A stretch of 64,000 bases of DNA from Actinomadura violacea. Lineage in GTDB: Bacteria > Actinomycetota > Actinomycetes > Streptosporangiales > Streptosporangiaceae. Position 1 is the first letter of the stretch, and each line of letters opens with the position of its first letter. The notes under the pieces were generated by a model. It saw nothing but the letters and a program-made list of their open reading frames with translations. It searched no databases and was not told where the DNA came from. Positions 1-64,000 of this stretch are shown piece after piece. A program made the position numbers and the translations under genes. The DNA lies in assembly GCF_017573465.1 (NCBI RefSeq), contig NZ_JAGEPF010000006.1, positions 186,001-250,000 of the forward strand, written 5' to 3'.

Positions 1-672
1 CGGCGGACCCTGGCCGCATTCGGCGTGGAACGTTCCAACACCCCGGGCGGCGGCGGTGCGGACGGCGGCGCTGCGGGCGGCGGTGCTCCGGACAGCGGTC
101 TGACGCTCGTGCTCGCCGCGGTGCACGGGCTCGACGGCTACGACGAGCGGCCCGCGCTCGACGCCGCCGGCTGGGCCGCCCTGCTCGCCAACCTCGACCG
201 GATCGCCGCGCTCGCCGCCGAGGCGGGCGTCCGCGCCGTGCTGCATCCGCACGTGGGCACGATGGTCGAGCGCTCCGACGAGGTCCAGCGCGTCCTGGAC
301 GGCTCCGGCATCCCGCTCTGCCTGGACACCGGCCACCTTCTGATCGGCGGCGTCGACCCGGGCGAGCTGGCGGCGCGCGTCCCCGAGCGGATCGCGCACG
401 TCCACCTCAAGGACGTCGACGCGGGACTCGCCGCCGACGTCCAGGCCGGCCGGACCGCCTACACCGACGCCGTCCGCAAGGGCATCTACCGGCCCCTCGG
501 CGGCGGCGACATCGACATCGCCGGCATCGTCGGCTCCCTCGAAGGCGCCGGATACGGCGGCTGGTACGTCCTCGAACAGGACACCATCCTCGACCGCGAG
601 CCGGACGAGGGCGCCGGTCCGGTCGCGGACGTGCGCGCTTGCCTCGACTTCCTCGCCGGGATCCCGGCATGA
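1..672 (+). CDS. Sugar phosphate isomerase/epimerase, IolE-like (5' truncated by window edge)
   Basis: The reading frame is open to base 1, so the gene starts upstream; the GTG at 25 is only an internal candidate. The visible part is the second half of a xylose-isomerase-like TIM barrel. It has the strand motifs RAVLHPHVGTM, PLCLDTGHLLIGG and AHVHLKDVD, which supply the metal-binding His, Asp and Glu of IolE/IolI-type enzymes, and ends with a GGWYVLEQD strand. By context (iolC overlaps its stop codon) it probably works on inosose or its dehydration product. A Gly/Ala-rich stretch (GGGGADGGAAGGGAPDSG) lies just before LTLVLAAVHG and looks like a disordered insertion. IolE and IolI cannot be told apart without the N-terminus. 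Confidence 0.8.
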   Translation, partial: RRTLAAFGVERSNTPGGGGADGGAAGGGAPDSGLTLVLAAVHGLDGYDERPALDAAGWAALLANLDRIAALAAEAGVRAVLHPHVGTMVERSDEVQRVLDGSGIPLCLDTGHLLIGGVDPGELAARVPERIAHVHLKDVDAGLAADVQAGRTAYTDAVRKGIYRPLGGGDIDIAGIVGSLEGAGYGGWYVLEQDTILDREPDEGAGPVADVRACLDFLAGIPA

Positions 673-1631
673 CCGGTGCGCCGGCGTCCCTGGACGTCAT
701 CACGATGGGCCGCGTCGGGGTCGACCTGTACCCGCTGCAGTCCGGCGTCGCGCTCGACGAGGTGGAGCGCTTCGGCCGGTTCCTCGGCGGCAGCGCCACC
801 AACGTCGCGGTCGCGGCGGCCCGGTACGGGCGGCGCGCCGCGGTGATCACCCGGACCGGCGCCGACCCGTTCGGCCGGTTCGTCCGCTGCGCGCTCGCCG
901 GGTACGGGGTGGACACCCGGTTCGTCGCGGACGTCCCCGGCCTGCCGACGCCCGTCACGTTCTGCGAGCTGTTCCCGCCGGACGACTTCCCGCTGTACTT
1001 CTACCGCTTCCCCAAGGCCCCCGACCTGGAGATCTGCGCCGACGAGCTGGACCTCGCCGCGATCGGGTCCGCCGGGGTGCTGTGGGCGACGGTCACCGGG
1101 CTGTGCGCCGAGCCGTCCCGGACCGCGACGCTCGCCGCGCTCGGCGCCCGGCCGCGCGCCGCGCTGACCGTCCTCGACCTGGACTACCGGCCGATGTTCT
1201 GGGAATCGGCGGCGGAGGCGTCCCGCTGGGCGGGCGAGGCCCTCGGGCACGCGACGGTCGCCGTCGGGAACCTCGCCGAATGCGAGGTCGCGGTCGGCGA
1301 GTCCGACCCGGTGCGGGCCGCCCGCGCGCTGCTCGACCGGGGCGTCCGGCTCGCCATCGTGAAGCGCGGCCCGGAGGGCGTGCTCGCGGTCGCCGCGGAC
1401 GGCGAGGTCGTCGAGGCGCCGCCCGTGCCGGTCGAGGTCGTCAACGGCCTCGGCGCGGGCGACGCGTTCGGCGGCGCGCTCTGCCACGGCCTGCTGGCCG
1501 GCTGGGACCTGCCGCGGACCATCGCGTTCGCCAACGCCGCCGGCGCGATCGTCGCGTCGCGGCTCGCGTGCGCGGACGCCATGCCTGAGCACGGCGAAGT
1601 GGCGGCGCTGCTGGACGGGGTGCCGGCATGA
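669..1631 (+). CDS. iolC: 5-dehydro-2-deoxygluconokinase (PfkB family)
   Basis: 320 aa. It phosphorylates 5-dehydro-2-deoxygluconate (DKG) in the cytoplasm during myo-inositol degradation. The N-terminal PfkB signature GGSATNVAVAAARYG lies at about residues 36-50. The C-terminal signature NGLGAGDAFGGALCHG lies at about 257-272 and includes the catalytic Asp of GAGD. The length is usual for IolC. The ATG at 669 overlaps the previous stop (ATGA), implying translational coupling; a longer in-frame GTG-type start exists upstream but would eat into the upstream gene. The following gene begins 4 bases before this stop. The assignment as IolC rather than another sugar kinase rests on the iolD and iolA neighbours. 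Confidence 0.92.
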   Translation: MTGAPASLDVITMGRVGVDLYPLQSGVALDEVERFGRFLGGSATNVAVAAARYGRRAAVITRTGADPFGRFVRCALAGYGVDTRFVADVPGLPTPVTFCELFPPDDFPLYFYRFPKAPDLEICADELDLAAIGSAGVLWATVTGLCAEPSRTATLAALGARPRAALTVLDLDYRPMFWESAAEASRWAGEALGHATVAVGNLAECEVAVGESDPVRAARALLDRGVRLAIVKRGPEGVLAVAADGEVVEAPPVPVEVVNGLGAGDAFGGALCHGLLAGWDLPRTIAFANAAGAIVASRLACADAMPEHGEVAALLDGVPA

Positions 1632-2530
1632 GCATGGACGCACGAACGGAGTCCCCGGCGCGCGCGCGGATCGCGGCTCTGACGCAGACGCGGGTGCAGC
1701 GGCCCGAGGCGATCGCCGAGGCCGCGGCCCGCCGGGTCCGCCGCGCCACCGCGCCCGGCGCCACCGGACGGCTGATGATCGTGGCCGCCGACCATCCGGC
1801 GCGCGGCGCGCTCGCCGCCGGCGGCGACCCGTTCGCGATGGCCGACCGCGGCGACCTGCTCGACCGGCTCTGCACCGCGCTCGGCCGCCCCGGCGTGGAC
1901 GGCGTCCTCGCCGCCCCCGACATCGTCGAGGACCTGCTGCTCCTCGGCGTGCTGGAGGGCAAGGTCGTGATCGGCTCGATGAACCGCGGCGGCCTCGCCG
2001 GCACGTGCTTCGAGATCGACGACCGGTTCACCGCCTACAGCGCGGACGCGATCGCCGCGTCCCGGCTGGACGGCGGCAAGATGCTGCTGCGGGTCGACGA
2101 CGACGACCCCGCCACCGCCGACACGCTGGAAGGCTGCGCGCGCGCGGTGTCCGGACTCGCCGGGCACGGGCTGATGGCGATGATCGAGCCGTTCATCTCG
2201 CACCGCGTGGACGGCCGCGTCCGCAACGTGCTGACGCCGGAGGCGATGATCCGGGCCGTGTCGATCGCGTCCGCGCTCGGCACCACGTCGGCGCGGACCT
2301 GGCTGAAGGTCCCGGTCGTCCCGGACATGGAACGGGTGATGGCGGCCTCGACGCTGCCCGCGCTGCTGCTCGGCGGCGAGGTCGCCGACGACCCGCGCGC
2401 AGCGCTGGACGGGTGGCGCAAGGCGCTGCGGCTGCCGACGGTGCGCGGCCTGGTCGTCGGCCGGTCGCTGCTGTACCCCCGGGACGGCGACGTCGCGGGC
2501 GCGGTCGACGCGGCGGTGGACGCCCTGTGA
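1628..2530 (+). CDS. Cgl0158-type (beta/alpha)8-barrel protein, aldolase-like
   Basis: 300 aa. Resembles the Cgl0158 family, named for the gene beside iolC in Corynebacterium glutamicum. Features seen: an N-terminal helix region, RLMIVAADHPARGAL at about residue 47, GKVVIGSMNRGG, KMLLRVDDDDP, LMAMIEPFISH, a conserved lysine in ARTWLKVPVVPDM, and GLVVGRSLLYP near the end. The ADHPARG and lysine-bearing strands recall class I aldolases (fructose-bisphosphate or deoxyribose-phosphate type). I infer that it could cleave 5-dehydro-2-deoxygluconate 6-phosphate, the IolJ step, because no other aldolase lies in the operon. It overlaps iolC by 4 bases (ATGA). An iolB is not found between it and iolD. 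The function is not established. Confidence 0.75.
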   Translation: MSMDARTESPARARIAALTQTRVQRPEAIAEAAARRVRRATAPGATGRLMIVAADHPARGALAAGGDPFAMADRGDLLDRLCTALGRPGVDGVLAAPDIVEDLLLLGVLEGKVVIGSMNRGGLAGTCFEIDDRFTAYSADAIAASRLDGGKMLLRVDDDDPATADTLEGCARAVSGLAGHGLMAMIEPFISHRVDGRVRNVLTPEAMIRAVSIASALGTTSARTWLKVPVVPDMERVMAASTLPALLLGGEVADDPRAALDGWRKALRLPTVRGLVVGRSLLYPRDGDVAGAVDAAVDAL

Positions 2531-2577
2531 GCGGCGGAGTGAACGGTGAGGGGGGCGCTGTGAAGGAGAAGAAGACG

Positions 2578-4428
<1,851 letters not shown>

Positions 4429-4437
4429 AAGGAAATC

Positions 4438-5919
4438 ATGAGCCTGATTCAGCACCGGATCGGCGGCGCCGAGGCCGGCGGGGGCGGCACCGCCCCCCTG
4501 CACGACCCCGCGACCGGCGAGCGGACCGGTGAGGTCCTGCTCGGCCGCGCCGCCGAGGTGGACGCCGCCGTCGGCGCCGCCGCCCGCGCCTTCCAGACCT
4601 GGCAGGACGTGTCGCAGGCCCGCCGCGCCCGCATCATGTTCGCCTTCCGCGACCTGCTCGAACGGCACGAGGACGAGCTGGCCCGGCTGATCACCGCCGA
4701 GCACGGCAAGGTCCTCGACGACGCGCGCGGCGAGATCGTCCGCGGCCGCGAGGTCGTCGAGTTCGCGTGCGGCATCCCGTCCGCCCTCAAGGGCGAGTAC
4801 TCCGACCAGGTGTCCTCCGGCATCGACGCCTTCTCCTTCCGGCAGCCGCTCGGCGTGTGCGCCGGGATCGTCCCGTTCAACTTCCCGGTGATGGTCCCGC
4901 TGTGGATGCACCCCATCGCGATCGCCACCGGGAACACGTTCGTGCTCAAGCCGAGCGAGCGCGTCCCGTCCGCGTCCGCCCTCATCGCCGACCTGTACGC
5001 CGAGGCCGGGCTTCCCGACGGCGTGTTCAACGTGCTGAACGGCGACCGCGAGACCGCCGACGCGCTGATCCGGCACCCGGACGTCGCGGCGGTGTCGTTC
5101 GTCGGGTCCACGCCCGTCGCGAGGCACGTCCACGAGACCGCCACCGCCTCCGGCAAGCGCGTCCAGGCCCTCGGCGGCGCCAAGAACCACGCCGTCGTCC
5201 TCCCCGACGCCGACCTCGACCACGCCGCCGACCAGATCACCGCCGCCGCCTACGGCTCGGCCGGGCAGCGCTGCATGGCGATCTCCGTCGTCGTCGCCGT
5301 CGGCGAGGCCGCCGACCCGCTCGTCGCCCGGCTCGCCGACCGGGCCCGCGCCATCAAGGTCGGCCCCGGCACCGAGCCCGGCACCGAGATGGGCCCGCTG
5401 ATCAGCGCGGACGCGCTGCGCCGTGTCACCGGGCACGTCGACGCCGCCGCGGCCGCCGGCGCCAAGGTCGTCGTCGACGGCCGCGGGCTCGCCGGCCCCG
5501 GCCACTTCCTCGGGCCGTGCCTGCTCGACGAGGTCGCCACCGACCTGCCCGCCTACGCCGAGGAGATCTTCGGGCCGGTGCTGATCGTGCTGCGCGCCGG
5601 CAGCCTCGACGAGGCGATCGCCCTGGTGAACGCCAACCCGCACGGCAACGGCACCGCGATCTTCACCTCGTCCGGTGAGGCCGCCCGCCGCTACCAGCGC
5701 GCCGTCCACGTCGGCATGGTCGGCGTCAACGTGCCGATCCCGGTGCCGATGGCGTTCTACTCCTTCGGCGGCTGGAAGGCGTCCCTGTTCGGCGACACCC
5801 ACGTCCACGGTCCCGAGGGCGTCCGGTTCTACACCCGCGCGAAGGCCGTCACGTCGCGGTGGCCCGAGCCGCAGACCGCGTCCACCGCAGGCGAGATGGC
5901 CTTCCCGACCGCCACCTGA
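4438..5919 (+). CDS. iolA: Methylmalonate-semialdehyde dehydrogenase (CoA-acylating)
   Basis: 493 aa. An NAD-dependent aldehyde dehydrogenase that converts malonate or methylmalonate semialdehyde plus CoA to acetyl- or propionyl-CoA, the last step of inositol breakdown and also used for valine. [20 protein letters not shown] and the FVGSTPVA nucleotide-binding segment are present. The catalytic Cys is about residue 279 in GQRCMA. The usual ALDH general-base Glu segment is replaced by GGAKNH, a hallmark of the CoA-acylating MMSDH subgroup. GAAAGGAAATC precedes the ATG 10 bases after the iolD stop, so it is cotranscribed. It ends the iol operon as seen here; a GC-rich hairpin follows. Confidence 0.93.
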
Positions 5920-5928
5920 CCCGCGCAC

Positions 5929-5956
5929 GCCGCCCCGGCCGCTGCGCCGGGGCGGC
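5929..5956 (+). terminator. GC-rich hairpin after iolA
   Basis: Perfect 11-bp inverted repeat GCCGCCCCGGC / GCCGGGGCGGC with a 6-base loop, 9 bases after the iolA stop and about 36 bases before the MgtC-type gene. There is no T tract, so it is either a weak actinobacterial terminator or a processing/stability element that lowers read-through. Confidence 0.5.
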
Positions 5957-5992
5957 CGCGGCGGCGGACGACCGAACCCAGGAGGAGCACAC

Positions 5993-6742
5993 GTGCTGGC
6001 AGGCCAGGGTCTCGTGCAGATCGGCGAACTGTTACTGGCCCTCGTGCTGTCGGCCTCCATCGGCCTCGAAAGAGGCGTCCGCAACAAGAGCGCGGGCCTG
6101 CGCACCCACACCCTCGTCGGCGTCGGCGCGGCGCTGTTCATGCTGGTCAGCAAGTACGGCTTCCAGCACGCCCCCGGGCCCGTCGCGTTCGACCCGTCCC
6201 GCGTCGCCGCGCAGATCGTCTCCGGCATCGGCTTCATCGGCGGCGGGCTCATCTTCGTCCGCCGCGACGCCGTCCGCGGCCTCACCACCGCCGCCGTCGT
6301 CTGGGTGACCGCCGCCGTCGGGATGGCCGCGGGCGGCGGCCTCTGGCTGCTCGCGATCGCCGGCACCGCCGGGCACTTCCTCGTCGTCTACGGGCTCAGC
6401 TCGCTCACCCGGCGGCTGCCGCTCGACCGGTTCCGTCCCGCAGACCAGACCCGGATGCGGCTGGTCTACCGCGACGGGCGCGGCGTGCTCCGCCTCGTCC
6501 TCGTCGAATGCACGCAGCGCGGCTTCGCCGTCCTCCAGGCCGACGTGGAGCGCGAATACCTCCCCGACGACTCCGACCGGGGCCGCGACCGCGACGACTC
6601 CGCGCACCGCCGGGCCCCCTGGAACGCGGTCGTGACCCTCGTCCTCGAAGGCCCCGGCTCGATCCCCGACCTCACCGCCGTGCTGAGCGAGCTCCCCGAC
6701 GTCGTCGCCGTGACGGCCGGCTCCGACCGCGACGACGAGTGA
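5993..6742 (+). CDS. MgtC/SapB-family membrane protein
   Basis: 249 aa. Four to five hydrophobic segments occupy about residues 1-150: [45 protein letters not shown] and a long [15 protein letters not shown] segment. The family hallmarks [20 protein letters not shown] and [14 protein letters not shown] are present. A soluble ACT-like C-terminal domain follows (about 160-249). MgtC proteins are linked to survival at low magnesium and to inhibition of the F-type ATPase; they are not proven transporters. GTG 5993 is chosen because AGGAGG lies 7 bases upstream. The gene follows iolA but is separated by a hairpin, so membership of the inositol operon is doubtful. Confidence 0.85.
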
Positions 6743-6763
6743 CCGGCCCCGCCCGGCGGGCGC

Positions 6764-8359
6764 TCAGGAGTCGGCCGGGAAGGTCGAGATGACCTTGCCC
6801 TGGGCGTTCGCGGCGAGGTAGCCGCCGCCGTAGTCGTCGCTGAAGTAGACGAGCATCGTCGGCCGGTTGCCGTTGAACGTCCAGGACGCCTTGATGATGA
6901 GGTACTTGTTCGTCGGCTTCGGCACCTTCAGTGTGCGCGCGGCGCGGGACATGAGGCCCGGCAGGGCGTTCCAGTTGAAGGTGTTCAGGTTCACCTTCGC
7001 CTTGTCGATGACGCCGATGCTGGGACGCCCCTTCACCGCCGCGTCGGCGCCCTTCTCGTAGGTGTAGTTGTCGAACGCGCCGCGGCGGCCGCGGACCGGC
7101 GCGTCGGCGGACGCGTGGCCCTCGTAGACCGACATCCCCGCGAACTGCTTCGAGCCCGACGCCTCCTCGAACTTCTTGATCACGTCCCGGACGGCGGCCG
7201 GGGTGAGCAGGGTCTTGGGCGCGGCGGCCGCCTTCGGGGTCGTCCCGGACCTCTGGTCGCCGCCGGCGGGCAGGGCGTCGGACGGCGCGTCCACGCCGGC
7301 GTCCACGCCCCGCATCCCATCGAGCATCTTCGGGACGAAGACGAAGGCCGCCACGAGCAGCACCGCCGCCACGCAGGCCAGCGGGACGAGGATCGCAGCG
7401 ATGATCAGCCCGGTCCGCCGCTTCGGCGCCGGCGGCGGCGCCGAAGGGCCGGTCTGCTGGTACGCGCCCGGATTCGTGCCGGGGCCGGCGGGCGGGACCG
7501 GCGCTGGCGGCGCCACGCGGCCCGTCTGCGCGCCCGCAGCCTGCGCCAGCAGATCGTCCAGCCGGGACGCGGTCGGACGGGCCGCCGGATCGGCGACCAG
7601 CAGCGCCCCCAGCGCGGGCGCGAGCGGACCGGCGTGCTGCGGCGGCGGTATCCGCGCCGCCATCACCGCCGCCAGCGTCGCGGCCGCCGTCGGACGCCGC
7701 ACCGGGTTGCGGCCCTCGACCGCCACGTACAGCATCAGCCCGAGCGACCACAGGTCCGAGGCCGGATCCCCCTCGCGGCCGTGCAGCCGTTCCGGCGCGA
7801 TGTACTCCGGCGAGCCCACCAGCCCGCCGGTGGCCGTGACCCGGGACGCCTCCTCCAGCACGGCGATGCCGAAGTCGGTCAGGACGGCGGTGCCGTCGGT
7901 GCGCAGCAGGACGTTCGCGGGCTTCACGTCCCGGTGGCAGATGCCCGCCTCGTGCGCTGCGCGCAGCGCCGCCAGGACGCCGCGTCCGATCGCCGCCGCC
8001 TCCGCGGGCGGCAGCGGACCGTCCACCAGCCGCTCCTGGAGGGACCGCCCTTGGACGAGCTCCATCACGAGCCACGGGTGCGGCATGTCGGGCGAGTCCA
8101 CGATGTGGTGGATCGTGACCACGTTCGGGTGGTGCAGGCGGGCGAGGGCGCGGGCCTCGCGCATCACCCGCTCGCGCATCATCTCCGCGACCGCCGGATC
8201 GTCCTGCGCCGCGTCGCTCCCGGCGAGCCGCACCTCCTTCAGGGCGACCTCGCGGTGCAGGGCCAGGTCGAACGCGCGCCAGACCGTCCCCATCCCGCCG
8301 CTGCCGAGCCGTCCTCGCAGCTCGAAGCGCCCGTCGATCACTATCTGCCCAGAGGTCAC
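6764..8359 (-). CDS. PknB-type serine/threonine protein kinase, membrane-anchored
   Basis: 531 aa. The kinase domain spans about residues 8-265, with glycine loop GRLGSGGMGTVW, VALKEV lysine, catalytic loop CHRDVKPAN (about 138-146), TDFGIAV and SPEYIAPERL. A Pro/Ala-rich linker follows, then one membrane helix at about 317-342 (LIIAAILVPLACVAAVLLVAAF), and an extracytoplasmic domain of roughly 180 aa with no recognised fold (KYLIIKASWTFNGN, YFSDDYGGGYL). The GTG at 8359 starts right before TSGQIVIDGRFELRG; longer in-frame readings upstream only reflect the GC-rich antisense of the sigma gene. It is divergent from the ECF sigma factor gene at 8423, so the kinase may act in the same stress response (inference). 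Confidence 0.88.
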   Translation of the reverse strand: MTSGQIVIDGRFELRGRLGSGGMGTVWRAFDLALHREVALKEVRLAGSDAAQDDPAVAEMMRERVMREARALARLHHPNVVTIHHIVDSPDMPHPWLVMELVQGRSLQERLVDGPLPPAEAAAIGRGVLAALRAAHEAGICHRDVKPANVLLRTDGTAVLTDFGIAVLEEASRVTATGGLVGSPEYIAPERLHGREGDPASDLWSLGLMLYVAVEGRNPVRRPTAAATLAAVMAARIPPPQHAGPLAPALGALLVADPAARPTASRLDDLLAQAAGAQTGRVAPPAPVPPAGPGTNPGAYQQTGPSAPPPAPKRRTGLIIAAILVPLACVAAVLLVAAFVFVPKMLDGMRGVDAGVDAPSDALPAGGDQRSGTTPKAAAAPKTLLTPAAVRDVIKKFEEASGSKQFAGMSVYEGHASADAPVRGRRGAFDNYTYEKGADAAVKGRPSIGVIDKAKVNLNTFNWNALPGLMSRAARTLKVPKPTNKYLIIKASWTFNGNRPTMLVYFSDDYGGGYLAANAQGKVISTFPADS

Positions 8360-8422
8360 GACGCACAGCCTAGAACCACGTAGCGACAGGAAACGGGTGA
8401 AGCGGGCGAGATCGCCGGGGGC

Positions 8423-9379
8423 GTGGCCCATGATGGAGAGGTGGACTTCGAGCCGTACCGGGGCGAGCTGGTGGCGTACTGCTACCGGATGGTCGGCTCG
8501 TTCCACGAGGCCGAAGACCTGGTGCAGGAGACGATGCTGCGCGCCTGGAAGGCCAGGGAACGGTACGACCCGAACCGCGCGTCCGTGCGGACGTGGCTGT
8601 ACCGGATCGCGACCAACGTGTGCCTGACCGCGCTGGAGGGACGCGCGCGCCGGCCGTTGCCGTCCGGGCTGGCCGCGCCCAGCGACGACCCCGGCGCACC
8701 GCTCACGCCCGCCCTCGACGTCCCGTGGCTCCAGCCGTTCCCCGACGCGCGGTTCGACGTCGGCGTGCGGGCCGACATGCGGCTCGCGCTGGTGGCGGCG
8801 ATGCAGGTGCTGCCGCCGCGGCAGCGGGCCGTGCTCGTCCTCCGGGAGGTGCTGGAGTTCAGCGCCGCCGAGGTCGCCGGCCAGCTCGGCACGACGGTCC
8901 CGGCCGTCAACAGCGCCCTGCAGCGGGCCCGCGCCGCCGTCGCGGACGCGGGCGACGCCGGCGAGGTCGCCGAGCCCGGCGACCCGGAGGTGCGCGCGCT
9001 GATCGGCCGCTACATGCGGGCGTTCGAGGCGGCCGACGTCCCCGCGCTGGTGCGGCTCCTCGCGGACGACGCCGTCCTGGAGATGCCGCCGGTGCCGCTC
9101 TGGTACCTCGGCCGCCGCGACTACGGCCTGTTCATGGACCGCGTGTTCGCCATGCGCGGGACGGGCTGGGCCGTCACGCGCCTCACCGCGAACGGGCAGC
9201 CCGCGCTGGCCGCGTACGCGCCCGAACCAGGCGGCGGCCACCGCCTGCACACGCTGCAGGTCCTCACCGTCGCCGGCGGACGCGTCGCGCGCAACGCCGT
9301 GTTCGCCGATCCGGCCGTCCTCGGGGCCTTCGGCCTGCCCGAACGAATTTTCCCGGAAGATTCCGCCGGGACGCGATGA
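8423..9379 (+). CDS. ECF sigma factor with SnoaL-like C-terminal domain (SigG/TIGR02960-like)
   Basis: 318 aa. Sigma region 2 is at about residues 12-85 (AYCYRMVGSFHEAEDLVQETMLRAW, RTWLYRIATNVCL). Region 4 is at about 130-172 (LPPRQRAVLVLREVLEFSAAEVAGQL, NSALQRAR). A SnoaL/NTF2-like domain follows at about 190-300 (MRAFEAADVPALVRLLADDAVLEMPPVPLWY). Sigma factors of this layout usually lack a classic anti-sigma factor and are thought to be tuned by the C-terminal domain, consistent with no anti-sigma gene here. GTG 8423 is used; GTG 8441 (VDFEPYRGE) is equally possible. A DHFR-like gene follows after 58 bases and is probably cotranscribed. Confidence 0.88.
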   Translation: MAHDGEVDFEPYRGELVAYCYRMVGSFHEAEDLVQETMLRAWKARERYDPNRASVRTWLYRIATNVCLTALEGRARRPLPSGLAAPSDDPGAPLTPALDVPWLQPFPDARFDVGVRADMRLALVAAMQVLPPRQRAVLVLREVLEFSAAEVAGQLGTTVPAVNSALQRARAAVADAGDAGEVAEPGDPEVRALIGRYMRAFEAADVPALVRLLADDAVLEMPPVPLWYLGRRDYGLFMDRVFAMRGTGWAVTRLTANGQPALAAYAPEPGGGHRLHTLQVLTVAGGRVARNAVFADPAVLGAFGLPERIFPEDSAGTR

Positions 9380-9437
9380 GTCCGGCCGGTGCCGCCGGTA
9401 CGTACGGGTGAGCACCGACCGAAAGGGACATCCGATC

Positions 9438-9992
9438 ATGAGCGTCACCGTCATCGAGTTCATCACCCTCGACGGCATCGTCACCGACCCGGACGGCCGG
9501 GGGAACACCCCGGGCGGCGGCTGGGCGTTCCGGCACGGCCCCGAGGCCGTCGCCGGGGACAAGTTCCGGCTCGGCGCCGTGCTGGACGACGGCGTCATGC
9601 TGCTCGGCAGGGCGACCTGGCGGCTCTTCGCCGGCCTCTGGCCGCAGCGCGACGACCCGTTCTCCGCCCGCATGAACGCCGTGCCGAAGCTGGTCGCCTC
9701 CCGCACCCTGACCGACACGTCGGCCTGGACGAACTCCCAGGTCATCGACGGCGACCTTGCCGCCGCCGTCCGGAACGAGAAGCGGGACGTGGTCGTCGCG
9801 GGCAGCCTGAGCGTCGTGCGGGCGCTCATGGCGGCGGACCTGATCGACGAGTACCGCCTCCTGACCTTCCCGACGGTCCTCGGCACCGGGGAGCACCTCT
9901 TCCCCGCCGGCGGGCCGCCCGTCCACCTGGAGTGCCTGTCCGCGGAAAAGATCGGCGCCGCCGTCCTCACCCGCTACGCACGCACCACCTGA
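9438..9992 (+). CDS. Dihydrofolate reductase-family (RibD C-terminal) protein
   Basis: 184 aa. N-terminal VTVIEFITLDGIVTDPDG is the typical first strand and loop of the RibD-C/DHFR-like fold; later MLLGRATWRLFAGLWP, KLVASRTL, DVVVAGSLSVVRALMAADLIDEYRLLTFPTVLGTGEHLF complete the domain. Such proteins bind NADPH, but the substrate of this stand-alone group is generally unknown. ATG 9438 is chosen because GAAAGGGAC lies upstream; an earlier GTG at 9408 would add ten residues without a family match. It follows the SnoaL-tailed sigma factor gene and precedes a strong hairpin, suggesting a two-gene operon. Confidence 0.85.
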   Translation: MSVTVIEFITLDGIVTDPDGRGNTPGGGWAFRHGPEAVAGDKFRLGAVLDDGVMLLGRATWRLFAGLWPQRDDPFSARMNAVPKLVASRTLTDTSAWTNSQVIDGDLAAAVRNEKRDVVVAGSLSVVRALMAADLIDEYRLLTFPTVLGTGEHLFPAGGPPVHLECLSAEKIGAAVLTRYARTT

Positions 9993-10000
9993 CCGCCATC

Positions 10001-10025
10001 GGGCACCGGCGTCCTGCCGGTGCCC
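10001..10025. terminator. Intergenic hairpin between convergent genes
   Basis: Perfect 10-bp inverted repeat GGGCACCGGC / GCCGGTGCCC with a GTCCT loop. It sits between the stop of the DHFR-like gene and the stop of the convergent CU044_5270-type gene, so it can serve both strands. No T tract is present. Confidence 0.6.
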
Positions 10026-10038
10026 GGTGGCCCCAGGC

Positions 10039-11127
10039 TCAGCCCGGCAGGGGAGTGGCGTGCTTGGGCGCCGTGTCGGTCCAGCCCGCCTTGATGAGCG
10101 CGGACCACCCGACGACCTTCGCGTGCGCGCCTTCGCCGGAGAGGTCTTCCCGGGCGAGCAGCCGGCCGCTGGACGGCTCGATGACCATCCCGGTCCTGTA
10201 GTCCCCGGACTCCGCGAGGGCGATCTCCACGCCGGGACGTCCCAGCGGGTCCTTCACCTGGCGGGAACGGGCGTCCGGCAGCGCGGCGAGCATCCGGTAG
10301 GCGGCCGCGCGGACCGGCGCGGGGATCGGCTCGTCCACCAGCAGGACGCCGACGCAGTCCAGCAAGTACTGCGAGTCGGACTGCCCGTCCTGCCGGTTGC
10401 GCTCGTTCGCGTCCGGATGGTTCAGCAGGTACCGCCGCAACCCCTCGGGGTCGGTCGGCAACTCGCGCAACTGCTGGAGCGACCCGTCCGGGAAGGCGGA
10501 ATTGAACGCGGTCTCCTCCTTGTGCACCTTCCAGGGGGTCGCCTTCGCGTCCAGCCGCTCAGTGGACCCGCCGGGGATCGGTGCGCTGAACGTCGAGGGC
10601 GATCCGTCGCGCTTCCACGCGGCGACGTCCGAGGCCTCCGCGGGGCGGGCCCCGAGGTCCCGCTCCGCCCAGTAGTGGGTCGTGGTGCCGCCGCGCCCGG
10701 CCTTGGTCTCCGCGTCCGTCCGGTGGGGGCTGTGGGCGTTCGTCCAGTCCCTGACCTCGGAACGGTTCACGACCGTGTACGAACCGTACTTCCCGGTGAC
10801 GGTGCGAAGCTCTCCCTCCTGCGACTCGGTGAACCAGTAGGTGCCGTCGGACGAGGGGATCCGCGCGGACGACGCCGCGGCCGTCAGCAGGACCTGCCTG
10901 GCCGAGACCGGTGCGGGCTCGGACGGCTCGGACCCGCCCGGCTGCGTGGCCGCGAACACGGCGGCCGCGGTCGCGGCGGCGGCCAGACCGAGACCCGACA
11001 CCGTCCAGCGCGCGCGCGGAACACGCCGCCGGGCGCCCGTGGCCCGGCGGCGGGCCCGGGCGGCGACCTGGGCCGACGGGGGAGCGGGCTCGGCGAACAG
11101 CTCGCGAACCGACTGCAGTTCATCCAT
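10039..11127 (-). CDS. CU044_5270-family protein, membrane-anchored sigma-factor partner
   Basis: 362 aa. Short basic N-terminal cytoplasmic part (MDELQSVRELFAEP, then RARRRATGARRRVPRAR), one membrane helix at about residues 43-62 (VSGLGLAAAATAAAVFAATQ), and an extracytoplasmic domain with GTYWFTESQEGEL, PEGLRRYLLNHPDANE, AAYRMLAALPDARSRQVKDPLGRPGVEIAL and IEPSSGRLLAREDL, typical of CU044_5270 proteins. The gene overlaps the upstream ECF sigma gene by 8 bases. In actinobacteria such pairs are common, and the membrane protein probably acts as anti-sigma factor or sensor; the cytoplasmic part is short and lacks the zinc-binding anti-sigma motif, so this role is an inference. Confidence 0.85.
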   Translation of the reverse strand: MDELQSVRELFAEPAPPSAQVAARARRRATGARRRVPRARWTVSGLGLAAAATAAAVFAATQPGGSEPSEPAPVSARQVLLTAAASSARIPSSDGTYWFTESQEGELRTVTGKYGSYTVVNRSEVRDWTNAHSPHRTDAETKAGRGGTTTHYWAERDLGARPAEASDVAAWKRDGSPSTFSAPIPGGSTERLDAKATPWKVHKEETAFNSAFPDGSLQQLRELPTDPEGLRRYLLNHPDANERNRQDGQSDSQYLLDCVGVLLVDEPIPAPVRAAAYRMLAALPDARSRQVKDPLGRPGVEIALAESGDYRTGMVIEPSSGRLLAREDLSGEGAHAKVVGWSALIKAGWTDTAPKHATPLPG

Positions 11128-11725
11128 GGGTGGGTCCTTCCTGATCGAGCATGGGATCGACTCCGCCCAGCGCCTCGCGCAGCTTCTTGCGGGCCCTGCT
11201 GAACCGGGAGCAGACGGTGCCGTACGGCACGTCGAGCGCCTGCGCGACCTCCTCGTAGCCGAGCCCGGCCAGCACGACGAGCAGCAGCACGTCCCGGTGC
11301 TCGTCGGACAGCCCGCCGATGACCCGCGCGAGCCGTCCCTTCACCTGCTCGGCGCTGACCTGCGCCGCGACCCGCTCGTCAAGGCCGTCGGCGGCCCGGT
11401 CCCGGCCGAGCCGGCCCAGCGCGCGGAGCCGCCGGCGCTCCGCCCGCCGGTGCTTGGCGATCAGGTTGCTCGCGATGCCGTACAGCCAGGGCCGCGCACT
11501 GTCCCTGGACACCTCGAAGGTCGCACGGCGGCGGAACGCGACATGGAACGTCTCCGCCGCGATGTCGTCGGCGGCGTCCGCGTCGAGCCGCCGCGCGACG
11601 TACCGGTGGATCTCCGCGAAGTACGCGTCGAAGATCTCGCCGAACCGCTCGGGTTCACGCCAGGACCGCTCGATCACCTGCCCGTCGTCGCGGACGTCCG
11701 GTCCGACGTCGGGGGGAGCGGCCAT
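11120..11725 (-). CDS. ECF RNA polymerase sigma factor
   Basis: 201 aa. Region 2 spans about residues 24-95 (FGEIFDAYFAEIHRYVARRLDADAADDIAAETF and RPWLYGIASNLIAKHRR). Region 4 spans about 135-185 (LSDEHRDVLLLVVLAGLGYEEVAQALDVPYGTVCSRFSRARKKL). It directs transcription of an extracytoplasmic-stress regulon, probably including its own operon. The downstream CU044_5270-type gene begins inside its 3' end, so the two are translated together. Confidence 0.9.
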   Translation of the reverse strand: MAAPPDVGPDVRDDGQVIERSWREPERFGEIFDAYFAEIHRYVARRLDADAADDIAAETFHVAFRRRATFEVSRDSARPWLYGIASNLIAKHRRAERRRLRALGRLGRDRAADGLDERVAAQVSAEQVKGRLARVIGGLSDEHRDVLLLVVLAGLGYEEVAQALDVPYGTVCSRFSRARKKLREALGGVDPMLDQEGPTHG

Positions 11726-11937
11726 AGGGGCTCCTTCATCTCGTGCCTCGTCTCAGGCCTGGAAGCTGGTCACCCCTCTCTCCCCCGCAACCCCCGCACC
11801 CCTTCCATGGGGATCTCGGACGTCCAGCCCGGCTCAACGCACGCGCCGTTCCCGCGGGCCGACACGGCGCCGGCCCTGCACCCGTTCGTCAGCGGCCGTC
11901 CGTTCCCGGCCTCGCCATGGTCCGGTATCGCGGTGAG

Positions 11938-12588
11938 TTATGCCGGGCCGTCGCGGAGCCAGGCCAGGACCGCCATGACGCGGCGGTGGTCGTCCGCCGA
12001 GGGCGGGAGGCCGAGCTTGTCGAAGATCGCCGAGATGTGCTTCTCGACGGTGCCGGCGCTCAGGTCGAGGGTGCGCCCGATCGCGCCGTTGCGGCGGCCC
12101 TCGGCCATCAGCGCCAGGACGTCGCGTTCGCGCGAGGTGAGCCCGGCCAGCGGGTCGCGGCGGCGCCGGTGGGCGAACAGCGCCGCGACGACCTCGGAGT
12201 CCAGGACCGTCTCGCCGGCCACCACGCGGGCCAGGGCGTCCGACAGCTCGGTCAGTTTCGCGACCCGGTCCTTGAGCAGGTAACCGACCCCGCCGCCGCC
12301 GGCCAGCAGGTCCTCGGCGTAGCTCTCCTCGACGTACTGCGACAGCACCAGGATCGCGGTGCCGGGCAGGTCCCGGCGGATGCGCAGGGCCGCCTGCAGC
12401 CCCTCGTCGGTGAAGGTGGGCGGCATGCGCACGTCGACCACCGCGACGTCGGGACGGTGCGCGGCCGCCGCCTCGACCAGCGCGGACCCGTCGCCGACCG
12501 CGGCCACCACCTCGCCGCCCGCCTCCTCCAGCAGGCGGACGAGGCCCTCGCGCAGCAGCAGCGAGTCCTCCGCCAGGACGATGCGCAT
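11938..12588 (-). CDS. NarL/LuxR-family response regulator
   Basis: 216 aa. The receiver domain holds the acidic pocket AED near residues 6-8, the phospho-accepting Asp at about 52 in VVDVRMPP, and the lysine in VGYLLKD. A LuxR-type helix-turn-helix follows at about 150-210 (LTSRERDVLALMAEGRRNGAIGRTLDLSAGTVEKHISAIFDKLGL). It is the DNA-binding partner of the kinase encoded immediately upstream; the ATG lies one base into the kinase stop (TGATG), indicating coupled translation. The target is unknown. Confidence 0.93.
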   Translation of the reverse strand: MRIVLAEDSLLLREGLVRLLEEAGGEVVAAVGDGSALVEAAAAHRPDVAVVDVRMPPTFTDEGLQAALRIRRDLPGTAILVLSQYVEESYAEDLLAGGGGVGYLLKDRVAKLTELSDALARVVAGETVLDSEVVAALFAHRRRRDPLAGLTSRERDVLALMAEGRRNGAIGRTLDLSAGTVEKHISAIFDKLGLPPSADDHRRVMAVLAWLRDGPA

Positions 12589-13880
12589 CAGTCGTCCGTG
12601 AGCGGGACGGCGGCGGTCAGCACGGTCGGTCCTCCGGGCGGGCTGGTGATGTCGAGCGTCCCTTCGACGGCGGCCAGCCGGTCGGCGAGCCCGACCAGGC
12701 CGTGGCCCTTGCCGGGGTGGGCGCCGCCGCGGCCGTCGTCCTCGACCCGGACGTGCAGCGCGGCCCCGCCGGACGTGACGGCGACCGAGCACCGGGTCGC
12801 CTGGGCGTGCTTGGCGATGTTGGCCAGCGCCTCGGTGACGACGAAGTAGACGGTGTTCTCGGCGATGGCGGCATAGCGGCGGCTCGCGAGGTCCACTTCC
12901 AGCGACACCGGGACCGGGCAGCGGCCGGCCGCCGCGGACAGGGCCGCCGCGAGCCCGCGGTCGGCGAGGATCGGCGGGGCGATGCCGCGGGAGAGGGCGC
13001 GCACTTCCGACAGCGCCTCGCGGCTCTGCTCGATCATGTCCTCGACCAGCGGCCTGGCGCGTTCCGGGTCGTCGTCCAGGCGCCGCGCGACGGTCTCCAG
13101 GTCCATGTTGAGCCGGACGAGCCGCTGCTGCGGCCCGTCGTGCAGGTCGCGCTCCAGCCGGCGGAGCGTGTGGGCCTCGGCCGCGACCGCGCTGCGGCGG
13201 CCCGCCGCGAGCTGCGCGGCCCGGGCCTGCAGCGCGGCGGTCTGGTTGGTCAGCAGCGCCCGTGCCAGCGCGGTCTGCAGGGCGGCGAGCCCGTGCACGA
13301 CCGGGACGGCGGTGGCGAGCAGCACGACGCCGACGCCGGTGTTGAACGCGATGTCCGCGCCGCGCGAGGAGATGCCGAAAGCCAGGTCGAGCACGCCGGT
13401 GTTGTCGGCGTCCCGGGGGATCGGCCACGACCACGCCGCGTACACCGTCTCCGCGGCGCCGCCCACCGTCCAGGTGATCGCGACGCAGAAGGTGATCAGG
13501 CGGACGGGGAACGCCACGACCATGTGGACGAGGTCGCGCCACGACTGGGGTTCGCGCAGCGCCCGCAGCCATCCGGCGAACCCGGTCTCCCCGGCGTCCC
13601 GGTAGTGGTGCGGCGGCAGGTCGCGTCCGGTCGCCCGCTCCGCCTGGCGGCGTTCCAGCCGTGCGAACGCCCGCGCCGCGGTCAGCGTCCCCACGAGGAT
13701 CGGCAGCCCGAGGAGGACGACCAGGGTCGAGGCGCCCGCGGCGAGACCGGCGATCGCGACGGCGAAGGCGGCGGCCCCTACGGGCAGCCCGGACAGCAGG
13801 TATACGAGTTCACGGCCGAACCGGGCGGGCGCGCTCGACGGACGGGTTGCAGGGGGTGAAGCCAGGGATACTTCGCTCAT
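12588..13880 (-). CDS. Sensor histidine kinase (HisKA_3 type) with membrane sensor domain
   Basis: 430 aa. About four membrane helices lie in residues 27-200 (YLLSGLPVGAAAFAVAIAGL, LVVLLGLPILVGTL, VVAFPVRLITFCVAITWTV, GVGVVLLATAVPVVHGL), resembling the putative-sensor fold of actinobacterial kinases. The dimerisation/phosphorylation motif DLHDGPQQ gives His at about 247. The ATPase domain has DDGRGG and GHGLVGLADRL. The ATG at 13880 (MSEVSLASPP) is preferred with GAAGGGTAGAGG upstream. It forms an operon with the response regulator gene that overlaps its stop. Confidence 0.92.
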   Translation of the reverse strand: MSEVSLASPPATRPSSAPARFGRELVYLLSGLPVGAAAFAVAIAGLAAGASTLVVLLGLPILVGTLTAARAFARLERRQAERATGRDLPPHHYRDAGETGFAGWLRALREPQSWRDLVHMVVAFPVRLITFCVAITWTVGGAAETVYAAWSWPIPRDADNTGVLDLAFGISSRGADIAFNTGVGVVLLATAVPVVHGLAALQTALARALLTNQTAALQARAAQLAAGRRSAVAAEAHTLRRLERDLHDGPQQRLVRLNMDLETVARRLDDDPERARPLVEDMIEQSREALSEVRALSRGIAPPILADRGLAAALSAAAGRCPVPVSLEVDLASRRYAAIAENTVYFVVTEALANIAKHAQATRCSVAVTSGGAALHVRVEDDGRGGAHPGKGHGLVGLADRLAAVEGTLDITSPPGGPTVLTAAVPLTDD

Positions 13881-14030
13881 GCCTCTACCCTTCAGCCCCC
13901 CGACCGCGCCGCCCACGGTGCGCGCCCGCTGATCATGGTAGGGCAAACCCCCAGAGAAGACCCGTCTCGCCACGTGCGAAGCCAGGCCGTACGGCCCAAA
14001 AACACCAGTGTCCACTGGGGTGGTCGGTGG

Positions 14031-14777
14031 TCAGGGACCGAGCGCGACGCTGAGGCCCTCTTCGGCGGTGAGCACGTTCGCGCCGAACTCCGCGCGTGCC
14101 GCGGCCGCCGAGGCCGTCCGGTCGTTGCCGGGCCAGAAATGGGTGAGCATGAGCCGCCGGGCGCCCGCCCGCCTGGCCCAGCGGCCGGCTTCGGCGGACG
14201 TCATGAGGTTGCGCGCGGGCTGCCGCGTCTCGCCGTCCCGGTCGGTGGCCTCGACGATGAACAGGTCGCTGTCACGGCCGAGTTCGGCGAGCCGCGCCGT
14301 GGGGCCGGTGTCCCCGGAGTACGCGACGGCGATCTCGCCGGCCTGCAGGCGGATACCGGCATTGGGCACATAGTGCGGCAGCGGGACGCCGGTCAGTTCG
14401 AACGGGCCCACGCGGTAGGCGCCCGGAAGCGGATGCACATCGAAGACCGCATGCAGATCGACGTCGGGTTCCAGCCCTTGGAGACGGTCGAGCACCCCGG
14501 GCGGGCAGTACAGCGGGATCCTCGTTCCCGCGGCCTCGCCGTAGAACCGCATCCGGAACAGCCCGTGCAAGTCGACGCAGTGATCCGGGTGCTCGTGGGT
14601 GATGGCGACGGCGTCCACGCGTCCGTCCGGCCAGTGCGCGAGCAGCCGCGGGAGCGTGGCATAGCCCAGGTCCAGCACCAGCCGGTAGCCCTCCCAGTCC
14701 ACGGCGAAACCGCTGCAGGCGCGCCCGGGCTCGGGAAAGGCGCCGCAACTGCCCAGCACGGTGACTTCTCGTCGCAT
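14031..14777 (-). CDS. MBL-fold metallo-hydrolase
   Basis: 248 aa. Opens with the strand TVLGSCGAFPEPGRACSGF, then LVLDLGYATLP, the zinc motif THEHPDHC (HxHxDH), VAYSGDTGPTARLAEL and LMLTHFWPGND. The order resembles tRNase Z/AtsA-like beta-lactamase-fold hydrolases acting on phosphodiesters or cyclic nucleotides; the substrate is unknown. ATG 14777 has GGGAGG 9-10 bases upstream, so it is preferred over an earlier in-frame start at 14852 that adds a low-complexity leader. It lies 37 bases downstream of the quinone oxidoreductase gene and may be cotranscribed with it. Confidence 0.85.
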   Translation of the reverse strand: MRREVTVLGSCGAFPEPGRACSGFAVDWEGYRLVLDLGYATLPRLLAHWPDGRVDAVAITHEHPDHCVDLHGLFRMRFYGEAAGTRIPLYCPPGVLDRLQGLEPDVDLHAVFDVHPLPGAYRVGPFELTGVPLPHYVPNAGIRLQAGEIAVAYSGDTGPTARLAELGRDSDLFIVEATDRDGETRQPARNLMTSAEAGRWARRAGARRLMLTHFWPGNDRTASAAAARAEFGANVLTAEEGLSVALGP

Positions 14778-14814
14778 CTTCAGGGCCTCCCTGCCGATCC
14801 GTGGTGCGGGCGGG

Positions 14815-15759
14815 TCAGGCGGTGCCCGGCACGACGATGACCTTGCCCGCAAGTGTCCCCGCGGCGGCCCGGGCGTGCACCGACGCCAGGTCCGTCAGCG
14901 GGACGCGCTCGGCGACGTCGACGGTCAGCTCGCCGCGGTCCACGCGCGCCACGAGTTCCGCCAGCTGCCCGGCGTCGCTGCGGACGAAGAGGTCGACGGC
15001 CCGCACGCCGCGCTTCTCGTCGCCCGGCGTGGACATCCACACGGTGGTGCTGACGACGACGCCGCCGTCGCGGACCAGGCCGGCCAGCGCGGTGAACTCG
15101 GCGGGGTCGATCGGCGCGAGATTGAGCAGGACGTCGACCGGCCCGTTCACCGCGGCGGCCACCTCGGTGGCGGTGTGGTCGATGACCTCGTCGGCGCCCG
15201 CCGCCTTGACGTGCTCGATGCTGCGGGGGCTGCCGGTGGCGATCACGTGGGCGCCGGCCGCCTTGGCCAGCTGCACCGCGTAGCCGCCGACGGCCCCGCC
15301 GGCGCCGCTGATCAGGATCCGCTGCCCGTCCTTCAGCCCGGCGTGGTCGAAGAGCGCCTGCCACGCGGTCAGGCCGACGACCGGCAGCGCGGCCGCGTCG
15401 GCGAGCGGGATGCTCACCGGCGCCGGGGCCAGGATCTCGGCGGGCGCGAGGACGTACTCCGCCGAGGCGCCGTCGTCGACGAACGGCAGGAAGCCGACGA
15501 CCCGGTCGCCGACCTCGAGGCCGCCGGCGCCCTCGCCGAGCGCGTCGATCGTGCCCGCGACGTCCAGGCCGGGGGTGTGCGGCAAGGCCAGCGGCATCGG
15601 GTCCTGCATGAACCCCGCGCGGATGTTGCCGTCGACGCCGTTGAACGTCGTCGCGGCGACGCGCACCCGCACCTGCCCCGTGCCGGGCACCGGCCGCTCG
15701 ACGTCCTCGTGGCGCAGGACGTCGGGGGCGCCGTACTCGTGGAACCGGATCGCCTTCAT
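14815..15759 (-). CDS. NADP-dependent zeta-crystallin-like quinone oxidoreductase
   Basis: 314 aa, zinc-free medium-chain dehydrogenase/reductase. The N-terminal GroES-like half has MKAIRFHEYGAPDVL and PGLDVAGTIDALGEG; the Rossmann half has ILISGAGGAVGGYAVQLAKAAGAHVIATGS. The enoyl/quinone reductase role is inferred from family. It is divergent from the MarR gene at 15880; the shared 120-base promoter holds three copies of a palindrome, so it is almost certainly the main target of that repressor, as in redox or electrophile-sensing MarR circuits. Confidence 0.88.
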   Translation of the reverse strand: MKAIRFHEYGAPDVLRHEDVERPVPGTGQVRVRVAATTFNGVDGNIRAGFMQDPMPLALPHTPGLDVAGTIDALGEGAGGLEVGDRVVGFLPFVDDGASAEYVLAPAEILAPAPVSIPLADAAALPVVGLTAWQALFDHAGLKDGQRILISGAGGAVGGYAVQLAKAAGAHVIATGSPRSIEHVKAAGADEVIDHTATEVAAAVNGPVDVLLNLAPIDPAEFTALAGLVRDGGVVVSTTVWMSTPGDEKRGVRAVDLFVRSDAGQLAELVARVDRGELTVDVAERVPLTDLASVHARAAAGTLAGKVIVVPGTA

Positions 15760-15786
15760 TCGTGGTGCCTCACCTTCGCTCGGCAA

Positions 15787-15863
15787 GTGCTTCGAATCCG
15801 AAGCACGTGCCACCACCGTAACGGTGCTTCGAAGTCGAAGCAAGTACTTCGAAAGTGAAGCAC
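15787..15863. promoter_or_regulatory. Three copies of a MarR-type operator
   Basis: Three related 20-mers: GTGCTTCGAATCCGAAGCAC (15787-15806), GTGCTTCGAAGTCGAAGCAA (15824-15843) and GTACTTCGAAAGTGAAGCAC (15844-15863). The consensus is GTGCTTCGAAnnCGAAGCAC; copies 2 and 3 abut exactly. They fill the divergent promoter between the oxidoreductase and MarR genes and are the likely sites for autorepression and for repression of the oxidoreductase. Confidence 0.8.
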
Positions 15864-15879
15864 GCGGTAGGGTGATGCC

Positions 15880-16377
15880 ATGCCCGACAAGCCGCCGTCC
15901 CTGGACGCCGTCCAGCTGGGCGCGTACTTCGCCCTCATGGAGGTGGCGGGCCTGCTCCGGCACGCGGTCGAGCAGCAGTTGCGCGACGCCGGCGATCTCA
16001 GCTACGTGCAGTTCCAGCTGCTCGCGCATCTCGGCCTCGACTCGCCGACCGGCAGCGAGCGCATGACCGACCTCGCGGACGGCGTCGTGTACAGCCGCAG
16101 CGGGCTGACCTATCAGGCCGGCCTGCTCGAGAAGGCGGGCCTGGTCGCGCGCACGCGCTCCGCGGACGACGACCGGGGCGTCACGGTCACGATCACCGAC
16201 GCCGGGCGGGCGCTGCTCGCCAAGGTGCTCCCGGGCCACACCGAGGTCGTCGGCCGGCAGCTCTTCCAGCCGCTGTCGCACGAGGACACCAAGGCCCTGA
16301 GCGACCTGCTGTCACCCGTGCGCGACCACATGCGTTCGGCGCCGCCCCGCTCGGCCGCGCCTCGCCGCCGGCGGTAA
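15880..16377 (+). CDS. MarR-family transcriptional regulator
   Basis: 165 aa. Winged helix with LSYVQFQLLAHLGL, the recognition region ERMTDLADGVVYSRSGLTYQAGLLEKAGLVART, wing ADDDRGVTVTITDAGRALL and C-terminal dimerisation helices. One Cys-free chain, so a simple cysteine redox switch is not apparent. It is divergent from the quinone oxidoreductase gene and has three palindromic sites in its own promoter; ligand binding would derepress both. Confidence 0.92.
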   Translation: MPDKPPSLDAVQLGAYFALMEVAGLLRHAVEQQLRDAGDLSYVQFQLLAHLGLDSPTGSERMTDLADGVVYSRSGLTYQAGLLEKAGLVARTRSADDDRGVTVTITDAGRALLAKVLPGHTEVVGRQLFQPLSHEDTKALSDLLSPVRDHMRSAPPRSAAPRRRR

Positions 16378-16520
16378 CACCCCCACGGGCCCGGGCCGGC
16401 GCGGAACGCGCCGGGACGTGCTCGCCGTAGCCCGCCGCCTCCAGGACCGCACGCCGTCCCGCCGGGCGTCCGCCACCTGCCGGAAGCCCTGATCCGGATC
16501 TCCTGACCGGACCGTGGTCG

Positions 16521-17645
16521 TCAACGGTTGCCGGGGCAGGCGGAGCCGGCCGGAACCGTGCCGCGGACGGGCCTGCCGGGCTTGGCCGCCGTCCCGCCCG
16601 TTGTTCCATGGCTTCGGGCGGTGTGACGCGCGACCGTCAGCGGCAGGCGCAGCTCGGCTCGCAGCCCACCGGAAGGTGCGGACGTCAGGTCGATCCGGCC
16701 CCCCATCGAGGCCATCAGGACGTTCGCGATGTGCAGTCCGAGCCCGGTGCCCGGCCGGTCCTGAGTCGCCGCCGACCTGTAGTACGGCCTGAGCACCGAG
16801 CCCTGCTCCTCTTCGGGGATGCCTGGGCCCTCATCGGTGATCGCGATGACGCCCCAGCCGCCGTCCTTGCTCAGCGTCAGAGTGATCGTCCCTTCGGGGG
16901 CGTACTTGCCCGCGTTGTCCAAGACGATCAGAAGGCACTGCCGCAGGCGCAGGCGATCGCCGCGCAGGACGGTCCGCGAGCCTTCCTCGACCACCGTCCG
17001 CGCCGCCAGTGACGGCAGATCCCGGATCGTCCCGCGCAGCAGCGAGCGCGCGTCGATCTCCTCCAGGGCGATCCGCGGTCCGGTGGTCGGCCTGTCCCCG
17101 ATGAGCAGGTCCACGTCCTCGATGACCTGCCGCATCATCTGCACCGCGTCCCGGATGGCGCCCAGGGAGTCGGCGGCGGCCGGGTCGGTGACCGACGCCT
17201 CCAGCAACTGGGCGTGCCCGTGGATCACGGTGAGCGGGCCGTGCAGCTCGTGGGCCATGCAGGCGAACAGCAGCTCCCGCAGCCGGTTCGGCCGCCTGGC
17301 CGCCGACCTTTCGGCCAGGACGGCGATCAGCGCCGCGCCCGTAGTGCCTTGCCCGATGCCGCCGCAGGAGACCTCCACCGGCACGGCGCGCCCTTCCCGG
17401 GTGACCAGCAGGGCCGTCCCGCTGACCTCCGCCGTCAGCGACAGCGCGGTGCCGTCCTCGCCCGTCAGCGTGAACAGTTCCGGGATGCGCCGGCCGATCG
17501 CGTCGTCCGCGGGCACGCCGGTGAGGGCCTCCATCGCGGCGTCCCACCCCACCACTCGGCCGGAGGAGTCGAGAGCCGCGACCGCGAGTCCTCCTGTGCC
17601 CGGGGCGCGCTTCACGACCTCACCTGATTGAAATGCGCACCACAC
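16521..17645 (-). CDS. Soluble PAS-domain histidine kinase (orphan)
   Basis: 374 aa, no membrane segment. A PAS domain is at about residues 20-115 (VAALDSSGRVVGWDAAMEALTGVPADDAIGRRIPELF). The H-box is ACMAHELHGPLTVIHGHAQLLE at about 130-150, a variant of the common HELRTPL but with the His kept. The ATPase domain has LIVLDNAGKYAPEG (N-box), DEGPGIPEEEQ (G1) and GTGLGLHIANVL (G2). The start is uncertain: GTG 17645 gives MWCAFQSGEVV; GTG 17615 starts at KRAPGTGG. No response regulator is adjacent. It is divergent from the AraC-type regulator gene. Confidence 0.82.
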   Translation of the reverse strand: MWCAFQSGEVVKRAPGTGGLAVAALDSSGRVVGWDAAMEALTGVPADDAIGRRIPELFTLTGEDGTALSLTAEVSGTALLVTREGRAVPVEVSCGGIGQGTTGAALIAVLAERSAARRPNRLRELLFACMAHELHGPLTVIHGHAQLLEASVTDPAAADSLGAIRDAVQMMRQVIEDVDLLIGDRPTTGPRIALEEIDARSLLRGTIRDLPSLAARTVVEEGSRTVLRGDRLRLRQCLLIVLDNAGKYAPEGTITLTLSKDGGWGVIAITDEGPGIPEEEQGSVLRPYYRSAATQDRPGTGLGLHIANVLMASMGGRIDLTSAPSGGLRAELRLPLTVARHTARSHGTTGGTAAKPGRPVRGTVPAGSACPGNR

Positions 17646-17945
17646 ATAGAAACTCCCTGGGATCGCTCCCGGCCAGGCATGTCAGGGCGCAGCCCACCGC
17701 GCGGACGGGTCACTCCGCGGGAGCGCGCGTTTCCCGAAGATAGGAGGGGCGGTGGACGAAGGGTTGCCGCGCCGCGCACGGAAATTGCCGCCGTATGCAA
17801 CGGCGAGCGCACGTGCCAACCGGTCGCGCGAGCCAACAGTGACCATTACTCTCGAGGTGTGCCATGGGTGCGCATAGCCCGATCCTGTGCACGCCATGCG
17901 GCAGGACGAGCAGTTGTGAACGTGGGTGCCTGCGGGGAGACCGTC
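17646..17945. other. Divergent intergenic region, kinase/AraC regulator
   Basis: About 300 bases between the PAS kinase and the AraC-type gene. Short frames cross it on both strands but none has family character. A GGGGAGA sequence at about 17934-17940 lies before the chosen AraC start. No convincing palindrome was seen. Confidence 0.4.
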
Positions 17946-18896
17946 TTGAGATACAGCGTCACCGCCACGGCGACCGATGACTACGCCCCGCACGAGCGCA
18001 TCGAGATGTGGGGCGAGCGGACCAACGCCTACCAGTCCGCTCTCGACGTCCGGTGCCCCTCGCCGGAGGACTTTCACGGCCGGATGATCCGCCAGTACAG
18101 CGGGGAGTACCAGCTCGTCTCCTACTGGTCGAGCGAGACGCAGTACCTGCGGACGCCGGATCTCGTCCGCCGCGAACCAGACGAGGACTACCGCCTCCTG
18201 ATCCCGATGGACGGCGAGACGGGCCTGGTCACGGACAGGAGCGAGGCGACGGTGCGGCCCGGAACGGGCGCGCTGCTCACGATCGCCCGGCCGTGCCGGC
18301 TCACCCAGACCGGCCCGCACCGCGCCGCCCTGCTGACGATCCCCGCCCGCGAGGTGCCCGGCCCGTACCCGGCCTACTACACCTTCGACCTGTCCAAGGG
18401 CCTCGGCCGGATCGTGGGCGCCATGATCGGGGTCCTGCGGGACGAGCGGGACGAGCTCACCGCCGTGCAGTTCGACGCCGCCTGCGACCGCATCACCGAA
18501 CTGCTCTGCCTGCTCATCAAGGGCGCCGAACAGCCCTCCGCCTCGGGACGCCTCGCGGAGGTGGAGGCGGACATCCGCCGGTACGTGCACCGGAACATCG
18601 CGGATCCGGACCTGAACGGCGCGTCGGTGGCGCACGGCCTCGGCTGGTCGCTGCGCCAGGTCCAGCTCGCCCTGCAGCAGGCCGGTACCACCCCGCGCGA
18701 GCTGATCCGCGAGGAACGGCTCCGGCTGGCCCGCGACCGGCTGCGCGACCCGCGTCACCGGCACGTCCCGATCACCGATGTCGGGCACGCGACGGGCTTT
18801 CCCTCGGCCAGCGCCTTCAGCGCCGCGTACCGCCGCCGCTTCGGCGAGACGCCCCGTGACACCCGCCGGCGAGCCCTGGAGACGGACACGGCCTGA
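17946..18896 (+). CDS. AraC-family transcriptional regulator
   Basis: 316 aa from TTG 17946. The N-terminal cupin-like AraC-binding domain (about 1-190) includes LVSYWSSETQYLRTPDL, YRLLIPMDGETGLV and GALLTIARPCRLTQTG. The C-terminal double HTH (about 200-310) has DIRRYVHRNIADPDLNGASVAHGLGWSLRQVQLALQQAGTTPRELI and ITDVGHATGFPSASAFSAAYRRRFGETP. The start is uncertain: TTG 17946 follows GGGGAGA by 5 bases, and GTG 17916 or 17922 are alternatives; the far upstream ATG at 17628 would add residues unlike the family. The target is unknown. Confidence 0.85.
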   Translation: MRYSVTATATDDYAPHERIEMWGERTNAYQSALDVRCPSPEDFHGRMIRQYSGEYQLVSYWSSETQYLRTPDLVRREPDEDYRLLIPMDGETGLVTDRSEATVRPGTGALLTIARPCRLTQTGPHRAALLTIPAREVPGPYPAYYTFDLSKGLGRIVGAMIGVLRDERDELTAVQFDAACDRITELLCLLIKGAEQPSASGRLAEVEADIRRYVHRNIADPDLNGASVAHGLGWSLRQVQLALQQAGTTPRELIREERLRLARDRLRDPRHRHVPITDVGHATGFPSASAFSAAYRRRFGETPRDTRRRALETDTA

Positions 18897-18939
18897 CGAG
18901 CGCGGGCCGCGTCGCCGGAATCGCCGCCGCGCTCGTCGC

Positions 18940-18975
18940 TTGGCTGCCGAGAGTCACGTCTGCTATACGTATAGT
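18940..18975 (+). promoter_or_regulatory. Candidate promoter and palindrome of the 94-aa peptide gene
   Basis: A perfect 12-base palindrome CTATACGTATAG is at 18963-18974. TATACG (18964-18969) can serve as a -10 box with TTGGCT (18940-18945) as -35 at 18-bp spacing. It is one of few AT-rich stretches here and lies about 80 bases before the peptide start. Confidence 0.45.
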
Positions 18976-19051
18976 CACCTCGCCTGTTCAGGGCGGGGAT
19001 CCGGCGTCCACATCGGGGGATCCGGGCGTGACAAGGAAGAAAAGGAATCAC

Positions 19052-19336
19052 ATGAAGTCCTTCAGCTACACCGAGCTGGACAAGCTGGCCGGCGAGGTCC
19101 TGCCGGAGCGCGCCGTGCTGTCCACCCTTCTCGTCGGTGGCGACAGCAGCAACGACAACCAGAACTTCAACCTCGGCGGCGGCGGCCACGACGGCGGCAC
19201 CACCGCGGTCGTCCCGAACTGCCAGAGCAACATCAACCACTCGCAGGGCGGCCTGGTGGGCGCGCTGGGGCTCAGCTCCGAGAACCCCAACCAGTCCTTC
19301 ACCTGCGCGGGCAGCTCGGTGGTCTCGGGTCACTGA
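19052..19336 (+). CDS. Small peptide with LPERAVLS leader-like N-terminus
   Basis: 94 aa, family unknown to me. The N-terminal third (MKSFSYTELDKLAGEVLPER, then AVLSTLLVGG) looks like a short amphipathic leader ending in Gly-Gly. The rest is rich in Gly, Asn and Ser, with two cysteines (VPNCQS and FTCAGS) and a Gly-His run (LGGGGHDGG). LPER-AVLS-type starts occur in many small actinobacterial peptides (from memory, not searched). ATG 19052 is chosen because AAAGGAA lies 4-5 bases upstream; a GTG at 19028 would add eight residues. It has its own candidate promoter and a strong terminator, so it is a single-gene transcript. It may be a secreted or modified peptide; no RiPP enzyme is adjacent. 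Confidence 0.65.
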   Translation: MKSFSYTELDKLAGEVLPERAVLSTLLVGGDSSNDNQNFNLGGGGHDGGTTAVVPNCQSNINHSQGGLVGALGLSSENPNQSFTCAGSSVVSGH

Positions 19337-20286
19337 TCCGAGTCGACGTGCTCGCGGGCTTCGGCCCGCATGGGAAGGGCCGGCGTTCTCTCGCCGGCCC
19401 TTCCCCCTTTTCTCCTTCCTTCGGCGCCGGTGATGGGCGAGGCCTGGGCGCGGTCGAGTTCGAACCCGTCGTGGGCGCAGAAGACGTCCGCCTCGCCGTC
19501 GAGCGCCAGTTCGTTGAGCCGGTTCAGGTTGTGCACGCGGGTGGTCCGGTCCGCTTGCAGCAGCGACTGGAACAGCGTGAGGAACGGCGGGCTGGAGGGT
19601 TCACGCTCCATCTGGCGGTGGTTGAAGTAGGCGTCGCCGGCGTGGACGAGCCAGCGCTGTGATCCGCCGTCGCCGTCGCCGCCGGTGTCGTCATCGCCGG
19701 TATCAATGGCAACGCCGAGGTGCCCGCGGGTGTGTCCGGCCAGCGGGATGAGCAGGATCGAGGGCGGGAGCCCCGGCAGGTCGCGGACGGCCGAGAACCC
19801 GAACCAGGTGTCGCCGGTCGCGGAGTGCGGCACCCAGTCCGGCCCGTGCGCCCATTGCGCGGCGTGGTAGCGGAAGCGTTCCTGCGCGGTGAGCGGACGG
19901 CGCGCGGCGTCGAGTTCGGCGGCCGACAGGTGGACCCTGGCGTTCGGGAAGTCCTCCAGCCCTCCCGCGTGGTCGACGTCCAGGTGGGTGAGGACGATAT
20001 GGCGCACGTCGTCGACCGAGTAGCCGAGCCGTACGACCTGGCGGGCCGCGGTCTCGTCAGGGTCCAGCACCGGCCGGGAGTAGAAGCGGAACCTTCGGCT
20101 CAGCCGCTCGGGATGAGCGGTGTCGCCGAGCCCGAACCCCGTGTCGACCAGGACGAGGCCGTCGCCGGTCTCGATCAGCAGGCAGTGGCACACCTGCCGG
20201 GCGAACACCAGCGGACGGGCGGCCCCGCTGACCAGCCGGCCGCCCAGCGGCCTGGTGGTCCCGCAGTTCAGATGATGGATGCGCAT
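19330..20286 (-). CDS. MBL-fold metallo-hydrolase, AHL-lactonase-like
   Basis: 318 aa. Zinc motif THLDVDHAGG (HxDxDH, about residues 100-109), earlier GLVLVDTGFGLGD, later PLAGHTRGHLGVAI, VHAGDAYFNH and CAHDGFELDRA. This order fits the AttM/AiiA-like branch of the metallo-beta-lactamase superfamily; a lactone or other cyclic ester substrate is inferred only. The last 25 residues or so (after ASPITGAEG) are basic, low-complexity and encoded by the DNA of the opposite gene's terminator, so the functional domain ends before them. The stop codon lies within the convergent peptide gene. It is preceded by a large palindrome and the KstD-like gene. Confidence 0.85.
   Translation of the reverse strand: MRIHHLNCGTTRPLGGRLVSGAARPLVFARQVCHCLLIETGDGLVLVDTGFGLGDTAHPERLSRRFRFYSRPVLDPDETAARQVVRLGYSVDDVRHIVLTHLDVDHAGGLEDFPNARVHLSAAELDAARRPLTAQERFRYHAAQWAHGPDWVPHSATGDTWFGFSAVRDLPGLPPSILLIPLAGHTRGHLGVAIDTGDDDTGGDGDGGSQRWLVHAGDAYFNHRQMEREPSSPPFLTLFQSLLQADRTTRVHNLNRLNELALDGEADVFCAHDGFELDRAQASPITGAEGRRKGGRAGERTPALPMRAEAREHVDSDQ
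19372..19411 (+). terminator. Strong intrinsic terminator of the peptide gene
   Basis: Perfect 13-bp stem GGGAAGGGCCGGC / GCCGGCCCTTCCC with an 8-base loop, followed by CCTTTT. It ends the peptide transcript 36 bases after its stop, and lies inside the 3' end of the convergent MBL gene on the other strand. Confidence 0.85.
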
Positions 20287-20292
20287 GCCCGA

Positions 20293-20337
20293 AATCTACA
20301 GACTGGTCTAGTGAACATCTAGACCAGTCTGTAGATT
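20293..20337. promoter_or_regulatory. Large inverted-repeat operator upstream of the MBL gene
   Basis: Perfect 19-bp inverted repeat: AATCTACAGACTGGTCTAG (20293-20311), 7-base spacer TGAACAT, CTAGACCAGTCTGTAGATT (20319-20337). Each arm also contains the near-palindrome AGACTGGTCT, as if two TetR-type sites face each other. It begins 7 bases from the MBL start codon at 20286, within the 68-base gap after the KstD-like gene. Confidence 0.75.
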
Positions 20338-20354
20338 AACCGCAGACCCTGTGG

Positions 20355-22049
20355 TCACTCCTGGGACGCGGCATGGCCGGCGGCGATGTGGCCGAACACC
20401 AGGCCCTGGCCGATGGTCGCACCGGCGCCCGGATAGACCGATCCGAAGGCGTTCGCCGCGGTGTTCCCCGTCGCATAGAGCCCTGGGATCACGGACCCGT
20501 CGGCGCGCAGCACGCGGGCGGTGCCGTCCGCCCTGAGCCCGCCGCACGTCCCCAGGTCGGACGGGATCACCTTCACCGCGTAGAACGGACCACGCGTCAG
20601 CGGCCGAAGGTTCGGGTTCGGCAGATTGGTCGGGTCGCCGTAGTAGCGGTCGTAGACGCTGTCGCCTCGATGGAATTGGCTGTCGAACCCGGTGGACGCG
20701 TCCTGGTTGAACCGCTCCACGGTCTGGACGAACTCGTCCTGCGGCAGCCCCACTCGCTCGGCCAGCTGCCCCGGCGTGTCCGCGCGGGCGGCGATGCCGT
20801 GCTCGTACCAGGAGCGGGGGAGCGGCATGCGCGGGTAGCTGATGGTGGCGAAGACGTAGCTGTTCTTGTAGGTCTGGTCGAAGACGATCCACATGTCGCC
20901 GACCGGGTCACCGGCCCGTTCGCGGCGCAGGAGCTCCTGGCCGAACGTCATGTAGTCGATGGACTCGTTGATGAAGCGCCTGCCGTGGCGGTCGACGATC
21001 ATCGAACCGGGCAGCGACCGCTCGGCGAGCATCACCGCGGGGTCCGCCCCGGGCAGCGGCGCCACCGACGGGAACCACCATGCCTGGTCCATCAGGTCGA
21101 TGTCCCCGCCGACGTCCATCGCCGCCGCGATGGCGTCACCGGTGTTGCCGGGGGCGCCCTGGGACCATTCCTGCAGGCTGGGCGACTGGTACTCGTGGCG
21201 CCAGGCCATGTTGCGGTCGAAGCCGCCGGCCGAGAGCACCACACCGCGCCTCGCGGTGACGGTGACCTCGCGCCCGTCGTGCACGACGACGACCCCGCCG
21301 ACCCTGCCGTCCTCGACCAGGAGGCGCACCAGCGAGGTCCGCGTCCAGATCGGAACGTCCGCCGCGATCGCGCCGGCGAACAGCCCGGCGGCGAGCGCCT
21401 GCCCGCCCGCGACGTACTCGCGCCCGATCAGCTTGCCGCCGATGCCCTGCCCCACCCGGGCGGCGGCCCTGGTGACCCCCTTGCTGGGCACCTTCGCCAT
21501 GAGGTTGATCCAGCGGTAGTCCGGGGACGTGATCGGCATCGGCACCGGCGCGGCCAGCTTCGTCGGGCGCAGCAGCGCGCGGTGGGCGCCGAGGTGCCGC
21601 TTGACGTCGAACGGCGCCGACTCGCACGAGCGGCCCGACGCCGCGCCGCCCGGGTTCTCCGGGTGGTAGTCCGAATAGCCCTGCGCCCAGATGAACTTCA
21701 GCGGGGTGAGCCGGCGCAGCATGTCCACGGTCTCGGGACCGTGCCGCACATAGGCCCGCCGGCGCTCCTGCGGAGCGGTGTCGCCGACCACCGCGTCCAG
21801 ATACGCGTTGCCGCGCTCTTCGGAGTCGAACACGCCGTTGTCGGCGAGCACGGAGTTGGCCGGGATCCAGAACGCCCCGCCCGACAAGGCGGTGGACCCG
21901 CCGACGTACTCCGTCTTCTCGATCACCAGCGTGCTCAGCCCGCGCTCGGTGCCGGTCAAGGCGGCCGCGAGACCCGTCCCCGACCCGATCACCACGAGAT
22001 CGACGGTGCGCTCCTGCACCTCGGTCCGTCCAAGAGCGCCACCGCGCAT
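20355..22049 (-). CDS. KstD-like FAD-dependent 3-oxosteroid 1-dehydrogenase family protein
   Basis: 564 aa, the usual length for KstD/fumarate-reductase-like flavoproteins. The FAD-binding motif DLVVIGSGTGLAAALTGTERG starts at about residue 17, then VIEKTEYVGGSTALSGGAFWIPAN. C-terminal GPFYAVKVIPSDLGTCGGLRADG and GLYATGNTAANAFGSVYPGAGATIGQGLVFG match the KstD catalytic/FAD regions. It may desaturate ring A of a 3-ketosteroid or a related cyclic ketone; no other steroid genes are in view, so the substrate is open. The MBL gene lies 68 bases downstream behind a palindromic operator and may have its own promoter. Confidence 0.85.
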   Translation of the reverse strand: MRGGALGRTEVQERTVDLVVIGSGTGLAAALTGTERGLSTLVIEKTEYVGGSTALSGGAFWIPANSVLADNGVFDSEERGNAYLDAVVGDTAPQERRRAYVRHGPETVDMLRRLTPLKFIWAQGYSDYHPENPGGAASGRSCESAPFDVKRHLGAHRALLRPTKLAAPVPMPITSPDYRWINLMAKVPSKGVTRAAARVGQGIGGKLIGREYVAGGQALAAGLFAGAIAADVPIWTRTSLVRLLVEDGRVGGVVVVHDGREVTVTARRGVVLSAGGFDRNMAWRHEYQSPSLQEWSQGAPGNTGDAIAAAMDVGGDIDLMDQAWWFPSVAPLPGADPAVMLAERSLPGSMIVDRHGRRFINESIDYMTFGQELLRRERAGDPVGDMWIVFDQTYKNSYVFATISYPRMPLPRSWYEHGIAARADTPGQLAERVGLPQDEFVQTVERFNQDASTGFDSQFHRGDSVYDRYYGDPTNLPNPNLRPLTRGPFYAVKVIPSDLGTCGGLRADGTARVLRADGSVIPGLYATGNTAANAFGSVYPGAGATIGQGLVFGHIAAGHAASQE

Positions 22050-22235
22050 CAGATCTCCTCACCGACCGGGCCCGGCGACCCGCCCTTCACCGACGGTCAA
22101 CGGCCGCCCTCTCAGCCGAACGGTCGGGACGAGCGGGCGGCACCCGCCGATGCTGCCCGGACCGATGGGCGCCTAACGCCGATCGGAGCAAACCTTGCAG
22201 GTGGGAGGTGAAATCTGGTTCAGCGCGCCCGCCCG

Positions 22236-22913
22236 TCAACAGCTCCGCGTTTTGTCGATCGTGTAGCCGGAGATACGCCAGTCAGTGCCGCCTTTGGCCG
22301 TGGTGGCCTGAGCGGTCCAGGGGCGGCGGTCGTCCTTGGTCGCGGGGAGGAGTTCGCCCGTCGCCCGCCTCACCAGGACGCCGGTCATGTCCACGCAGTC
22401 ACTGATCGTGGCGGTGCGGGGATCGGAGGCGATGTCCACGGAAGTGACCTTCGGCGAGATCACGGGCTTGGTCTTGAATGAGAGCCCGACCTTGTTGTAG
22501 TAGGTGAGGACGCTGATGATGCTCGCCGCGGCGTCCCCGGTCGTGTAGTCACCGAGTCCGGCGTTCTTCATGGACCCGGAGGAGTATGCCTTGAACTGCG
22601 TGGCCCACATGCCGCGATAGGCGGCAAGGGCTTTCGCTCCCGCCTCGGCCTTCGCCTGCTGCCCCTTGTCCTGCCCGGTGGACTTGTCCTGGGCGGTGGA
22701 CGCCGCGTGCGGCGCATCCGGTTCGCGGTCGCTCGACGAGCCGCATCCGACGCTGAGGACGAGCAGGGCCGCGGTCACTCCCGCCTGCCGGGCACCGCGT
22801 CCGCCGGGACCGGTGGCGCGGCGGATCAGAGATGAGGTCGCCCTGGCCGGCCGTGAGGACCCGGTTTCCGGAGAGGAGCCGGGCGGTGCCGTGTCCGGGG
22901 AGATGAAGGACAT
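22236..22913 (-). CDS. Putative lipoprotein of unknown function
   Basis: 225 aa. A long basic N-terminus precedes a hydrophobic stretch with a lipobox-like end, TAALLVLSVGC (Cys at about residue 56), followed by a GSSSD linker typical of lipoproteins. The mature part has a Lys/Gln/Ala-rich stretch, then AYRGMWATQFKAYSSG, DYTTGDAAASIISVLTYYN and TISDCVDMTGVLV, resembling secreted SnoaL/NTF2-like actinobacterial proteins. ATG 22913 gives an unusually long pre-helix region; an internal GTG start nearer the helix is possible. It lies 47 bases downstream of the DUF4267-like gene. Confidence 0.72.
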   Translation of the reverse strand: MSFISPDTAPPGSSPETGSSRPARATSSLIRRATGPGGRGARQAGVTAALLVLSVGCGSSSDREPDAPHAASTAQDKSTGQDKGQQAKAEAGAKALAAYRGMWATQFKAYSSGSMKNAGLGDYTTGDAAASIISVLTYYNKVGLSFKTKPVISPKVTSVDIASDPRTATISDCVDMTGVLVRRATGELLPATKDDRRPWTAQATTAKGGTDWRISGYTIDKTRSC

Positions 22914-22960
22914 CTTCTCGCTTTCTCGAAACGGCGGAGGGAAGGCGTCCTGGGAGGGGC

Positions 22961-23338
22961 TCAGGCCGCGAAGAGAAGTATGGCGGAGACCAGGACGGCC
23001 AGCGCCGTGGCGAAGTGGATGCCGAAGGCCACGGCTTTCGTGCCGCCGTGCCGCAGGACGATGACCGTGTCGCCCAGCGGGGTCAGTGCGATCACGAGCA
23101 TGAACCAGGCCGCGGCGTCCGCGCCGGAGAACGCCAGCAGCGCGAGCCCGAGGATGCCGGAGACGAGATCGCGCAGCCCCTTGATGGTCAGGTAGGCGGG
23201 GTCGCCGCCTTCCCTGGCCGGCACGCCGTAGCCGGCGGCGGCGGCCCGGGGCTGGAAGAAGAACCGCAGCCCGATGAAGATGACGAGGAGGTCCAGCACG
23301 ATGGCCAGGCCGTAGGCGAGCGGTGTCAGCACGTTCAT
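22961..23338 (-). CDS. DUF4267-like four-helix membrane protein (copy 1)
   Basis: 125 aa with four hydrophobic segments: LAYGLAIVLDLLVIFIGLRFF, LVSGILGLALLAFSG, WFMLVIALTPLGDTVIVL and FGIHFATALAVLVSAILLF. The segments GYGVP, KGLRDLVSGI and GDTVIVLRHGGTKAVAFGIH fit the DUF4267 family of small actinobacterial membrane proteins, function unknown. Either ATG 23338 or GTG 23332 may start it; AGGGAG abuts the ATG but is 6 bases from the GTG. It is divergent from a LysR gene with a palindrome between. A paralogue is at 33713-34150. Confidence 0.8.
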   Translation of the reverse strand: MNVLTPLAYGLAIVLDLLVIFIGLRFFFQPRAAAAGYGVPAREGGDPAYLTIKGLRDLVSGILGLALLAFSGADAAAWFMLVIALTPLGDTVIVLRHGGTKAVAFGIHFATALAVLVSAILLFAA

Positions 23339-23435
23339 CTCCCTGTGGCATGCACTGATCGGCGCCCTCAGAGGAGGACCCGGATCAGAATGCTGAGCGG
23401 GGGCTGAACGAACAAGCGCCGACTTCGCATGATCT

Positions 23436-23453
23436 GATAACCCCGGAGTTATC
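23436..23453. promoter_or_regulatory. Candidate LysR binding site
   Basis: GATAACCCCGGAGTTATC, an 18-base imperfect palindrome (GATAAC arms with a CCCCGG-type centre). It lies 22 bases before the LysR start at 23475 and about 100 bases from the divergent DUF4267-like gene, the usual position of a LysR box. Confidence 0.55.
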
Positions 23454-23474
23454 GGTGCGATCCCGGGGGCCGCG

Positions 23475-24401
23475 GTGGAAATGCGCGACATCGAAATCTT
23501 CCTGGCCCTGGCCGAGGAACTGCACTTCGGCCGCACCGCCGATCGTCTGCACGTGTCGCAGGCGCGGGTGAGCCAGTCGATCGCCAGGCAGGAGCGGGAG
23601 ATCGGCGCGCGGCTGTTCGCCCGGACGAGCCGCCGGGTCGAGCTCACCCCCATCGGCGCCCGGCTGCACAGCGACCTGAGCGCGGGTCACCAGCGGATAC
23701 TCGACGGCATCCGCGCGGCCACGGCCGCCGCCCGCGGCACGACGAACACGCTGGTCCTCGGCCTGCACGGACCCCAGGCGCACGACTGCGCGCACATCCT
23801 CGACCTGTTCCGCTCCCGGCATCCCGAGACCGAACTGCGCATCCAGGAGATCCACTTCACCGACCCGTTCGGCCCGCTGCGCAACGGATCGGTGCAGGTG
23901 GCGACCTCCTGGCTACCGGTGTGCGAACCGGACCTCACCGTCGGCCCGACGGTCGTCAGCGACCCGCTGCTCCTCATGGTCGCCGAGGACCATCCCCTCA
24001 CCGCCCGCGAAGCGGTCGGGATGGAGGACCTGGCCGAGTGGCCCCTCCCTCACTCCGCGATGCCCGTCCCCGAGTACTGGCTCCAGACGCTCGTTCCCAC
24101 TCAGACTCCCGGTGGACGGCCCATCCGCCGCGGCCCCAAGGTCTCCACCTTCCAAGAGGTGGCAGCCGTCGTTGCGGCGGGCAAGGCGATCTGCCTCGTC
24201 CACGGCGATGCCGCCCGCTACTACCGGTGGCCTGGACTCAAATACCTCCCGCTGCACGACGCGCCGATCGGAGAGTGGGCCCTGGTGTGGCCCACGGCCG
24301 GCGAGACGGGGCTGGTGCGCGCCCTCGCTCAGGCAGCAGAAGACGCCGGGCCGCGGACGGGGAAGCCCCCGGCTCCCAGCCGGTCATGGAACGCCGGCTG
24401 A
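23475..24401 (+). CDS. LysR-family transcriptional regulator
   Basis: 308 aa. The N-terminal winged HTH is MRDIEIFLALAEELHFGRTADRLHVSQARVSQSIARQEREIGARLFARTSR; the C-terminal periplasmic-binding-like effector domain is at about 90-295. GTG 23475 precedes an in-frame ATG at 23481; either is possible. It is divergent from the DUF4267-like gene, which is a likely target via the palindrome at 23436. The last residues (PRTGKPPAPSRSWNAG) are low complexity. Confidence 0.9.
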   Translation: MEMRDIEIFLALAEELHFGRTADRLHVSQARVSQSIARQEREIGARLFARTSRRVELTPIGARLHSDLSAGHQRILDGIRAATAAARGTTNTLVLGLHGPQAHDCAHILDLFRSRHPETELRIQEIHFTDPFGPLRNGSVQVATSWLPVCEPDLTVGPTVVSDPLLLMVAEDHPLTAREAVGMEDLAEWPLPHSAMPVPEYWLQTLVPTQTPGGRPIRRGPKVSTFQEVAAVVAAGKAICLVHGDAARYYRWPGLKYLPLHDAPIGEWALVWPTAGETGLVRALAQAAEDAGPRTGKPPAPSRSWNAG

Positions 24402-24429
24402 CGGACGCGAGGCCGGCGTAGACACCTGG

Positions 24430-25182
24430 CTATCCCGGTGCCGTTGCGGCGTGCTTCGAATGGGCCGCCTTCTTCGGCGGCGTACGGCCGGGCATCCCGG
24501 GTCCGGCAGCGAGGAAACCACGCGCCGCCATGGGTATCGTCCCGAGGTTGACGACCGTCCCGCCGCAGCTGGTCGGGAAGTTGTTCAACACGCATCCGAC
24601 CTCAAGGAGCTGGTCGGTGTTCGTGCGCACGGTGACGAACACGTTGGCGGTGCCCTGAATCGTCACCGACGCGCAATCCACCGTGACGGCGCCGAATGCC
24701 GAGGTGAAGTCGGTCAGCGGGGTGGGCGTAGGCGGAGTCGTGGCCTCGTTGACCGTCTGGCCGAACACCTTCCCATTGCGGACGGCCACGACGGCCTTCG
24801 TCTGGCCTTCGGCGGCCGCCGTGCTGATGCACTTGGACGGTCCCGTTGGACCGGTGGCTCCCGTGGCTCCGGTGGGGCCGGTCGGTCCGGTCGGCCCTGT
24901 GGGGCCGGTCGCGCCGGTCGCGCCCATTCCGGCGGGGCCGGTGGGGCCGGTCGGGCCGGTCGCGCCCATTCCGCCCGGTCCGGTGGGGCCCGTCGGGCCG
25001 GTCGGCCCGGTCGGGCCGGTGGGTCCTGTCTTGCCGGGACACCACCATAGAAGGCAAGGGGCCTTGTTCGAGAATGCGGAGGCGGCGGGGGCGTACGTCG
25101 ATATCGCCAGGGTCGCCACTGACGTGGGAAGCAGGACGGAGGTCGTGAGCCGCGCGACTTTCGATAGCTTGGGGTGAGTCAT
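24430..25182 (-). CDS. Secreted collagen-like protein with GPT repeats
   Basis: 250 aa. Signal peptide of about 36 residues ([20 protein letters not shown], then AASA). A Cys-containing knot ([10 protein letters not shown]) leads into a Gly-X-Y tract at about residues 50-116. Nearly every triplet is GPT or GAT, with two Gly-Met breaks at about 71 and 85, each followed by GAT. After it come a beta-rich domain of about 110 residues with four cysteines ([22 protein letters not shown]) and a basic tail. No LPXTG or lipobox was seen. It should form a triple-helical stalk outside the cell. Threonine at the Y position is a known O-glycosylation site in bacterial collagens such as BclA. The ATG overlaps the upstream glycosyltransferase stop by 4 bases. 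Confidence 0.88.
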
Positions 25183-26258
25183 GACTGGAGTCCAGATCTG
25201 GGCGGGCCGATGGATGCGATCAAGCAATCCTCGACTACCCCGCGGTCAATGACCGCGTTCGCGGCAAGACCTTCACGGTAGAGACCTGTGTGGTATGCCG
25301 CGATCCCGAACTCGTCGAGTGCGCGCCACGTGTAGACCGAATCGTCGATGAACAGGATGTCGTTCGGTCGCGGGATGTCACTGGCCGTACGCGCGAACGG
25401 ATACGCGGCCGCCGGACGGTTGCGCAAGCGAAGTGCGCGGGCGAGGTGGCAAGGTGCCTCGGCCCTTTGCGGGCGCGTCTCGAATGCGCGCACGTAGTGC
25501 GCGATGACGGCGTCGTCGTCCTCGCCGATGTGCTCGGCGAGACGTGCGCGTTCGTAGAGCGAGTACCAGACCTCCTCCGGCCACCCGCCCATGCCTGCAC
25601 GCCGTTCGTACGCGGCGGCCGCTTTCGTGTACTCGCCGGCATCGCGCCAGCTCTGTGCCAGGTAAAAGGCGTAACGCGTGTTGCCCGGCTCCGCCTTGAG
25701 TGATTTCTCGAGTAGCGCGGCGTCTTTCCTGAATTTCAGGGGATCCGTGGAACGTGCGCCATCGTACATGCGGCGGTAGCCGAGCCCGTCAAGGCGTGCG
25801 AGCGAACGTCCGGGCCCCGACATGATGACTTCGTGGAGGACGCCCACGTAGTGAAAGTCCAGATCACCCCGGAAGAGATGTACGCGATAATATGAAGTCC
25901 CGCAGTCCTCGACTCGTATCTCGTACGAATCGGCGGTAAGCCGCGGCATCGCGAAACCACCCGGGATCACCAAGACGTCGTCCGCGTCGATCACCAGGTC
26001 ATAGTCGGCCTTACCGCGTGCGAGTTCGATCGCCTCCGTGCGGTTGTGGCCGAAATCCCGCCAAGGCCGCTCGTGGAGCTGGCCCGGAAGGTCGGCGAGT
26101 TCTTCGCGAATGATTTTCTGCGTTCCGTCGCCGGAGCCGGTGTCGACGATGCACCACGAGGTGATCAGAGGTCTGACCGAGGCGAGGCACCGTGCGATGA
26201 CGTGCGCTTCATTCTTGACGATCATGGTGAGGCAGATCGTCTGTTTCCCCGACGGCAT
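25179..26258 (-). CDS. Family 2 glycosyltransferase with TPR-like C-terminus
   Basis: 359 aa. The GT2/GT-A domain opens with [20 protein letters not shown], followed by [11 protein letters not shown], then the metal/nucleotide-binding [12 protein letters not shown] (DxD) at about residues 87-98, and [11 protein letters not shown] (family His-Glu region). The second half (about 190-345) is helical repeats of TPR type ([39 protein letters not shown]). This layout matches cytoplasmic peptide/protein glycosyltransferases of the SunS-like group. The collagen-like gene starts inside its stop codon (ATGA), so the collagen-like protein is the obvious candidate acceptor (inference). The DNA is less GC-rich than its neighbours and has a 199-base AT-rich promoter region upstream. 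Confidence 0.85.
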
Positions 26259-26457
26259 GGGGTCTGATTGTAGGTCCAGGCTGGGTGGCAGGCCCGTCGG
26301 ACACGCGTCGTTTCCAGTGCCGCACAGAGACTACTTGCCACTTTTACGTAGCTTCCGGATCTTTGAACTATTACATTTATAAATTCCCCGAGGCTCGATT
26401 TCCCTCTCATCCTCGGCTACGGTTCGCCATGATCCGGGGGAGTCGCGGGGAGTTGCC
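26259..26457. promoter_or_regulatory. AT-rich divergent promoter region of the collagen/glycosylation cassette
   Basis: 199 bases between the GT2 and GT-C genes. The core at about 26336-26390 (TTTTACGTAG, TTACATTTATAAATTCC) is strikingly AT-rich for this genome and holds TATAAA-like -10 candidates on both strands. No clear palindromic operator was seen. Confidence 0.55.
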
Positions 26458-28209
26458 ATGGGATCGTCTGGAAACATCGATTCTCTACAGCGTCGGGAGC
26501 CGGAGCCGCTCCTGGAGGCCCGTCGAAGCCGTCGCTGGCCCGCGCTGCTCATCGGTGGCTGCGTCGTCCAAGTCGGCATCCGGCTGTTGTTCGCCGTCCA
26601 CCAGAAGACGCCCATACTCATTCCAGATGAGACGGGCTACCTGCTGGCCGCGCGGCTGATAGCAGGAGGAGCGGCAGGCGACCTGTCCGGGTGGCCGCTG
26701 TATCAGGCGGGTTACCCGCTTCTCATCTCCCCGGCATTCTGGCTGAGCAGCAATCCGGCGACCGTCTACGGTCTCGTCGCCGTCATCAATTCGCTGTTCG
26801 GCGCATTGCTGTTGGTGTTGGCCTACGTCGCTCTGCGCCGCCTGGACCTGTCGCGCACTCAGTCGTACGTCATCGCGGCCGTGACCGCGCTCCTGCCCTC
26901 CGTCCTCTACTACGGCCAGTTCGCCATGGCCGACGCCGTTCTCCCTGTGGTCGTGCTCGGCTGGCTTCTCCTCGTCCACACCTGGATCGCCAGTGGACGG
27001 TGGGGCTACGGTGCGGCGGCGAGCGCGATGGCCGCCTACTGCTACTGCGTGCACTCCCGCGGATCGATCATCGTCGTGGTCCATGCGGGCCTTCTCGTCA
27101 CCGCCCTTTGGCGACGCTGGGCGAGCAAGCGGGACATCGCGGCCGCGGCCGGCATGCTGGTCGCCGGGTCCGCTGCCGGGTGGACGCTGAACGGCTGGGT
27201 CCAGTCCAAGATCTACCCGGGCGGTGTGAAGCCGCTGGGCGACTTCCTCATTGATCGGCTGACCAGCCTGGACGGCCTCGCGTGGACGCTGAGCCTGGCC
27301 GCGGGAAAAGTCTGGTTCCTCATCGTCTCGACGTGCGGCGTGGCCGGTGCCGGTCTGGTGGTCGTCGGGGCGCTGGCCGTGCGGCGCGCCACGCCGCGTC
27401 CGATCCGAGCCACCTCATGGGTCGCGCTCGCCGCCCTGACCGGCATCGCCATCGCCAGCTCGGCCGCCGTCCCCGACGAGGGTGCTGTCGCCAACTTCGT
27501 CTACGGCCGGTACCTCGGCTGCCTGGCTCCGGTGCTCTTCATGGCCGGTGCGGCATTCGCGGTGCGCGGCACGAGGGAAGCGGTCGGCCGGACCGTCCTC
27601 GCCACGACGTGCCTGACGCTGGCGGCCGGTGGCGTCGTGTGGTGGTACGCCGGTAAGCGGCTCTCCCGCAGCTTCTTCTCCGTATTCGAGTTCCCCGAAA
27701 TCTCCTTCCTCACCTGGAGCTGGGACGCACTGAGATTGTGGTCCGCCACCTGCGTAGCGCTGTTTCTCCTGGTAGTGGCAGGCCTCGTGATCTCGAAATA
27801 CCGTCAGGCCGGAGCGCTCGTACTCGCCGCCGCCTTCATCGCTTTCGCGCTGGCCGACATGGCGGTGGTCAGCAAACGAGTCGTCCGACATTGGGAGGGG
27901 CAACTGGAGTCGGCCACGAGCCTGGCCCCGGCCGGGCTCCTGGCACGCGACCGTGTGGCACTCGACCATTCCGGCGTGCCCTGGAGGATCTGGGTCTCTC
28001 AAGCCTTCCAAGTCCGCACCGGCCTGGAACCGCTTGACCGCTTCCGCAGCGAGACGCTGCCTCGTGACGCGACGCTAGTCGTGGTGCCGTGGGACGCTCT
28101 GCTGCAACGGCCCGAAGACAGCTGGCCTGTCGCACCGCCGAACTGGCACCCCGTCTCGACCCGTGCTACCTACGCTGGAGACTGGGTCGCCTGGCGCCCC
28201 GAGGGCTGA
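26458..28209 (+). CDS. GT-C-fold membrane glycosyltransferase (PMT/ArnT-like)
   Basis: 583 aa with about 11-12 membrane helices. After the first helix (LLIGGCVVQVGIRLLFAVHQ) comes the extracytoplasmic acidic motif IPDETGYLLAARL, the Asp-Glu signature of lipid-linked-sugar GT-C enzymes, then a YQAGYPLLISPAF segment typical of GT39/ArnT-like proteins. Further helices include LFGALLLVLAYVAL, YVIAAVTALLPSVLYYGQ and AALTGIAIASSAAV. The last 100 residues or so are a soluble extracytoplasmic tail. Such enzymes transfer a sugar from polyprenyl phosphate to exported acceptors. GGGGAG lies about 7 bases before ATG 26458. It is divergent from the GT2/collagen operon, so the two enzymes may act on the same secreted protein, one on each side of the membrane. 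Confidence 0.82.
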   Translation: MGSSGNIDSLQRREPEPLLEARRSRRWPALLIGGCVVQVGIRLLFAVHQKTPILIPDETGYLLAARLIAGGAAGDLSGWPLYQAGYPLLISPAFWLSSNPATVYGLVAVINSLFGALLLVLAYVALRRLDLSRTQSYVIAAVTALLPSVLYYGQFAMADAVLPVVVLGWLLLVHTWIASGRWGYGAAASAMAAYCYCVHSRGSIIVVVHAGLLVTALWRRWASKRDIAAAAGMLVAGSAAGWTLNGWVQSKIYPGGVKPLGDFLIDRLTSLDGLAWTLSLAAGKVWFLIVSTCGVAGAGLVVVGALAVRRATPRPIRATSWVALAALTGIAIASSAAVPDEGAVANFVYGRYLGCLAPVLFMAGAAFAVRGTREAVGRTVLATTCLTLAAGGVVWWYAGKRLSRSFFSVFEFPEISFLTWSWDALRLWSATCVALFLLVVAGLVISKYRQAGALVLAAAFIAFALADMAVVSKRVVRHWEGQLESATSLAPAGLLARDRVALDHSGVPWRIWVSQAFQVRTGLEPLDRFRSETLPRDATLVVVPWDALLQRPEDSWPVAPPNWHPVSTRATYAGDWVAWRPEG

Positions 28210-28242
28210 CGCCAAGCACCGAAGACGCGCCGGAGCGACGGC

Positions 28243-29070
28243 TCACCGTGCGCACAACCGGTCCATTGCCGTCCGGCTCTCATCGTCCGCGGCACGGTAG
28301 ATCACCAACAGCTGGTCCGGGTCTTGAAGTGGCGTGAGCGTTTCGAAATGGACGGTGATCACGCCGGCGTCAGGATGCCGCATCACCTTGCGTCCGCGGC
28401 CGTTGGCCTTGACGTCTCGCTCGGCCCACAGCCGCGCGAATTCCTCGTCACGCGTGATGCATTCGGCGATGAGGTCGGTCAACGCCTGGTCCTCGGGATG
28501 CACGGCCCACGCAGTGCGCAGGTGGGCGACCCCCTCTCGCACGACGCGTTCGCGGTCGACGTAGAGCTCCCGTGTCTCCGGATGCATCAGGCACAGCCAC
28601 ATCGCATTGCGCTGCTGCGGCGGCAGGCTGTCGAAATCCAGTAGCAGCTTCGCCATTTCGCCGTTCCAGGCCAGGATGTCGTAGCGGTGGTTCATCAGCA
28701 TCGCCGGTAGCGGCGACAGGTCGGCGACCAGCTGGGCCAGCGGCGGCCCTGCAGCGGTGACGGGTTTGCCGGCACGGCGGGGGTGCTGCCGGGCCAGGCC
28801 GAAGAGGTAGGCGCGTTCGTCGGGGGTCAGGCGCAGCGCCCGGGCCAGCGCCTCCACCACGTCCGCTGAGGGCCGCAGCCCGCGGGCCTGTTCCAGCCGC
28901 ACCACGTAGTCGGTGCTGATCCCGGCCAGTTCCGCGACCTCTTCGCGGCGCAGCCCCGGGGTCCGCCGGGCCTGCCGGCGCGCCGGCAGGCCGAGATCCC
29001 GTGGGTCCAGGCGCTCGCGGCGGGTCCGCAGGAACGCCGCCAGCTCCTGCGTCACGTCCACGGCGATCAT
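28243..29070 (-). CDS. XRE-family regulator with MmyB-like domain
   Basis: 275 aa. The HTH is at about residues 10-85 (LAAFLRTRRERLDPRDLGLP, GLRREEVAELAGISTDYVVRLEQAR). The C-terminal MmyB-like PAS-type ligand domain is at about 100-270 (PLPAMLMNHRYDILAWNGEMAKLLLDF, NAMWLCLMHPETRELYVD, GVITVHFETLTPLQDPDQLLVIYRA). Regulators of this type often control an adjacent oxidoreductase; here the divergent aldo/keto reductase gene is 116 bases away. GTTCCCAGGAAC at 29101-29112 is a short palindrome in the shared promoter. Confidence 0.9.
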   Translation of the reverse strand: MIAVDVTQELAAFLRTRRERLDPRDLGLPARRQARRTPGLRREEVAELAGISTDYVVRLEQARGLRPSADVVEALARALRLTPDERAYLFGLARQHPRRAGKPVTAAGPPLAQLVADLSPLPAMLMNHRYDILAWNGEMAKLLLDFDSLPPQQRNAMWLCLMHPETRELYVDRERVVREGVAHLRTAWAVHPEDQALTDLIAECITRDEEFARLWAERDVKANGRGRKVMRHPDAGVITVHFETLTPLQDPDQLLVIYRAADDESRTAMDRLCAR

Positions 29071-29186
29071 GGCTGGTCCAACAGCTCGGGTAGGACCGGT
29101 GTTCCCAGGAACCTCCTTCCCTTACCTCCGGCTCGCGGCGGACGCAGGCTGATGCTCGACGACGATCACGAGCACAGGAGGACACG

Positions 29187-30251
29187 ATGCCGCTCACCCT
29201 CGACACCTACCGGCTGCTGGGCCGCTCCGGACTGCGGGTCTCACCGTTGGCCCTGGGCACGGCGACCTTCGGGACCGAGTGGGGCTGGGGCGCCGGGCAG
29301 GACGATGCGCGCAGGCTGTTCGACCTCTACGTCGAGCGCGGCGGCAACTTCATCGACACCGCCGGCACCTACACCAACGGCAGCGCCGAGCGCATGCTGG
29401 GCGAGTTCACCCGCGACAACCGCGAAAGCCTGGTGCTGGCAACGAAGTACACGACGCAGCGCCGGCCCGGCGACCCGAATTCCGGGGGCGCTCACCGCAA
29501 GAGCCTGTTCGCGTCGGTGGAGGCCAGCCTGCGGCAGCTGAACACGGACTACATCGACCTGCTCTTCCTGCACGTGTGGGATTCCACGACACCGGTCGAG
29601 GAGATCCTGCGCGGCATGGACGACCTCGTCCGGCAGGGCAAGGTCCTGTACGTGGCGATGTCCAACGCCCCGGCCTGGGAGATCTCGCGCATGCAGGCGA
29701 TCGCCGACCTGCGGGGCTGGTCGCCGCTGGTCGCGCTGCAGATCGAGTACAGCCTCATCAACCGGGGCGGGGAACGCGACCTGATCCCGATGGCACGGGC
29801 CATGGGGCTGGGCGTGACCCCGTACTCGCCGCTGGGCGGCGGCGTGCTCACCGGCAAGTACAGCCGCGCCGACCTGACCGCGACGGACGCCGGCTCCGGT
29901 GAGAGCAACCGCAAGAGCTTCAACGCCGCCTTGGGCATGGTCACCGAACGCACACTCGCCATCGCCGACGCCGTACGGGAGGTCGCCGCTGAGCTGGGAC
30001 ACGCACCCGCCCAGGTCGCGCTGGCCTGGACCCTGCAGAACCCGGGCGTGACGGCCCCCGTCATCGGCGCCCGCACCCCCGAGCAGCTGGTGGGGAATCT
30101 CGGAGCCCTGGACGTCGACTTCACCGCCGATCAGCTGGCCCGCCTCGACAAGGTCAGTGCGATCGACCTCGGCTACCCGCACGACATGCTCGCCAGTGAC
30201 CACATCCGCGCCGTGACCGCAGGCGACCTGAAGATCGAAACCCGCCGCTGA
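29187..30251 (+). CDS. Aldo/keto reductase
   Basis: 354 aa TIM barrel. The NADPH-dependent carbonyl reductase tetrad can be read as Asp in NFIDTAGTY, the Tyr of the same segment, Lys in LVLATKYT and His in DLLFLHVWD. YSPLGGGVLTGKY and ALAWTLQNPGVTAPVIGARTPEQLVGNLGAL are the usual C-terminal cofactor-binding segments. GAGGACACG precedes ATG 29187. The physiological substrate is unknown. It is divergent from the XRE-MmyB regulator gene, its likely controller. Confidence 0.92.
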   Translation: MPLTLDTYRLLGRSGLRVSPLALGTATFGTEWGWGAGQDDARRLFDLYVERGGNFIDTAGTYTNGSAERMLGEFTRDNRESLVLATKYTTQRRPGDPNSGGAHRKSLFASVEASLRQLNTDYIDLLFLHVWDSTTPVEEILRGMDDLVRQGKVLYVAMSNAPAWEISRMQAIADLRGWSPLVALQIEYSLINRGGERDLIPMARAMGLGVTPYSPLGGGVLTGKYSRADLTATDAGSGESNRKSFNAALGMVTERTLAIADAVREVAAELGHAPAQVALAWTLQNPGVTAPVIGARTPEQLVGNLGALDVDFTADQLARLDKVSAIDLGYPHDMLASDHIRAVTAGDLKIETRR

Positions 30252-30354
30252 CGCACCGACACGGATCGTCGACGACCCTCCGCTCCGCCCCGCGCATCCT
30301 CGCCGGCTCGGCCTCCCTCGATCTGGGCGCTGGACGCGGCGCGGCGGGCGGCGG

Positions 30355-33300
30355 TCAGGTGGTCGCTCGCGAGCGGGCTTCTGCGGCCCAGTGGGGTGCG
30401 TTCCATTGGTCGGCGATGGCGGCGGCCTGGGCGAAATGGTCGGCGGCCTCGTGGTCGCGGCCGAGGAGGACGGCCAGCTCGCCGAGGGTGTGGGCGACCG
30501 GCCGCAGCGCCACCGCCATGCTCTCGGCGCCCGCTGGGGGACCGTCGCGATGGGGAAGCAGCGTCGCGTAGATCTCCTCGGCTGCGTCGCGGTCGTCCAG
30601 GGCGACGATCGCCATCGCGCGCAGCGTTGTGAGGAAGGTGAAGAAGAAGTCGGGGCGGATCGGGCCGGACGACGCGCGGACCTCGCGGGCCTCGGTGTCC
30701 AGGCCGTTGGCGTGCAGGGCGAGCGCGAGCAGGTCGGTGGTCATGGGGTCGAGCACGGCGTGGACGGCGCGCACGTCGTCCAGATGCGCTCCGAGCGTGC
30801 CGTCGTTCAGCCAGATGACGGCCAGGGCGAGCTGGAGAAAGCCCGCGGCGTGCACCGATCCGGCGCGCCGCATGCCCTCGCCGGCCTTGTTGTAGAGGCG
30901 TGCGGCGTCGTCGAACCGGCCTTCGATGACCGCCAGGGCCGCCAGCGTGATCTCGGCGACGGCGGTCGCCTCGGGCATCCGGTAGGTGCGCGCGAGCTCC
31001 AGGGCCTCGACGGTCACCCGGCGCATGGTCACCGGGTCGTTGGCGGCGGCGGCGACGGCGGCATGGTTGAGCCGCCCGGTGACGCGGTACACCGGCAGGT
31101 CGTGCTCTGTGCCGATCTTCACCAGCTCCTGGGAGAGCTCGGCGTCGCCATGGACTTCGGCCAGGATCTCCAGTGCCGCGGCCCGCAGGCGGGGGCCGGT
31201 GGCGAGGTCGAGGGCCTCCTGCGCCGCCTCCAGGACGGTCGGGTCGTCCTCGCCGATCAGCTCGTTCGCGTACGCCGTCAGGAGCCGGGACCGCACCGAC
31301 GGGGTCAGTTCGCGCTCGAGCAGGCGGCTCAGGCGCTCGACGATGGGCCGGTCCACCGTGCCGTACGTACGGGCCTGCCAGGGGGTCGGCTCCGTCCACG
31401 CGGTGAACGCGGCGATCATCAGGTCGTCGCGGCCCAAGGACTCCGCGTACTCCACGGCTTCACGGCGCGTCTCGCGGGCGGCCGCGATGGCTCCCGCCCT
31501 GACCTGCGCGCGCAGGAGCCGGCCGAGCAGTTCGACGTGTTCGTCCGGTCCGGTCGAGTTGGCGACGGCGTCGCTGAGGAGGCAGGCCGCCACGTCGTGG
31601 GCGTAGCGTGCCTCCGCGAGCTCGGCGGCCTGGACGCAGTAGCCGACGGCCTTCGGCGAGCCGGCGCGCGCGTAGTGGTGGGCCAGCGCCGCGATGTCGT
31701 CGGTGCCTTCCATGGCGTCGGCGATCCGGACATGCATCCGGGCTGCGCGGAGGCGGCTGAGGTCGGCGACGAGCGTGTCCCTGACGAGCGCGTGGACGAA
31801 GCGGACGAGGCCTTGGCCGGGCTCGTCGAGGAGCCCGGAGATGACGCCCGCGTCCAGCGCGTCCAGCACGCCGTCCTCGTCGGTGTCGGCGGCCTTGACG
31901 AGGACGTCCACCGGGCTCTCCCGGCCTGCGACCGCCGCGAGCCGGAGGATGGACACGGCTCCCTCGGGCAGGCGCGCGAGCCGGCGGCGCAGGACGTCCC
32001 GCACGCCTTCGGGGACCTCGGAGAGGGCGACCAGAGCCCCTTCGCCGTTCAGCAGCCGGGCGCTTTCGCGCACGTAGAAGGGGTTGCCGCCGGTGCGCTC
32101 GGCGATCCCGGCGATGGTCTCCTCGTCCGCTTCGCATTCGGTCCGCACGAGTTCCGCGACGGCCTCGTCGCTCAGACCCGGCAGCGCCAGCCGGAGCGGC
32201 GCGGCACGCGCGAGCGAGGCCAGCATCTCGGTGAGGTGCCCGCTCTCGTCCGCGCGGTACGCGGCGACGACCAGAATCGGGGCCCGCAGGCCGAGGCCGC
32301 CGCCGAGTAGCTCCAGCGTGGCGGCGTCGGCCCAGTGCAGGTCGTCCAGCACGACGGCGACCGGGCGTTCCGCGGCGACCTCAGCGAGCCACTCCCATAG
32401 GGCCCGGCGCAGGCGGAACCGTCCGGCGGTGGCGTCGGCGATCACCGGTCCGGCGTCGGCGAGCAGCGGCGCGAGGTCGTCGGCGAACCCGCCCGGGGAC
32501 GTGGTCGCGGCGACGGCCCTCAGCGCCTCGGTCCAGGCCCACGCGGGCGGCGCGCTGTCGACCTCGAGGCAGCGGCCGGCGGCGACCAGCCATCCGTCCC
32601 GTTCGAGCCGCCTGCCCAGGTGCTCCAGCAGCGTCGACTTGCCGAGCCCGGCCTCGCCGGTGACGAGGGCGACGCGGGCGCCGTCGGTGACGGCCTGCGC
32701 GGCGGCCGTGACCAGCGCCGACAGCTGTGCCTCGCGTCCGACGAACGGAGCCGGCTCTGAGGGAGGGGCCGTCCGCGGCGGCGTTGCGGTGAGCGGTGGT
32801 GCGGGCGCCGGCGGTGTCCGCGGCACGATCGCGCGCAGGACGTCGGTGCGCTGGGTGAGGATCGCCTCCTCCAGCGCCGTGAGGTCCGGGCCGGGGTCGA
32901 GCCCGAGCTCCTCGGCGAGGACGCCGCGGGCGCGTCGGAGAGTCGCCAGCGCGTCGGCCTGGCGGCCGCTGCTCCACAGGGCCAGGGCGTGCAGCCGCCA
33001 GCCCTCCTCGCGCAGCGGCTCGTCGCGGGTGAGCCGCTCGGCCTCCGGAACCATCGCGGCGGGGTCGCCGATGCGCAGACCCGCCGCGACGTGCAGCTCG
33101 ATGGCGGTCAGCCGCAGCTCGTTCAGCCGGGCCGTCTCGGCGGCGGCCCACGGCTCGTCGGCGACCTCGGCGAACGCCGGTCCCCGCCACAGCCCGAGCG
33201 CCTCGGCGAGCCGGGCCTTCGCGGTGCGCGGGTCGGTGTCGGTCCGGGCACGGTCGAGCAGCTCCTCGAACCGCCAGGCGTCCACCGACTCCGGTGGCAG

Positions 33301-33591
33301 CCGCAGCGCGTACCCGGGTGCGGCGCTCACCAGCAGCCGGGCCGGCGTGCGCGGCGGACGTCCGGGCTCCAGCAGCCGACGGAGGTTGGACACGTACGCC
33401 TGCAGGGACATCAGCGCCCGCGCGGGCGGCTCCCCCCGCCACAGGTCCTCGATCATCCGGTCGACCGGCACGACCTGCCCGCGCGCCGCCACCAGCAGGG
33501 CCAGCACGCCCCGCTGCCGCGGGCCGCCGAGGTGGACGGACTCGCCGTTCACCTCGGTCGCGAACGCGCCCAGCACCCGGATGAAGACCAT
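30355..33591 (-). CDS. SARP/BTAD-AAA ATPase-TPR transcriptional regulator (AfsR/large-SARP type)
   Basis: 1078 aa. The N-terminal OmpR-like DNA-binding domain is about residues 1-95 (FIRVLGAFATEVNGESVHLGGP, VPVDRMIEDLWRGEPP). The BTAD domain is at about 100-245. The AAA/NTPase domain at about 270-500 begins with FVGREAQLSAL and has Walker A VTGEAGLGKSTLLEHL and Walker B VAVVLDDLHWAD. Helical TPR-like repeats reach the C-terminus. Large SARPs typically control secondary metabolism clusters. ATG 33591 (MVFIRVLG) matches the family start; an earlier in-frame start at 33666 adds 25 residues. Direct repeats at 11-bp spacing in the divergent promoter are probable binding sites, suggesting autoregulation and control of 33713-34150. 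Confidence 0.92.
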   Translation of the reverse strand: MVFIRVLGAFATEVNGESVHLGGPRQRGVLALLVAARGQVVPVDRMIEDLWRGEPPARALMSLQAYVSNLRRLLEPGRPPRTPARLLVSAAPGYALRLPPESVDAWRFEELLDRARTDTDPRTAKARLAEALGLWRGPAFAEVADEPWAAAETARLNELRLTAIELHVAAGLRIGDPAAMVPEAERLTRDEPLREEGWRLHALALWSSGRQADALATLRRARGVLAEELGLDPGPDLTALEEAILTQRTDVLRAIVPRTPPAPAPPLTATPPRTAPPSEPAPFVGREAQLSALVTAAAQAVTDGARVALVTGEAGLGKSTLLEHLGRRLERDGWLVAAGRCLEVDSAPPAWAWTEALRAVAATTSPGGFADDLAPLLADAGPVIADATAGRFRLRRALWEWLAEVAAERPVAVVLDDLHWADAATLELLGGGLGLRAPILVVAAYRADESGHLTEMLASLARAAPLRLALPGLSDEAVAELVRTECEADEETIAGIAERTGGNPFYVRESARLLNGEGALVALSEVPEGVRDVLRRRLARLPEGAVSILRLAAVAGRESPVDVLVKAADTDEDGVLDALDAGVISGLLDEPGQGLVRFVHALVRDTLVADLSRLRAARMHVRIADAMEGTDDIAALAHHYARAGSPKAVGYCVQAAELAEARYAHDVAACLLSDAVANSTGPDEHVELLGRLLRAQVRAGAIAAARETRREAVEYAESLGRDDLMIAAFTAWTEPTPWQARTYGTVDRPIVERLSRLLERELTPSVRSRLLTAYANELIGEDDPTVLEAAQEALDLATGPRLRAAALEILAEVHGDAELSQELVKIGTEHDLPVYRVTGRLNHAAVAAAANDPVTMRRVTVEALELARTYRMPEATAVAEITLAALAVIEGRFDDAARLYNKAGEGMRRAGSVHAAGFLQLALAVIWLNDGTLGAHLDDVRAVHAVLDPMTTDLLALALHANGLDTEAREVRASSGPIRPDFFFTFLTTLRAMAIVALDDRDAAEEIYATLLPHRDGPPAGAESMAVALRPVAHTLGELAVLLGRDHEAADHFAQAAAIADQWNAPHWAAEARSRATT

Positions 33592-33615
33592 GATCCGCAC
33601 ATCGTACGGGGACCG

Positions 33616-33644
33616 CTCCAAGCCGGCTCCAAGTCGCCTCCAAA
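33616..33644. promoter_or_regulatory. SARP-type 11-bp-spaced direct repeats
   Basis: Three heptamers CTCCAAG (33616), CTCCAAG (33627) and CTCCAAA (33638) spaced exactly 11 bp, one helical turn. This is the known architecture of SARP binding sites. They sit 25 bases upstream of the SARP start codon and 69 bases upstream of the divergent DUF4267-like gene. Confidence 0.7.
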
Positions 33645-33712
33645 CGCCCAGGAGCAGCCTGAACACCTCGCCACCGGTCGGGTGCGGCCGGACACATCAA
33701 AGGAGAAGAACG

Positions 33713-34150
33713 ATGTCACTGAAGCGCGTCAACACCGTCCTGGCCATCGCCGTCATCCTGTTCACCTTCTACCTCGGGGTGTCCTTCCTCCTGTCCCCCG
33801 GAACGCAGGCGCCGGGCTTCGGCCTGCCGCACTGGCCCTCCGGCGACGGCGGCGGCTTCCTCATCGTGAAGGGCAACCGCGAGAACGCGATGGGCCTGAT
33901 GATGGGCATCCTGCTGGTGATCGGTCACCGCCGTGCCCTCGGCCAGGTCCTGCTGATGGTGGCCGTCGCCCCGTTCAGCGACATGATCACCGTCCTGGCC
34001 CACCACGGCTCCATGGCCGCCGCGTTCGGCATCCACGGCCTGACCTCGGTACTGATCGCGGCCACCGGCCTGCTGATCCTCCGCGAGACCGGCAAGGCCC
34101 GCGAGGCCGTCGAGTCCGCCGCGCCGGTGCCCGCCGCGCAGTCCGCCTGA
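33713..34150 (+). CDS. DUF4267-like four-helix membrane protein (copy 2)
   Basis: 145 aa. Four hydrophobic segments: VLAIAVILFTFYLGVSFLLSP, GLMMGILLVIGHR, LGQVLLMVAVAPFSDMITVL and FGIHGLTSVLIAATGLLIL. A short Ala-rich tail follows. PFSDMITVLAHHGSMAAAFGIH aligns by eye with PLGDTVIVLRHGGTKAVAFGIH of the copy at 22961, so they are paralogues. AGGAGAAGAACG precedes ATG 33713. The gene is divergent from the large SARP gene across 11-bp-spaced repeats and may be activated by it. Function unknown. Confidence 0.8.
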   Translation: MSLKRVNTVLAIAVILFTFYLGVSFLLSPGTQAPGFGLPHWPSGDGGGFLIVKGNRENAMGLMMGILLVIGHRRALGQVLLMVAVAPFSDMITVLAHHGSMAAAFGIHGLTSVLIAATGLLILRETGKAREAVESAAPVPAAQSA

Positions 34151-34192
34151 CGTCTGCACGTCGCCCAGTCCGGTCCCTGAAAAGGAGCCACC

Positions 34193-34427
34193 ATGACCGT
34201 GGAGCCGAAGCACTACGCGTTCATGCAGGAGTTCAACGCCGCACTCGCTCGCATTCAGGACCGCGGAATCACCCACTACGGCCATCCCGCATGCCAAGGG
34301 CACCTACTTCCACGAGACCGATTACCGGTCGGCGACCACCGTCCGCCAAGTCCCGCGCCCCCTCGGACAACTGCACAAAGACCTTTCCCAACACGCATTG
34401 AGAAATCGAAGAGGAACACGACGATGA
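34193..34427 (+). pseudogene. Frameshifted small gene before the FAD oxidase
   Basis: The frame opens with MTVEPKHYAFMQEFNAALAR after AAAAGGAGCC, a good ribosome site, and has coding character to about HYGHP (34290). It then looks natural only in another frame (HAKGTYFHETDYRSATTV, then RQVPRPLGQLHKDLSQH), which ends at 34427 in an ATGA overlap with the FAD oxidase start. A one-base shift near 34285-34295 would restore a protein of about 75 aa. It may be a true pseudogene or a sequence error. Family not recognised. Confidence 0.45.
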
Positions 34428-35734
34428 CGATCAACGACATGCGCGGCGTGCTCAAAGGGCGCGTGCTCCTGCCCGATGACGACGGCTTCGAGCAGGCGGC
34501 CACCGCGTGGAACCTCACCGTCAGGCAGCCGGTCGCGGCGGTCGTGGAGGCCGCGGACGCCGACGACGTGGCGGCGCTCGTACGTTATGCCCGGCGGGCG
34601 GGTTTGACGGTGGCCGCGCAGCCGACCGGGCATGGCGCCTCGGGTGATGTGGAAGGCCTGATCCTGCTGCGTACCGGTCTGCTGAACGAAGTGGAGGTAC
34701 GCGCGGAGGAGCGAGTGGCCCGGGTCGGCGCGGGCGCGCGATGGGGGCAGGTGCTGGCGGCGGCCGGTCCGCTGGGGCTGGCCGGCCTGTCGGGCAGCGC
34801 GCCAGGGGTCGGGGTGACCGGCTACACCCTGGGCGGCGGGGTCGGCTGGTTCAGCCGCAAGTACGGCCTCGCCTCCGGCAGTGTCCGGGCCATCGACATC
34901 GTGGACGCCGACGGCGAGCCCGGCCGGGTCACCGCCGAGTCCGACCCCGAGCTGTTCTGGGCGCTGCGCGGCGGTGGCGGGGACTTCGCGATGGTGACCG
35001 CCCTTGAACTCGACCTGTACCCGGTACCCACCATGTACGGCGGGCGCGTCGTCTGGCCCGAGCACCGGACCAGTGAGGTGTACGACGCGTTCCTGGAGAT
35101 CACCGTCGAGGCACCGCGTGAGCTCAGCGTCTGGTTCAACCGGTTCCAGCCGCCCGGCGCACCGCCGATGGTCACGCTGGACCTGGCCTACCTGGGTGAG
35201 GCGGCCCGGGCGCAGGACCTGCTGCTGCGCCTTGACAAGATCGAGGGCGCGATCTCCGACACCCGCGGTGTCGTCCCGGTCGCCGGCCTGAGTGCCATCT
35301 CTCCCGAGCCCACCGACCCGACCCCCTCCATCAGCCGCGTGGAGCTGCTCACGGGCCTGGACGCCGACGCGGGGGAGCTCCTGCTGTCCAAGCCGGTCGA
35401 ACCGCTCATCAACCTGCAGATCAGGAACCTGGGCGGGGCGCTCGCCGAGCCGGGCCCCGGGGCCGGTGCGAGCGGCGCGGTGCCTGAGCCGTACCTGCTG
35501 AACCTGGTGGGGCTCGGCCTGCCGCACATCGCCGACGCGACGCGCGCCAAGCAGGCCGAGGTCGTGGCGGACCTGAAGGCCCGCATCAGCGGCCGCAAGC
35601 CGTACACCATGCTGTCTCCCGGCGAGACCGCGACCTCGTCCTTCTCCGGCGACGCGCTCGCGCGCCTGCAGGAGATCAAGCGGGCCCGCGACCCGCACAA
35701 CGTGTTCCGCGCCAACTACCCGGTGCTCGGATAG
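34424..35734 (+). CDS. FAD-binding oxidoreductase (berberine-bridge/6-hydroxynicotine oxidase-like)
   Basis: 436 aa. The PCMH-type FAD domain (about 20-200) has PTGHGASGDVEGLILLRTG, where the His is the usual site of 8-alpha FAD linkage, then GLAGLSGSAPGVGVTGYTLGGGVGWFSRKYGLA. The C-terminal BBE motif is RARDPHNVFRANYPVLG. It would oxidise an alcohol or amine with O2. ATG 34424 has GAAGAGGAAC upstream and fits the family start; the frame is open back to 34193, but those extra 77 residues do not belong to the family. A strong hairpin terminator follows. Confidence 0.87.
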   Translation: MTINDMRGVLKGRVLLPDDDGFEQAATAWNLTVRQPVAAVVEAADADDVAALVRYARRAGLTVAAQPTGHGASGDVEGLILLRTGLLNEVEVRAEERVARVGAGARWGQVLAAAGPLGLAGLSGSAPGVGVTGYTLGGGVGWFSRKYGLASGSVRAIDIVDADGEPGRVTAESDPELFWALRGGGGDFAMVTALELDLYPVPTMYGGRVVWPEHRTSEVYDAFLEITVEAPRELSVWFNRFQPPGAPPMVTLDLAYLGEAARAQDLLLRLDKIEGAISDTRGVVPVAGLSAISPEPTDPTPSISRVELLTGLDADAGELLLSKPVEPLINLQIRNLGGALAEPGPGAGASGAVPEPYLLNLVGLGLPHIADATRAKQAEVVADLKARISGRKPYTMLSPGETATSSFSGDALARLQEIKRARDPHNVFRANYPVLG

Positions 35735-35736
35735 AC

Positions 35737-35768
35737 CGGTTCCTCCGCCCTCCGGGGCGGAGGAACCG
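35737..35768 (+). terminator. Terminator hairpin after the FAD oxidase
   Basis: Perfect 14-bp stem CGGTTCCTCCGCCC / GGGCGGAGGAACCG closed by a TCCG tetraloop, starting 3 bases after the stop codon. There is no T tract, as often in actinomycetes. Confidence 0.75.
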
Positions 35769-35796
35769 CACCAACCCGCGCGACCGACCTCCCCCT

Positions 35797-35943
35797 GTGC
35801 TTGCCGAGAAGCACGTCCGCGCAGGTTCGCGCGGCGCTGCTTCACCGGCTGCCTCGTGGGGCTACCGGCGGGTGCACGGCGAGTTGCTGGTACTCGGCGT
35901 CAAGGTGGCGCCTTCCACGGTTTGGCGGTCATCGAGCATCGCA
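35797..35943 (+). pseudogene. IS3-like/integrase-core transposase fragment
   Basis: Encodes SWGYRRVHGELLVLGVKVAP followed by STVWR, the linker typical of integrase-core transposases (commonly YGYRRIHGEL, then V..STVWRIL). Nothing before or after it in frame matches a transposase, so only about 35 residues survive. It marks the start of a decayed stretch to 36288. Confidence 0.65.
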
Positions 35944-36109
35944 CCCGCCGCGTCAGAGGCGGAGTGGCCTGCGCCGGTCGGCAAGCGTGGCCGGAGCCTG
36001 GAGTTCCACCCCGGCGCGGTCACCGCATTCGTCGAGGCGCGGCACGGACGCGCGCCCGTGGTGCTGCTGCGGGCCGGTCCGCATGTCGCTGGCGATGGCC
36101 GTCAGCCGG
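35944..36109. other. Non-coding or decayed stretch
   Basis: After the transposase fragment, frames on both strands are short and lack family features. I see no promoter or repeat of note here. Confidence 0.4.
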
Positions 36110-36253
36110 TCAGCGGCGAAGTACGCCGAGCGCCGCGGCCGTCTGGAGCAGGTCCATCCCGAACACCAGCGATCCGACACCGTGCAGTGGCGTGAATTCC
36201 CGCCGGTCCCGCTCGGTGTCGGATTTGACCGCCCACGGGTTCCAATCCGCCAT
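36110..36253 (-). CDS. Possible 47-aa protein
   Basis: MADWNPWAVKSDTERDRREF followed by TPLHGVGSLVFGMDLLQTAA and a short end. The composition is balanced and unlike the Arg/Ala-rich shadow frames, and a GGGGCGGGG purine-rich stretch precedes the ATG. Directly upstream in the same direction is the tautomerase gene, 35 bases away. No family recognised; it could be a remnant. Confidence 0.35.
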   Translation of the reverse strand: MADWNPWAVKSDTERDRREFTPLHGVGSLVFGMDLLQTAAALGVLRR

Positions 36254-36288
36254 CGACCCCGCCCCTTTCATGTACCCGATCGTTCCCC

Positions 36289-36681
36289 TCAGCCCTGCTG
36301 CACCGCGTACTGCGCGATGCCATGGCCGAACGACCAGTTCTCCGGCAGTACTTCCACAAGATTGATGAACACGTCTTCGGGGCGTACGCCGGGGTTCGCC
36401 TGCAAGAGTTCGACGATGCGCAGGTAGAGCGCCCGCTTCTGGGCGAGGCCGCGCGTGTTGTTGGCGGTGATCCGGATGATGACCACCTCGTCGCTCCGTT
36501 CGACGCCGTAGTAGGTGGGGCTGACGCTGAAGGTGCTGCTGTCGTGCTCGGTGATCGTCATGAAGCGGTCGTCTTCCGGCACGTCGAAGGTCTCCCGCAT
36601 GGCGCGGTAGACGCCCTCGAAGAGGGCTTGGTGGTACTCGGCGGACTTGCCTCGCCGCAACGACACCTGGACCAAGGGCAT
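36289..36681 (-). CDS. Tautomerase-family protein
   Basis: 130 aa. It starts MPLVQVSLRRGKSAEYHQAL; Pro immediately after Met becomes the catalytic N-terminal proline of the 4-oxalocrotonate tautomerase superfamily. The double-length fold contains VPEDDRFMTITEHD, VVIIRITANNTRGLAQKRAL and EDVFINLVEVLPENWSFGHG, the last typical of the group with 130-aa chains. It would isomerise or dehalogenate an unsaturated keto acid. It is divergent from a LysR gene across a very AT-rich spacer and is probably controlled by it. Confidence 0.9.
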   Translation of the reverse strand: MPLVQVSLRRGKSAEYHQALFEGVYRAMRETFDVPEDDRFMTITEHDSSTFSVSPTYYGVERSDEVVIIRITANNTRGLAQKRALYLRIVELLQANPGVRPEDVFINLVEVLPENWSFGHGIAQYAVQQG

Positions 36682-36720
36682 GGTCTGACTCCGTTCCTCG
36701 GGACGGTTCGCAGCGTAGCC

Positions 36721-36793
36721 ATCACTTGATCATTCAAAAAAGTCATCTTAAAATATTTCAGCCATTAAATATTTCAATGATCGGTGTGACCGA
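36721..36793. promoter_or_regulatory. AT-rich divergent promoter with repeats (tautomerase/LysR)
   Basis: Contains direct repeats AAATATTTCA at 36751-36760 and 36767-36776, 16 bases apart, and the inverted repeat TCGGT-GTG-ACCGA at 36781-36793 ending on the LysR start codon. It also has TTGATCATTCAA at about 36726. The spacer is markedly AT-rich relative to the window. Confidence 0.55.
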
Positions 36794-37647
36794 TGAAGAT
36801 GCTCGCCCTGGACGCCGTGCAGGCCTTCGTGCTGACCGCCGAGATGAAGAGCTTCACGCGTGCGGCGGAGGCGATGGACTCCACGCAGTCCGCCGTCAGC
36901 CTGAAGATCAAGCGGCTGGAGGACGTCTTGGGCCGCCGCCTGCTGGACCGCACGCCCCGCCTGGTCCGCCTGTCGCAAGACGGCGCCGCCTTCCTCGGGC
37001 CCGCACGTGAACTGCTGGCCGCCCACGCGGGCGCGCTGGGCTCGTTCGGCGTCCAGCGGCAACGCCTATCGATCGGCATGAGCCACCACGTCGTCGGCGC
37101 CGAACTGCCCCACCTCCTGCGCCAGATAGGGCGAGCGGAGCCAGACCTGACGCTGGAGGTGAGAATCGCGAGCTCATGGGAGCTCCTTGACCTGTTCGAC
37201 AGCGGTGCGCTGGACGCGGCCATCGTGCTGCGCCACGAGGGCCGCCGCACGGACGGTGAAGTCCTGATGGAGGAGTCCTTCGGCTGGATGGCCTCATCCG
37301 ACTTCGAACACCGCGCCGGCGAGCCTCTGCGCCTCGCCCTGCAGGCCGAGTCATGCCATGTGCACGAGATGGCGGTGACCGCGCTGAACGAAGCGGGCAT
37401 CGCCTGGGAAGAGGTGTTCGTGGGCGGCGGCATCGCGACCATCGGTGCGGCCGCGGCAGCAGGCTTGGCCGTGGCGGCGCTCAGCCCGCGCGTGGCCCCA
37501 CCCGGCACCATGGACATGGGCGAATCACTCGGCCTGCCCGCGCTGCCCGCCCGCAGTGTCGTCCTGCAATCACGCCCGTCCGAGCCGGCCGCTCACAGGG
37601 CGCTGCGCACCTTCGCCTCCGCCCTGCGCGCCACAGCGGGACACTGA
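36793..37647 (+). CDS. LysR-family transcriptional regulator
   Basis: 284 aa. The HTH is LDAVQAFVLTAEMKSFTRAAEAMDSTQSAVSLKIKRLEDVLGRRLLDRTPR at about residues 5-55. The effector domain is at about 90-280 (LSIGMSHHVVGAELPHLLRQ, LDLFDSGALDAAIVLRHEGR). ATG 36793; there is no strong ribosome site because the inverted repeat occupies it. It is divergent from the tautomerase gene. Confidence 0.9.
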   Translation: MKMLALDAVQAFVLTAEMKSFTRAAEAMDSTQSAVSLKIKRLEDVLGRRLLDRTPRLVRLSQDGAAFLGPARELLAAHAGALGSFGVQRQRLSIGMSHHVVGAELPHLLRQIGRAEPDLTLEVRIASSWELLDLFDSGALDAAIVLRHEGRRTDGEVLMEESFGWMASSDFEHRAGEPLRLALQAESCHVHEMAVTALNEAGIAWEEVFVGGGIATIGAAAAAGLAVAALSPRVAPPGTMDMGESLGLPALPARSVVLQSRPSEPAAHRALRTFASALRATAGH

Positions 37648-37720
37648 TCGCCACCACGGCAGGATCAACGCGGTTTGGGGCTCGTGCGCGCTTCTACCGG
37701 CACGCCTTGTACGGTCGAGT

Positions 37721-37903
37721 TCAGGCAGGTGCAACGACCTCTGCCTGGCAGGCGAGGCACATCAGTGTGTACTCCACCACGTGGCGCTGCTTGAACCGCT
37801 GACCCAATTCGACGGTGCACTCGTCGCACTCAGGGCACGACCAAGGGCCGGGCTCGCCCTGCTTCGCCGAACGGACGATGCGATTCCATTCATCGTTACT
37901 CAT
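37721..37903 (-). CDS. Small zinc-ribbon-like protein
   Basis: 60 aa: starts MSNDEWNRIVRSAKQGEPGP, then a CPECDEC knuckle and a second CLAC knuckle about 25 residues later, fitting a rubredoxin/zinc-ribbon-type metal site. Not a recognised named family. It stands alone beside decayed mobile DNA. The balanced composition supports a real gene. Confidence 0.6.
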   Translation of the reverse strand: MSNDEWNRIVRSAKQGEPGPWSCPECDECTVELGQRFKQRHVVEYTLMCLACQAEVVAPA

Positions 37904-38289
37904 CCCGGGATTTTAGGGCTCTCCGGCGCCCCGCTCCCGAAGTTGGCCCCGGCCCCAAGGGTGATCGGGAGACCGTTCTCCTCCGTCCACGCGCGGATGC
38001 GGGCGACTCTGCGTCACGGCCGGTCTTCCCCATCGAGGGACGCGGCCCGCGTGACAGGCGACGCGGCGGGCCAGAACCGCAGCGCGGGCATCGGTTCGCG
38101 GCTGATCACCTGGGTCAGCTCGACACCGCGCCCCATGGTGAGGAACGGCGTCTCCATCACGTCCCCGTCCGGTGGGGGAGGCGTGTCGTGTGCTTCGAGG
38201 ACGACGTTTTGCGGGTCGGTCGTGGTAGCGAGAACCCATCCGTTGCCGGCTCCCGCGAGGACGCTCTTGGGCCATCCGGTGAAAGCGCC
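37904..38289. other. Decayed region without intact gene
   Basis: Between the zinc-ribbon gene and the integrase remnant. Frames are interrupted and Arg/Pro-rich; a minus-strand stretch with VELTQVISREPMPALRFWP might be a remnant C-terminus but is not recognised. Confidence 0.35.
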
Positions 38290-38640
38290 CCCATCCAGAC
38301 GGGCCCTTGCCTGCTGAACGTCGAGGATCGGTTGGCCTTGGGGCGCTGGGCGCGGTCTTGGGCGGGCACGCCTGCAGGCGGCCGCGCCTTCGCTGGAGCT
38401 GCTGGGAAATGGTCGCGGTGCCGTGCTCCAGGTCCACGTCCACCCAGCGCAGCCCAGCCGCTCACCACGCCGCAGTCCGCGCAGCGCGATCAGGTGGTAG
38501 GCGGCGCCCGCGGATGGCGTGCAGGAACGCGGCGGTCTGCTCGGCGGTCCACACCGCCACCGCCGGACGCTGCCCGGCGCGTTCCACGCGGGCGGCGGTC
38601 CACACCACCGCGCGGCCGTCATCCCCAGCGCCGCCAGATT
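38290..38640 (-). pseudogene. Tyrosine recombinase (integrase) remnant
   Basis: Minus-strand pieces in different frames read as a phage/ICE-type integrase: VVWTAARVERAGQRPAVAVW then TAEQTAAFLHAI; next frame AAYHLIALRGLRRGERLG, containing the first catalytic-Arg box (ALRGLRRGE); next frame LRWVDVDLEHGTATISQQLQ then RRGRLQACPPKTA. The box II HxxR and catalytic Tyr region is not found. At least two frameshifts and loss of the C-terminus make it non-functional. Confidence 0.7.
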
Positions 38641-38980
38641 CTCGGCGATCAGCTTTTCCCTCTTGGGACGACGGGCTTGATGCCCGGCGGCCGCATCGGC
38701 TGTGCCGACACGGGAGGCCTCGCGGCCGCCGTTACGCGTGATCACCCGGGACGCAGTCGAGGCTGGACGGCCCAGCGGCGATGCCCCGCGAGATCTCCTC
38801 GCGTTCCTCAGCCGGCAGATGCCGCAACGACCGACACCGCGGAGGACTCTTCAGCCCACCGGCCAGGAAGCGCCGCACATGCTGCGACTGCGCTCCCATA
38901 CCCCTGGCGATGCAGCCCAGCGACTCTCCGCTACGCCATGTCGTGATCACCTCGGCGGGGTGCCCGTGGGGTTTGGGTAG
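38623..38980 (-). pseudogene. IS30-family transposase remnant
   Basis: The first part (about 38735-38953) reads EVITTWRSGESLGCIARGMG and RSLRHLPAEEREEISRGIAA, matching the N-terminal HTH and LSxxEREEISRG segment of actinobacterial IS30 transposases. The next frame continues SRVITRNGGREASRVGTADA and AAGHQARRPKREKLIAENLA, matching the usual STVSRE..RNGG..ARRPK segment. The roughly dozen residues normally between them are missing, and the sequence runs on into the integrase remnant. Confidence 0.7.
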
Positions 38981-39060
38981 GTGAGGACGGCACCGCCTGG
39001 TGCCGCGCGTGTGCTCTGGGCAGGGGAGCGCTGAGCGCGGTGTGTGTCGTTGTCGGCGCG

Positions 39061-40605
39061 TCAGACGGCCGGTTTCTGGGCGGAGGCCGGGTCGGTGGTG
39101 ATCAGCGCGGTGATCTCGTCGGCGAGGTGCGGGCCGAGTTCGCCCCAGCCGTCCTTGTAGTCGTAGACGCCGGCCAGGGTGCGGGCCTCGTAGTCGCCGT
39201 TCATGATCTCGATGTCGTTGGCGGTGATGAGCGCCGGGTGGGCGACGCCGACGGCCGAGGAGACCTTGATCAGCTCCCTGCGCAGGGTGCGCAGGTAGAC
39301 GGCGGCCCGGGTGGCCTTCGAGGCCGGGTCGAGGCCGCGGGCCAGCCACGGGTTCTGGGTGGCGATGCCGGTGGGGCACCTGTCGGTGTGGCACTTCTGC
39401 GACTGGATGCAGCCGATCGACATCATCGCCTCACGGGCCACGTTGACCATGTCGGCACCCAGGGCGAAGGCGACCGTGGCGTTCTCGGGCAGGCCGAGCT
39501 TGCCGGAGCCGATGAAGGTCACCGCGTCGGTCAGCCCCAGTTCGGCGAAGGTGCCGTAAACGCGGGAGAAGCCCATGCGGAACGGCAGCGCCACCGAGTC
39601 GGCGAAGATCCGCGGCGCTGCCCCGGTGCCGCCCTCACCGCCGTCGATGGTCACGAAGTCGACACCACGGTCACCGCGCGCCATCAGCGTGGCCAGCTCC
39701 TGCCAGAAGGCCATGTCTCCTACCGCGCTCTTGACCCCGACCGGCAGACCGGTCTCGGTGGCGAGCAGTTCGACGAAGTCGAGCATCGAGTCGACGTCGC
39801 TGAACGCGGTGTGCCGCGACGGGGAGGCGCAGTCCTTGCCGGGCGGGATGCCGCGGATCCCGGCGATCTCCTCGGTCACCTTCGCGCCGGGCAGCATCCC
39901 GCCCAGCCCTGGCTTGGCGCCCTGGGAGAGCTTGATCTCTATCGCCTTGACCGGGGCGCCGGCGACCACGTCCTTGAGCTTGCCGAGGTTGAAGCCGCCG
40001 TCCTCGTCGCGGCAGCCGAAGTACCCCGTACCGATCTGAAGGACGAGGTCGCCGCCGTTGCGGTGGTACGGCGAGAGGCCTCCCTCGCCCGTGTTGTGCA
40101 TCGTGCCCGCCAGCGCCGCCCCCTGGTTGAGCGCCGTGATCGCCGCGCCGGACAGCGATCCGAAGCTCATCGCCGAGACGTTCACCACGCTCGCCGGCCG
40201 GAACGCCTTGGCGCGCCCGCGCGGCCCGCCCAGCACCTTGGCGGAGGGCAGTGGGGCCTGCGGGTCATGCGCGTCGGGCAGCGTGGCGGCGAACGTGCGC
40301 TGCTTCACGTAGGCGTGCCCCTGGACGTGCTCGACGTCGGTCTCGGTTCCGAACCCGAAGTAGTTGTTCTCCTCCTTCGCCGACGCGTAGATCCAGGCGC
40401 GCTGGTCACGACTGAACGGGCGCTCCTCCTCGTTGGAGGTCACGATGTACTGCCGCAGTTCGGGCCCGATCGTCTCCAGCAGGTACCGGGCGTGCCCGAC
40501 CACCGGGAAGTTCCGGAGCAGTGCGTGCTTCTTCTGGATGAGGTCGCGGGCGGCCACCAGCGCCAGCGCTGTTGCGGCGGCCGCGCCTATGCTCCGGGCG
40601 CGCAT
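39061..40605 (-). CDS. FMN-binding glutamate synthase-family protein
   Basis: 514 aa. A short hydrophobic N-terminus (IGAAAATALALVAARDL) may anchor it. The glutamate-synthase central/FMN TIM barrel covers about residues 85-490: VVNVSAMSFGSLSGAAITAL, NTGEGGLSPYH, IEIKLSQGAKPGLGGMLPG, DFVTIDGGEGGTGAAP, FIGSGKLGLPENATVAFALGAD, and the cysteine cluster CIQSQKCHTDRCPTGIATQ. It lacks the glutaminase domain, as in archaeal-type GltB-like proteins; the true reaction is uncertain. ATG 40605 is chosen because AGGAGG lies 7 bases upstream. It stands between mobile-element remnants. Confidence 0.9.
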   Translation of the reverse strand: MRARSIGAAAATALALVAARDLIQKKHALLRNFPVVGHARYLLETIGPELRQYIVTSNEEERPFSRDQRAWIYASAKEENNYFGFGTETDVEHVQGHAYVKQRTFAATLPDAHDPQAPLPSAKVLGGPRGRAKAFRPASVVNVSAMSFGSLSGAAITALNQGAALAGTMHNTGEGGLSPYHRNGGDLVLQIGTGYFGCRDEDGGFNLGKLKDVVAGAPVKAIEIKLSQGAKPGLGGMLPGAKVTEEIAGIRGIPPGKDCASPSRHTAFSDVDSMLDFVELLATETGLPVGVKSAVGDMAFWQELATLMARGDRGVDFVTIDGGEGGTGAAPRIFADSVALPFRMGFSRVYGTFAELGLTDAVTFIGSGKLGLPENATVAFALGADMVNVAREAMMSIGCIQSQKCHTDRCPTGIATQNPWLARGLDPASKATRAAVYLRTLRRELIKVSSAVGVAHPALITANDIEIMNGDYEARTLAGVYDYKDGWGELGPHLADEITALITTDPASAQKPAV

Positions 40606-40916
40606 GAACGTTCCTCCTTGATGCATGACTCCATCGCCGAGCAATGGACGTCGTTGTGTTGTGTTGGGCGACGGGCAATGGGCAATCAGGTGTCAGCGTC
40701 GGTCAAAGAACGCGAAATGGTGTCGCTCAGCATAGGGGCGATCAGGACATTCAACGGTCGTTCGATGAACACGGGCCCAGGCGGACGCCGGGAGACGGTG
40801 CGCCTGCCGAAATTGCGTCCACGCAGGTGAAAGGCGTGGAGGGGTGCTCGGGTGCCGTGCTTGAGCTGCTGCGAAACAGGCGGCGGCAAGAGGTCGCCGC
40901 GGGATGATGGGCGGCT
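40606..40916. other. Intergenic region without recognisable gene
   Basis: About 310 bases between the glutamate-synthase-like gene and a transposase fragment. The short repeats GTTGTGTTGTGTTG and GGGCAATGGGCAATC are visible at about 40648-40687; otherwise I see nothing coding. Confidence 0.4.
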
Positions 40917-41115
40917 GTGTTCTCGCGACCGGCCTACTTGACCGCGGCGAGCGCCTTCGCGGTCCTGCGTCTCCTGCCGATGTCCGATCGGGAGAAGGAC
41001 GCCGAGGTTTTGGTACTGCGGCACCAGATCACCGTGCTGGAGCGCCGACTCGGCGGCGCACGGGTGCGGTCCACCGTCCCCGACCGGGCATCTGTCCGGG
41101 CTCGACCTATCGTGA
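40917..41115 (+). pseudogene. Integrase-core transposase N-terminal fragment
   Basis: Reads AVLRLLPMSDREKDAEVLVL, RHQITVLERRLGG, ARVRSTVPDRA, the well-known N-terminal segment (KDAELLVLRHQ...VLRRQ) of IS3/IS481-like transposases. It breaks off within about 65 residues, with no catalytic core downstream before the TetR gene. Confidence 0.7.
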
Positions 41116-41164
41116 TCACGGGTTCGGTGCCACGGCGTGCCCGAGACGGCGCCCTCCGTGGACG

Positions 41165-41836
41165 TCACCGGGTGAAGGTCTGAAGGAGGCGGAGCGCGGC
41201 GGCGCGGACCTCGGTGCGGCTGAACGGAGCGCCTGGCAGGCCGACGACGTGTTCGTGGAGGAGACCGTCGAGGCAGGCGAGGAGCAGCGGCGCCTGGGCG
41301 GCGGGGAGCGGGATGCCCCAGGCGGCGAGGATGCCCTCGATCAGGGCGCGGTGGCGGTCGGCGGCCTTGGCCAGGACGGCGCCGAGTTCGGGACGGCGGG
41401 TGGCCTCCAGGACCAGTTCGTAGCGTGCCAGGGTGCGTTCGCGCCCGGTGGTGGCCAGGTGCTCGACGAGCCCGGCGACCAGGTCGGCGATCCCGTCGAG
41501 CGCCGCCGGCCCGTCCGGGGCCGTGGCCGCGCCGTCCGGGGCTGTGGCCGCCCCGTCCGGGGCCGTGCTGCCCGGGGCTGTGGGCGCGCCGGCGCCGGCG
41601 TCGATGTCGGCGAGGTCGGTCTCGGCGAGCCTTTCGACCGCCGCCTGGAGGAGGGCCTGGCGGGTCCGGAAGTAGGCCGAGCAGGTCCCGGGCGGCAGGC
41701 CGGCGGTCTCGTCGACGGCGCGGTGGGTCAGCCCGCGCATGCCGGAGCGGGCCAGGGTGCTGATCGCGGCGTCGGCCAGCAGCCTGCGCCGCGGCGTGCC
41801 CAGCGTCGGCGGTGTCGGTGGTGTGCTGTCCGTCAC
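41165..41836 (-). CDS. TetR-family transcriptional regulator
   Basis: 223 aa. The N-terminal HTH is at about residues 15-65 (LLADAAISTLARSGMRGLTHRAVDETAGLPPGTCSAYFRTRQALLQA). The ligand domain follows. A low-complexity insert of three near-repeats of APDGAAT lies at about 88-108, encoded by a small tandem DNA repeat. GTG 41836 has GGGGAGG upstream, so it is preferred over longer readings through the divergent gene. It is divergent from an FAD monooxygenase gene with two related palindromes in between and is its likely repressor. Confidence 0.88.
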   Translation of the reverse strand: MTDSTPPTPPTLGTPRRRLLADAAISTLARSGMRGLTHRAVDETAGLPPGTCSAYFRTRQALLQAAVERLAETDLADIDAGAGAPTAPGSTAPDGAATAPDGAATAPDGPAALDGIADLVAGLVEHLATTGRERTLARYELVLEATRRPELGAVLAKAADRHRALIEGILAAWGIPLPAAQAPLLLACLDGLLHEHVVGLPGAPFSRTEVRAAALRLLQTFTR

Positions 41837-41851
41837 TTTTCCTCCCCAGCT

Positions 41852-41895
41852 CTTCTGCAAGTGTAGAAGAACCCGGTTTTCTATAGATGTAGAAG
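41852..41895. promoter_or_regulatory. Tandem TetR-type operators
   Basis: CTTCTGCAAGTGTAGAAG (41852-41869) and TTTCTATAGATGTAGAAG (41878-41895) are two related palindrome-like 18-mers with a 26-bp centre distance, between the TetR start and the monooxygenase start at 41912. Site 2 is 16 bases from that ATG, well placed to block transcription or translation. Confidence 0.65.
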
Positions 41896-41911
41896 AGCGG
41901 GGGATGATGCG

Positions 41912-43096
41912 ATGTCCGAGGAGCTGCCCGGCCGCACCGACGTGCTCGTCGTCGGTGCCGGGCCGGTCGGTCTGACGCTGGCCACCGCGCTGGTCCGGGC
42001 CGGTGTCGAGGTGGTGCTGATCGACAAGGCGCCCGCCGCGGCGACGACCTCCCGCGCGGCCGTGGTGCACGCGCGGACCCTGGAGGTGCTGCGCGCGATG
42101 GACGTGACGGACGGCCTGGTCGAGCAGGGTGTCGCGGTGTCCCGGTACACCGTCCGCGAGCACGATCGGCCACTGCTGAGGATCGACTTCGGTTCGCTCC
42201 CCACCGACTACCCGTTCGCGCTGACGGTCCCGCAGACCGTCACCGAGCAGGTCCTCAGGGACCGGCTGCGCTCGTCCGGCGGCCGCGTGCTGTGGGCGTG
42301 CGAGCTGGCGCACATCGCGCAGGACGAGGACGAGGTCGTCGCCGGCACGGCCGACGGGCGCACCATCCGGGCCCGGTACGCGGTCGGCGCGGACGGGATG
42401 CACAGCCTCGTCCGCGACCGGGCGGGGATCGCGTTCACCGGCGACACCGCTGCCGAGTCGTTCGTCCTGGCCGACGTGCACATGAACTGGGCCGAGGCCG
42501 AGGCCGGCGACGAACAGAACCTGTTCTTGTCCGCCGCGGGCACCGTGCTCGTGGTGCCTTTGCCCGGGGGCCGGCACCGCGTCGCCGCCGCGGCGGAGGG
42601 GATGCCCGCGGCCCCCGACCTCGGGCACGTACAGGCGCTGCTGCGCGAACGCGGCCCACGGGCGCACCCGGCCACCGTCAAGGACGTGGTGTGGAGTTCC
42701 CGCTTCCGGGTTCACCACCGGCTGGCCGACCACTACCGCGCCGGACGGCTCTTGCTGGCCGGGGACGCCGCGCACGTGCACAGCCCCGCCGGAGGCCAGG
42801 GGATGAACACCGGCATCCAGGACGCAATGGATCTGGCGGGCAGGTTGACGGCGGTGATCCGCGACGGCGCCGACGACACCGTCCTGGACGGATACGAAGC
42901 CGAACGACGGCCCGTCGCCGAACACGTCATCTCGTTCACGCGCAGGATGACCCACCTCGCCACCGTGAACAGCGCTCCCCTGCGGGGGCTGCGCAACACC
43001 GCGCTACACGCCCTCGGCCGGTTCCCCGCCGCGCGCCGGTCCATCGCGATGAGCCTGTCCGAACTGGCCGCCGATCCGGTCAGACCACGGCGATGA
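41912..43096 (+). CDS. FAD-dependent monooxygenase (PHBH/UbiH-like aromatic hydroxylase)
   Basis: 394 aa. The FAD motif DVLVVGAGPVGLTLATALVRAG at residues 10-31 (GxGxxG), the RAAVVHARTLEVL segment, the DG motif ARYAVGADGMHSLVR, and GRLLLAGDAAHVHSPAGGQGMNTGIQDAMDL (GD motif, about 280-310). Lacks the C-terminal thioredoxin-like domain of longer phenol hydroxylases. It hydroxylates an aromatic or polyketide-like substrate using NAD(P)H and O2. Divergent TetR gene with tandem operators; likely induced by its substrate. Confidence 0.88.
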   Translation: MSEELPGRTDVLVVGAGPVGLTLATALVRAGVEVVLIDKAPAAATTSRAAVVHARTLEVLRAMDVTDGLVEQGVAVSRYTVREHDRPLLRIDFGSLPTDYPFALTVPQTVTEQVLRDRLRSSGGRVLWACELAHIAQDEDEVVAGTADGRTIRARYAVGADGMHSLVRDRAGIAFTGDTAAESFVLADVHMNWAEAEAGDEQNLFLSAAGTVLVVPLPGGRHRVAAAAEGMPAAPDLGHVQALLRERGPRAHPATVKDVVWSSRFRVHHRLADHYRAGRLLLAGDAAHVHSPAGGQGMNTGIQDAMDLAGRLTAVIRDGADDTVLDGYEAERRPVAEHVISFTRRMTHLATVNSAPLRGLRNTALHALGRFPAARRSIAMSLSELAADPVRPRR

Positions 43097-43133
43097 CGTG
43101 CCAGCCCCCGGAGGCCGGCATCCAGACGATGGA

Positions 43134-43306
43134 TCTGGATCTACCGCGACAAAAGCTTGGTCACGATGGACCCGGCCCCGATCGGCGAATGGCTCGGTAT
43201 CGGCCGCCTTGCGCCCGCCGAGTGGGCGGACGCCGTGCTCCCGCTGCCACATCTCCCGGGGCATGGCACTGGCACTCCGGTCGCAACCTGGAATGACGAC
43301 GACTGA
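43134..43306 (+). pseudogene. Possible gene fragment between monooxygenase and kinase
   Basis: An open stretch reading IYRDKSLVTMDPAPIGEWLG then IGRLAPAEWADAVLPLPHLP and ending at TGA 43306. The composition is protein-like, but there is no good start or ribosome site; ATG 43166 would give 46 aa. Probably the 3' remnant of a lost gene. Unrecognised. Confidence 0.3.
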
Positions 43307-43329
43307 GTCATCACCTTTGGCAGGTGTTG

Positions 43330-45021
43330 ATGGGAGGAAGCACGTTGCAGAACGAGCCGGGCCCCAAGGCCGGTCTGCTCCTGCGAGACCGCTACCGATT
43401 GGAGCAGCCGATCGGGCGGGGCGGAATGGGCCAGGTCTGGCGTGGCACCGATCTGCGGCTGCGCCGGCCGGTGGCCATTAAAATCCTCCCTTCCGATCTG
43501 GCCGCCGACCAGAACTCCCTGGCCAGGTTCCGGCGGGAGGCGGAGACCGCCGCGGCACTCCAGCATCCGGGCATCACCGTCGTGTTCGACATCGATGACG
43601 GCCACGCGGAGGCGGACGGCACGACGATGTTCCTGGTGATGGAGTTGCTCGAAGGGCAGGACCTTCGCGCGGTCATCAGGGCGTCGCCGGGAGGGCTGCC
43701 GGTCGCGCGGACGGCGTCGTTCGCGACGCAGATCGCCGACGCCCTGGCCGCGGCGCATGCACGCGGCATCGTCCACCGCGACATCAAACCGCACAACCTC
43801 ATGGTGCTGGCGGACGACCGGATCAGGATATGCGACTTCGGTATCGCACATCTGGCAGGCGGCGCGACGCGCCTCACTGCGCAGGGCAGTTCCATCGGCA
43901 CTCCCGCCTACATGGCGCCCGAACAGTTCCGCGGCGAGCCGCTCGGCGTCCAGACCGACCTTTACGCGTTGGGCTGCGTGATATACGAGATGCTCACGGG
44001 TTCACCGCCATTCGGTGTGGACGGTGACCTGCATGCACTGATGTACCGGCATCTCAACCAGCCGGCCCCTGCGCCGCGCTTCAAGCGGCCGGAGACGCCC
44101 GAATACCTCGACCGCCTGGTATCGGACGCGCTCGCCAAGAATCCCGCCGACCGGCCGGGCAGCGCCCAGGCCGTCGCGGACTTCCTGCGTTCGAGGAACG
44201 ACGCTCATGCCCCGGCGGCCACGCCCCCGCGGCTCGCAGTTCCCGGCGAAGCGCCCGCGTTTTTCGGCGAGCCGCCCGCGGCTCCCGAACCGGCGCATGC
44301 GCAGGCGCCCGGCACGCGTCCGCGGCAGACCGCCATCGGGCGCCGGCGAAGGGCCCTGATCGCGGGTACGGCCGGCCTCGCGGCGGCGCTGATCGCTGCG
44401 GGCGGCTTTCTTCTGCTGCGCGATTCCGGACACGACCGGCCGGAAGCCGGCTCGTCCTCACCATCCGCCGCGAAGCCGAGCGGCGGTGCCTCGTCCACCA
44501 CGCAGCAGCCGGCGCCGACGGACGGTACGGTCCCGGTCGGCGGTACGGACCCGACCGGCCTCGCCGCCCCCCGCCAGACCTTCAGGATCGGGCAGACCGC
44601 CAAGGTGCCCTTCGCCAACGGCGGCAACGAGAAACTCGCCATCACCGTCACCTCGATCGAGAAGGCCCCGGCCTCCGACCTCGCCGCCTTGAAGGCACAC
44701 GGCAAGGAGACCGACGGTGCGGTGCTGTTCTATGCCAGATACTCGGCCAAGAACCTGGGCGGCGGAGTTTCTGACATGGGGGGCACCACTCCAAATATGG
44801 AGGGTGTGCTCCAGGACGGGAGGACGATCCTCTCCGACCTGGTCTTCGGCTTCTCCCAGTGCAGCGGCGAGGCGCCCAACGGTGAACTCCCGGTCGGATC
44901 CTCATACCAGGCGTGTGCACTTTTTCTCGCACCGTCCGGGGGGACGGTGACCGGCGTCGAATGGGTCCAGAGCGGAACCGATAAATACGCGGATCCCAAC
45001 GGCGTCTACTGGAAGCAATGA
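43330..45021 (+). CDS. PknB-type serine/threonine protein kinase with extracytoplasmic domain
   Basis: 563 aa. The kinase domain spans about residues 20-285: PIGRGGMGQVWRG, AIKIL, VHRDIKPHNLM, ICDFGIAHL, GTPAYMAPEQF. A Pro/Ala-rich linker, one membrane helix at about 338-360 (LIAGTAGLAAALIAAGGFLLL), a Ser/Thr/Pro-rich spacer, then a DUF4352-like Ig-type extracytoplasmic domain (RIGQTAKVPFANGGNEKLAI, VLFYARYSAKNLGGG, SYQACALFLAPSGG). ATG 43330 or TTG 43345, the latter with GGGAGG nicely spaced, may be the real start. No clear partner adjacent. Confidence 0.88.
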   Translation: MGGSTLQNEPGPKAGLLLRDRYRLEQPIGRGGMGQVWRGTDLRLRRPVAIKILPSDLAADQNSLARFRREAETAAALQHPGITVVFDIDDGHAEADGTTMFLVMELLEGQDLRAVIRASPGGLPVARTASFATQIADALAAAHARGIVHRDIKPHNLMVLADDRIRICDFGIAHLAGGATRLTAQGSSIGTPAYMAPEQFRGEPLGVQTDLYALGCVIYEMLTGSPPFGVDGDLHALMYRHLNQPAPAPRFKRPETPEYLDRLVSDALAKNPADRPGSAQAVADFLRSRNDAHAPAATPPRLAVPGEAPAFFGEPPAAPEPAHAQAPGTRPRQTAIGRRRRALIAGTAGLAAALIAAGGFLLLRDSGHDRPEAGSSSPSAAKPSGGASSTTQQPAPTDGTVPVGGTDPTGLAAPRQTFRIGQTAKVPFANGGNEKLAITVTSIEKAPASDLAALKAHGKETDGAVLFYARYSAKNLGGGVSDMGGTTPNMEGVLQDGRTILSDLVFGFSQCSGEAPNGELPVGSSYQACALFLAPSGGTVTGVEWVQSGTDKYADPNGVYWKQ

Positions 45022-45159
45022 GTGCGAAACATTGTGCGTGTCCTGGCGGCAGGCCCGTACCGGTCCCGCGCGGTGGCCTGAGATTCGTTGCCATTGGCGT
45101 GGCGTTGAAGGCACGCTGATTTCTAGATCTCGGAGTCTGGGCCGGAGCTGATCAATGGT
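45022..45159. other. Intergenic, nothing recognised
   Basis: Short spacer between the kinase and the IS5 remnant; CTAGATCT-type AT-richer bases near 45123 may mark the remnant edge. No gene seen. Confidence 0.35.
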
Positions 45160-45646
45160 GGCTGTCGGCTGCTCACGGTCATCGGGCGAGGGGCCATGGC
45201 GATCTGGCGTCGTCCGGCCGAGGATCTTGCCCGGGGCTGGCCACCAGCTCAGCCGGGCGGTGAGCGGGAACCGGTAGTCGTCCAGGTCATGCTGGTCTAG
45301 CAGGGAGGGTGATGACCGGACTGCGCCCAGCCTGGACCCGTGCGGGGTGCCGCGCCGGGCGATGACCGGTTTGGTGCCCTTGGCCCAGACCAGGCGCCGG
45401 TACTTGTCGTGGTCGTAGCCGCGGTCGGCCAGCAGTTGCCCGGGTCTTCGCCGAGGCCGTCCGACCCGGCCCCGGGCCGGCGGCCCCGCCTCCAGGAGCG
45501 GCATCAACTGGGTGACGTCGTCCCGGTGTGCAGCACGCACAAGATCTCGCACCACACCCGGCGGTCCTCGCCGTCCGGCATGGCGCTTACGGCGCTCCAC
45601 CTTCGGCGGCAGCGGCTCGATCCGCTCCCACAGTGGGGTTGTTCGG
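45160..45646 (-). pseudogene. IS5-family transposase remnant
   Basis: Minus-strand pieces: LWERIEPLPPKVERRKRHAG, the IS5 N-terminus, begins inside the 3' end of the TetR gene; a second frame gives DRRVWCEILCVLHTG; then DDVTQLMPLLEAG, RPRRRPGQLLADRGYDHDKY, KGTKPVIARRGTPHGSRLG, the typical IS5 central region with the DRGYD segment. The core between N-terminus and DDVTQ is deleted and the C-terminal catalytic part is scrambled. Non-functional. Confidence 0.75.
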
Positions 45647-46207
45647 GGTGGAGAGGCCGTCCATGAAGACAGTGAGGTAGGCGTCGGTGAGGCCGGGGTC
45701 GGTCCGGGCGACGGCCAGGGCGGTGGCGCTGGTGAGGGCGGTGGTGGCCGGAAGGTCGAGGTCGGTGCGGATCTGTCCGCTGCGGCGGGCGCCTTCGATC
45801 ATCTTCTCGACGGCGCCGGCGAGGTCGGCGCGCAGCGCGGTGGTGAGGGGCAGGTCGAGGCCCGTCAGCTGGTCGTTGACGGCGTGGTGGGCGGCCTGGA
45901 AGGCGATCAGTTCGCGCAGGAAGGCGCGCAGCGCCTGGTAGGGCGTGGTTTCGGCGATCAGGTCGCGGGCGCGTTGGACGACGGGTTCGAGCAGGCGGGC
46001 GACGGCGGCGTCCAGCAGGGCGTCCTTGCCGCCGAAGGCGCGTACGACGGTGCCGGCGCCCAGTCCGGCGCGCTCGGCGATGGCCCCCACGGTCAGGGAC
46101 GCCCCCGGCTCGGCGAGCAGCGCCATGGCGGCGTCGAGGGCGAGGTCCCGGTTGCGCACGGCATCGGCTCGGCGTGCGGGTGTTGACAACTGGAATGCCC
46201 CTTCCAC
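45587..46207 (-). CDS. TetR-family transcriptional regulator, C-terminus replaced by IS5 DNA
   Basis: 206 aa. The HTH is at about residues 18-65 (DLALDAAMALLAEPGASLTV, GAIAERAGLGAGTVVRAFGG). The C-terminal domain has LRAFLRELIAFQAAHHAVND and ALTSATALAVARTDPGLTDAYLTVFMDGLS. The last 19 residues (PNNPTVGADRAAAAEGGAP) are encoded by the IS5 remnant read in another frame, so the original tail was replaced. The core looks complete. It is divergent from a monooxygenase gene; one operator overlaps its first codons. Confidence 0.85.
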   Translation of the reverse strand: MEGAFQLSTPARRADAVRNRDLALDAAMALLAEPGASLTVGAIAERAGLGAGTVVRAFGGKDALLDAAVARLLEPVVQRARDLIAETTPYQALRAFLRELIAFQAAHHAVNDQLTGLDLPLTTALRADLAGAVEKMIEGARRSGQIRTDLDLPATTALTSATALAVARTDPGLTDAYLTVFMDGLSTPNNPTVGADRAAAAEGGAP

Positions 46208-46233
46208 ATAATCATCTGGAACCTGCGTTCCAG
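46190..46233. promoter_or_regulatory. TetR-type operators, TetR/monooxygenase divergent promoter
   Basis: CTGGAACCTGCGTTCCAG (46216-46233) is a perfect palindrome with 7-bp arms and a 4-base spacer. A degenerate second copy CTGGAATGCCCCTTCCA (46190-46206) covers the first codons of the TetR gene. The perfect copy lies 26 bases before the monooxygenase ATG. Confidence 0.7.
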
Positions 46234-46259
46234 TTCAGTCCAGTGTAGAGGAGCCTCCC

Positions 46260-47429
46260 ATGAACGAGCGGATCCTGATCTCCGGAGCCAGCATCGCCGG
46301 CCTCACCCTGGCCCACTGGCTGGCCCGGCACGGCTTCCGGCCCACCATCGTCGAGCGCGCCCCCGAACTGCGCACCGGCGGCAACGGCGTGGACGTACGC
46401 GACGACGCGGCCACGGTCATCGAGCGGATGGGCCTGATGCCCCGGGTGCGGGAACTGGCCGCCGACGTCCACGGCATGAAGTTCGTCGACGCCGCCGGCC
46501 GCGCCGTCGCCCGGATCGACACCCGCGCCGCCGGCTCCGTGGAGATCATGCGCGGCGACCTGGTCGCGCTGCTGCACGAGGCCACCGACGCCGAGATCAT
46601 CTTCGGTGACTCCATCAGCGCCGTCGAGCAGGACGACGACGGCGTGACGGTCACCTTCGAGCACGCGCCCGCCCGCCGCTTCGACCTGGTCATCGGCGCC
46701 GACGGGATGCACTCCAACGTGCGGCGGCTCGCGTTCGGCCCGGAAGAGCGGTTCATCCGGCACAAGGACCACTACTTCGCCTTCGGCAACGCCGACGCCG
46801 CCCTCGGCGAGGACCGCTGGGTGACGATGTTCAACACGCCCGGCAAGATGACCGGGATCTACCGGTCGGGCAACCACGACCAGGCCAAGGCGTACTTCAT
46901 CTTCCGCTCCGGCCCGCTGGACTACGACCACCGCGACACCGCCGAGCAGCGCCGCCTGATCGGCGAGGCGTTCGCCGGCCAGACCTGGGCCCCCACCCAG
47001 GCCCTGCTCGACGCCGCGCTCGCCGACCCCGACCTCTACTTCGACTCCCTCGGCCAGGTCCACATGGACTCCTGGTCCAACGGCCGCGTCGCCCTCGCAG
47101 GCGACGCCGCGTGGTGCGCGTCCCCCGCCTCGGGCGCGGGCGCCGAACTGGCCATCGTCGGCGCATACCGGCTGGCCGGCGAACTGGCCGCCGCCAACGG
47201 CGACCACCGGGTCGCCTTCGCCCGCTACGACGCCGTCCAGCGGCCACTGGTCGACAAGAAGCAGCAGATCGGTCCCAACGTGGGTCTCATGGTGCCGAAG
47301 ACCAACGGCGGCCGCCGCGTCCGCGACGCCCTCGTCCGGCTGTCGGTGATGAAGGTCGCCGGAGCGGTCGAGCGCCGCCTCCAGGCCCGCACCGCCCGGC
47401 CCCTGCCCGACTACCGCCGCGCCGCCTAA
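46260..47429 (+). CDS. FAD-dependent monooxygenase (tetracycline-destructase/UbiH-like)
   Basis: 389 aa. FAD motif ILISGASIAGLTLAHWLARHG (GxSxxG variant) at residues 5-25, TIVERAPELRTGGNGVDVR, DG motif FDLVIGADGMHSNVRRLAFG, and GRVALAGDAAWCASPASGAGAELAIVGAYRLAGEL (GD motif, about 278-312). TetX-like flavin monooxygenases share this pattern, but the substrate cannot be read from sequence. GAGGAGCCTCCC precedes ATG 46260. It is divergent from a TetR gene with clear operators, so expression is probably substrate-induced. Confidence 0.88.
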   Translation: MNERILISGASIAGLTLAHWLARHGFRPTIVERAPELRTGGNGVDVRDDAATVIERMGLMPRVRELAADVHGMKFVDAAGRAVARIDTRAAGSVEIMRGDLVALLHEATDAEIIFGDSISAVEQDDDGVTVTFEHAPARRFDLVIGADGMHSNVRRLAFGPEERFIRHKDHYFAFGNADAALGEDRWVTMFNTPGKMTGIYRSGNHDQAKAYFIFRSGPLDYDHRDTAEQRRLIGEAFAGQTWAPTQALLDAALADPDLYFDSLGQVHMDSWSNGRVALAGDAAWCASPASGAGAELAIVGAYRLAGELAAANGDHRVAFARYDAVQRPLVDKKQQIGPNVGLMVPKTNGGRRVRDALVRLSVMKVAGAVERRLQARTARPLPDYRRAA

Positions 47430-47564
47430 GGCCCGGTACGCCCCCCCGGGGAAGCGACGCCGCACAGCCGACGATCTAGCGACAGTCATCACCGCCCACC
47501 CAAGACGAGACGCAGGATCACCACCAAGCCCTCGGCCGGCGGCATGAGCGGACGTCTGGGGCTG

Positions 47565-48806
47565 CTATCCCAGTTGGTCGCGGCGGCGGGTCAGGTGGGC
47601 GGTTTCGGCGGTGTTGCCTGCCAGTTCGATGGCCTTGTCGTACGCGGCGCGTGACTGCCGGCTTCGGCCCAGCCGGCGTAGCAGGTCGGCGCGGGTGGCG
47701 TGGTAGGCGTGATAGTCGGCCAGCTTGTCTTCAAGGCGGTCGACGGCTGCCAGCGCCACGTCCGGGCCGTCGAGTTCGGCGACCGCGATGGCCCGGTTGA
47801 GGGCGATGATCGGTGAGGGGTCCAGGCCGACGAGGCGGTCGTAGAGGGCGAGGATCTGTGACCAGTCGGTGTCGCGGATGTCGCGGGCGGAGGTGTGCAC
47901 GGCGTTGATCGCGGCGAGGATCTGGTAGCGGCCCGGGGCGGCTCCGGCGGCGGCAGCGGCGAGGCGCTCGCGGACGAGCCGGTGGCCCTCGGCGATCAGG
48001 GCCGCATCCCAGGCCCCGCGGTCCTGCTCGGCCAGGGGGACCAGTTCGCCGCCGGCCGAGACCCGGGCGGTGCGGCGGGCCTCGGTGAGGAGCATCAGTG
48101 CCAGCAGGCCGGCCACCTCGCCGTCGTCGGGCAGGAGAGCCCGGATCAGGCGGGTGAGCCGGATCGCCTCGGCGGTCAGGTCGTGGCGTATCGGGTCGGT
48201 GCCGGGGCCGGTGGCCAGGTAGCCCTCGTTGAAGACGAGGTACAGGACGGCGAGCACGCCGGACAGGCGTGCCGGGAGATCCTCGGCGGACGGCATCCGG
48301 TAGGGGATGCGGGCCGCCTTGATCTTGGCTTTGGCGCGGGTGATCCGCTGCTCCAGGGTGGTCTCCCGGGCGAGGAAGGCGCGGGCGATCTCCGGCACGG
48401 TGAGACCGGCGACCAGCCGCAGCGTCAGCGCCACGCGGGCCTGCACGGCCAGCGCCGGGTGGCAGCACGTGAAGATCAGCCGGAGCCGGTCGTCGTCGAT
48501 GGCGCCGACCGGCCCGGGCGGGTCGTCGTCGTACACCGCCTGCGCCTCCTTGTGCTTGTCGTCGCGTTTGTTCTCGCGCCGGATCCGGTCGATGGCCTTC
48601 CGGCGGGCGGTGGTGGTCAGCCAGCCGCCGGGGTTGGGTGGCACGCCGTCGGCCGGCCACCGCTCGACGGCGGCCGCGAACGCCTCGGCGGCCGCCTCCT
48701 CGGCGATGTCGAGGTCACCGAAACGCCTGGTCAGGGAGGCGACCACCCGGCCCCATTCCTCGTGGTGGGTGCGAGTGATCGCCTCCTGGACGTCGACGTC
48801 GTTCAC
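47565..48806 (-). CDS. ECF sigma factor with TPR-like C-terminal domain (ECF42-like)
   Basis: 413 aa, long for an ECF factor. Region 2 spans about residues 8-80 (EEWGRVVASLTRRFGDLDIAEEAAAEAFAAAVERWP, PGGWLTTTARRKAIDRIRRE). Region 4 spans about 120-180 (ALTLRLVAGLTVPEIARAFLARETTLEQRITRAKAKI). The C-terminal half has LYLVFNEGYLATGPG and TPR-like helices (PIIALNRAIAVAELDGPDVALAAVDRLE). This is the ECF42-type layout, typically paired with a YCII/DGPF protein and without an anti-sigma factor. GTG 48806 overlaps the YCII stop (GTGA). Confidence 0.92.
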   Translation of the reverse strand: MNDVDVQEAITRTHHEEWGRVVASLTRRFGDLDIAEEAAAEAFAAAVERWPADGVPPNPGGWLTTTARRKAIDRIRRENKRDDKHKEAQAVYDDDPPGPVGAIDDDRLRLIFTCCHPALAVQARVALTLRLVAGLTVPEIARAFLARETTLEQRITRAKAKIKAARIPYRMPSAEDLPARLSGVLAVLYLVFNEGYLATGPGTDPIRHDLTAEAIRLTRLIRALLPDDGEVAGLLALMLLTEARRTARVSAGGELVPLAEQDRGAWDAALIAEGHRLVRERLAAAAAGAAPGRYQILAAINAVHTSARDIRDTDWSQILALYDRLVGLDPSPIIALNRAIAVAELDGPDVALAAVDRLEDKLADYHAYHATRADLLRRLGRSRQSRAAYDKAIELAGNTAETAHLTRRRDQLG

Positions 48807-49126
48807 AGGAACGGCCGCACCTCGATCTTCCGGTCGCAGACCTTGGACGCCTCGGCGGCGAGCTTGAGCGCCACGTCCAGATCGGGGGCCTCCCACACCC
48901 AGACGCCGGCGAGGTACTCCTTGGACTCCACGAACGGCCCGTCGCTGAACACCGCCTGCTCGCCCCGGTTGTCGATGACCGTGGCCGTGTCGGTGTCCGC
49001 GAGCCCGCCTGCGAAGACCCAGTGCCCCTCGGCGATCAGCCGTTCGTTGAACGCGCTGATGGCGGGCTGCCTGTCCGTGCTGCCGGGATCGCTCTTGTCG
49101 TCGATCACGGAAACCAGGTACCGCAT
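48803..49126 (-). CDS. YCII/DGPF-domain protein
   Basis: 107 aa. Starts MRYLVSVIDDKSDPGSTDRQ and carries EGHWVFAGGLADTDTATVID, then the family motif DGPFVESKEYLAGVWVWEAPDLDVAL, with a conserved His/Asp pair of YCII proteins. These partners of ECF42-type sigma factors are thought to be enzymes or sensors of unknown substrate. ATG 49126 matches the family start; an earlier in-frame start at 49192 adds a low-complexity leader. It is translationally coupled to the sigma gene. Confidence 0.9.
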   Translation of the reverse strand: MRYLVSVIDDKSDPGSTDRQPAISAFNERLIAEGHWVFAGGLADTDTATVIDNRGEQAVFSDGPFVESKEYLAGVWVWEAPDLDVALKLAAEASKVCDRKIEVRPFL

Positions 49127-49273
49127 CTGAAGATCATCTCCCGTGGTCGGGGGGACGGCCCGTGCGGGCCGCCGCACCCCGGTTGCGAACACCTCTGCCC
49201 CGATGGTCGTTCTACGTCGGAGATACTGCCAAGACCTGCACCGACGTGCCGCTCGTCCGGTTACCGGTCCCGC

Positions 49274-50110
49274 CTAATGTCCGGCCAGTTCGGCCACAAC
49301 CGGAGCGAGCGCGTCGGCGGAGCCTGCACCGAAGACGAAGTAGGAGATCCCGAGCTCCTCCCGTCGCCGCCGGATCTCCTCGGCGGCCGCCGCCGGATCG
49401 TCCGGAAGCACCGCCAGCGAGTCCACCGCGCGAAGCGCCGCAGGGTCGGTGTCGGGGGACGCCATGAACGGCGCGACGGTATCGCCGATCACCGCCACGT
49501 GCTGCGCGAGTTCAATGTCCCGAGCGGCGAGGGCGCGGAAGTCGTGCACCACCCGGGTGATCTCGTCCCGGCCGTCTCCCGGCATCACCGCGAAGGCGAC
49601 CGTGTCCGCGAGGTCGGCCGCCAGTGCCAGGGCCTTCGGCCCGCGCACGGCCATCACCACAGGCGTGTGCGAGCCGGGACCGTCGAGACCACGCAGCGCC
49701 GTCACGGTCTCGCGCACCTGGGCCAGCCTCTCGCCCGGTGGTACGACGGGCAGTCCCAGCTCGCGGAGTTCGTCTTCGATGCCGGGCCTGCCGGTGCCGA
49801 TGCCCAACTCGAAACGCCCCTCGGTGAGCACCGACAGCGAGTGCGCCTCCCAGGCGGTGCTCCAAGCCGGGCGCAGCGGAGAGGCGTACACCCAAGAGCC
49901 GACCCGCAGGTCAGTGAGGGTCGCCGCGACGGCCAGCGTGGGGCCGGGGGCCGGCTGCCATCGCGGGACGTCGGGCATCAGCAGCGTGGAGTATCCGTTG
50001 CCGGCGATACGGCGCACTTGGTCTCGCCACGCCGGCAGATCCGTTGTGACCGGGGCAACGACCCCGAATCGGAAGGGCCTGGTTCCGCTGGTTGCCGTCG
50101 AATCGGTCAT
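49274..50110 (-). CDS. LLM-class F420-dependent oxidoreductase
   Basis: 278 aa. Luciferase-like barrel: FRFGVVAPVTTDLPAWRDQVRRI, STLLMPDVPRWQPAPGPTLAVAATLTDLRVGSWVYASPLR, the characteristic EAHSLSVLTEGRFELGIGTGRPGIEDEL, MAVRGPKALALAADLADTVAF and GISYFVFGAGSADALAPVVAEL. Redox enzyme, probably using coenzyme F420 (FMN is an alternative). ATG 50110 fits the family start. Neighbouring genes are not obviously related. Confidence 0.88.
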   Translation of the reverse strand: MTDSTATSGTRPFRFGVVAPVTTDLPAWRDQVRRIAGNGYSTLLMPDVPRWQPAPGPTLAVAATLTDLRVGSWVYASPLRPAWSTAWEAHSLSVLTEGRFELGIGTGRPGIEDELRELGLPVVPPGERLAQVRETVTALRGLDGPGSHTPVVMAVRGPKALALAADLADTVAFAVMPGDGRDEITRVVHDFRALAARDIELAQHVAVIGDTVAPFMASPDTDPAALRAVDSLAVLPDDPAAAAEEIRRRREELGISYFVFGAGSADALAPVVAELAGH

Positions 50111-50278
50111 CGTTCCTGTCCTCGTCAGTAGTCGGGATGGCTTCCGGTCCTGTCGGCGCCCGGCCGCGCGCCGTGGTCGGCGCAGCGCGGTCGACGTCTC
50201 ACCCCTGCTACGAACGCGCCTGCCCCGATCCGACACCGCCTCCCAAGAAATCTGCCGAGAATTTTCGGTGGCCGGCCG

Positions 50279-51706
50279 TCAGCGCGCGGCTCGCCTGATG
50301 CGCCCGGTGCCCCACCAGGCCACCACGGCGCCGAGGAAGTACAGCCCGGCGCAGGCCACCATGCCCACGTCGAACCCGCGGTCCAGCGCCTCCGGATTGT
50401 GGGTGGCGTCCTGAGGGAGGTTCGCCAGCGGCGGTAGCACCGCCACGACCAGCAGCCCGGCCGCGCGGGCGACGCCATTGTTGACGCCGCTGGCGATGCC
50501 GGCGCGGTCGCCGGCGACGGCGGACAGCACGGTGACGCTGATCGGGGCGGTGATCGCCGAGATGCCCAGGCCCGCGCCGAGGACGACGGGGAGCACCTCG
50601 GCCGGGTAGGAGGCGTCCGCGCCGATCCGCACCGCCAGCAGGGCCGCGGCCGCGCAGGTCACGGAGCCGGCCGTGAGCAGGGTCCGGGGGCCTGCGCGGG
50701 CGACGAGCGTTCCCGTGCGGGGAGACAGGACCAGCACGACGGCGGTGATCGGCAGCAGCGCCAGCCCGGTCGCCAGCGGCGAGTAGCCGGCGGTGATCTG
50801 GAGTTGCATGGGTAGTAGGAAGAACATCCCGGCGACCGCGCCATAGAGGCAGAATGACGCCAGGTTCGCCGCGCTGAACTCCCGGACGGCGAACAGCTCC
50901 AACGGCAGCATCGGCGCCGCGGCTCGCCGCTCGACCAGCACGAAGGCGGCCATCCCGAGCAGGCCGACCGCGGCGGCCGCCGCCGCGATCGGCCCGCCGC
51001 CGGGGGCGTCGGTGAGGCCGTAGGTCAGGCCGCCGAACCCGATCGCCGCCAGGACGGCCCCGGCCACGTCGAGGCGGCCGCGCTCGGCCGTCCCGCCGCC
51101 GGCATCGGGGACGTGCCGGGCCACCAGCGACGCCACCACCGCCGCGATCGGGATGTTGATCCAGAACACCCAGCGCCAGCCCGCGGCATCGACCACCACG
51201 CCGCCGAGCAGCGGACCGGCCGCCCCCGCCACCCCGCTCATGCCCGACCAGGCGCCGACCGCCCGCGCCCGGTCGTCAGAGTGGAACGCGGCCTGGATGA
51301 GGGCCAGCGACCCCGGCACGAGCAACGCGCCGCCGACGCCCTGCACCGCCCGTGCGGCGATCAGCCGGCCGATGTCCGGGGCGAAGCCGCCCAGCAGCGA
51401 GCCGGTCGCGAACAGGGCGAGTCCGGCCAGGTAGATCCGCCGCCGCCCGTAACGGTCCCCGAGCGCGCCGCCGAAGAGGATCAGTCCCGTCAGCGCCAGC
51501 GCGAACGCGTTCACCGTCCACTGCATCCCGGCCATGCCCGTGCCCAGGTCGCGCGCCATCGGAGGCAGCGCGACGTTGAGTACCGTGGTCTCCAGCAGCA
51601 CCAGACCTGCGCCGAGCGCCGTCGCCACGACCACCCACCGGCCGGCGGGCTGCGAGAGCCGCAGCCCGTCCGAGGCGTCGACGGGCGTCCTGATCACCTG
51701 GGTCAC
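50279..51706 (-). CDS. DHA2-type MFS multidrug exporter (14 TMS)
   Basis: 475 aa with about 14 membrane helices. WVVVATALGAGLVLLETTVLNVALPPMARDLG in helix 1 is the DHA2 motif (LDxTIVNVALP-like). LFGGALGDRYGRRRIYLAGLALFATGSLLGG is motif A, and WSGMSGVAGAAGPLLGGVVVDAAGWRWVFWINIPIA is motif C. EmrB/QacA-like proton-driven drug export is the family role. GTG 51706 has AGGAGG 4 bases upstream. It is divergent from a frameshifted LysR gene, perhaps its former regulator. Confidence 0.92.
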   Translation of the reverse strand: MTQVIRTPVDASDGLRLSQPAGRWVVVATALGAGLVLLETTVLNVALPPMARDLGTGMAGMQWTVNAFALALTGLILFGGALGDRYGRRRIYLAGLALFATGSLLGGFAPDIGRLIAARAVQGVGGALLVPGSLALIQAAFHSDDRARAVGAWSGMSGVAGAAGPLLGGVVVDAAGWRWVFWINIPIAAVVASLVARHVPDAGGGTAERGRLDVAGAVLAAIGFGGLTYGLTDAPGGGPIAAAAAAVGLLGMAAFVLVERRAAAPMLPLELFAVREFSAANLASFCLYGAVAGMFFLLPMQLQITAGYSPLATGLALLPITAVVLVLSPRTGTLVARAGPRTLLTAGSVTCAAAALLAVRIGADASYPAEVLPVVLGAGLGISAITAPISVTVLSAVAGDRAGIASGVNNGVARAAGLLVVAVLPPLANLPQDATHNPEALDRGFDVGMVACAGLYFLGAVVAWWGTGRIRRAAR

Positions 51707-51805
51707 GGGTCCTCCTCGGCGGCGCCGGCGGCGCGACCGGCTGCCCCGTCCACACCGAAATCCCTGCCTTCGAGCGTGCAGGGCGGCGAGATCGACCAGC
51801 AACAC

Positions 51806-51819
51806 CGTTGTGTGCAACG
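51806..51819. promoter_or_regulatory. Candidate LysR site, exporter/LysR spacer
   Basis: CGTTGTGTGCAACG: 5-bp arms CGTTG/CAACG with a TGTG centre, a T-N11-A-like element in the divergent spacer, about 60 bases from the LysR start. Confidence 0.4.
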
Positions 51820-51880
51820 ATCGATGCCGGAACTGCATGGATCGTGACCGACCCGGGTCGGGTGACATCGATTGACGGAC

Positions 51881-52799
51881 ATGCGGCAACTGGAAGTCTT
51901 CCTGACACTGGCCGAGGAACTGCATTTCGGCCGTACCGCCGAGCGGCTCCTCCTCACCCAGCCCCAGGTGAGCCGGGCCGTGGCCGCCCTGGAACGCCAC
52001 ATCGGCGCACCGTTGTTCGAACGCACGAGCCGCCGCGTCCGCCTCACCCCGCTAGGGCGCCAGTTCCGCACCGAGGTGGAACCCGCTTACCGGATGCTGC
52101 AGGACGCTCTCCGCGACGCCCGTGCCGAGGCCGGCCAGATCGCCGGGACGCTGCGCATCGGTTTCCTTCTGCCGACCGGTGGAGAAACCCTCAACCGCCT
52201 GGTCCGCGCCTATGAGGCCCGCCATCCCGGAAGCCGGATCGCCCTCAGCCACATCCCTTATCGCGCCCTCTACGAACCGCTCCGGCGGAACGAGATCGAT
52301 GTCCTGATCTCCTACCTGGTCCTCGACCCCCGCGAGCAGTCCGACCTGACCGCAGGTCCGGCGATCCACCACGCCTCCCGGGTACTGGCGGTCGCGGCCG
52401 CAGATCCGCTGGCGGGCCGGGACTCGATATCGATCGAGGACCTCGCCGGCCGCCGCACCGCCGCACGGCCGGCCCTGTTCCCCCGCGCCCTCTTCGACCA
52501 CTTCATCCCACCCCACCCCCTCGGGCGAACCGATTCACCGCACCTATGACCTCGGCGACGACGATGCCTACGGGGTGGCGACGGCCGCGGTCGCGCGCGG
52601 ACACATCGTCCATCCGAGTGTCGACGCCTTCACCGCGCAGCTCGCCCACCGCGACGACATCGCGCTCATCCCCATCCACGACTTGTCCGCCATGCCGATC
52701 GGTCCCATCTGGGCGACCGCCCGCGAGAACGCCCGAATCCGCGCTCTCGCCGACACCGCCGCGACATTCGCGGCGGCACGCGGCCGCCCGGCTTCGTAG
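51881..52799 (+). pseudogene. LysR-family regulator, frameshifted
   Basis: From ATG 51881 the frame gives the HTH (MRQLEVFLTLAEELHFGRTA, LLLTQPQVSRAVAALERHIG) and most of the effector domain, then ends early at TGA 52549. The rest of the domain continues in another frame from about 52520: GEPIHRTYDLGDDDAYGVAT, HPSVDAFTAQLAHRDDIALI, ending at 52799. Together they make about 309 residues, the normal LysR length. The shift is at a CCCACCCCACCCCC run near 52507-52520. It is either a real disruption, a phase-variable tract or a sequence error. Confidence 0.75.
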
Positions 52800-53166
52800 G
52801 GCGAACGGTTGCGCATTGCCCGATCCCGGGACTGCTCACGCGCTCGGCATGCAGTTCGAACCTGCGAAGGCGCGGACGAGCGACGGCTCTCCCGAGTTCC
52901 GGCAGATGAGCGCCCATTCGAGGCCGGGCGAGACCTGTTCACCGACCGGGTCGGCCGATCGTCCAAGCACTTCGCCCGCGTCCAGCGCTTCGGCACGGTA
53001 TTGGCCCGGGCGGGCTCCGCGAACTGGGCGGGCGGCGCCTCGGACACCGGTTACTACGACCAGGCCACTATGACGGCACTGCAACCGCATGAAGTACTGA
53101 TCGCACCGCGCCGCCCGACGAAAAAAGGTTGGTCCCGAAAGGTGGAGTGTGCGATGAAGTGGCGCC
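52800..53166. other. Decayed or unassigned stretch
   Basis: A plus-strand frame at about 52890-53090 reads ERPFEAGRDLFTDRVGRSSK then HFARVQRFGTVLARAGSANW, protein-like but with no recognisable family or start. Probably a remnant. AAAAAAGG near 53121 is an AT-rich island. Confidence 0.35.
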
Positions 53167-53370
53167 ATGGATGATGCATTGCAGGTGCACGAAGTCCCGT
53201 TCGAGACTCTCGTCCAGGAAACGTCGTCGGGGCTGGAAGAGCCCTGCCACCTGGTCATACGTGATCAGAAGACGTGGGACGAGCTCTGGCCCCGTGTGAC
53301 GACCCGCAGGATGCCCGACCCGGCGGTGCCCAGAGAGGAGATCGGCGACTGCGGTCTGCCGGACGACTGA
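53167..53370 (+). pseudogene. Truncated PrcB C-terminal-like domain protein
   Basis: 67 aa: FETLVQETSSGLEEPCHLVI then RDQKTWDELWPRV resembles the start of the PrcB C-terminal-like domain found in secreted actinobacterial proteins. That domain is normally about 100 residues and ends in hydrophobic strands; here the frame ends after EEIGDCGLPDD. Probably truncated. Confidence 0.5.
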
Positions 53371-53374
53371 GGAC

Positions 53375-53508
53375 TCAGGGCTTCGCGGGGTGATCGGTGG
53401 GGTCGGTGAGGGCGCAGCCGCCGGCGCTGTCGGTGTCGCCGCCGAGGGAGACGAATCCGTCCAGCACGGCACGGCCATCCAGCGTGCGACCCCGGACAAA
53501 CCCACTCC
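53375..53508 (-). pseudogene. Possible C-terminal gene fragment
   Basis: Minus strand reads RTLDGRAVLDGFVSLGGDTD then SAGGCALTDPTDHPAKP and a stop, natural in composition but closed upstream by a TAG and without a start. Likely the tail of a lost protein. Unrecognised. Confidence 0.3.
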
Positions 53509-53591
53509 TCTAGCCGGCGCGCAAGCCGTCTTCGTCGCCGCGAAGTGTGCTGACCGGTCCTCCGGGGGCCGGACGCCGCGGACCCGCGAGC

Positions 53592-53622
53592 GCCGCTGAC
53601 CGGGTGTACGCCGGTCAGCGGC
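53592..53622. terminator. Hairpin downstream of the lipase gene
   Basis: Perfect 12-bp stem GCCGCTGACCGG / CCGGTCAGCGGC, 7-base loop, 75 bases beyond the lipase stop on the minus strand. No T tract. Confidence 0.55.
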
Positions 53623-53696
53623 GGTTCATTCGCAGATCATCCACCTGCGCCGGGGCGGGCGCGTATTCGCCTGCCGGCCGGCACCATCGGCTCGTA

Positions 53697-54893
53697 TCAG
53701 CTGCAGTTGCCCTGGGTGGGCTGGCCGGCGATGCGGGCGGCCAGCCAGTCCATCGCCGGGGCGGCTCCGGCGATGGCCCCGGCGGCGTGGTTGGCCAGCG
53801 GGATGGGCTGCCACTGGACGACGTTGCCGCGCGAGCACCAGTCCGCGCGCAACTGCTCGCCGAGGTCATAGGAGACGACCTCGTCGGAGGTGCCGTGGTA
53901 GAGGTACACCGGGTAGCCGGGGGCGCGGGTGCCGAGCTTGTCGGCGGCCAGGCGCTTCTGCCAGTCGGGTGATTCGATCGGATTGCGGACGGTCAGCTCG
54001 TCGAGGGACTTGCCGATGGTGGCGAGGGCGTCGTCGAGGATGCAGCCGCCGCGCAGCTTGGTGACGACGTCGCGGCCTTCGTCGGTGAGATAGCCGTCCA
54101 GGTTCAGTTCGGGGTAGGCGGCGTCGTGGCCGATGGCCACCAGGAGTTCCAGGCCGACGATTCCTCCGCCTGCGTTGGCGCTCTTCAGTTCGTCGGCGGG
54201 GACGCCGCCGCTGGCGATTCCCTTGATGTGCAGGTCGGGTGCGTAGGTGCGGGCGAGTTCGGCGGCCCATGCGCTGGCGTGGCCGCCCTGGGAGTAGCCC
54301 ATGACACCGACCGGCGAGTCCGCCGTGACCCCTGCCTGCTGCGCCTGCGGGAGGCGCTGGGCGGCGCGGGCGGCGTCCAGGACGGCGGTGCCTTCGGGGC
54401 GTCCGACGAGGTAGGTGTGGTCGCCGGGGGTGCCGAGGCCCTGGTAGTCGGTGACGGCGACGGCCCAGCCGCGCTGGAGGGCGGCGTTGATCTCGCCGGC
54501 CTCGATGCTGGTGCCCTTGGGGAAGTTGGCCGAGGGGGCGCACTGGTCGGCCAGACCGACGGTGCCGACGGCGTAGGTGAGCAGCGGGCGGGTGCCGGTG
54601 CGGCCGTCGTCCGGGACGATGACGGTGCCGGAGACCTGGTCGGGGTTCCCGTTGACGTCGGTGGACCGGTAGAGGATCTTCCACGCGCGGGTGAGCGTCG
54701 GGAGCCCGGGCACCACGCGGAACAACGACGGCTCTGCGCTGATCAGGTCTCCCGGCCGGGCGCCGGCGGGCGCGGTCTGCGCGGCGGCGGCAGTGCCGGG
54801 AACGGCGAGGCAGGGTGCGGCCGCCGCCATGACGGCGACGGCGGCCAGTGCCAGCCGCCTCCAGGGCGTGGGCTTGTTGCCCGAGTGTTGCAT
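53697..54893 (-). CDS. Secreted lipase (LIP family, alpha/beta hydrolase)
   Basis: 398 aa. Signal peptide to about residue 37 (LALAAVAVMAAAAPCLAVPG, then TAAAA). Secretory lipase domain: SRTWKILYRSTD-like strand WKILYRSTDVNGNPDQVSGT, nucleophile elbow GYSQGG with Ser at about 201, the SGGVPADE segment after it, YPVYLYHGTSDEVVSYD (acid Asp) and LANHAAGAI (His). It releases fatty acids or hydroxy acids outside the cell. The palindrome ACTTGAATTTGGCCTCAAGT lies upstream at 55035-55054 and is nearly the same as that before the acyl-CoA operon, so both may share a regulator. Confidence 0.9.
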   Translation of the reverse strand: MQHSGNKPTPWRRLALAAVAVMAAAAPCLAVPGTAAAAQTAPAGARPGDLISAEPSLFRVVPGLPTLTRAWKILYRSTDVNGNPDQVSGTVIVPDDGRTGTRPLLTYAVGTVGLADQCAPSANFPKGTSIEAGEINAALQRGWAVAVTDYQGLGTPGDHTYLVGRPEGTAVLDAARAAQRLPQAQQAGVTADSPVGVMGYSQGGHASAWAAELARTYAPDLHIKGIASGGVPADELKSANAGGGIVGLELLVAIGHDAAYPELNLDGYLTDEGRDVVTKLRGGCILDDALATIGKSLDELTVRNPIESPDWQKRLAADKLGTRAPGYPVYLYHGTSDEVVSYDLGEQLRADWCSRGNVVQWQPIPLANHAAGAIAGAAPAMDWLAARIAGQPTQGNCS

Positions 54894-55034
54894 GACTCTC
54901 CTTGGGGTGGTCGGCCCGCGCAGCCGTGGCGGACGTGCGTCGGCTCGGGCTTTGCGTGGGTGGTGGGCCGTGCGGCGACCCGGTGCGGTGCGCCGGGTGC
55001 CGTAATGAAACCGCCGTGCGCGCCGCATCACAAT

Positions 55035-55054
55035 ACTTGAATTTGGCCTCAAGT
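55035..55054. promoter_or_regulatory. TetR-type operator, lipase promoter
   Basis: ACTTGAATTTGGCCTCAAGT: ACTTGAA-N6-CTCAAGT, between the lipase start (54893, minus) and the TetR start (55173, plus). It is one base short of the perfect copy at 56530-56549. Confidence 0.65.
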
Positions 55055-55172
55055 ACATGTATCGCGGGCGCGCCGGGTCATGGCCCCGTGCACTTCGTCG
55101 TCAGGGCGAACTTGCCTCATTCATGACGGATCGGATGCTGATTGCTAGGGCTCGGCTTCATAGCGTGAGAAC

Positions 55173-55745
55173 ATGGAGCAATCGGCCGTCATGGACGTCG
55201 CCTCGCGCATGTTCGCCGAACTCGGCTATGACGGCACGTCGTTGCAGCTCATCGCGGACGCTCTGGGAGTCGGCGTCGACGAGGTGGTGGCGTCCGGCGG
55301 AGGCAAGCGTGAGCTGTACCTGGCGGCGATGCGGCGTGCCTTCGAGGAAGAGCAGGCGGTGATGCGGGCCGCGATGGACGACTGTCCTCCCGGCAGGGAG
55401 TGCCTGCACCACCTGACCGACGTGTACCTGGACTTCCAGCTCGAGCACCCCATCGGACACGCGCTGTGGATGCACCGGTGGGTGTTGGACGCCATCGACA
55501 TCGGTGGCCTGGAGGACGAGTTCAGCCGCCCCCAGCTCCGGGCGGTCGCCCGGAAGGTCAAGGACCAGGTGCCGACCGACGTGAACGTCTCCTACCTGCT
55601 GGGGACGCTGATCTGGTGCGTCCACGGCTTCCTCGGGTCGGGCGTGATGGCGCGCGGGCAAGGAGTGCGCCGGGCCGACGACCCGACCGCCCGCCAGGAG
55701 TTCCGTGCCCACCTGCACCAGCTGATCGACAAGATGCTCGACTGA
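55173..55745 (+). CDS. TetR-family transcriptional regulator
   Basis: 190 aa. The HTH is at about residues 1-50 (AVMDVASRMFAELGYDGTSLQLIADALGVGVDEVVASGGGKRELYLAAM); the N-terminal helix is short, so the chain has almost no tail before the HTH. The C-terminal domain includes YLDFQLEHPIGHALWMHRWV and LLGTLIWCVHGFLGSGV. It is divergent from the lipase gene, and could bind the palindrome at 55035, but the second TetR gene at 55793 has an identical site and is an equal candidate. Confidence 0.88.
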   Translation: MEQSAVMDVASRMFAELGYDGTSLQLIADALGVGVDEVVASGGGKRELYLAAMRRAFEEEQAVMRAAMDDCPPGRECLHHLTDVYLDFQLEHPIGHALWMHRWVLDAIDIGGLEDEFSRPQLRAVARKVKDQVPTDVNVSYLLGTLIWCVHGFLGSGVMARGQGVRRADDPTARQEFRAHLHQLIDKMLD

Positions 55746-55792
55746 ACGCACGCCGTCCCGCCCTCCGGTCCGGCGGTGGCCCGCGGACAGGG

Positions 55793-56452
55793 TCAGGGAG
55801 AGGGCTTCAGGCGCAGCGCGTTGGCCCAGAGCTTGTTGAGGGTGTCGACGAGGTCGTCGAAGGTGATGGGCAGTTCGGCGACGAAGACCATGTAGGCCAT
55901 GCGGCTGACCATGGCCGACAGCGCGTAGGCGGTGACGAGGGGGGCGATTTCCGGGTCGGCCTGCCCGCGCTCCTGGAGTTCCCGGATCATCCTGGCGTTG
56001 CGTTCGGCGAAGGCGGTGCCGCGTTCGAGGCGGAGCCGGTGGAAGTTCTCGTTGATCTGGGCGACCTGCTCGAACAGGGCCATGAGGCGGGCGTTGCGCC
56101 GGTACATCTCCAGGTAGTCGCGGTTGGCGGCCTCGATGACCTCGCGCGGGTCGCTGACGCCGGTGCGTTCGCGCAGGTGCGGGTGGAGCATCTCCTCCTG
56201 CACCAGCTCGACCAGGGCGGCGAAGATCTCTTCCTTGTCGTTGAAGTAGGTGTAGAAGGACCCGGACGCGGCGCCGGCGGCCTTGGAGATGTCGACGATG
56301 CGGGCGTCGAGGTAGCCGTCGCGCTCGAACACCTCGCGGGCGCCCTGGATCAGCGCGTTGCGGGTGCGGACGCCGCGCTTGCTGCGCGGGGTGATGCGGG
56401 CCTGCCGCTCACCGCCGGCCGTCTGCCCGGGAGCCGTCTCTTCGGGAACCAC
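55793..56452 (-). CDS. TetR-family transcriptional regulator of the acyl-CoA operon
   Basis: 219 aa. The HTH is at about residues 28-75 (TRNALIQGAREVFERDGYLDARIVDISKAAGAASGSFYTYFNDKEEIFAAL). A helical ligand domain follows (LEMYRRNARLMALFEQVAQINENFHRLRLERG), FadR/KstR2-like in layout. It is divergent from the acyl-CoA dehydrogenase gene with a perfect palindrome between, so it probably represses that operon and is released by an acyl-CoA (inference). Confidence 0.9.
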   Translation of the reverse strand: MVPEETAPGQTAGGERQARITPRSKRGVRTRNALIQGAREVFERDGYLDARIVDISKAAGAASGSFYTYFNDKEEIFAALVELVQEEMLHPHLRERTGVSDPREVIEAANRDYLEMYRRNARLMALFEQVAQINENFHRLRLERGTAFAERNARMIRELQERGQADPEIAPLVTAYALSAMVSRMAYMVFVAELPITFDDLVDTLNKLWANALRLKPSP

Positions 56453-56529
56453 TGCGGTCTTCGCCTCTGTCCGTTCGCACTCCGTCGCTCGAAGGCTAGC
56501 AGCGCGGCCTGCGAGGGCACGTCACTTGA

Positions 56530-56549
56530 ACTTGAAGGCGGATTCAAGT
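56530..56549. promoter_or_regulatory. Perfect TetR-type operator, acyl-CoA operon promoter
   Basis: ACTTGAAGGCGGATTCAAGT: 7-bp arms ACTTGAA/TTCAAGT with a 6-base spacer; an extra half-site CACTTGAA precedes it at 56523. It lies between the TetR gene (56452, minus) and the acyl-CoA dehydrogenase start (56584). Confidence 0.75.
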
Positions 56550-56583
56550 AAAGATGACGGCACGCCTTCCGAGGGGAGCCTTC

Positions 56584-57897
56584 GTGGACCTTTTCACCGT
56601 CTCCGACCGGGTGCGCCGCTACCGCGACGACCTGCTGGAGTTCATGGACGAGCACGTGTACCCGGCCGAAGCGGTGTACGAGCGGCAGATGAGCGAGTCC
56701 GGCGACCCGCACCACCAGCCGCGGATCGTCGAGGAGTTGAAGGCCGAGGCCCGCCGGCGCGGCCTGTGGAACCTGTTCCATCCGCATCCGGAGTGGGGTC
56801 CGGGGCTGACGAACCTGGAGTATGCGCCGCTGGCCGAGATCATGGGCCGCAGCGCCCACCTCGCGCCGGAGGCCACCAACTGCGCCGCCCCCGACACCGG
56901 GAACATGGAGGTGCTCACGCTGTTCGGCAGCGACGAGCACAAGCGCAAGTACCTGCGCCCGCTGCTGGACGGGGCGATCCGGTCGGCGTTCGCGATGACC
57001 GAGCCCGGTGTCGCCAGCTCCGACGCCACCAACATCGAGCTGCGCATGGAACGCGACGGCGACCACTACGTCCTCAACGGCCGCAAATGGTTCGCCTCCA
57101 ACGCGATGCACAAGAACTGCCGGGTACTGATCGTCATGGGCAAGACGGATCCGGACGCCGCGCCGCACCGGCAGCAGTCGATGATGGTCGTGCCCATCGA
57201 CGCCCCCGGCGTCACGATCGTCCGCAGCCTCCCGGTGTTCGGGTACATGGACCGGGAGGGCCACGCCGAGATCCTCTTCGAGGACGTGCGCGTGCCGGTG
57301 AGCGATGTCCTCAAGGGTGAGGGCGAGGGCTTCGCGATCAGCCAGGCGCGGCTCGGCCCCGGCCGGATCCACCACTGCATGCGCGCCATCGGCGTCGCCG
57401 AACGGGCGCTGGATCTGATGTGCCGCCGGGCGGACGAGCGGGTCGTGTTCGGGCACCGGCTGAGCGACAGCGCCAACATCCGCGACTGGATCGCCGAGGC
57501 CAGGATCGAGATCGAGCGGACCCGGCTGCTCACCTTGAAGGCCGCCTGGATGATGGACACCGTCGGCAACAAGGCGGCGCGGGTGGAGATCGCCGCGATC
57601 AAGGTCGCCGCGCCGGGCATGGCGCTGAAGATCGTCGACCGTGCCATCCAGGTGCACGGCGGAGGCGGCGTCACCGACGACTTCCCGCTCGCCAACGCCT
57701 GGGCGCAGCTGCGCACCCTCCGCCTAGCCGACGGCCCCGACGAGGTCCACAAGCGCGCCATCGCGCTGCAGGAACTGCGCAAGCACCGCGACTCGGCCGA
57801 CGCGCCGTGGGTGCCGGAGGTCCCGGTCGACGGTCCGGGGCGTCCGGCCGTGGTGGGCGGGGGCCGCCGCGGTGAACGCAAGACAGCCGGTGCTTAG
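56584..57897 (+). CDS. Acyl-CoA dehydrogenase (ACAD10/11-like by context)
   Basis: 437 aa. FAD-dependent: N-terminal helical domain, [27 protein letters not shown], middle domain [18 protein letters not shown] and [14 protein letters not shown]-terminal [22 protein letters not shown] and [36 protein letters not shown]. The GRIHHCMR segment is characteristic of the ACAD10/11 branch as I recall it. GTG 56584 has GAGGGGAG 6-8 bases upstream; ATG 56554 sits 4 bases after the operator and lacks a site. It overlaps the APH-kinase gene by 26 bases. Confidence 0.9.
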
Positions 57898-58915
57898 CGT
57901 GGAGACGCTCGGGCCGGACGCTGGCGAGGTGACCGCCTGGATCGCCTCGCTGGGCATCGAGTTCCGGGGCGCGCTCCGCTTCGACCGGATCGGGCTGGGC
58001 CAGTCGAACCTGACCTTCGCGGTCGGCGACGAGCGGGGAGGGCGGTGGGTGCTGCGCCGTCCGCCGCTCGGCCGGCTGCTTCCCTCGGCGCACGATGTGG
58101 TCCGCGAGGCGCGGGTGCTGGCGGCGCTGGAGGGCACCGATGTCCCCGTCCCCCGGGTGCACGGCGTCCGGACCGACGGCGACGTCCCGATGGTGCTGAT
58201 GGAGTTCGTGGACGGGCTCGTCCTCGACCGGCTCGAGGTCGCCGGCGCGGTGTCCCCGCTGTGCCGCCGTGCGATCGGGCTGGCGATGGCCCGCACCCTG
58301 GCCGACGTGCACGCCGTGGATCTCGGCGCGACCGGGCTGGCCGATGCGACCGGTACCAGGCCGTACGCCGAGCGTCAGCTGCAGCGCTGGTTCTCCCAAT
58401 GGGAAAGATCGAAGACCCGCGAGCTACCCGAACTGGACAGGCTCACCGAGCGGCTGATGGACGCCGTTCCGCCGCAGCGGGAGGTCGCGTTGCTGCACGG
58501 CGACTTCCACCTGCGCAACGTGATCGCGTCCGGTGAGAACGGGAACATCGCCGCGGTCCTGGACTGGGAGCTGTGGACGCTCGGCGACCCGATGGCCGAC
58601 CTCGGAACCCTGCTCGCCTACTGGCCGGAACAGGGCGAGGCCGCCGTCGACGTCCTTTCGGTCACCGCGCTGCCGGGCTTCCCGCGCCGCGACGACCTCG
58701 TGCGGACCTACCTCGACCGCACCGGCAGGGACCCGTCGGCCCTCGGCTTCTGGCACGCGCTCGCGCTCTGGAAGCTGGCGATCATCGGCGAGGGCGTGCT
58801 GCGCCGCGCCATGGACGACCCGCGCAACCGCGCCGCCGCCGGCACCCCCACCGCGGCACAGATCGCAGCGCTGGTCGCCGCGGCCGAGCACACCGCGGCG
58901 GACGCGGGTGTCTGA
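57872..58915 (+). CDS. APH-family phosphotransferase (ACAD11 kinase domain/LvaA-like)
   Basis: 347 aa. Aminoglycoside-phosphotransferase/choline-kinase fold: [12 protein letters not shown] nucleotide loop, [10 protein letters not shown] lysine/arginine region, LMEFVDGLV, catalytic [10 protein letters not shown] (Asp at about 211), metal site [22 protein letters not shown]. Members of this group beside acyl-CoA dehydrogenases phosphorylate a hydroxyacyl-CoA rather than an antibiotic, as in P. putida LvaA and human ACAD11. GTG 57872 lies inside the dehydrogenase gene, so the two are coupled. Confidence 0.88.
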
Positions 58916-58987
58916 TCCGCCACGACGACCACCACACCGTCCGAAGCCCATCTGGCGCGGCATCGGCCATGAACAGAGGAGACACCC

Positions 58988-59746
58988 ATGAGCACCGAGC
59001 GCAGGACGGCGATCGTCACCGGTGCGGCACGCGGCATCGGCGCGGCGATCGCGCGGCGGCTGGCCGCCGATGGCATGGCCGTCGCCGTCCTCGACCTTGA
59101 GGAATCCGCCTGCGCGGACACCGCCGCGTCGATCACCGAGCAGGGCGGCACGGCGATGGCCGTGGCGGCGGACGTGGCCGACGAGGCGGCGGTGAACGCG
59201 GCCGTCGCCAAGGTGACCGCCGATCTCGCGGCCCCGACCGTTCTGGTCAACAACGCCGGCGTCACCCGCGACGACCTGCTGTTCAAGATGACCGCGCAGG
59301 ACTGGGACACGGTCATGAACGTGCATCTGCGGGGCTCGTTCCTGATGTCCAGGGCCGTCCAGGGACACATGGTCGAGGCCGGGTTCGGGCGGATCGTGAA
59401 CCTGTCGAGCACCTCCGCGCTCGGCAACCGGGGGCAGGCCAACTACGCCGCGGCCAAGGCGGGGCTGCAGGGCTTCACCAAGACGCTGGCGATCGAACTG
59501 GGCCGGTACGGCGTCACGGCCAACGCGATCGCACCGGGCTTCATCGAGACCGAGATGACCGCCGCCACCGCCCAGCGCATGGGCATGGACTTCGCCGAAA
59601 TGAAGAAGGCCGCGGCCGACCAGATCCCGGTCGGCCGCATCGGACTGCCCGACGACATCGCGCACGCCGCCGCGTTCCTGGTCGGTGAGCAGGCGGGGTT
59701 CGTCTCAGGCCAGGTCATCTACGTGGCCGGCGGCCCCACCAACTGA
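58988..59746 (+). CDS. SDR-family oxidoreductase (FabG-like)
   Basis: 252 aa classical short-chain dehydrogenase: cofactor motif TGAARGIGAAIA at residues 11-22, VNNAGVTRDDLLFKM, catalytic Ser in NLSSTSAL, Tyr153 and Lys157 in YAAAK, PGFIETEMT. A 3-hydroxyacyl-CoA or ketoreductase role fits the operon. The Asp in AVLDLEES suggests NAD(H) preference (family rule). GAGGAGACACCC precedes ATG 58988. Confidence 0.92.
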   Translation: MSTERRTAIVTGAARGIGAAIARRLAADGMAVAVLDLEESACADTAASITEQGGTAMAVAADVADEAAVNAAVAKVTADLAAPTVLVNNAGVTRDDLLFKMTAQDWDTVMNVHLRGSFLMSRAVQGHMVEAGFGRIVNLSSTSALGNRGQANYAAAKAGLQGFTKTLAIELGRYGVTANAIAPGFIETEMTAATAQRMGMDFAEMKKAAADQIPVGRIGLPDDIAHAAAFLVGEQAGFVSGQVIYVAGGPTN

Positions 59747-59796
59747 CCGGGCGCCCCTCCGAATCCTCCCTACTCGAACAGCACTAAGGAGCAGTC

Positions 59797-60996
59797 ATGA
59801 AACAGGCGGTCATCGTGTCCACGGCACGGACGCCGATCGGGCGGGCCTATCGCGGTGCGTTCAACGACACGCAGGCACAGCACCTGGCCGGCCACGCCAT
59901 CTCGCACGCGGTCGGCAGGGCGGGCCTGGACGGCGCCGAGATCGAGGACGTCGTGCTCGGCTGCGCGCTGCAGCAGGGTTCCTCGGGTAACAACGTGGCA
60001 CGTCAGGCCGCTCTTCGCGCCGGGCTGCCCGACACCGTCTCCGGGATGACGATCGACCGCCAGTGCTCGTCCGGGCTGATGGCGATCGCCACCGCCGCAA
60101 AGCAGATCACCCAGGACGGCATGGACGTCGTGGTCGCCGGCGGCGTCGAGTCGATCTCGCTCGTGCAGAACGACCACCTGAACCTGCACCGCGCGAGCGA
60201 CCCGTGGCTGGTGGCCAACGCGCCTTCCATCTACATGCCGATGCTGCACACCGCCGAGATCGTCGCCGAACGGTACGGCGTCGGCCGCGACCGGCAGGAC
60301 GAGTTCGCGCTCGCCTCGCAGCAGCGCACCGCGCGGGCGCAGGCGGACGGACGCTTCGACGCGGAGATCGTCCCGCTGACGACCGTGAAGAAGGTGGCCG
60401 ACCGCGCGACCGGCGAGACCACCGAGGAGGAGGTCACGCTGACCCGCGACGAGGGGAACCGTCCCTCGACCACCTTGGAGACCCTCGCCGGGTTGCGGGC
60501 CGTCCTGCCCGACGGGCAGGTCACCGCGCAGTCGACGGTGACCGCGGGCAACGCCTCGCAGTTGTCGGACGGGGCGTCGGCCTGCGTGCTGATGGAAGCG
60601 GGCGAGGCCGAGCGCCGCGGGCTCGAACCCCTCGGCGCCTACCGGGGGATCGCGGTCGCCGGATGCGCACCAGACGAGATGGGCGTCGGCCCGGTGCTCG
60701 CCGTGCCGAAGCTCCTCAAGCAGCACGGACTGACCGTCGACGACATCGACCTGTGGGAGCTGAACGAGGCGTTCGCCTCCCAGGCGGTGTACTGCCGCGA
60801 CGAACTGCACATCGACCCGGACCGCTTCAACGTCAACGGCGGCGGCATCTCCATCGGCCACCCCTACGGCATGACGGGTTCACGGCTGGTCGGGCATGCG
60901 CTGATCGAGGGCCGGCGGCGCGGCGCCCGGCACGTGGTGATCACCATGTGCGTCGGCGGCGGCATGGGCGCGGCCGGGCTCTTCGACGTCACCTGA
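59797..60996 (+). CDS. Acetyl-CoA acyltransferase (thiolase)
   Basis: 399 aa. Active-site Cys90 in QCSSG, His355 in [17 protein letters not shown] and Cys385 in MCVGGGMG, the complete thiolase triad. Last step of beta-oxidation, cleaving 3-ketoacyl-CoA to acetyl-CoA or propionyl-CoA and a shorter acyl-CoA. AAGGAGCAGTC precedes ATG 59797. Located between the SDR and HAD genes in the acyl-CoA operon. Confidence 0.95.
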
Positions 60997-61012
60997 GCGG
61001 AGAGGAGGACAC

Positions 61013-61741
61013 GTGAACCCCGGCACGGCCCCCGGCGCGGCCGTCCCCCCGCAGGCGGTGCTCATCGACTTCGGGGGCGTGCTGACCAGCGGCGTCTTCG
61101 ACGCCTTCCGCGCCGTCTCGCACCGGATCAGCGGCGACCCGCGCCTCATCGAACGGATCCTCCGCGAAGACGGGGCCTCCGGGCGGCTGCTGGCCGAGCA
61201 CGAATGCGGACGCCTCGGCCAAGCCGGGTTCGAGGAAGGCTTCGCCGAACGGCTCCGCGCCCATGGCGTGGCCACGGTGCCCGCCGGCCTGGTCACACAG
61301 ATCCAGGACGGCCTGCGCCTCGACGAGGCGATGCTGACCGCCGTCGCCCGGCTGCGGTCCGACGGCGTCCCGGTCGCGATCGTCTCCAACGCCTTCGGCG
61401 ACGACTGTTACCAGGGCGTCGACCTGTACGCCATCGCTGACGCCGTCGTCATCTCCAGCGACGTCGGCGTCCGCAAGCCGTCCCAGAGCATCTACCGGAT
61501 CGCCTGCGAACGGCTCGGCGCCGATCCGGCCGCCTGCGTGATGATCGACGACCTCCGCCACAACCTCGACGGTGCCGAACGCCTCGGCATCCGCGGCCTG
61601 CATCACCTCAACGGCACCGAGACCGTCCACCGCCTCGCCGAAATCTTCGGCCTCGACCTGGGACCGGACACCGGCGGCGAGCGCCCGCCCGCCGGAACCG
61701 ACCGGGATTCCCCGATGCGATACGACAGGAAGAGACGATGA
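61013..61741 (+). CDS. HAD-family hydrolase (ACAD10 HAD-domain-like)
   Basis: 242 aa. The HAD fold starts AVLIDFGGVLTSGVFDAFR with nucleophile Asp19; the +2 residue is Gly, as in HAD domains of epoxide hydrolase and ACAD10. Motif II VAIVSNAFGDD, motif III VGVRKPSQSIYRIA (Lys), motif IV CVMIDDLRHNLDGAERLG. Gly at the +2 site suggests weak or altered phosphatase activity. GTG 61013 follows GAGAGGAGGAC. It overlaps the hydratase start by 4 bases. Confidence 0.88.
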   Translation: MNPGTAPGAAVPPQAVLIDFGGVLTSGVFDAFRAVSHRISGDPRLIERILREDGASGRLLAEHECGRLGQAGFEEGFAERLRAHGVATVPAGLVTQIQDGLRLDEAMLTAVARLRSDGVPVAIVSNAFGDDCYQGVDLYAIADAVVISSDVGVRKPSQSIYRIACERLGADPAACVMIDDLRHNLDGAERLGIRGLHHLNGTETVHRLAEIFGLDLGPDTGGERPPAGTDRDSPMRYDRKRR

Positions 61742-62532
61742 CCCAGAACGAAGAGACCGTCCTCGCGGAGCGGCGCGGTCCCGTGCTACTCCTCACGCTG
61801 AACCGGCCCGAGCGCCTCAACGCCTGGAACGACGAACTGGAGTGGCGCTACTTCGCCCTCCTCGACGAGGCGGAAGCCGACCCGGACGTACGAGCGATCG
61901 TCGTGACCGGCGCGGGAAAGGGCTTCTGTGGCGGCGCGGACCTCGGCGTCCTCCAGGAGGTCAGCAACGCCGACGAGGTGGGGCCGGTCGAACGGGCCCG
62001 CCCGCGCACGTTCCCGCTGACCGTCCGCAAGCCGATGATCGCGGCGATCAACGGCGCCGCCGCGGGGCTCGGCCTGGTCGAGGCGCTCTACTGCGACATC
62101 CGGTTCAGCGTTCCGGACGCCAAGCTCACCACCGCGTTCGCCCGGCGCGGCCTGATCGCCGAATACGGGATCGCCTGGCTGCTCCCGCGCCTCATCGGCA
62201 CCAGCCGCGCCCTCGACATGCTCATGTCGGGCCGCATCGTGAAGGGCGAGGAGGCCTGGGCGTTCGGGCTGGTCGACAAGGTCGTCGAACCCGATGCCCT
62301 GCTGGACGCCGCCGTCGGCTACGCCACCGAACTGGCCACCCTCTGCTCGCCCACCTCTATGAGCGTCATCAAGCAGCAGGTCATGCGCGCTCTGGACAGC
62401 GACTTCACCACCGCCGTCACCGAAGCCGACGACCTGATGGTCGCCTCCTTCAACCACCCGGACGCCGCCGAAGGCGTCACCAGCTACCTGGAGCGCCGGC
62501 CGCCCGCGTTCCGTCCCCTCGGCGCCCGATGA
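61738..62532 (+). CDS. Enoyl-CoA hydratase/isomerase
   Basis: 264 aa crotonase fold. Oxyanion-hole segments GAGKGFCGGADLGVL and NGAAAGLGLVEALYCDIRF; the typical catalytic region RRGLIAEYGIAWLLPRLIG has Glu in AEYG; GRIVKGEEAWAFGLVDKVV. It hydrates 2-enoyl-CoA or shifts its double bond in the operon's beta-oxidation. ATG 61738 overlaps the HAD stop (ATGA). Confidence 0.93.
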   Translation: MTQNEETVLAERRGPVLLLTLNRPERLNAWNDELEWRYFALLDEAEADPDVRAIVVTGAGKGFCGGADLGVLQEVSNADEVGPVERARPRTFPLTVRKPMIAAINGAAAGLGLVEALYCDIRFSVPDAKLTTAFARRGLIAEYGIAWLLPRLIGTSRALDMLMSGRIVKGEEAWAFGLVDKVVEPDALLDAAVGYATELATLCSPTSMSVIKQQVMRALDSDFTTAVTEADDLMVASFNHPDAAEGVTSYLERRPPAFRPLGAR

Positions 62533-62549
62533 GGCAATGCGGAACCAGG

Positions 62550-64000
62550 ATGAACAACACCGCTGAAGCACTCTGGCGCCACGCCCAGGCCACACCCGGC
62601 AGCGTCGCGCTCCGCGACGACGCGGGCGTCTCCTGGACCTACCGAACTCTGCACGACAGGGTCGCCGCCCTTGCTGCGAGTTTGCGCGAAGCAGGCGTCA
62701 GGCCAGGAGACCGCGTCCTGTTGGTCGCCCCCGCCGTGCCCGAGTTCGCCGTCGCCTATTACGGCATCCACGCCGCCGGTGCGATCGCCGTTACAGCCAA
62801 CACCATGTCCACGAGCCATGAACTGCACTACATCGGCCAGGACGCCGGCGTGGCGCTCGTGCTCGGCTGGAACCGGATCGCGCCCGGTCCCGCCGAGACG
62901 GCCACCCGGTTGGACGTCCCGTACTGGCCGATCGCCACCGGCATGCCCGACCTCATAGCCGGAAGCGATCCGGGCCGGCCCCATCCCACCGGAGCCGACG
63001 ACACGGCGGTGATCCTCTACACGTCCGGGACCACCGGACGGCCGAAAGGCGCCCAGCTCACCCACGGCAACCTCGACAGCTGCGCCGCGATGATCCGGCA
63101 AGCGCACGAGGTCACCGCCGCCGACCGCTGCCTCTCGGCCCTGCCGCTGTTCCACGTCTACGGGCAGGCGTGCGTGATGAACACCGTCATCCAGGCCGGC
63201 GCAGGTCTCTCCTTGCTGCCGCGCTTCACCCCCGAGGGCATGCTGGCACTCCTGCACCGCGACGAACCGACCTTCATGGCCGGCGTCCCCACCATGTGGA
63301 ACGCCCTCCTGCATGCGGCCGCTGGTCAGCGACCCGCCGACTTCACCGGACTGCGGCACGCCGCGTCAGGCGGCGCGTCCCTGCCCGGCGAGGTCATGTA
63401 CGCCTTCCAGGAGCACTTCGGCTGCGCCGTCCTCGAGGGCTACGGGCTGACCGAGACGACCGGAGCCGGCACCGCCCACATCACCGGCCGTCCCCGCAGA
63501 CCCGGTACCGTCGGCGCTGCCCTGCCCGGCTGCGAGATCACCGTCCGCGACGACAACGACGCCGAACTTCCCAACGGCGAGGTCGGCGAGATCCACATCA
63601 GCGGCCCCGTCGTCATGAAGGGCTACTGGAACCGCCCGGACGCCACCGCCGAGGTGCTCCGCGACGGCCGGCTGCGCACCGGCGACCTCGGCGCCAAGGA
63701 CGCCGACGGCGACCTCCGCATCGTCGGCCGCAAGAAGGAACTGGTCATCCGCGGCGGGTACAACGTCTACCCCACCGAGGTCGAGGAAGTGCTCTACCGG
63801 CACCCCGACATCGTCGAGGCCGCCGTCGTCGGCGTCCCTGACGACCACTACGGGGAAGAGGTCGCCGCGGCCATCGCGGTGCGGGACGGCGCCGAACTCA
63901 CCGGCGACGAGCTGCGCCGCTGGGCCAAGCAGCGGCTCTCCGCCTACAAGGTCCCGCACCTGATCGCCATCGTCGACGAGCTCCCCAAGGGCCCCACCGG
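62550..64000 (+). CDS. Acyl-CoA ligase (ANL superfamily), 3' end beyond window
   Basis: Open from ATG 62550 to the window end (483 codons seen), no stop. Motifs: P-loop YTSGTTGRPKG at about 157-167; A4/A5-type EGYGLTETTGAG; RTGDLGAKDADGDLRIVGRKKELVIRGGYNVYPTEVEEVLY at about 375-410; DELPKGPTG at the edge, just before the catalytic Lys expected in the next residues. It activates a carboxylic acid to acyl-CoA through an acyl-AMP. It follows the hydratase by 17 bases and belongs to the same operon; the weak GGAACCAGG precedes the start. Confidence 0.92.
   Translation, partial: MNNTAEALWRHAQATPGSVALRDDAGVSWTYRTLHDRVAALAASLREAGVRPGDRVLLVAPAVPEFAVAYYGIHAAGAIAVTANTMSTSHELHYIGQDAGVALVLGWNRIAPGPAETATRLDVPYWPIATGMPDLIAGSDPGRPHPTGADDTAVILYTSGTTGRPKGAQLTHGNLDSCAAMIRQAHEVTAADRCLSALPLFHVYGQACVMNTVIQAGAGLSLLPRFTPEGMLALLHRDEPTFMAGVPTMWNALLHAAAGQRPADFTGLRHAASGGASLPGEVMYAFQEHFGCAVLEGYGLTETTGAGTAHITGRPRRPGTVGAALPGCEITVRDDNDAELPNGEVGEIHISGPVVMKGYWNRPDATAEVLRDGRLRTGDLGAKDADGDLRIVGRKKELVIRGGYNVYPTEVEEVLYRHPDIVEAAVVGVPDDHYGEEVAAAIAVRDGAELTGDELRRWAKQRLSAYKVPHLIAIVDELPKGPT

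Follow-up and report, generated by a model that had tools for sequence, protein, structure and literature searches.

The window analysed here, a 64,000-nt stretch of the Actinomadura violacea genome, carries a seven-gene operon in which a kinase and an acyl-CoA dehydrogenase (ACAD) of the ACAD10/ACAD11 type are accompanied by a free-standing HAD protein. This HAD family recurs beside kinase/dehydrogenase modules in many actinomycetes, yet many of its members are unlinked. The operon is quite probably catabolic, with 4-hydroxy fatty acids, or the gamma-lactones that yield them on ring opening, as its substrates; the activities and the substrate proposed below are read from the observed sequences, diagnostic residues, recurrent linkage and a shared palindrome.

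All seven genes lie on the + strand (Table 1) with a concordant Pfam assignment for each, which bears out the operon that an earlier note on this DNA had placed here. The note also saw the three modules of ACAD10 as separate genes: while ACAD10 is a HAD-kinase-ACAD fusion and ACAD11 a kinase-ACAD fusion, no such single polypeptide occurs in the window, where kinase, HAD protein and dehydrogenase occupy separate frames; the HAD protein is, we infer from the description of ACAD10's HAD domain, the free-standing counterpart of the latter. Kinase and HAD are separate frames in the tandem loci of relatives as well, and bacterial kinase-ACAD fusions, hinted at by some long open frames, resolved into separate frames in all four loci opened (L117-L120). 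The dehydrogenase gene may well start, judging by sequence, at GTG 56584 rather than at ATG 56554: the GTG is preceded by AGGGGAG (read by eye), the ATG sits four bases behind the palindrome at 56530-56549, and many relatives align only from about residue 14 of the ORF. The 26-base overlap of dehydrogenase and kinase that had been claimed depends on GTG 57872 being the kinase start and is not established: with one of the in-frame GTG codons at 57890 and 57899 as the start, it would be shorter or vanish. A scan of the locus for promoters and terminators gave nothing above chance.

Table 1. Features of the operon and its upstream region (window coordinates).
Feature	Position	Strand	Remarks
Secreted lipase (PF03583)	53700..54896	-	Probable start ATG 54896 inside ORF 53697-55058; PF03583 E 2.7e-48; PDB lipases
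Operator-like palindrome ACTTGAATTTGGCCTCAAGT, one mismatch	55035..55054	.	Divergent lipase/TetR2 intergenic region
TetR-family regulator 2	55173..55745	+	TetR_N
TetR-family regulator 1	55793..56452	-	Divergent from operon; TetR_N, EthR_C
Operator-like palindrome ACTTGAA-GGCGGA-TTCAAGT	56530..56549	.	In front of dehydrogenase
Acyl-CoA dehydrogenase, ACAD10/11-LvaC-type	ORF 56554-57897, probable gene 56584..57897	+	Predicted 4-phosphoacyl-CoA phosphate-eliminating enzyme
APH-fold kinase, ACAD10/11 kinase family	57872..58915	+	Predicted 4-hydroxyacyl-CoA kinase; Pfam APH domain
SDR, FabG-like	58988..59746	+	Predicted 3-hydroxyacyl-CoA dehydrogenase
3-Ketoacyl-CoA thiolase	59797..60996	+	Pfam
Free-standing HAD protein	61013..61741	+	Nearest epoxide-hydrolase-N-terminal type; motif I D-x-G
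Crotonase family, predicted enoyl-CoA hydratase	61738..62532	+	4-base overlap with HAD gene
AMP-forming (AMP-dependent) acyl-CoA ligase	62550..64000	+	Extends beyond window end to about 64052

In the host's family, the HAD gene is found within 3 kb of an ACAD10/11-type dehydrogenase in 21 of the 61 genomes (cut-offs: E 1e-20 for HAD, 1e-90 for ACAD and 1e-40 for kinase). Across the class (E 1e-25 for HAD, 1e-110 for ACAD), the two are at most 6 kb apart in 20 of 118 genomes, the window's own included; 38 genomes hold both. These two surveys give the rates of linkage; the linked share in the 51-HAD alignment described below is no rate, because that set was picked partly for linkage. The class survey comprises 72 HADs, 21 of them within 6 kb of an ACAD; 20 others were opened, three of which sit next to a kinase, and 31 fall outside the kinase check. 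Neither kinase nor ACAD was seen in the stretches around 17 of the 20 opened, several of which end at contig ends, and some unlinked class HADs sit in small genomes without an ACAD match at 1e-110. A kinase-HAD tandem divergent from the ACAD, bringing all three into one cluster, occurs in seven loci; three more have the tandem with no ACAD in the stretch examined. Approached from the kinase, the HAD is present in 13 of 39 stretches around close relatives, the Rhodococcus and Nocardia stretches among these having none. A related HAD-containing operon exists in Actinomadura and in five Catenulispora(les) loci. Among 120 genomes of Pseudomonadota, the HAD (1e-15) was detected in eight, and none of the nine matches is near an ACAD or kinase. 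For 31 linked pairs, HAD and ACAD distances are correlated (r 0.87; 0 of 2000 permutations), a figure from which the relatedness of the hosts has not been removed. Clustering of all neighbour frames was discarded, swamped as it was by antisense frames of GC-rich DNA. In a literature search of titles and abstract beginnings, with few subscription papers covered, none of the matches listed concerned a bacterial HAD associated with this kinase/dehydrogenase pair.

Motif I of the window HAD reads D19-F-G21 and thus contains only the first Asp of D-x-D, the second being absent in all 51 HADs aligned (48 Gly, 3 Tyr). The D-x-G form is common to 34 of 34 linked HADs but also to 14 of 17 unlinked ones; therefore, it marks the subfamily, and we rejected it as a mark of linkage. 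All 51 retain the Asp nucleophile, the Ser of motif II, the Lys and the two Asp residues of motif IV. TIGR02247 (epoxide hydrolase N-terminal domain-like) is the best NCBIfam model by E-value, even though the score of 81.1 bits is below its cut-off (125.4), a point of difference from ACAD10. The nearest folds to the HAD model are the N-terminal phosphatase domain of soluble epoxide hydrolase (sEH) and E. coli YihX, at 20-24% identity among the matches listed. The sEH phosphatase has the full D-x-D; YihX is a working phosphatase that has the D-x-G motif too. ACAD10's HAD domain is likewise reported to have one motif-I Asp left and negligible phosphatase activity, and its mutation raises kinase activity (PMC11342911). 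It is conceivable, if rather doubtful, that within the same pathway the window HAD is a true phosphatase clearing stalled 4-phosphoacyl-CoA or the free acid (metabolite repair) and not a regulator: the conserved catalytic residues and the nearest folds would suit such an enzyme, whereas the lack of the second motif-I Asp throughout the alignment and the near-inactivity of the ACAD10 domain speak against it. We favour a HAD protein that most likely would restrain the kinase or limit build-up of the phospho-intermediate.

The best solved match of the dehydrogenase is ACAD11 (E 5e-131), with the first ordinary ACAD at E 5e-43. In the alignment with ACAD11, it has the residues matching R626, R631, H634, R637 and D753 (mouse ACAD11 numbering), which are described as exclusive to ACAD10, ACAD11 and LvaC (PMC12440821); both HCMR (R626, H634, R637) and the Asp base in ADGPDEVH align. 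HCMR is present in 55 of the 62 ACADs listed, the other seven being distant ones. The dehydrogenase shares a 57-row branch with ACAD11 (SH-aLRT 98-99), apart from ordinary and distant ACADs, in a tree with few of these as outgroups and with LvaC and ACAD10 left out; this and the kinase tree are quick trees with SH-aLRT support only, and long-branch warnings include ACAD11, 3dxp, 9o56 and 4hr3. Its branch and its residues thus set it apart from the ordinary straight-chain enzymes, as the note had supposed, and it is predicted to eliminate phosphate from 4-phosphoacyl-CoA.

The operon had also been called Lva-like. The description suits its presumed chemistry, and kinase, LvaC-type dehydrogenase, SDR and ligase stand side by side here as in the lva operon (LvaA-LvaE) of Pseudomonas putida, but it fails for the make-up: the gaps between operon genes (72, 50, 16 and 17 bases) leave no room for an LvaB gene, the adjoining regulators are of the TetR family, and thiolase, crotonase, HAD and a secreted lipase are added. 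The HAD domain of ACAD10 is described as having no counterpart in the lva operon (PMC12440821). An actinomycete lva operon, in which the substrate is a levulinate-like 4-keto acid and the SDR a 4-ketoacyl-CoA reductase like LvaD, seems to us unlikely. Ligase, SDR, kinase and ACAD do occur together as LvaE, D, A and C (PMC9399607), and 19 of 39 related stretches have an extra SDR between ACAD and kinase that could be a 4-keto reductase. In the window, however, that SDR is absent from this position, a shortened SDR frame lying behind the ligase; the remaining SDR is FabG-like, the gaps leave no space for an LvaB gene, and the lipase points to lipid esters. A 4-hydroxy acid substrate is the reading we retain.

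Among solved structures, the kinase matches 9o56, 3dxp and ACAD11 best (E 7.5e-48 to 4.2e-37; ACAD11 3e-38). The alpha-C Arg-Glu pair, the substrate-loop Arg of Y-x-x-R-Q and the catalytic Asp and Asn, as in the ACAD10/11-LvaA kinases, are kept in 57 of 58 kinase rows, and only the outgroup fragment 3ats departs from them; the published R86 matches by description, its numbering not being reconciled with the chain count. Like the dehydrogenase, the kinase therefore has the active-site residues of mammalian ACAD10/ACAD11 (compared with ACAD11). It differs in forming its own actinomycete branch, not sister to ACAD11, in a tree without LvaA and ACAD10, and, unlike ACAD10/ACAD11, the window set is embedded in a beta-oxidation operon. 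The reading that makes it a kinase for antibiotic or small-molecule resistance, next to ordinary beta-oxidation genes, is most improbable and was rejected: its Pfam APH domain and a weak APH(3') model match (44 bits; cut-off 205) would agree with this, but in the PDB no macrolide or hygromycin kinase matches better than E 0.0015, and the dehydrogenase bears phospho-substrate residues. The note's view that it is not of the aminoglycoside/macrolide type is upheld, and we predict a 4-hydroxyacyl-CoA kinase. Its family corresponds, we infer, to the FadE subfamily of choline/aminoglycoside kinases called "less well described" in 2007 (PMC1821047), for which the available portions of that paper give neither a HAD partner nor a pathway.

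Upstream, the pattern ACTTGAA-N6-TTCAAGT occurs at three places in 11.17 Mb (at most one mismatch), two of them at this locus, and the reversed pattern at none. At the Actinomadura locus L025, an exact palindrome with another spacer stands at the dehydrogenase place and an exact copy at the lipase/regulator place, while a variant precedes the dehydrogenase in five Catenulispora(les) loci. Relatives of TetR regulator 1 are divergent from the dehydrogenase in L026-L030; regulator 2 shares 65% identity with the one adjoining the lipase in Actinomadura. The window lipase, signal-peptide-like at the N-terminus by look, shares 67% identity over 364 residues with the lipase that accompanies this operon in Actinomadura sp. 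CNU-125. The palindromes are candidate operators for a presumed binding protein, and the operon is probably under TetR control. The third genomic copy (C32:100581), between MerR-like and glyoxalase-like frames (by eye), is probably a MerR site and was kept out of the regulon. A Streptomyces megaplasmid lipase (H61) was dismissed as a parallel, its 31 kb containing only a weak ligase match and no palindrome.

In the pathway we propose, the secreted lipase, whose gene adjoins a similar operator-like palindrome, probably liberates the substrate extracellularly. The ligase would make 4-hydroxyacyl-CoA, the kinase would phosphorylate its 4-hydroxyl, and the dehydrogenase, using FAD, would eliminate the phosphate to give 2-enoyl-CoA, after which crotonase, SDR and thiolase would complete one beta-oxidation round. 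The role of the HAD domain in ACAD10 is puzzling, since with nearly no phosphatase activity its mutation nevertheless affects the kinase (PMC11342911). Our tentative suggestion is that the 4-hydroxyacyl-CoA kinase/dehydrogenase pair of actinomycetes has a separately encoded HAD partner, which acts in trans as the ACAD10 domain does in cis, either holding the kinase back or removing the phospho-intermediate, and that the set is joined here by a secreted lipase in one regulon; ACAD10 would therefore combine, as a fusion, three modules already working together in bacteria. With kinase, dehydrogenase and HAD encoded apart in bacteria, each can be produced, combined with the others or knocked out on its own, and generically named genes in many actinomycetes gain a suggested function.

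The operon (G000:C66:186001-250000 within a genome of 11.17 Mb) comprises seven genes, all on the plus strand, whose order is listed with neighbouring features in the table. In the lva operon of Pseudomonas putida, LvaA acts together with LvaB (PMC9399607, the part available), whereas the intergenic gaps of the window operon measure 72, 50, 16 and 17 bases and its remaining gene pairs overlap. Upstream, beyond the divergent TetR gene, lie a second TetR gene (TetR2) and a secreted lipase (family PF03583). Downstream of the ligase, a shortened SDR frame, probably a decayed gene, occurs with a zinc alcohol dehydrogenase. Shortly past the latter, integrase-like and transposase-like frames were seen by eye (L009:11870-14371).

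Coordinates of the operon and neighbouring features in the window
Feature	Position	Strand	Remark
Palindrome ACTTGAA-N6-TTCAAGT, one mismatch	55035-55054		TetR2-lipase intergenic
TetR gene	55793-56452	-	divergent from operon
Palindrome ACTTGAA-N6-TTCAAGT	56530-56549		upstream of dehydrogenase
Operon: acyl-CoA dehydrogenase, APH-fold kinase, SDR, thiolase, HAD, crotonase, AMP ligase	56554 to about 64052	+	7 genes
Shortened SDR frame	about 64049-64561 (L009:10049-10561)		behind ligase; 171 aa, without middle of domain

The proposal that the acyl-CoA dehydrogenase (ACAD) is of the ACAD10/11 type is borne out. Its closest solved structure is ACAD11 (8v3u; E 4.8e-131), with ordinary ACADs beginning at 4.6e-43, and it groups with ACAD11, separate from distant ACADs, in a 65-row tree. 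According to PMC12440821 (in the part available), R626, R631, H634, R637 and D753 of mouse ACAD11 are the residues that deal with the 4-phospho substrate and the acyl-CoA or supply the base; at these places, the alignment gives the diagnostic residues in a 12-residue stretch and ADGPDEVH. Likewise, the kinase stands apart from drug kinases, as the earlier note had expected: it matches 9o56 (7.5e-48), 3dxp (3.4e-44) and ACAD11 (3.2e-38), whereas the macrolide and hygromycin kinases match from 0.0015 onward only. In the kinase alignment, 57 of 58 rows retain the catalytic Asp and the Asn together with the alpha-C Arg-Glu and the YxxRQ Arg. The window kinase shares a branch of 40 rows (support 100) with the Actinomadura and Catenulispora kinases; ACAD11 with 3dxp (99) and the kinases from the kinase-HAD tandems described below (10 rows; 99) form separate branches.

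The HAD protein scores 81.1 against TIGR02247, under the 125.4 cut-off. Its AlphaFold model (mean pLDDT 86.6) has as its nearest fold the phosphatase domain at the N-terminus of soluble epoxide hydrolase, followed by YihX. Across the 11 relatives aligned first and the 51 HADs aligned afterwards, the nucleophile Asp, the motif II Ser, the Lys and two late Asp are conserved, but the second motif-I Asp is missing throughout (in the 51, 48 Gly and 3 Tyr take its place). The available part of PMC11342911 describes the ACAD10 HAD as having one remaining Asp of D-x-D and negligible phosphatase activity, kinase activity rising when that Asp is mutated.

Among 61 family genomes (60 genera), 21 carry a HAD within 3 kb of an ACAD10/11-type dehydrogenase, divergent in every case, with no kinase match within 10 kb of these HADs; an ACAD lies within 3 kb of a kinase in 17, and a kinase within 10 kb of a HAD in the window's operon only. 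In the class survey (118 genomes), HAD occurs in 58, ACAD in 66 and both in 38; 20 genomes, including the window's own, have the pair within 6 kb. By simple arithmetic, we estimate that one or two copies of each would meet by chance at that distance, over several Mb, in under 1% of genomes. The window genome holds a second HAD-ACAD pair on contig C22 (HAD 36%, ACAD 62% identical to the operon's), whose members sit in other tree branches, alongside those of the family pairs. Two further HAD-ACAD clusters are L147 and L148. At seven loci (L132, L133, L134, L137, L141, L142, L144), a divergent ACAD accompanies kinase and HAD matches that share a few bases, which packs three ACAD10-like modules into about 3 kb. 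At L136, L138, L139, L140 and L143, a HAD-ACAD gap of 0.6-0.9 kb holds a small, membrane-anchored-looking protein frame (family f14). Counting against linkage, neither kinase nor ACAD was found in the stretches of 17 of 20 further HADs, several of which end at contig edges, and none of 9 HAD matches (8 of 120 genomes) in the phylum of a Pseudomonadales MAG showed linkage.

Around close kinase relatives (39 stretches; score >330), HAD is present in 13, two of which end at a stretch edge: the window, L025 (Actinomadura sp. CNU-125), five Catenulispora(les) loci (L026-L030), L070, L072, L080, L088, L089 and L097. An extra SDR separates ACAD and kinase in 19 of the 39; the two are directly adjacent without it in the window and eight others.

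The operon-type kinase (E <1e-100) occurs in one of the 61 family genomes, the window's own, and turns up in scattered other families, while Rhodococcus plasmids carry kinase-ACAD pairs; the kinase-ACAD module is thus accessory and probably moves between genomes. On Tistrella mobilis plasmid pTM2 (L107:6029-9212), an ACAD10/11-type dehydrogenase and an AtuA acyclic terpene utilization gene are divergently arranged, and that stretch gave no APH kinase match. A Deinococcus plasmid (L108:8016-12694) clusters an ACAD10/11-type gene, an SDR, a kinase and a histidine-phosphatase-family gene, the last being another phosphatase type adjoining the kinase.

The palindrome found at both operon-locus sites had no match in shuffled window sequences; it has one other place in the whole genome, and the reversed pattern none. 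That other place, L172:1501-1520 (G000:C32:100581), holds a perfect 20-base palindrome, ACTTGAACCGCGGTTCAAGT, with MerR-like and glyoxalase-like frames, assigned by eye, on either side. In Actinomadura L025, both places that correspond to the operon-locus sites carry exact copies of ACTTGAA-N6-TTCAAGT, its lipase and TetR2 being 67% and 65% identical to the window counterparts; a MaoC-type dehydratase (L025:7341-7919) is divergent from that operon and has the promoter region in common with it. In front of the dehydrogenase, the promoter of the Catenulispora loci retains ACTTGAACTTGA...TCAA, although some of this sequence may belong to the promoter itself and not to an operator. A lipase of the window type was not found in the stretches of these loci. 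In the window, the like candidate operator sites of the secreted lipase and the predicted 4-hydroxyacyl pathway suggest that the host grows on lipids or esters yielding 4-hydroxy acids.
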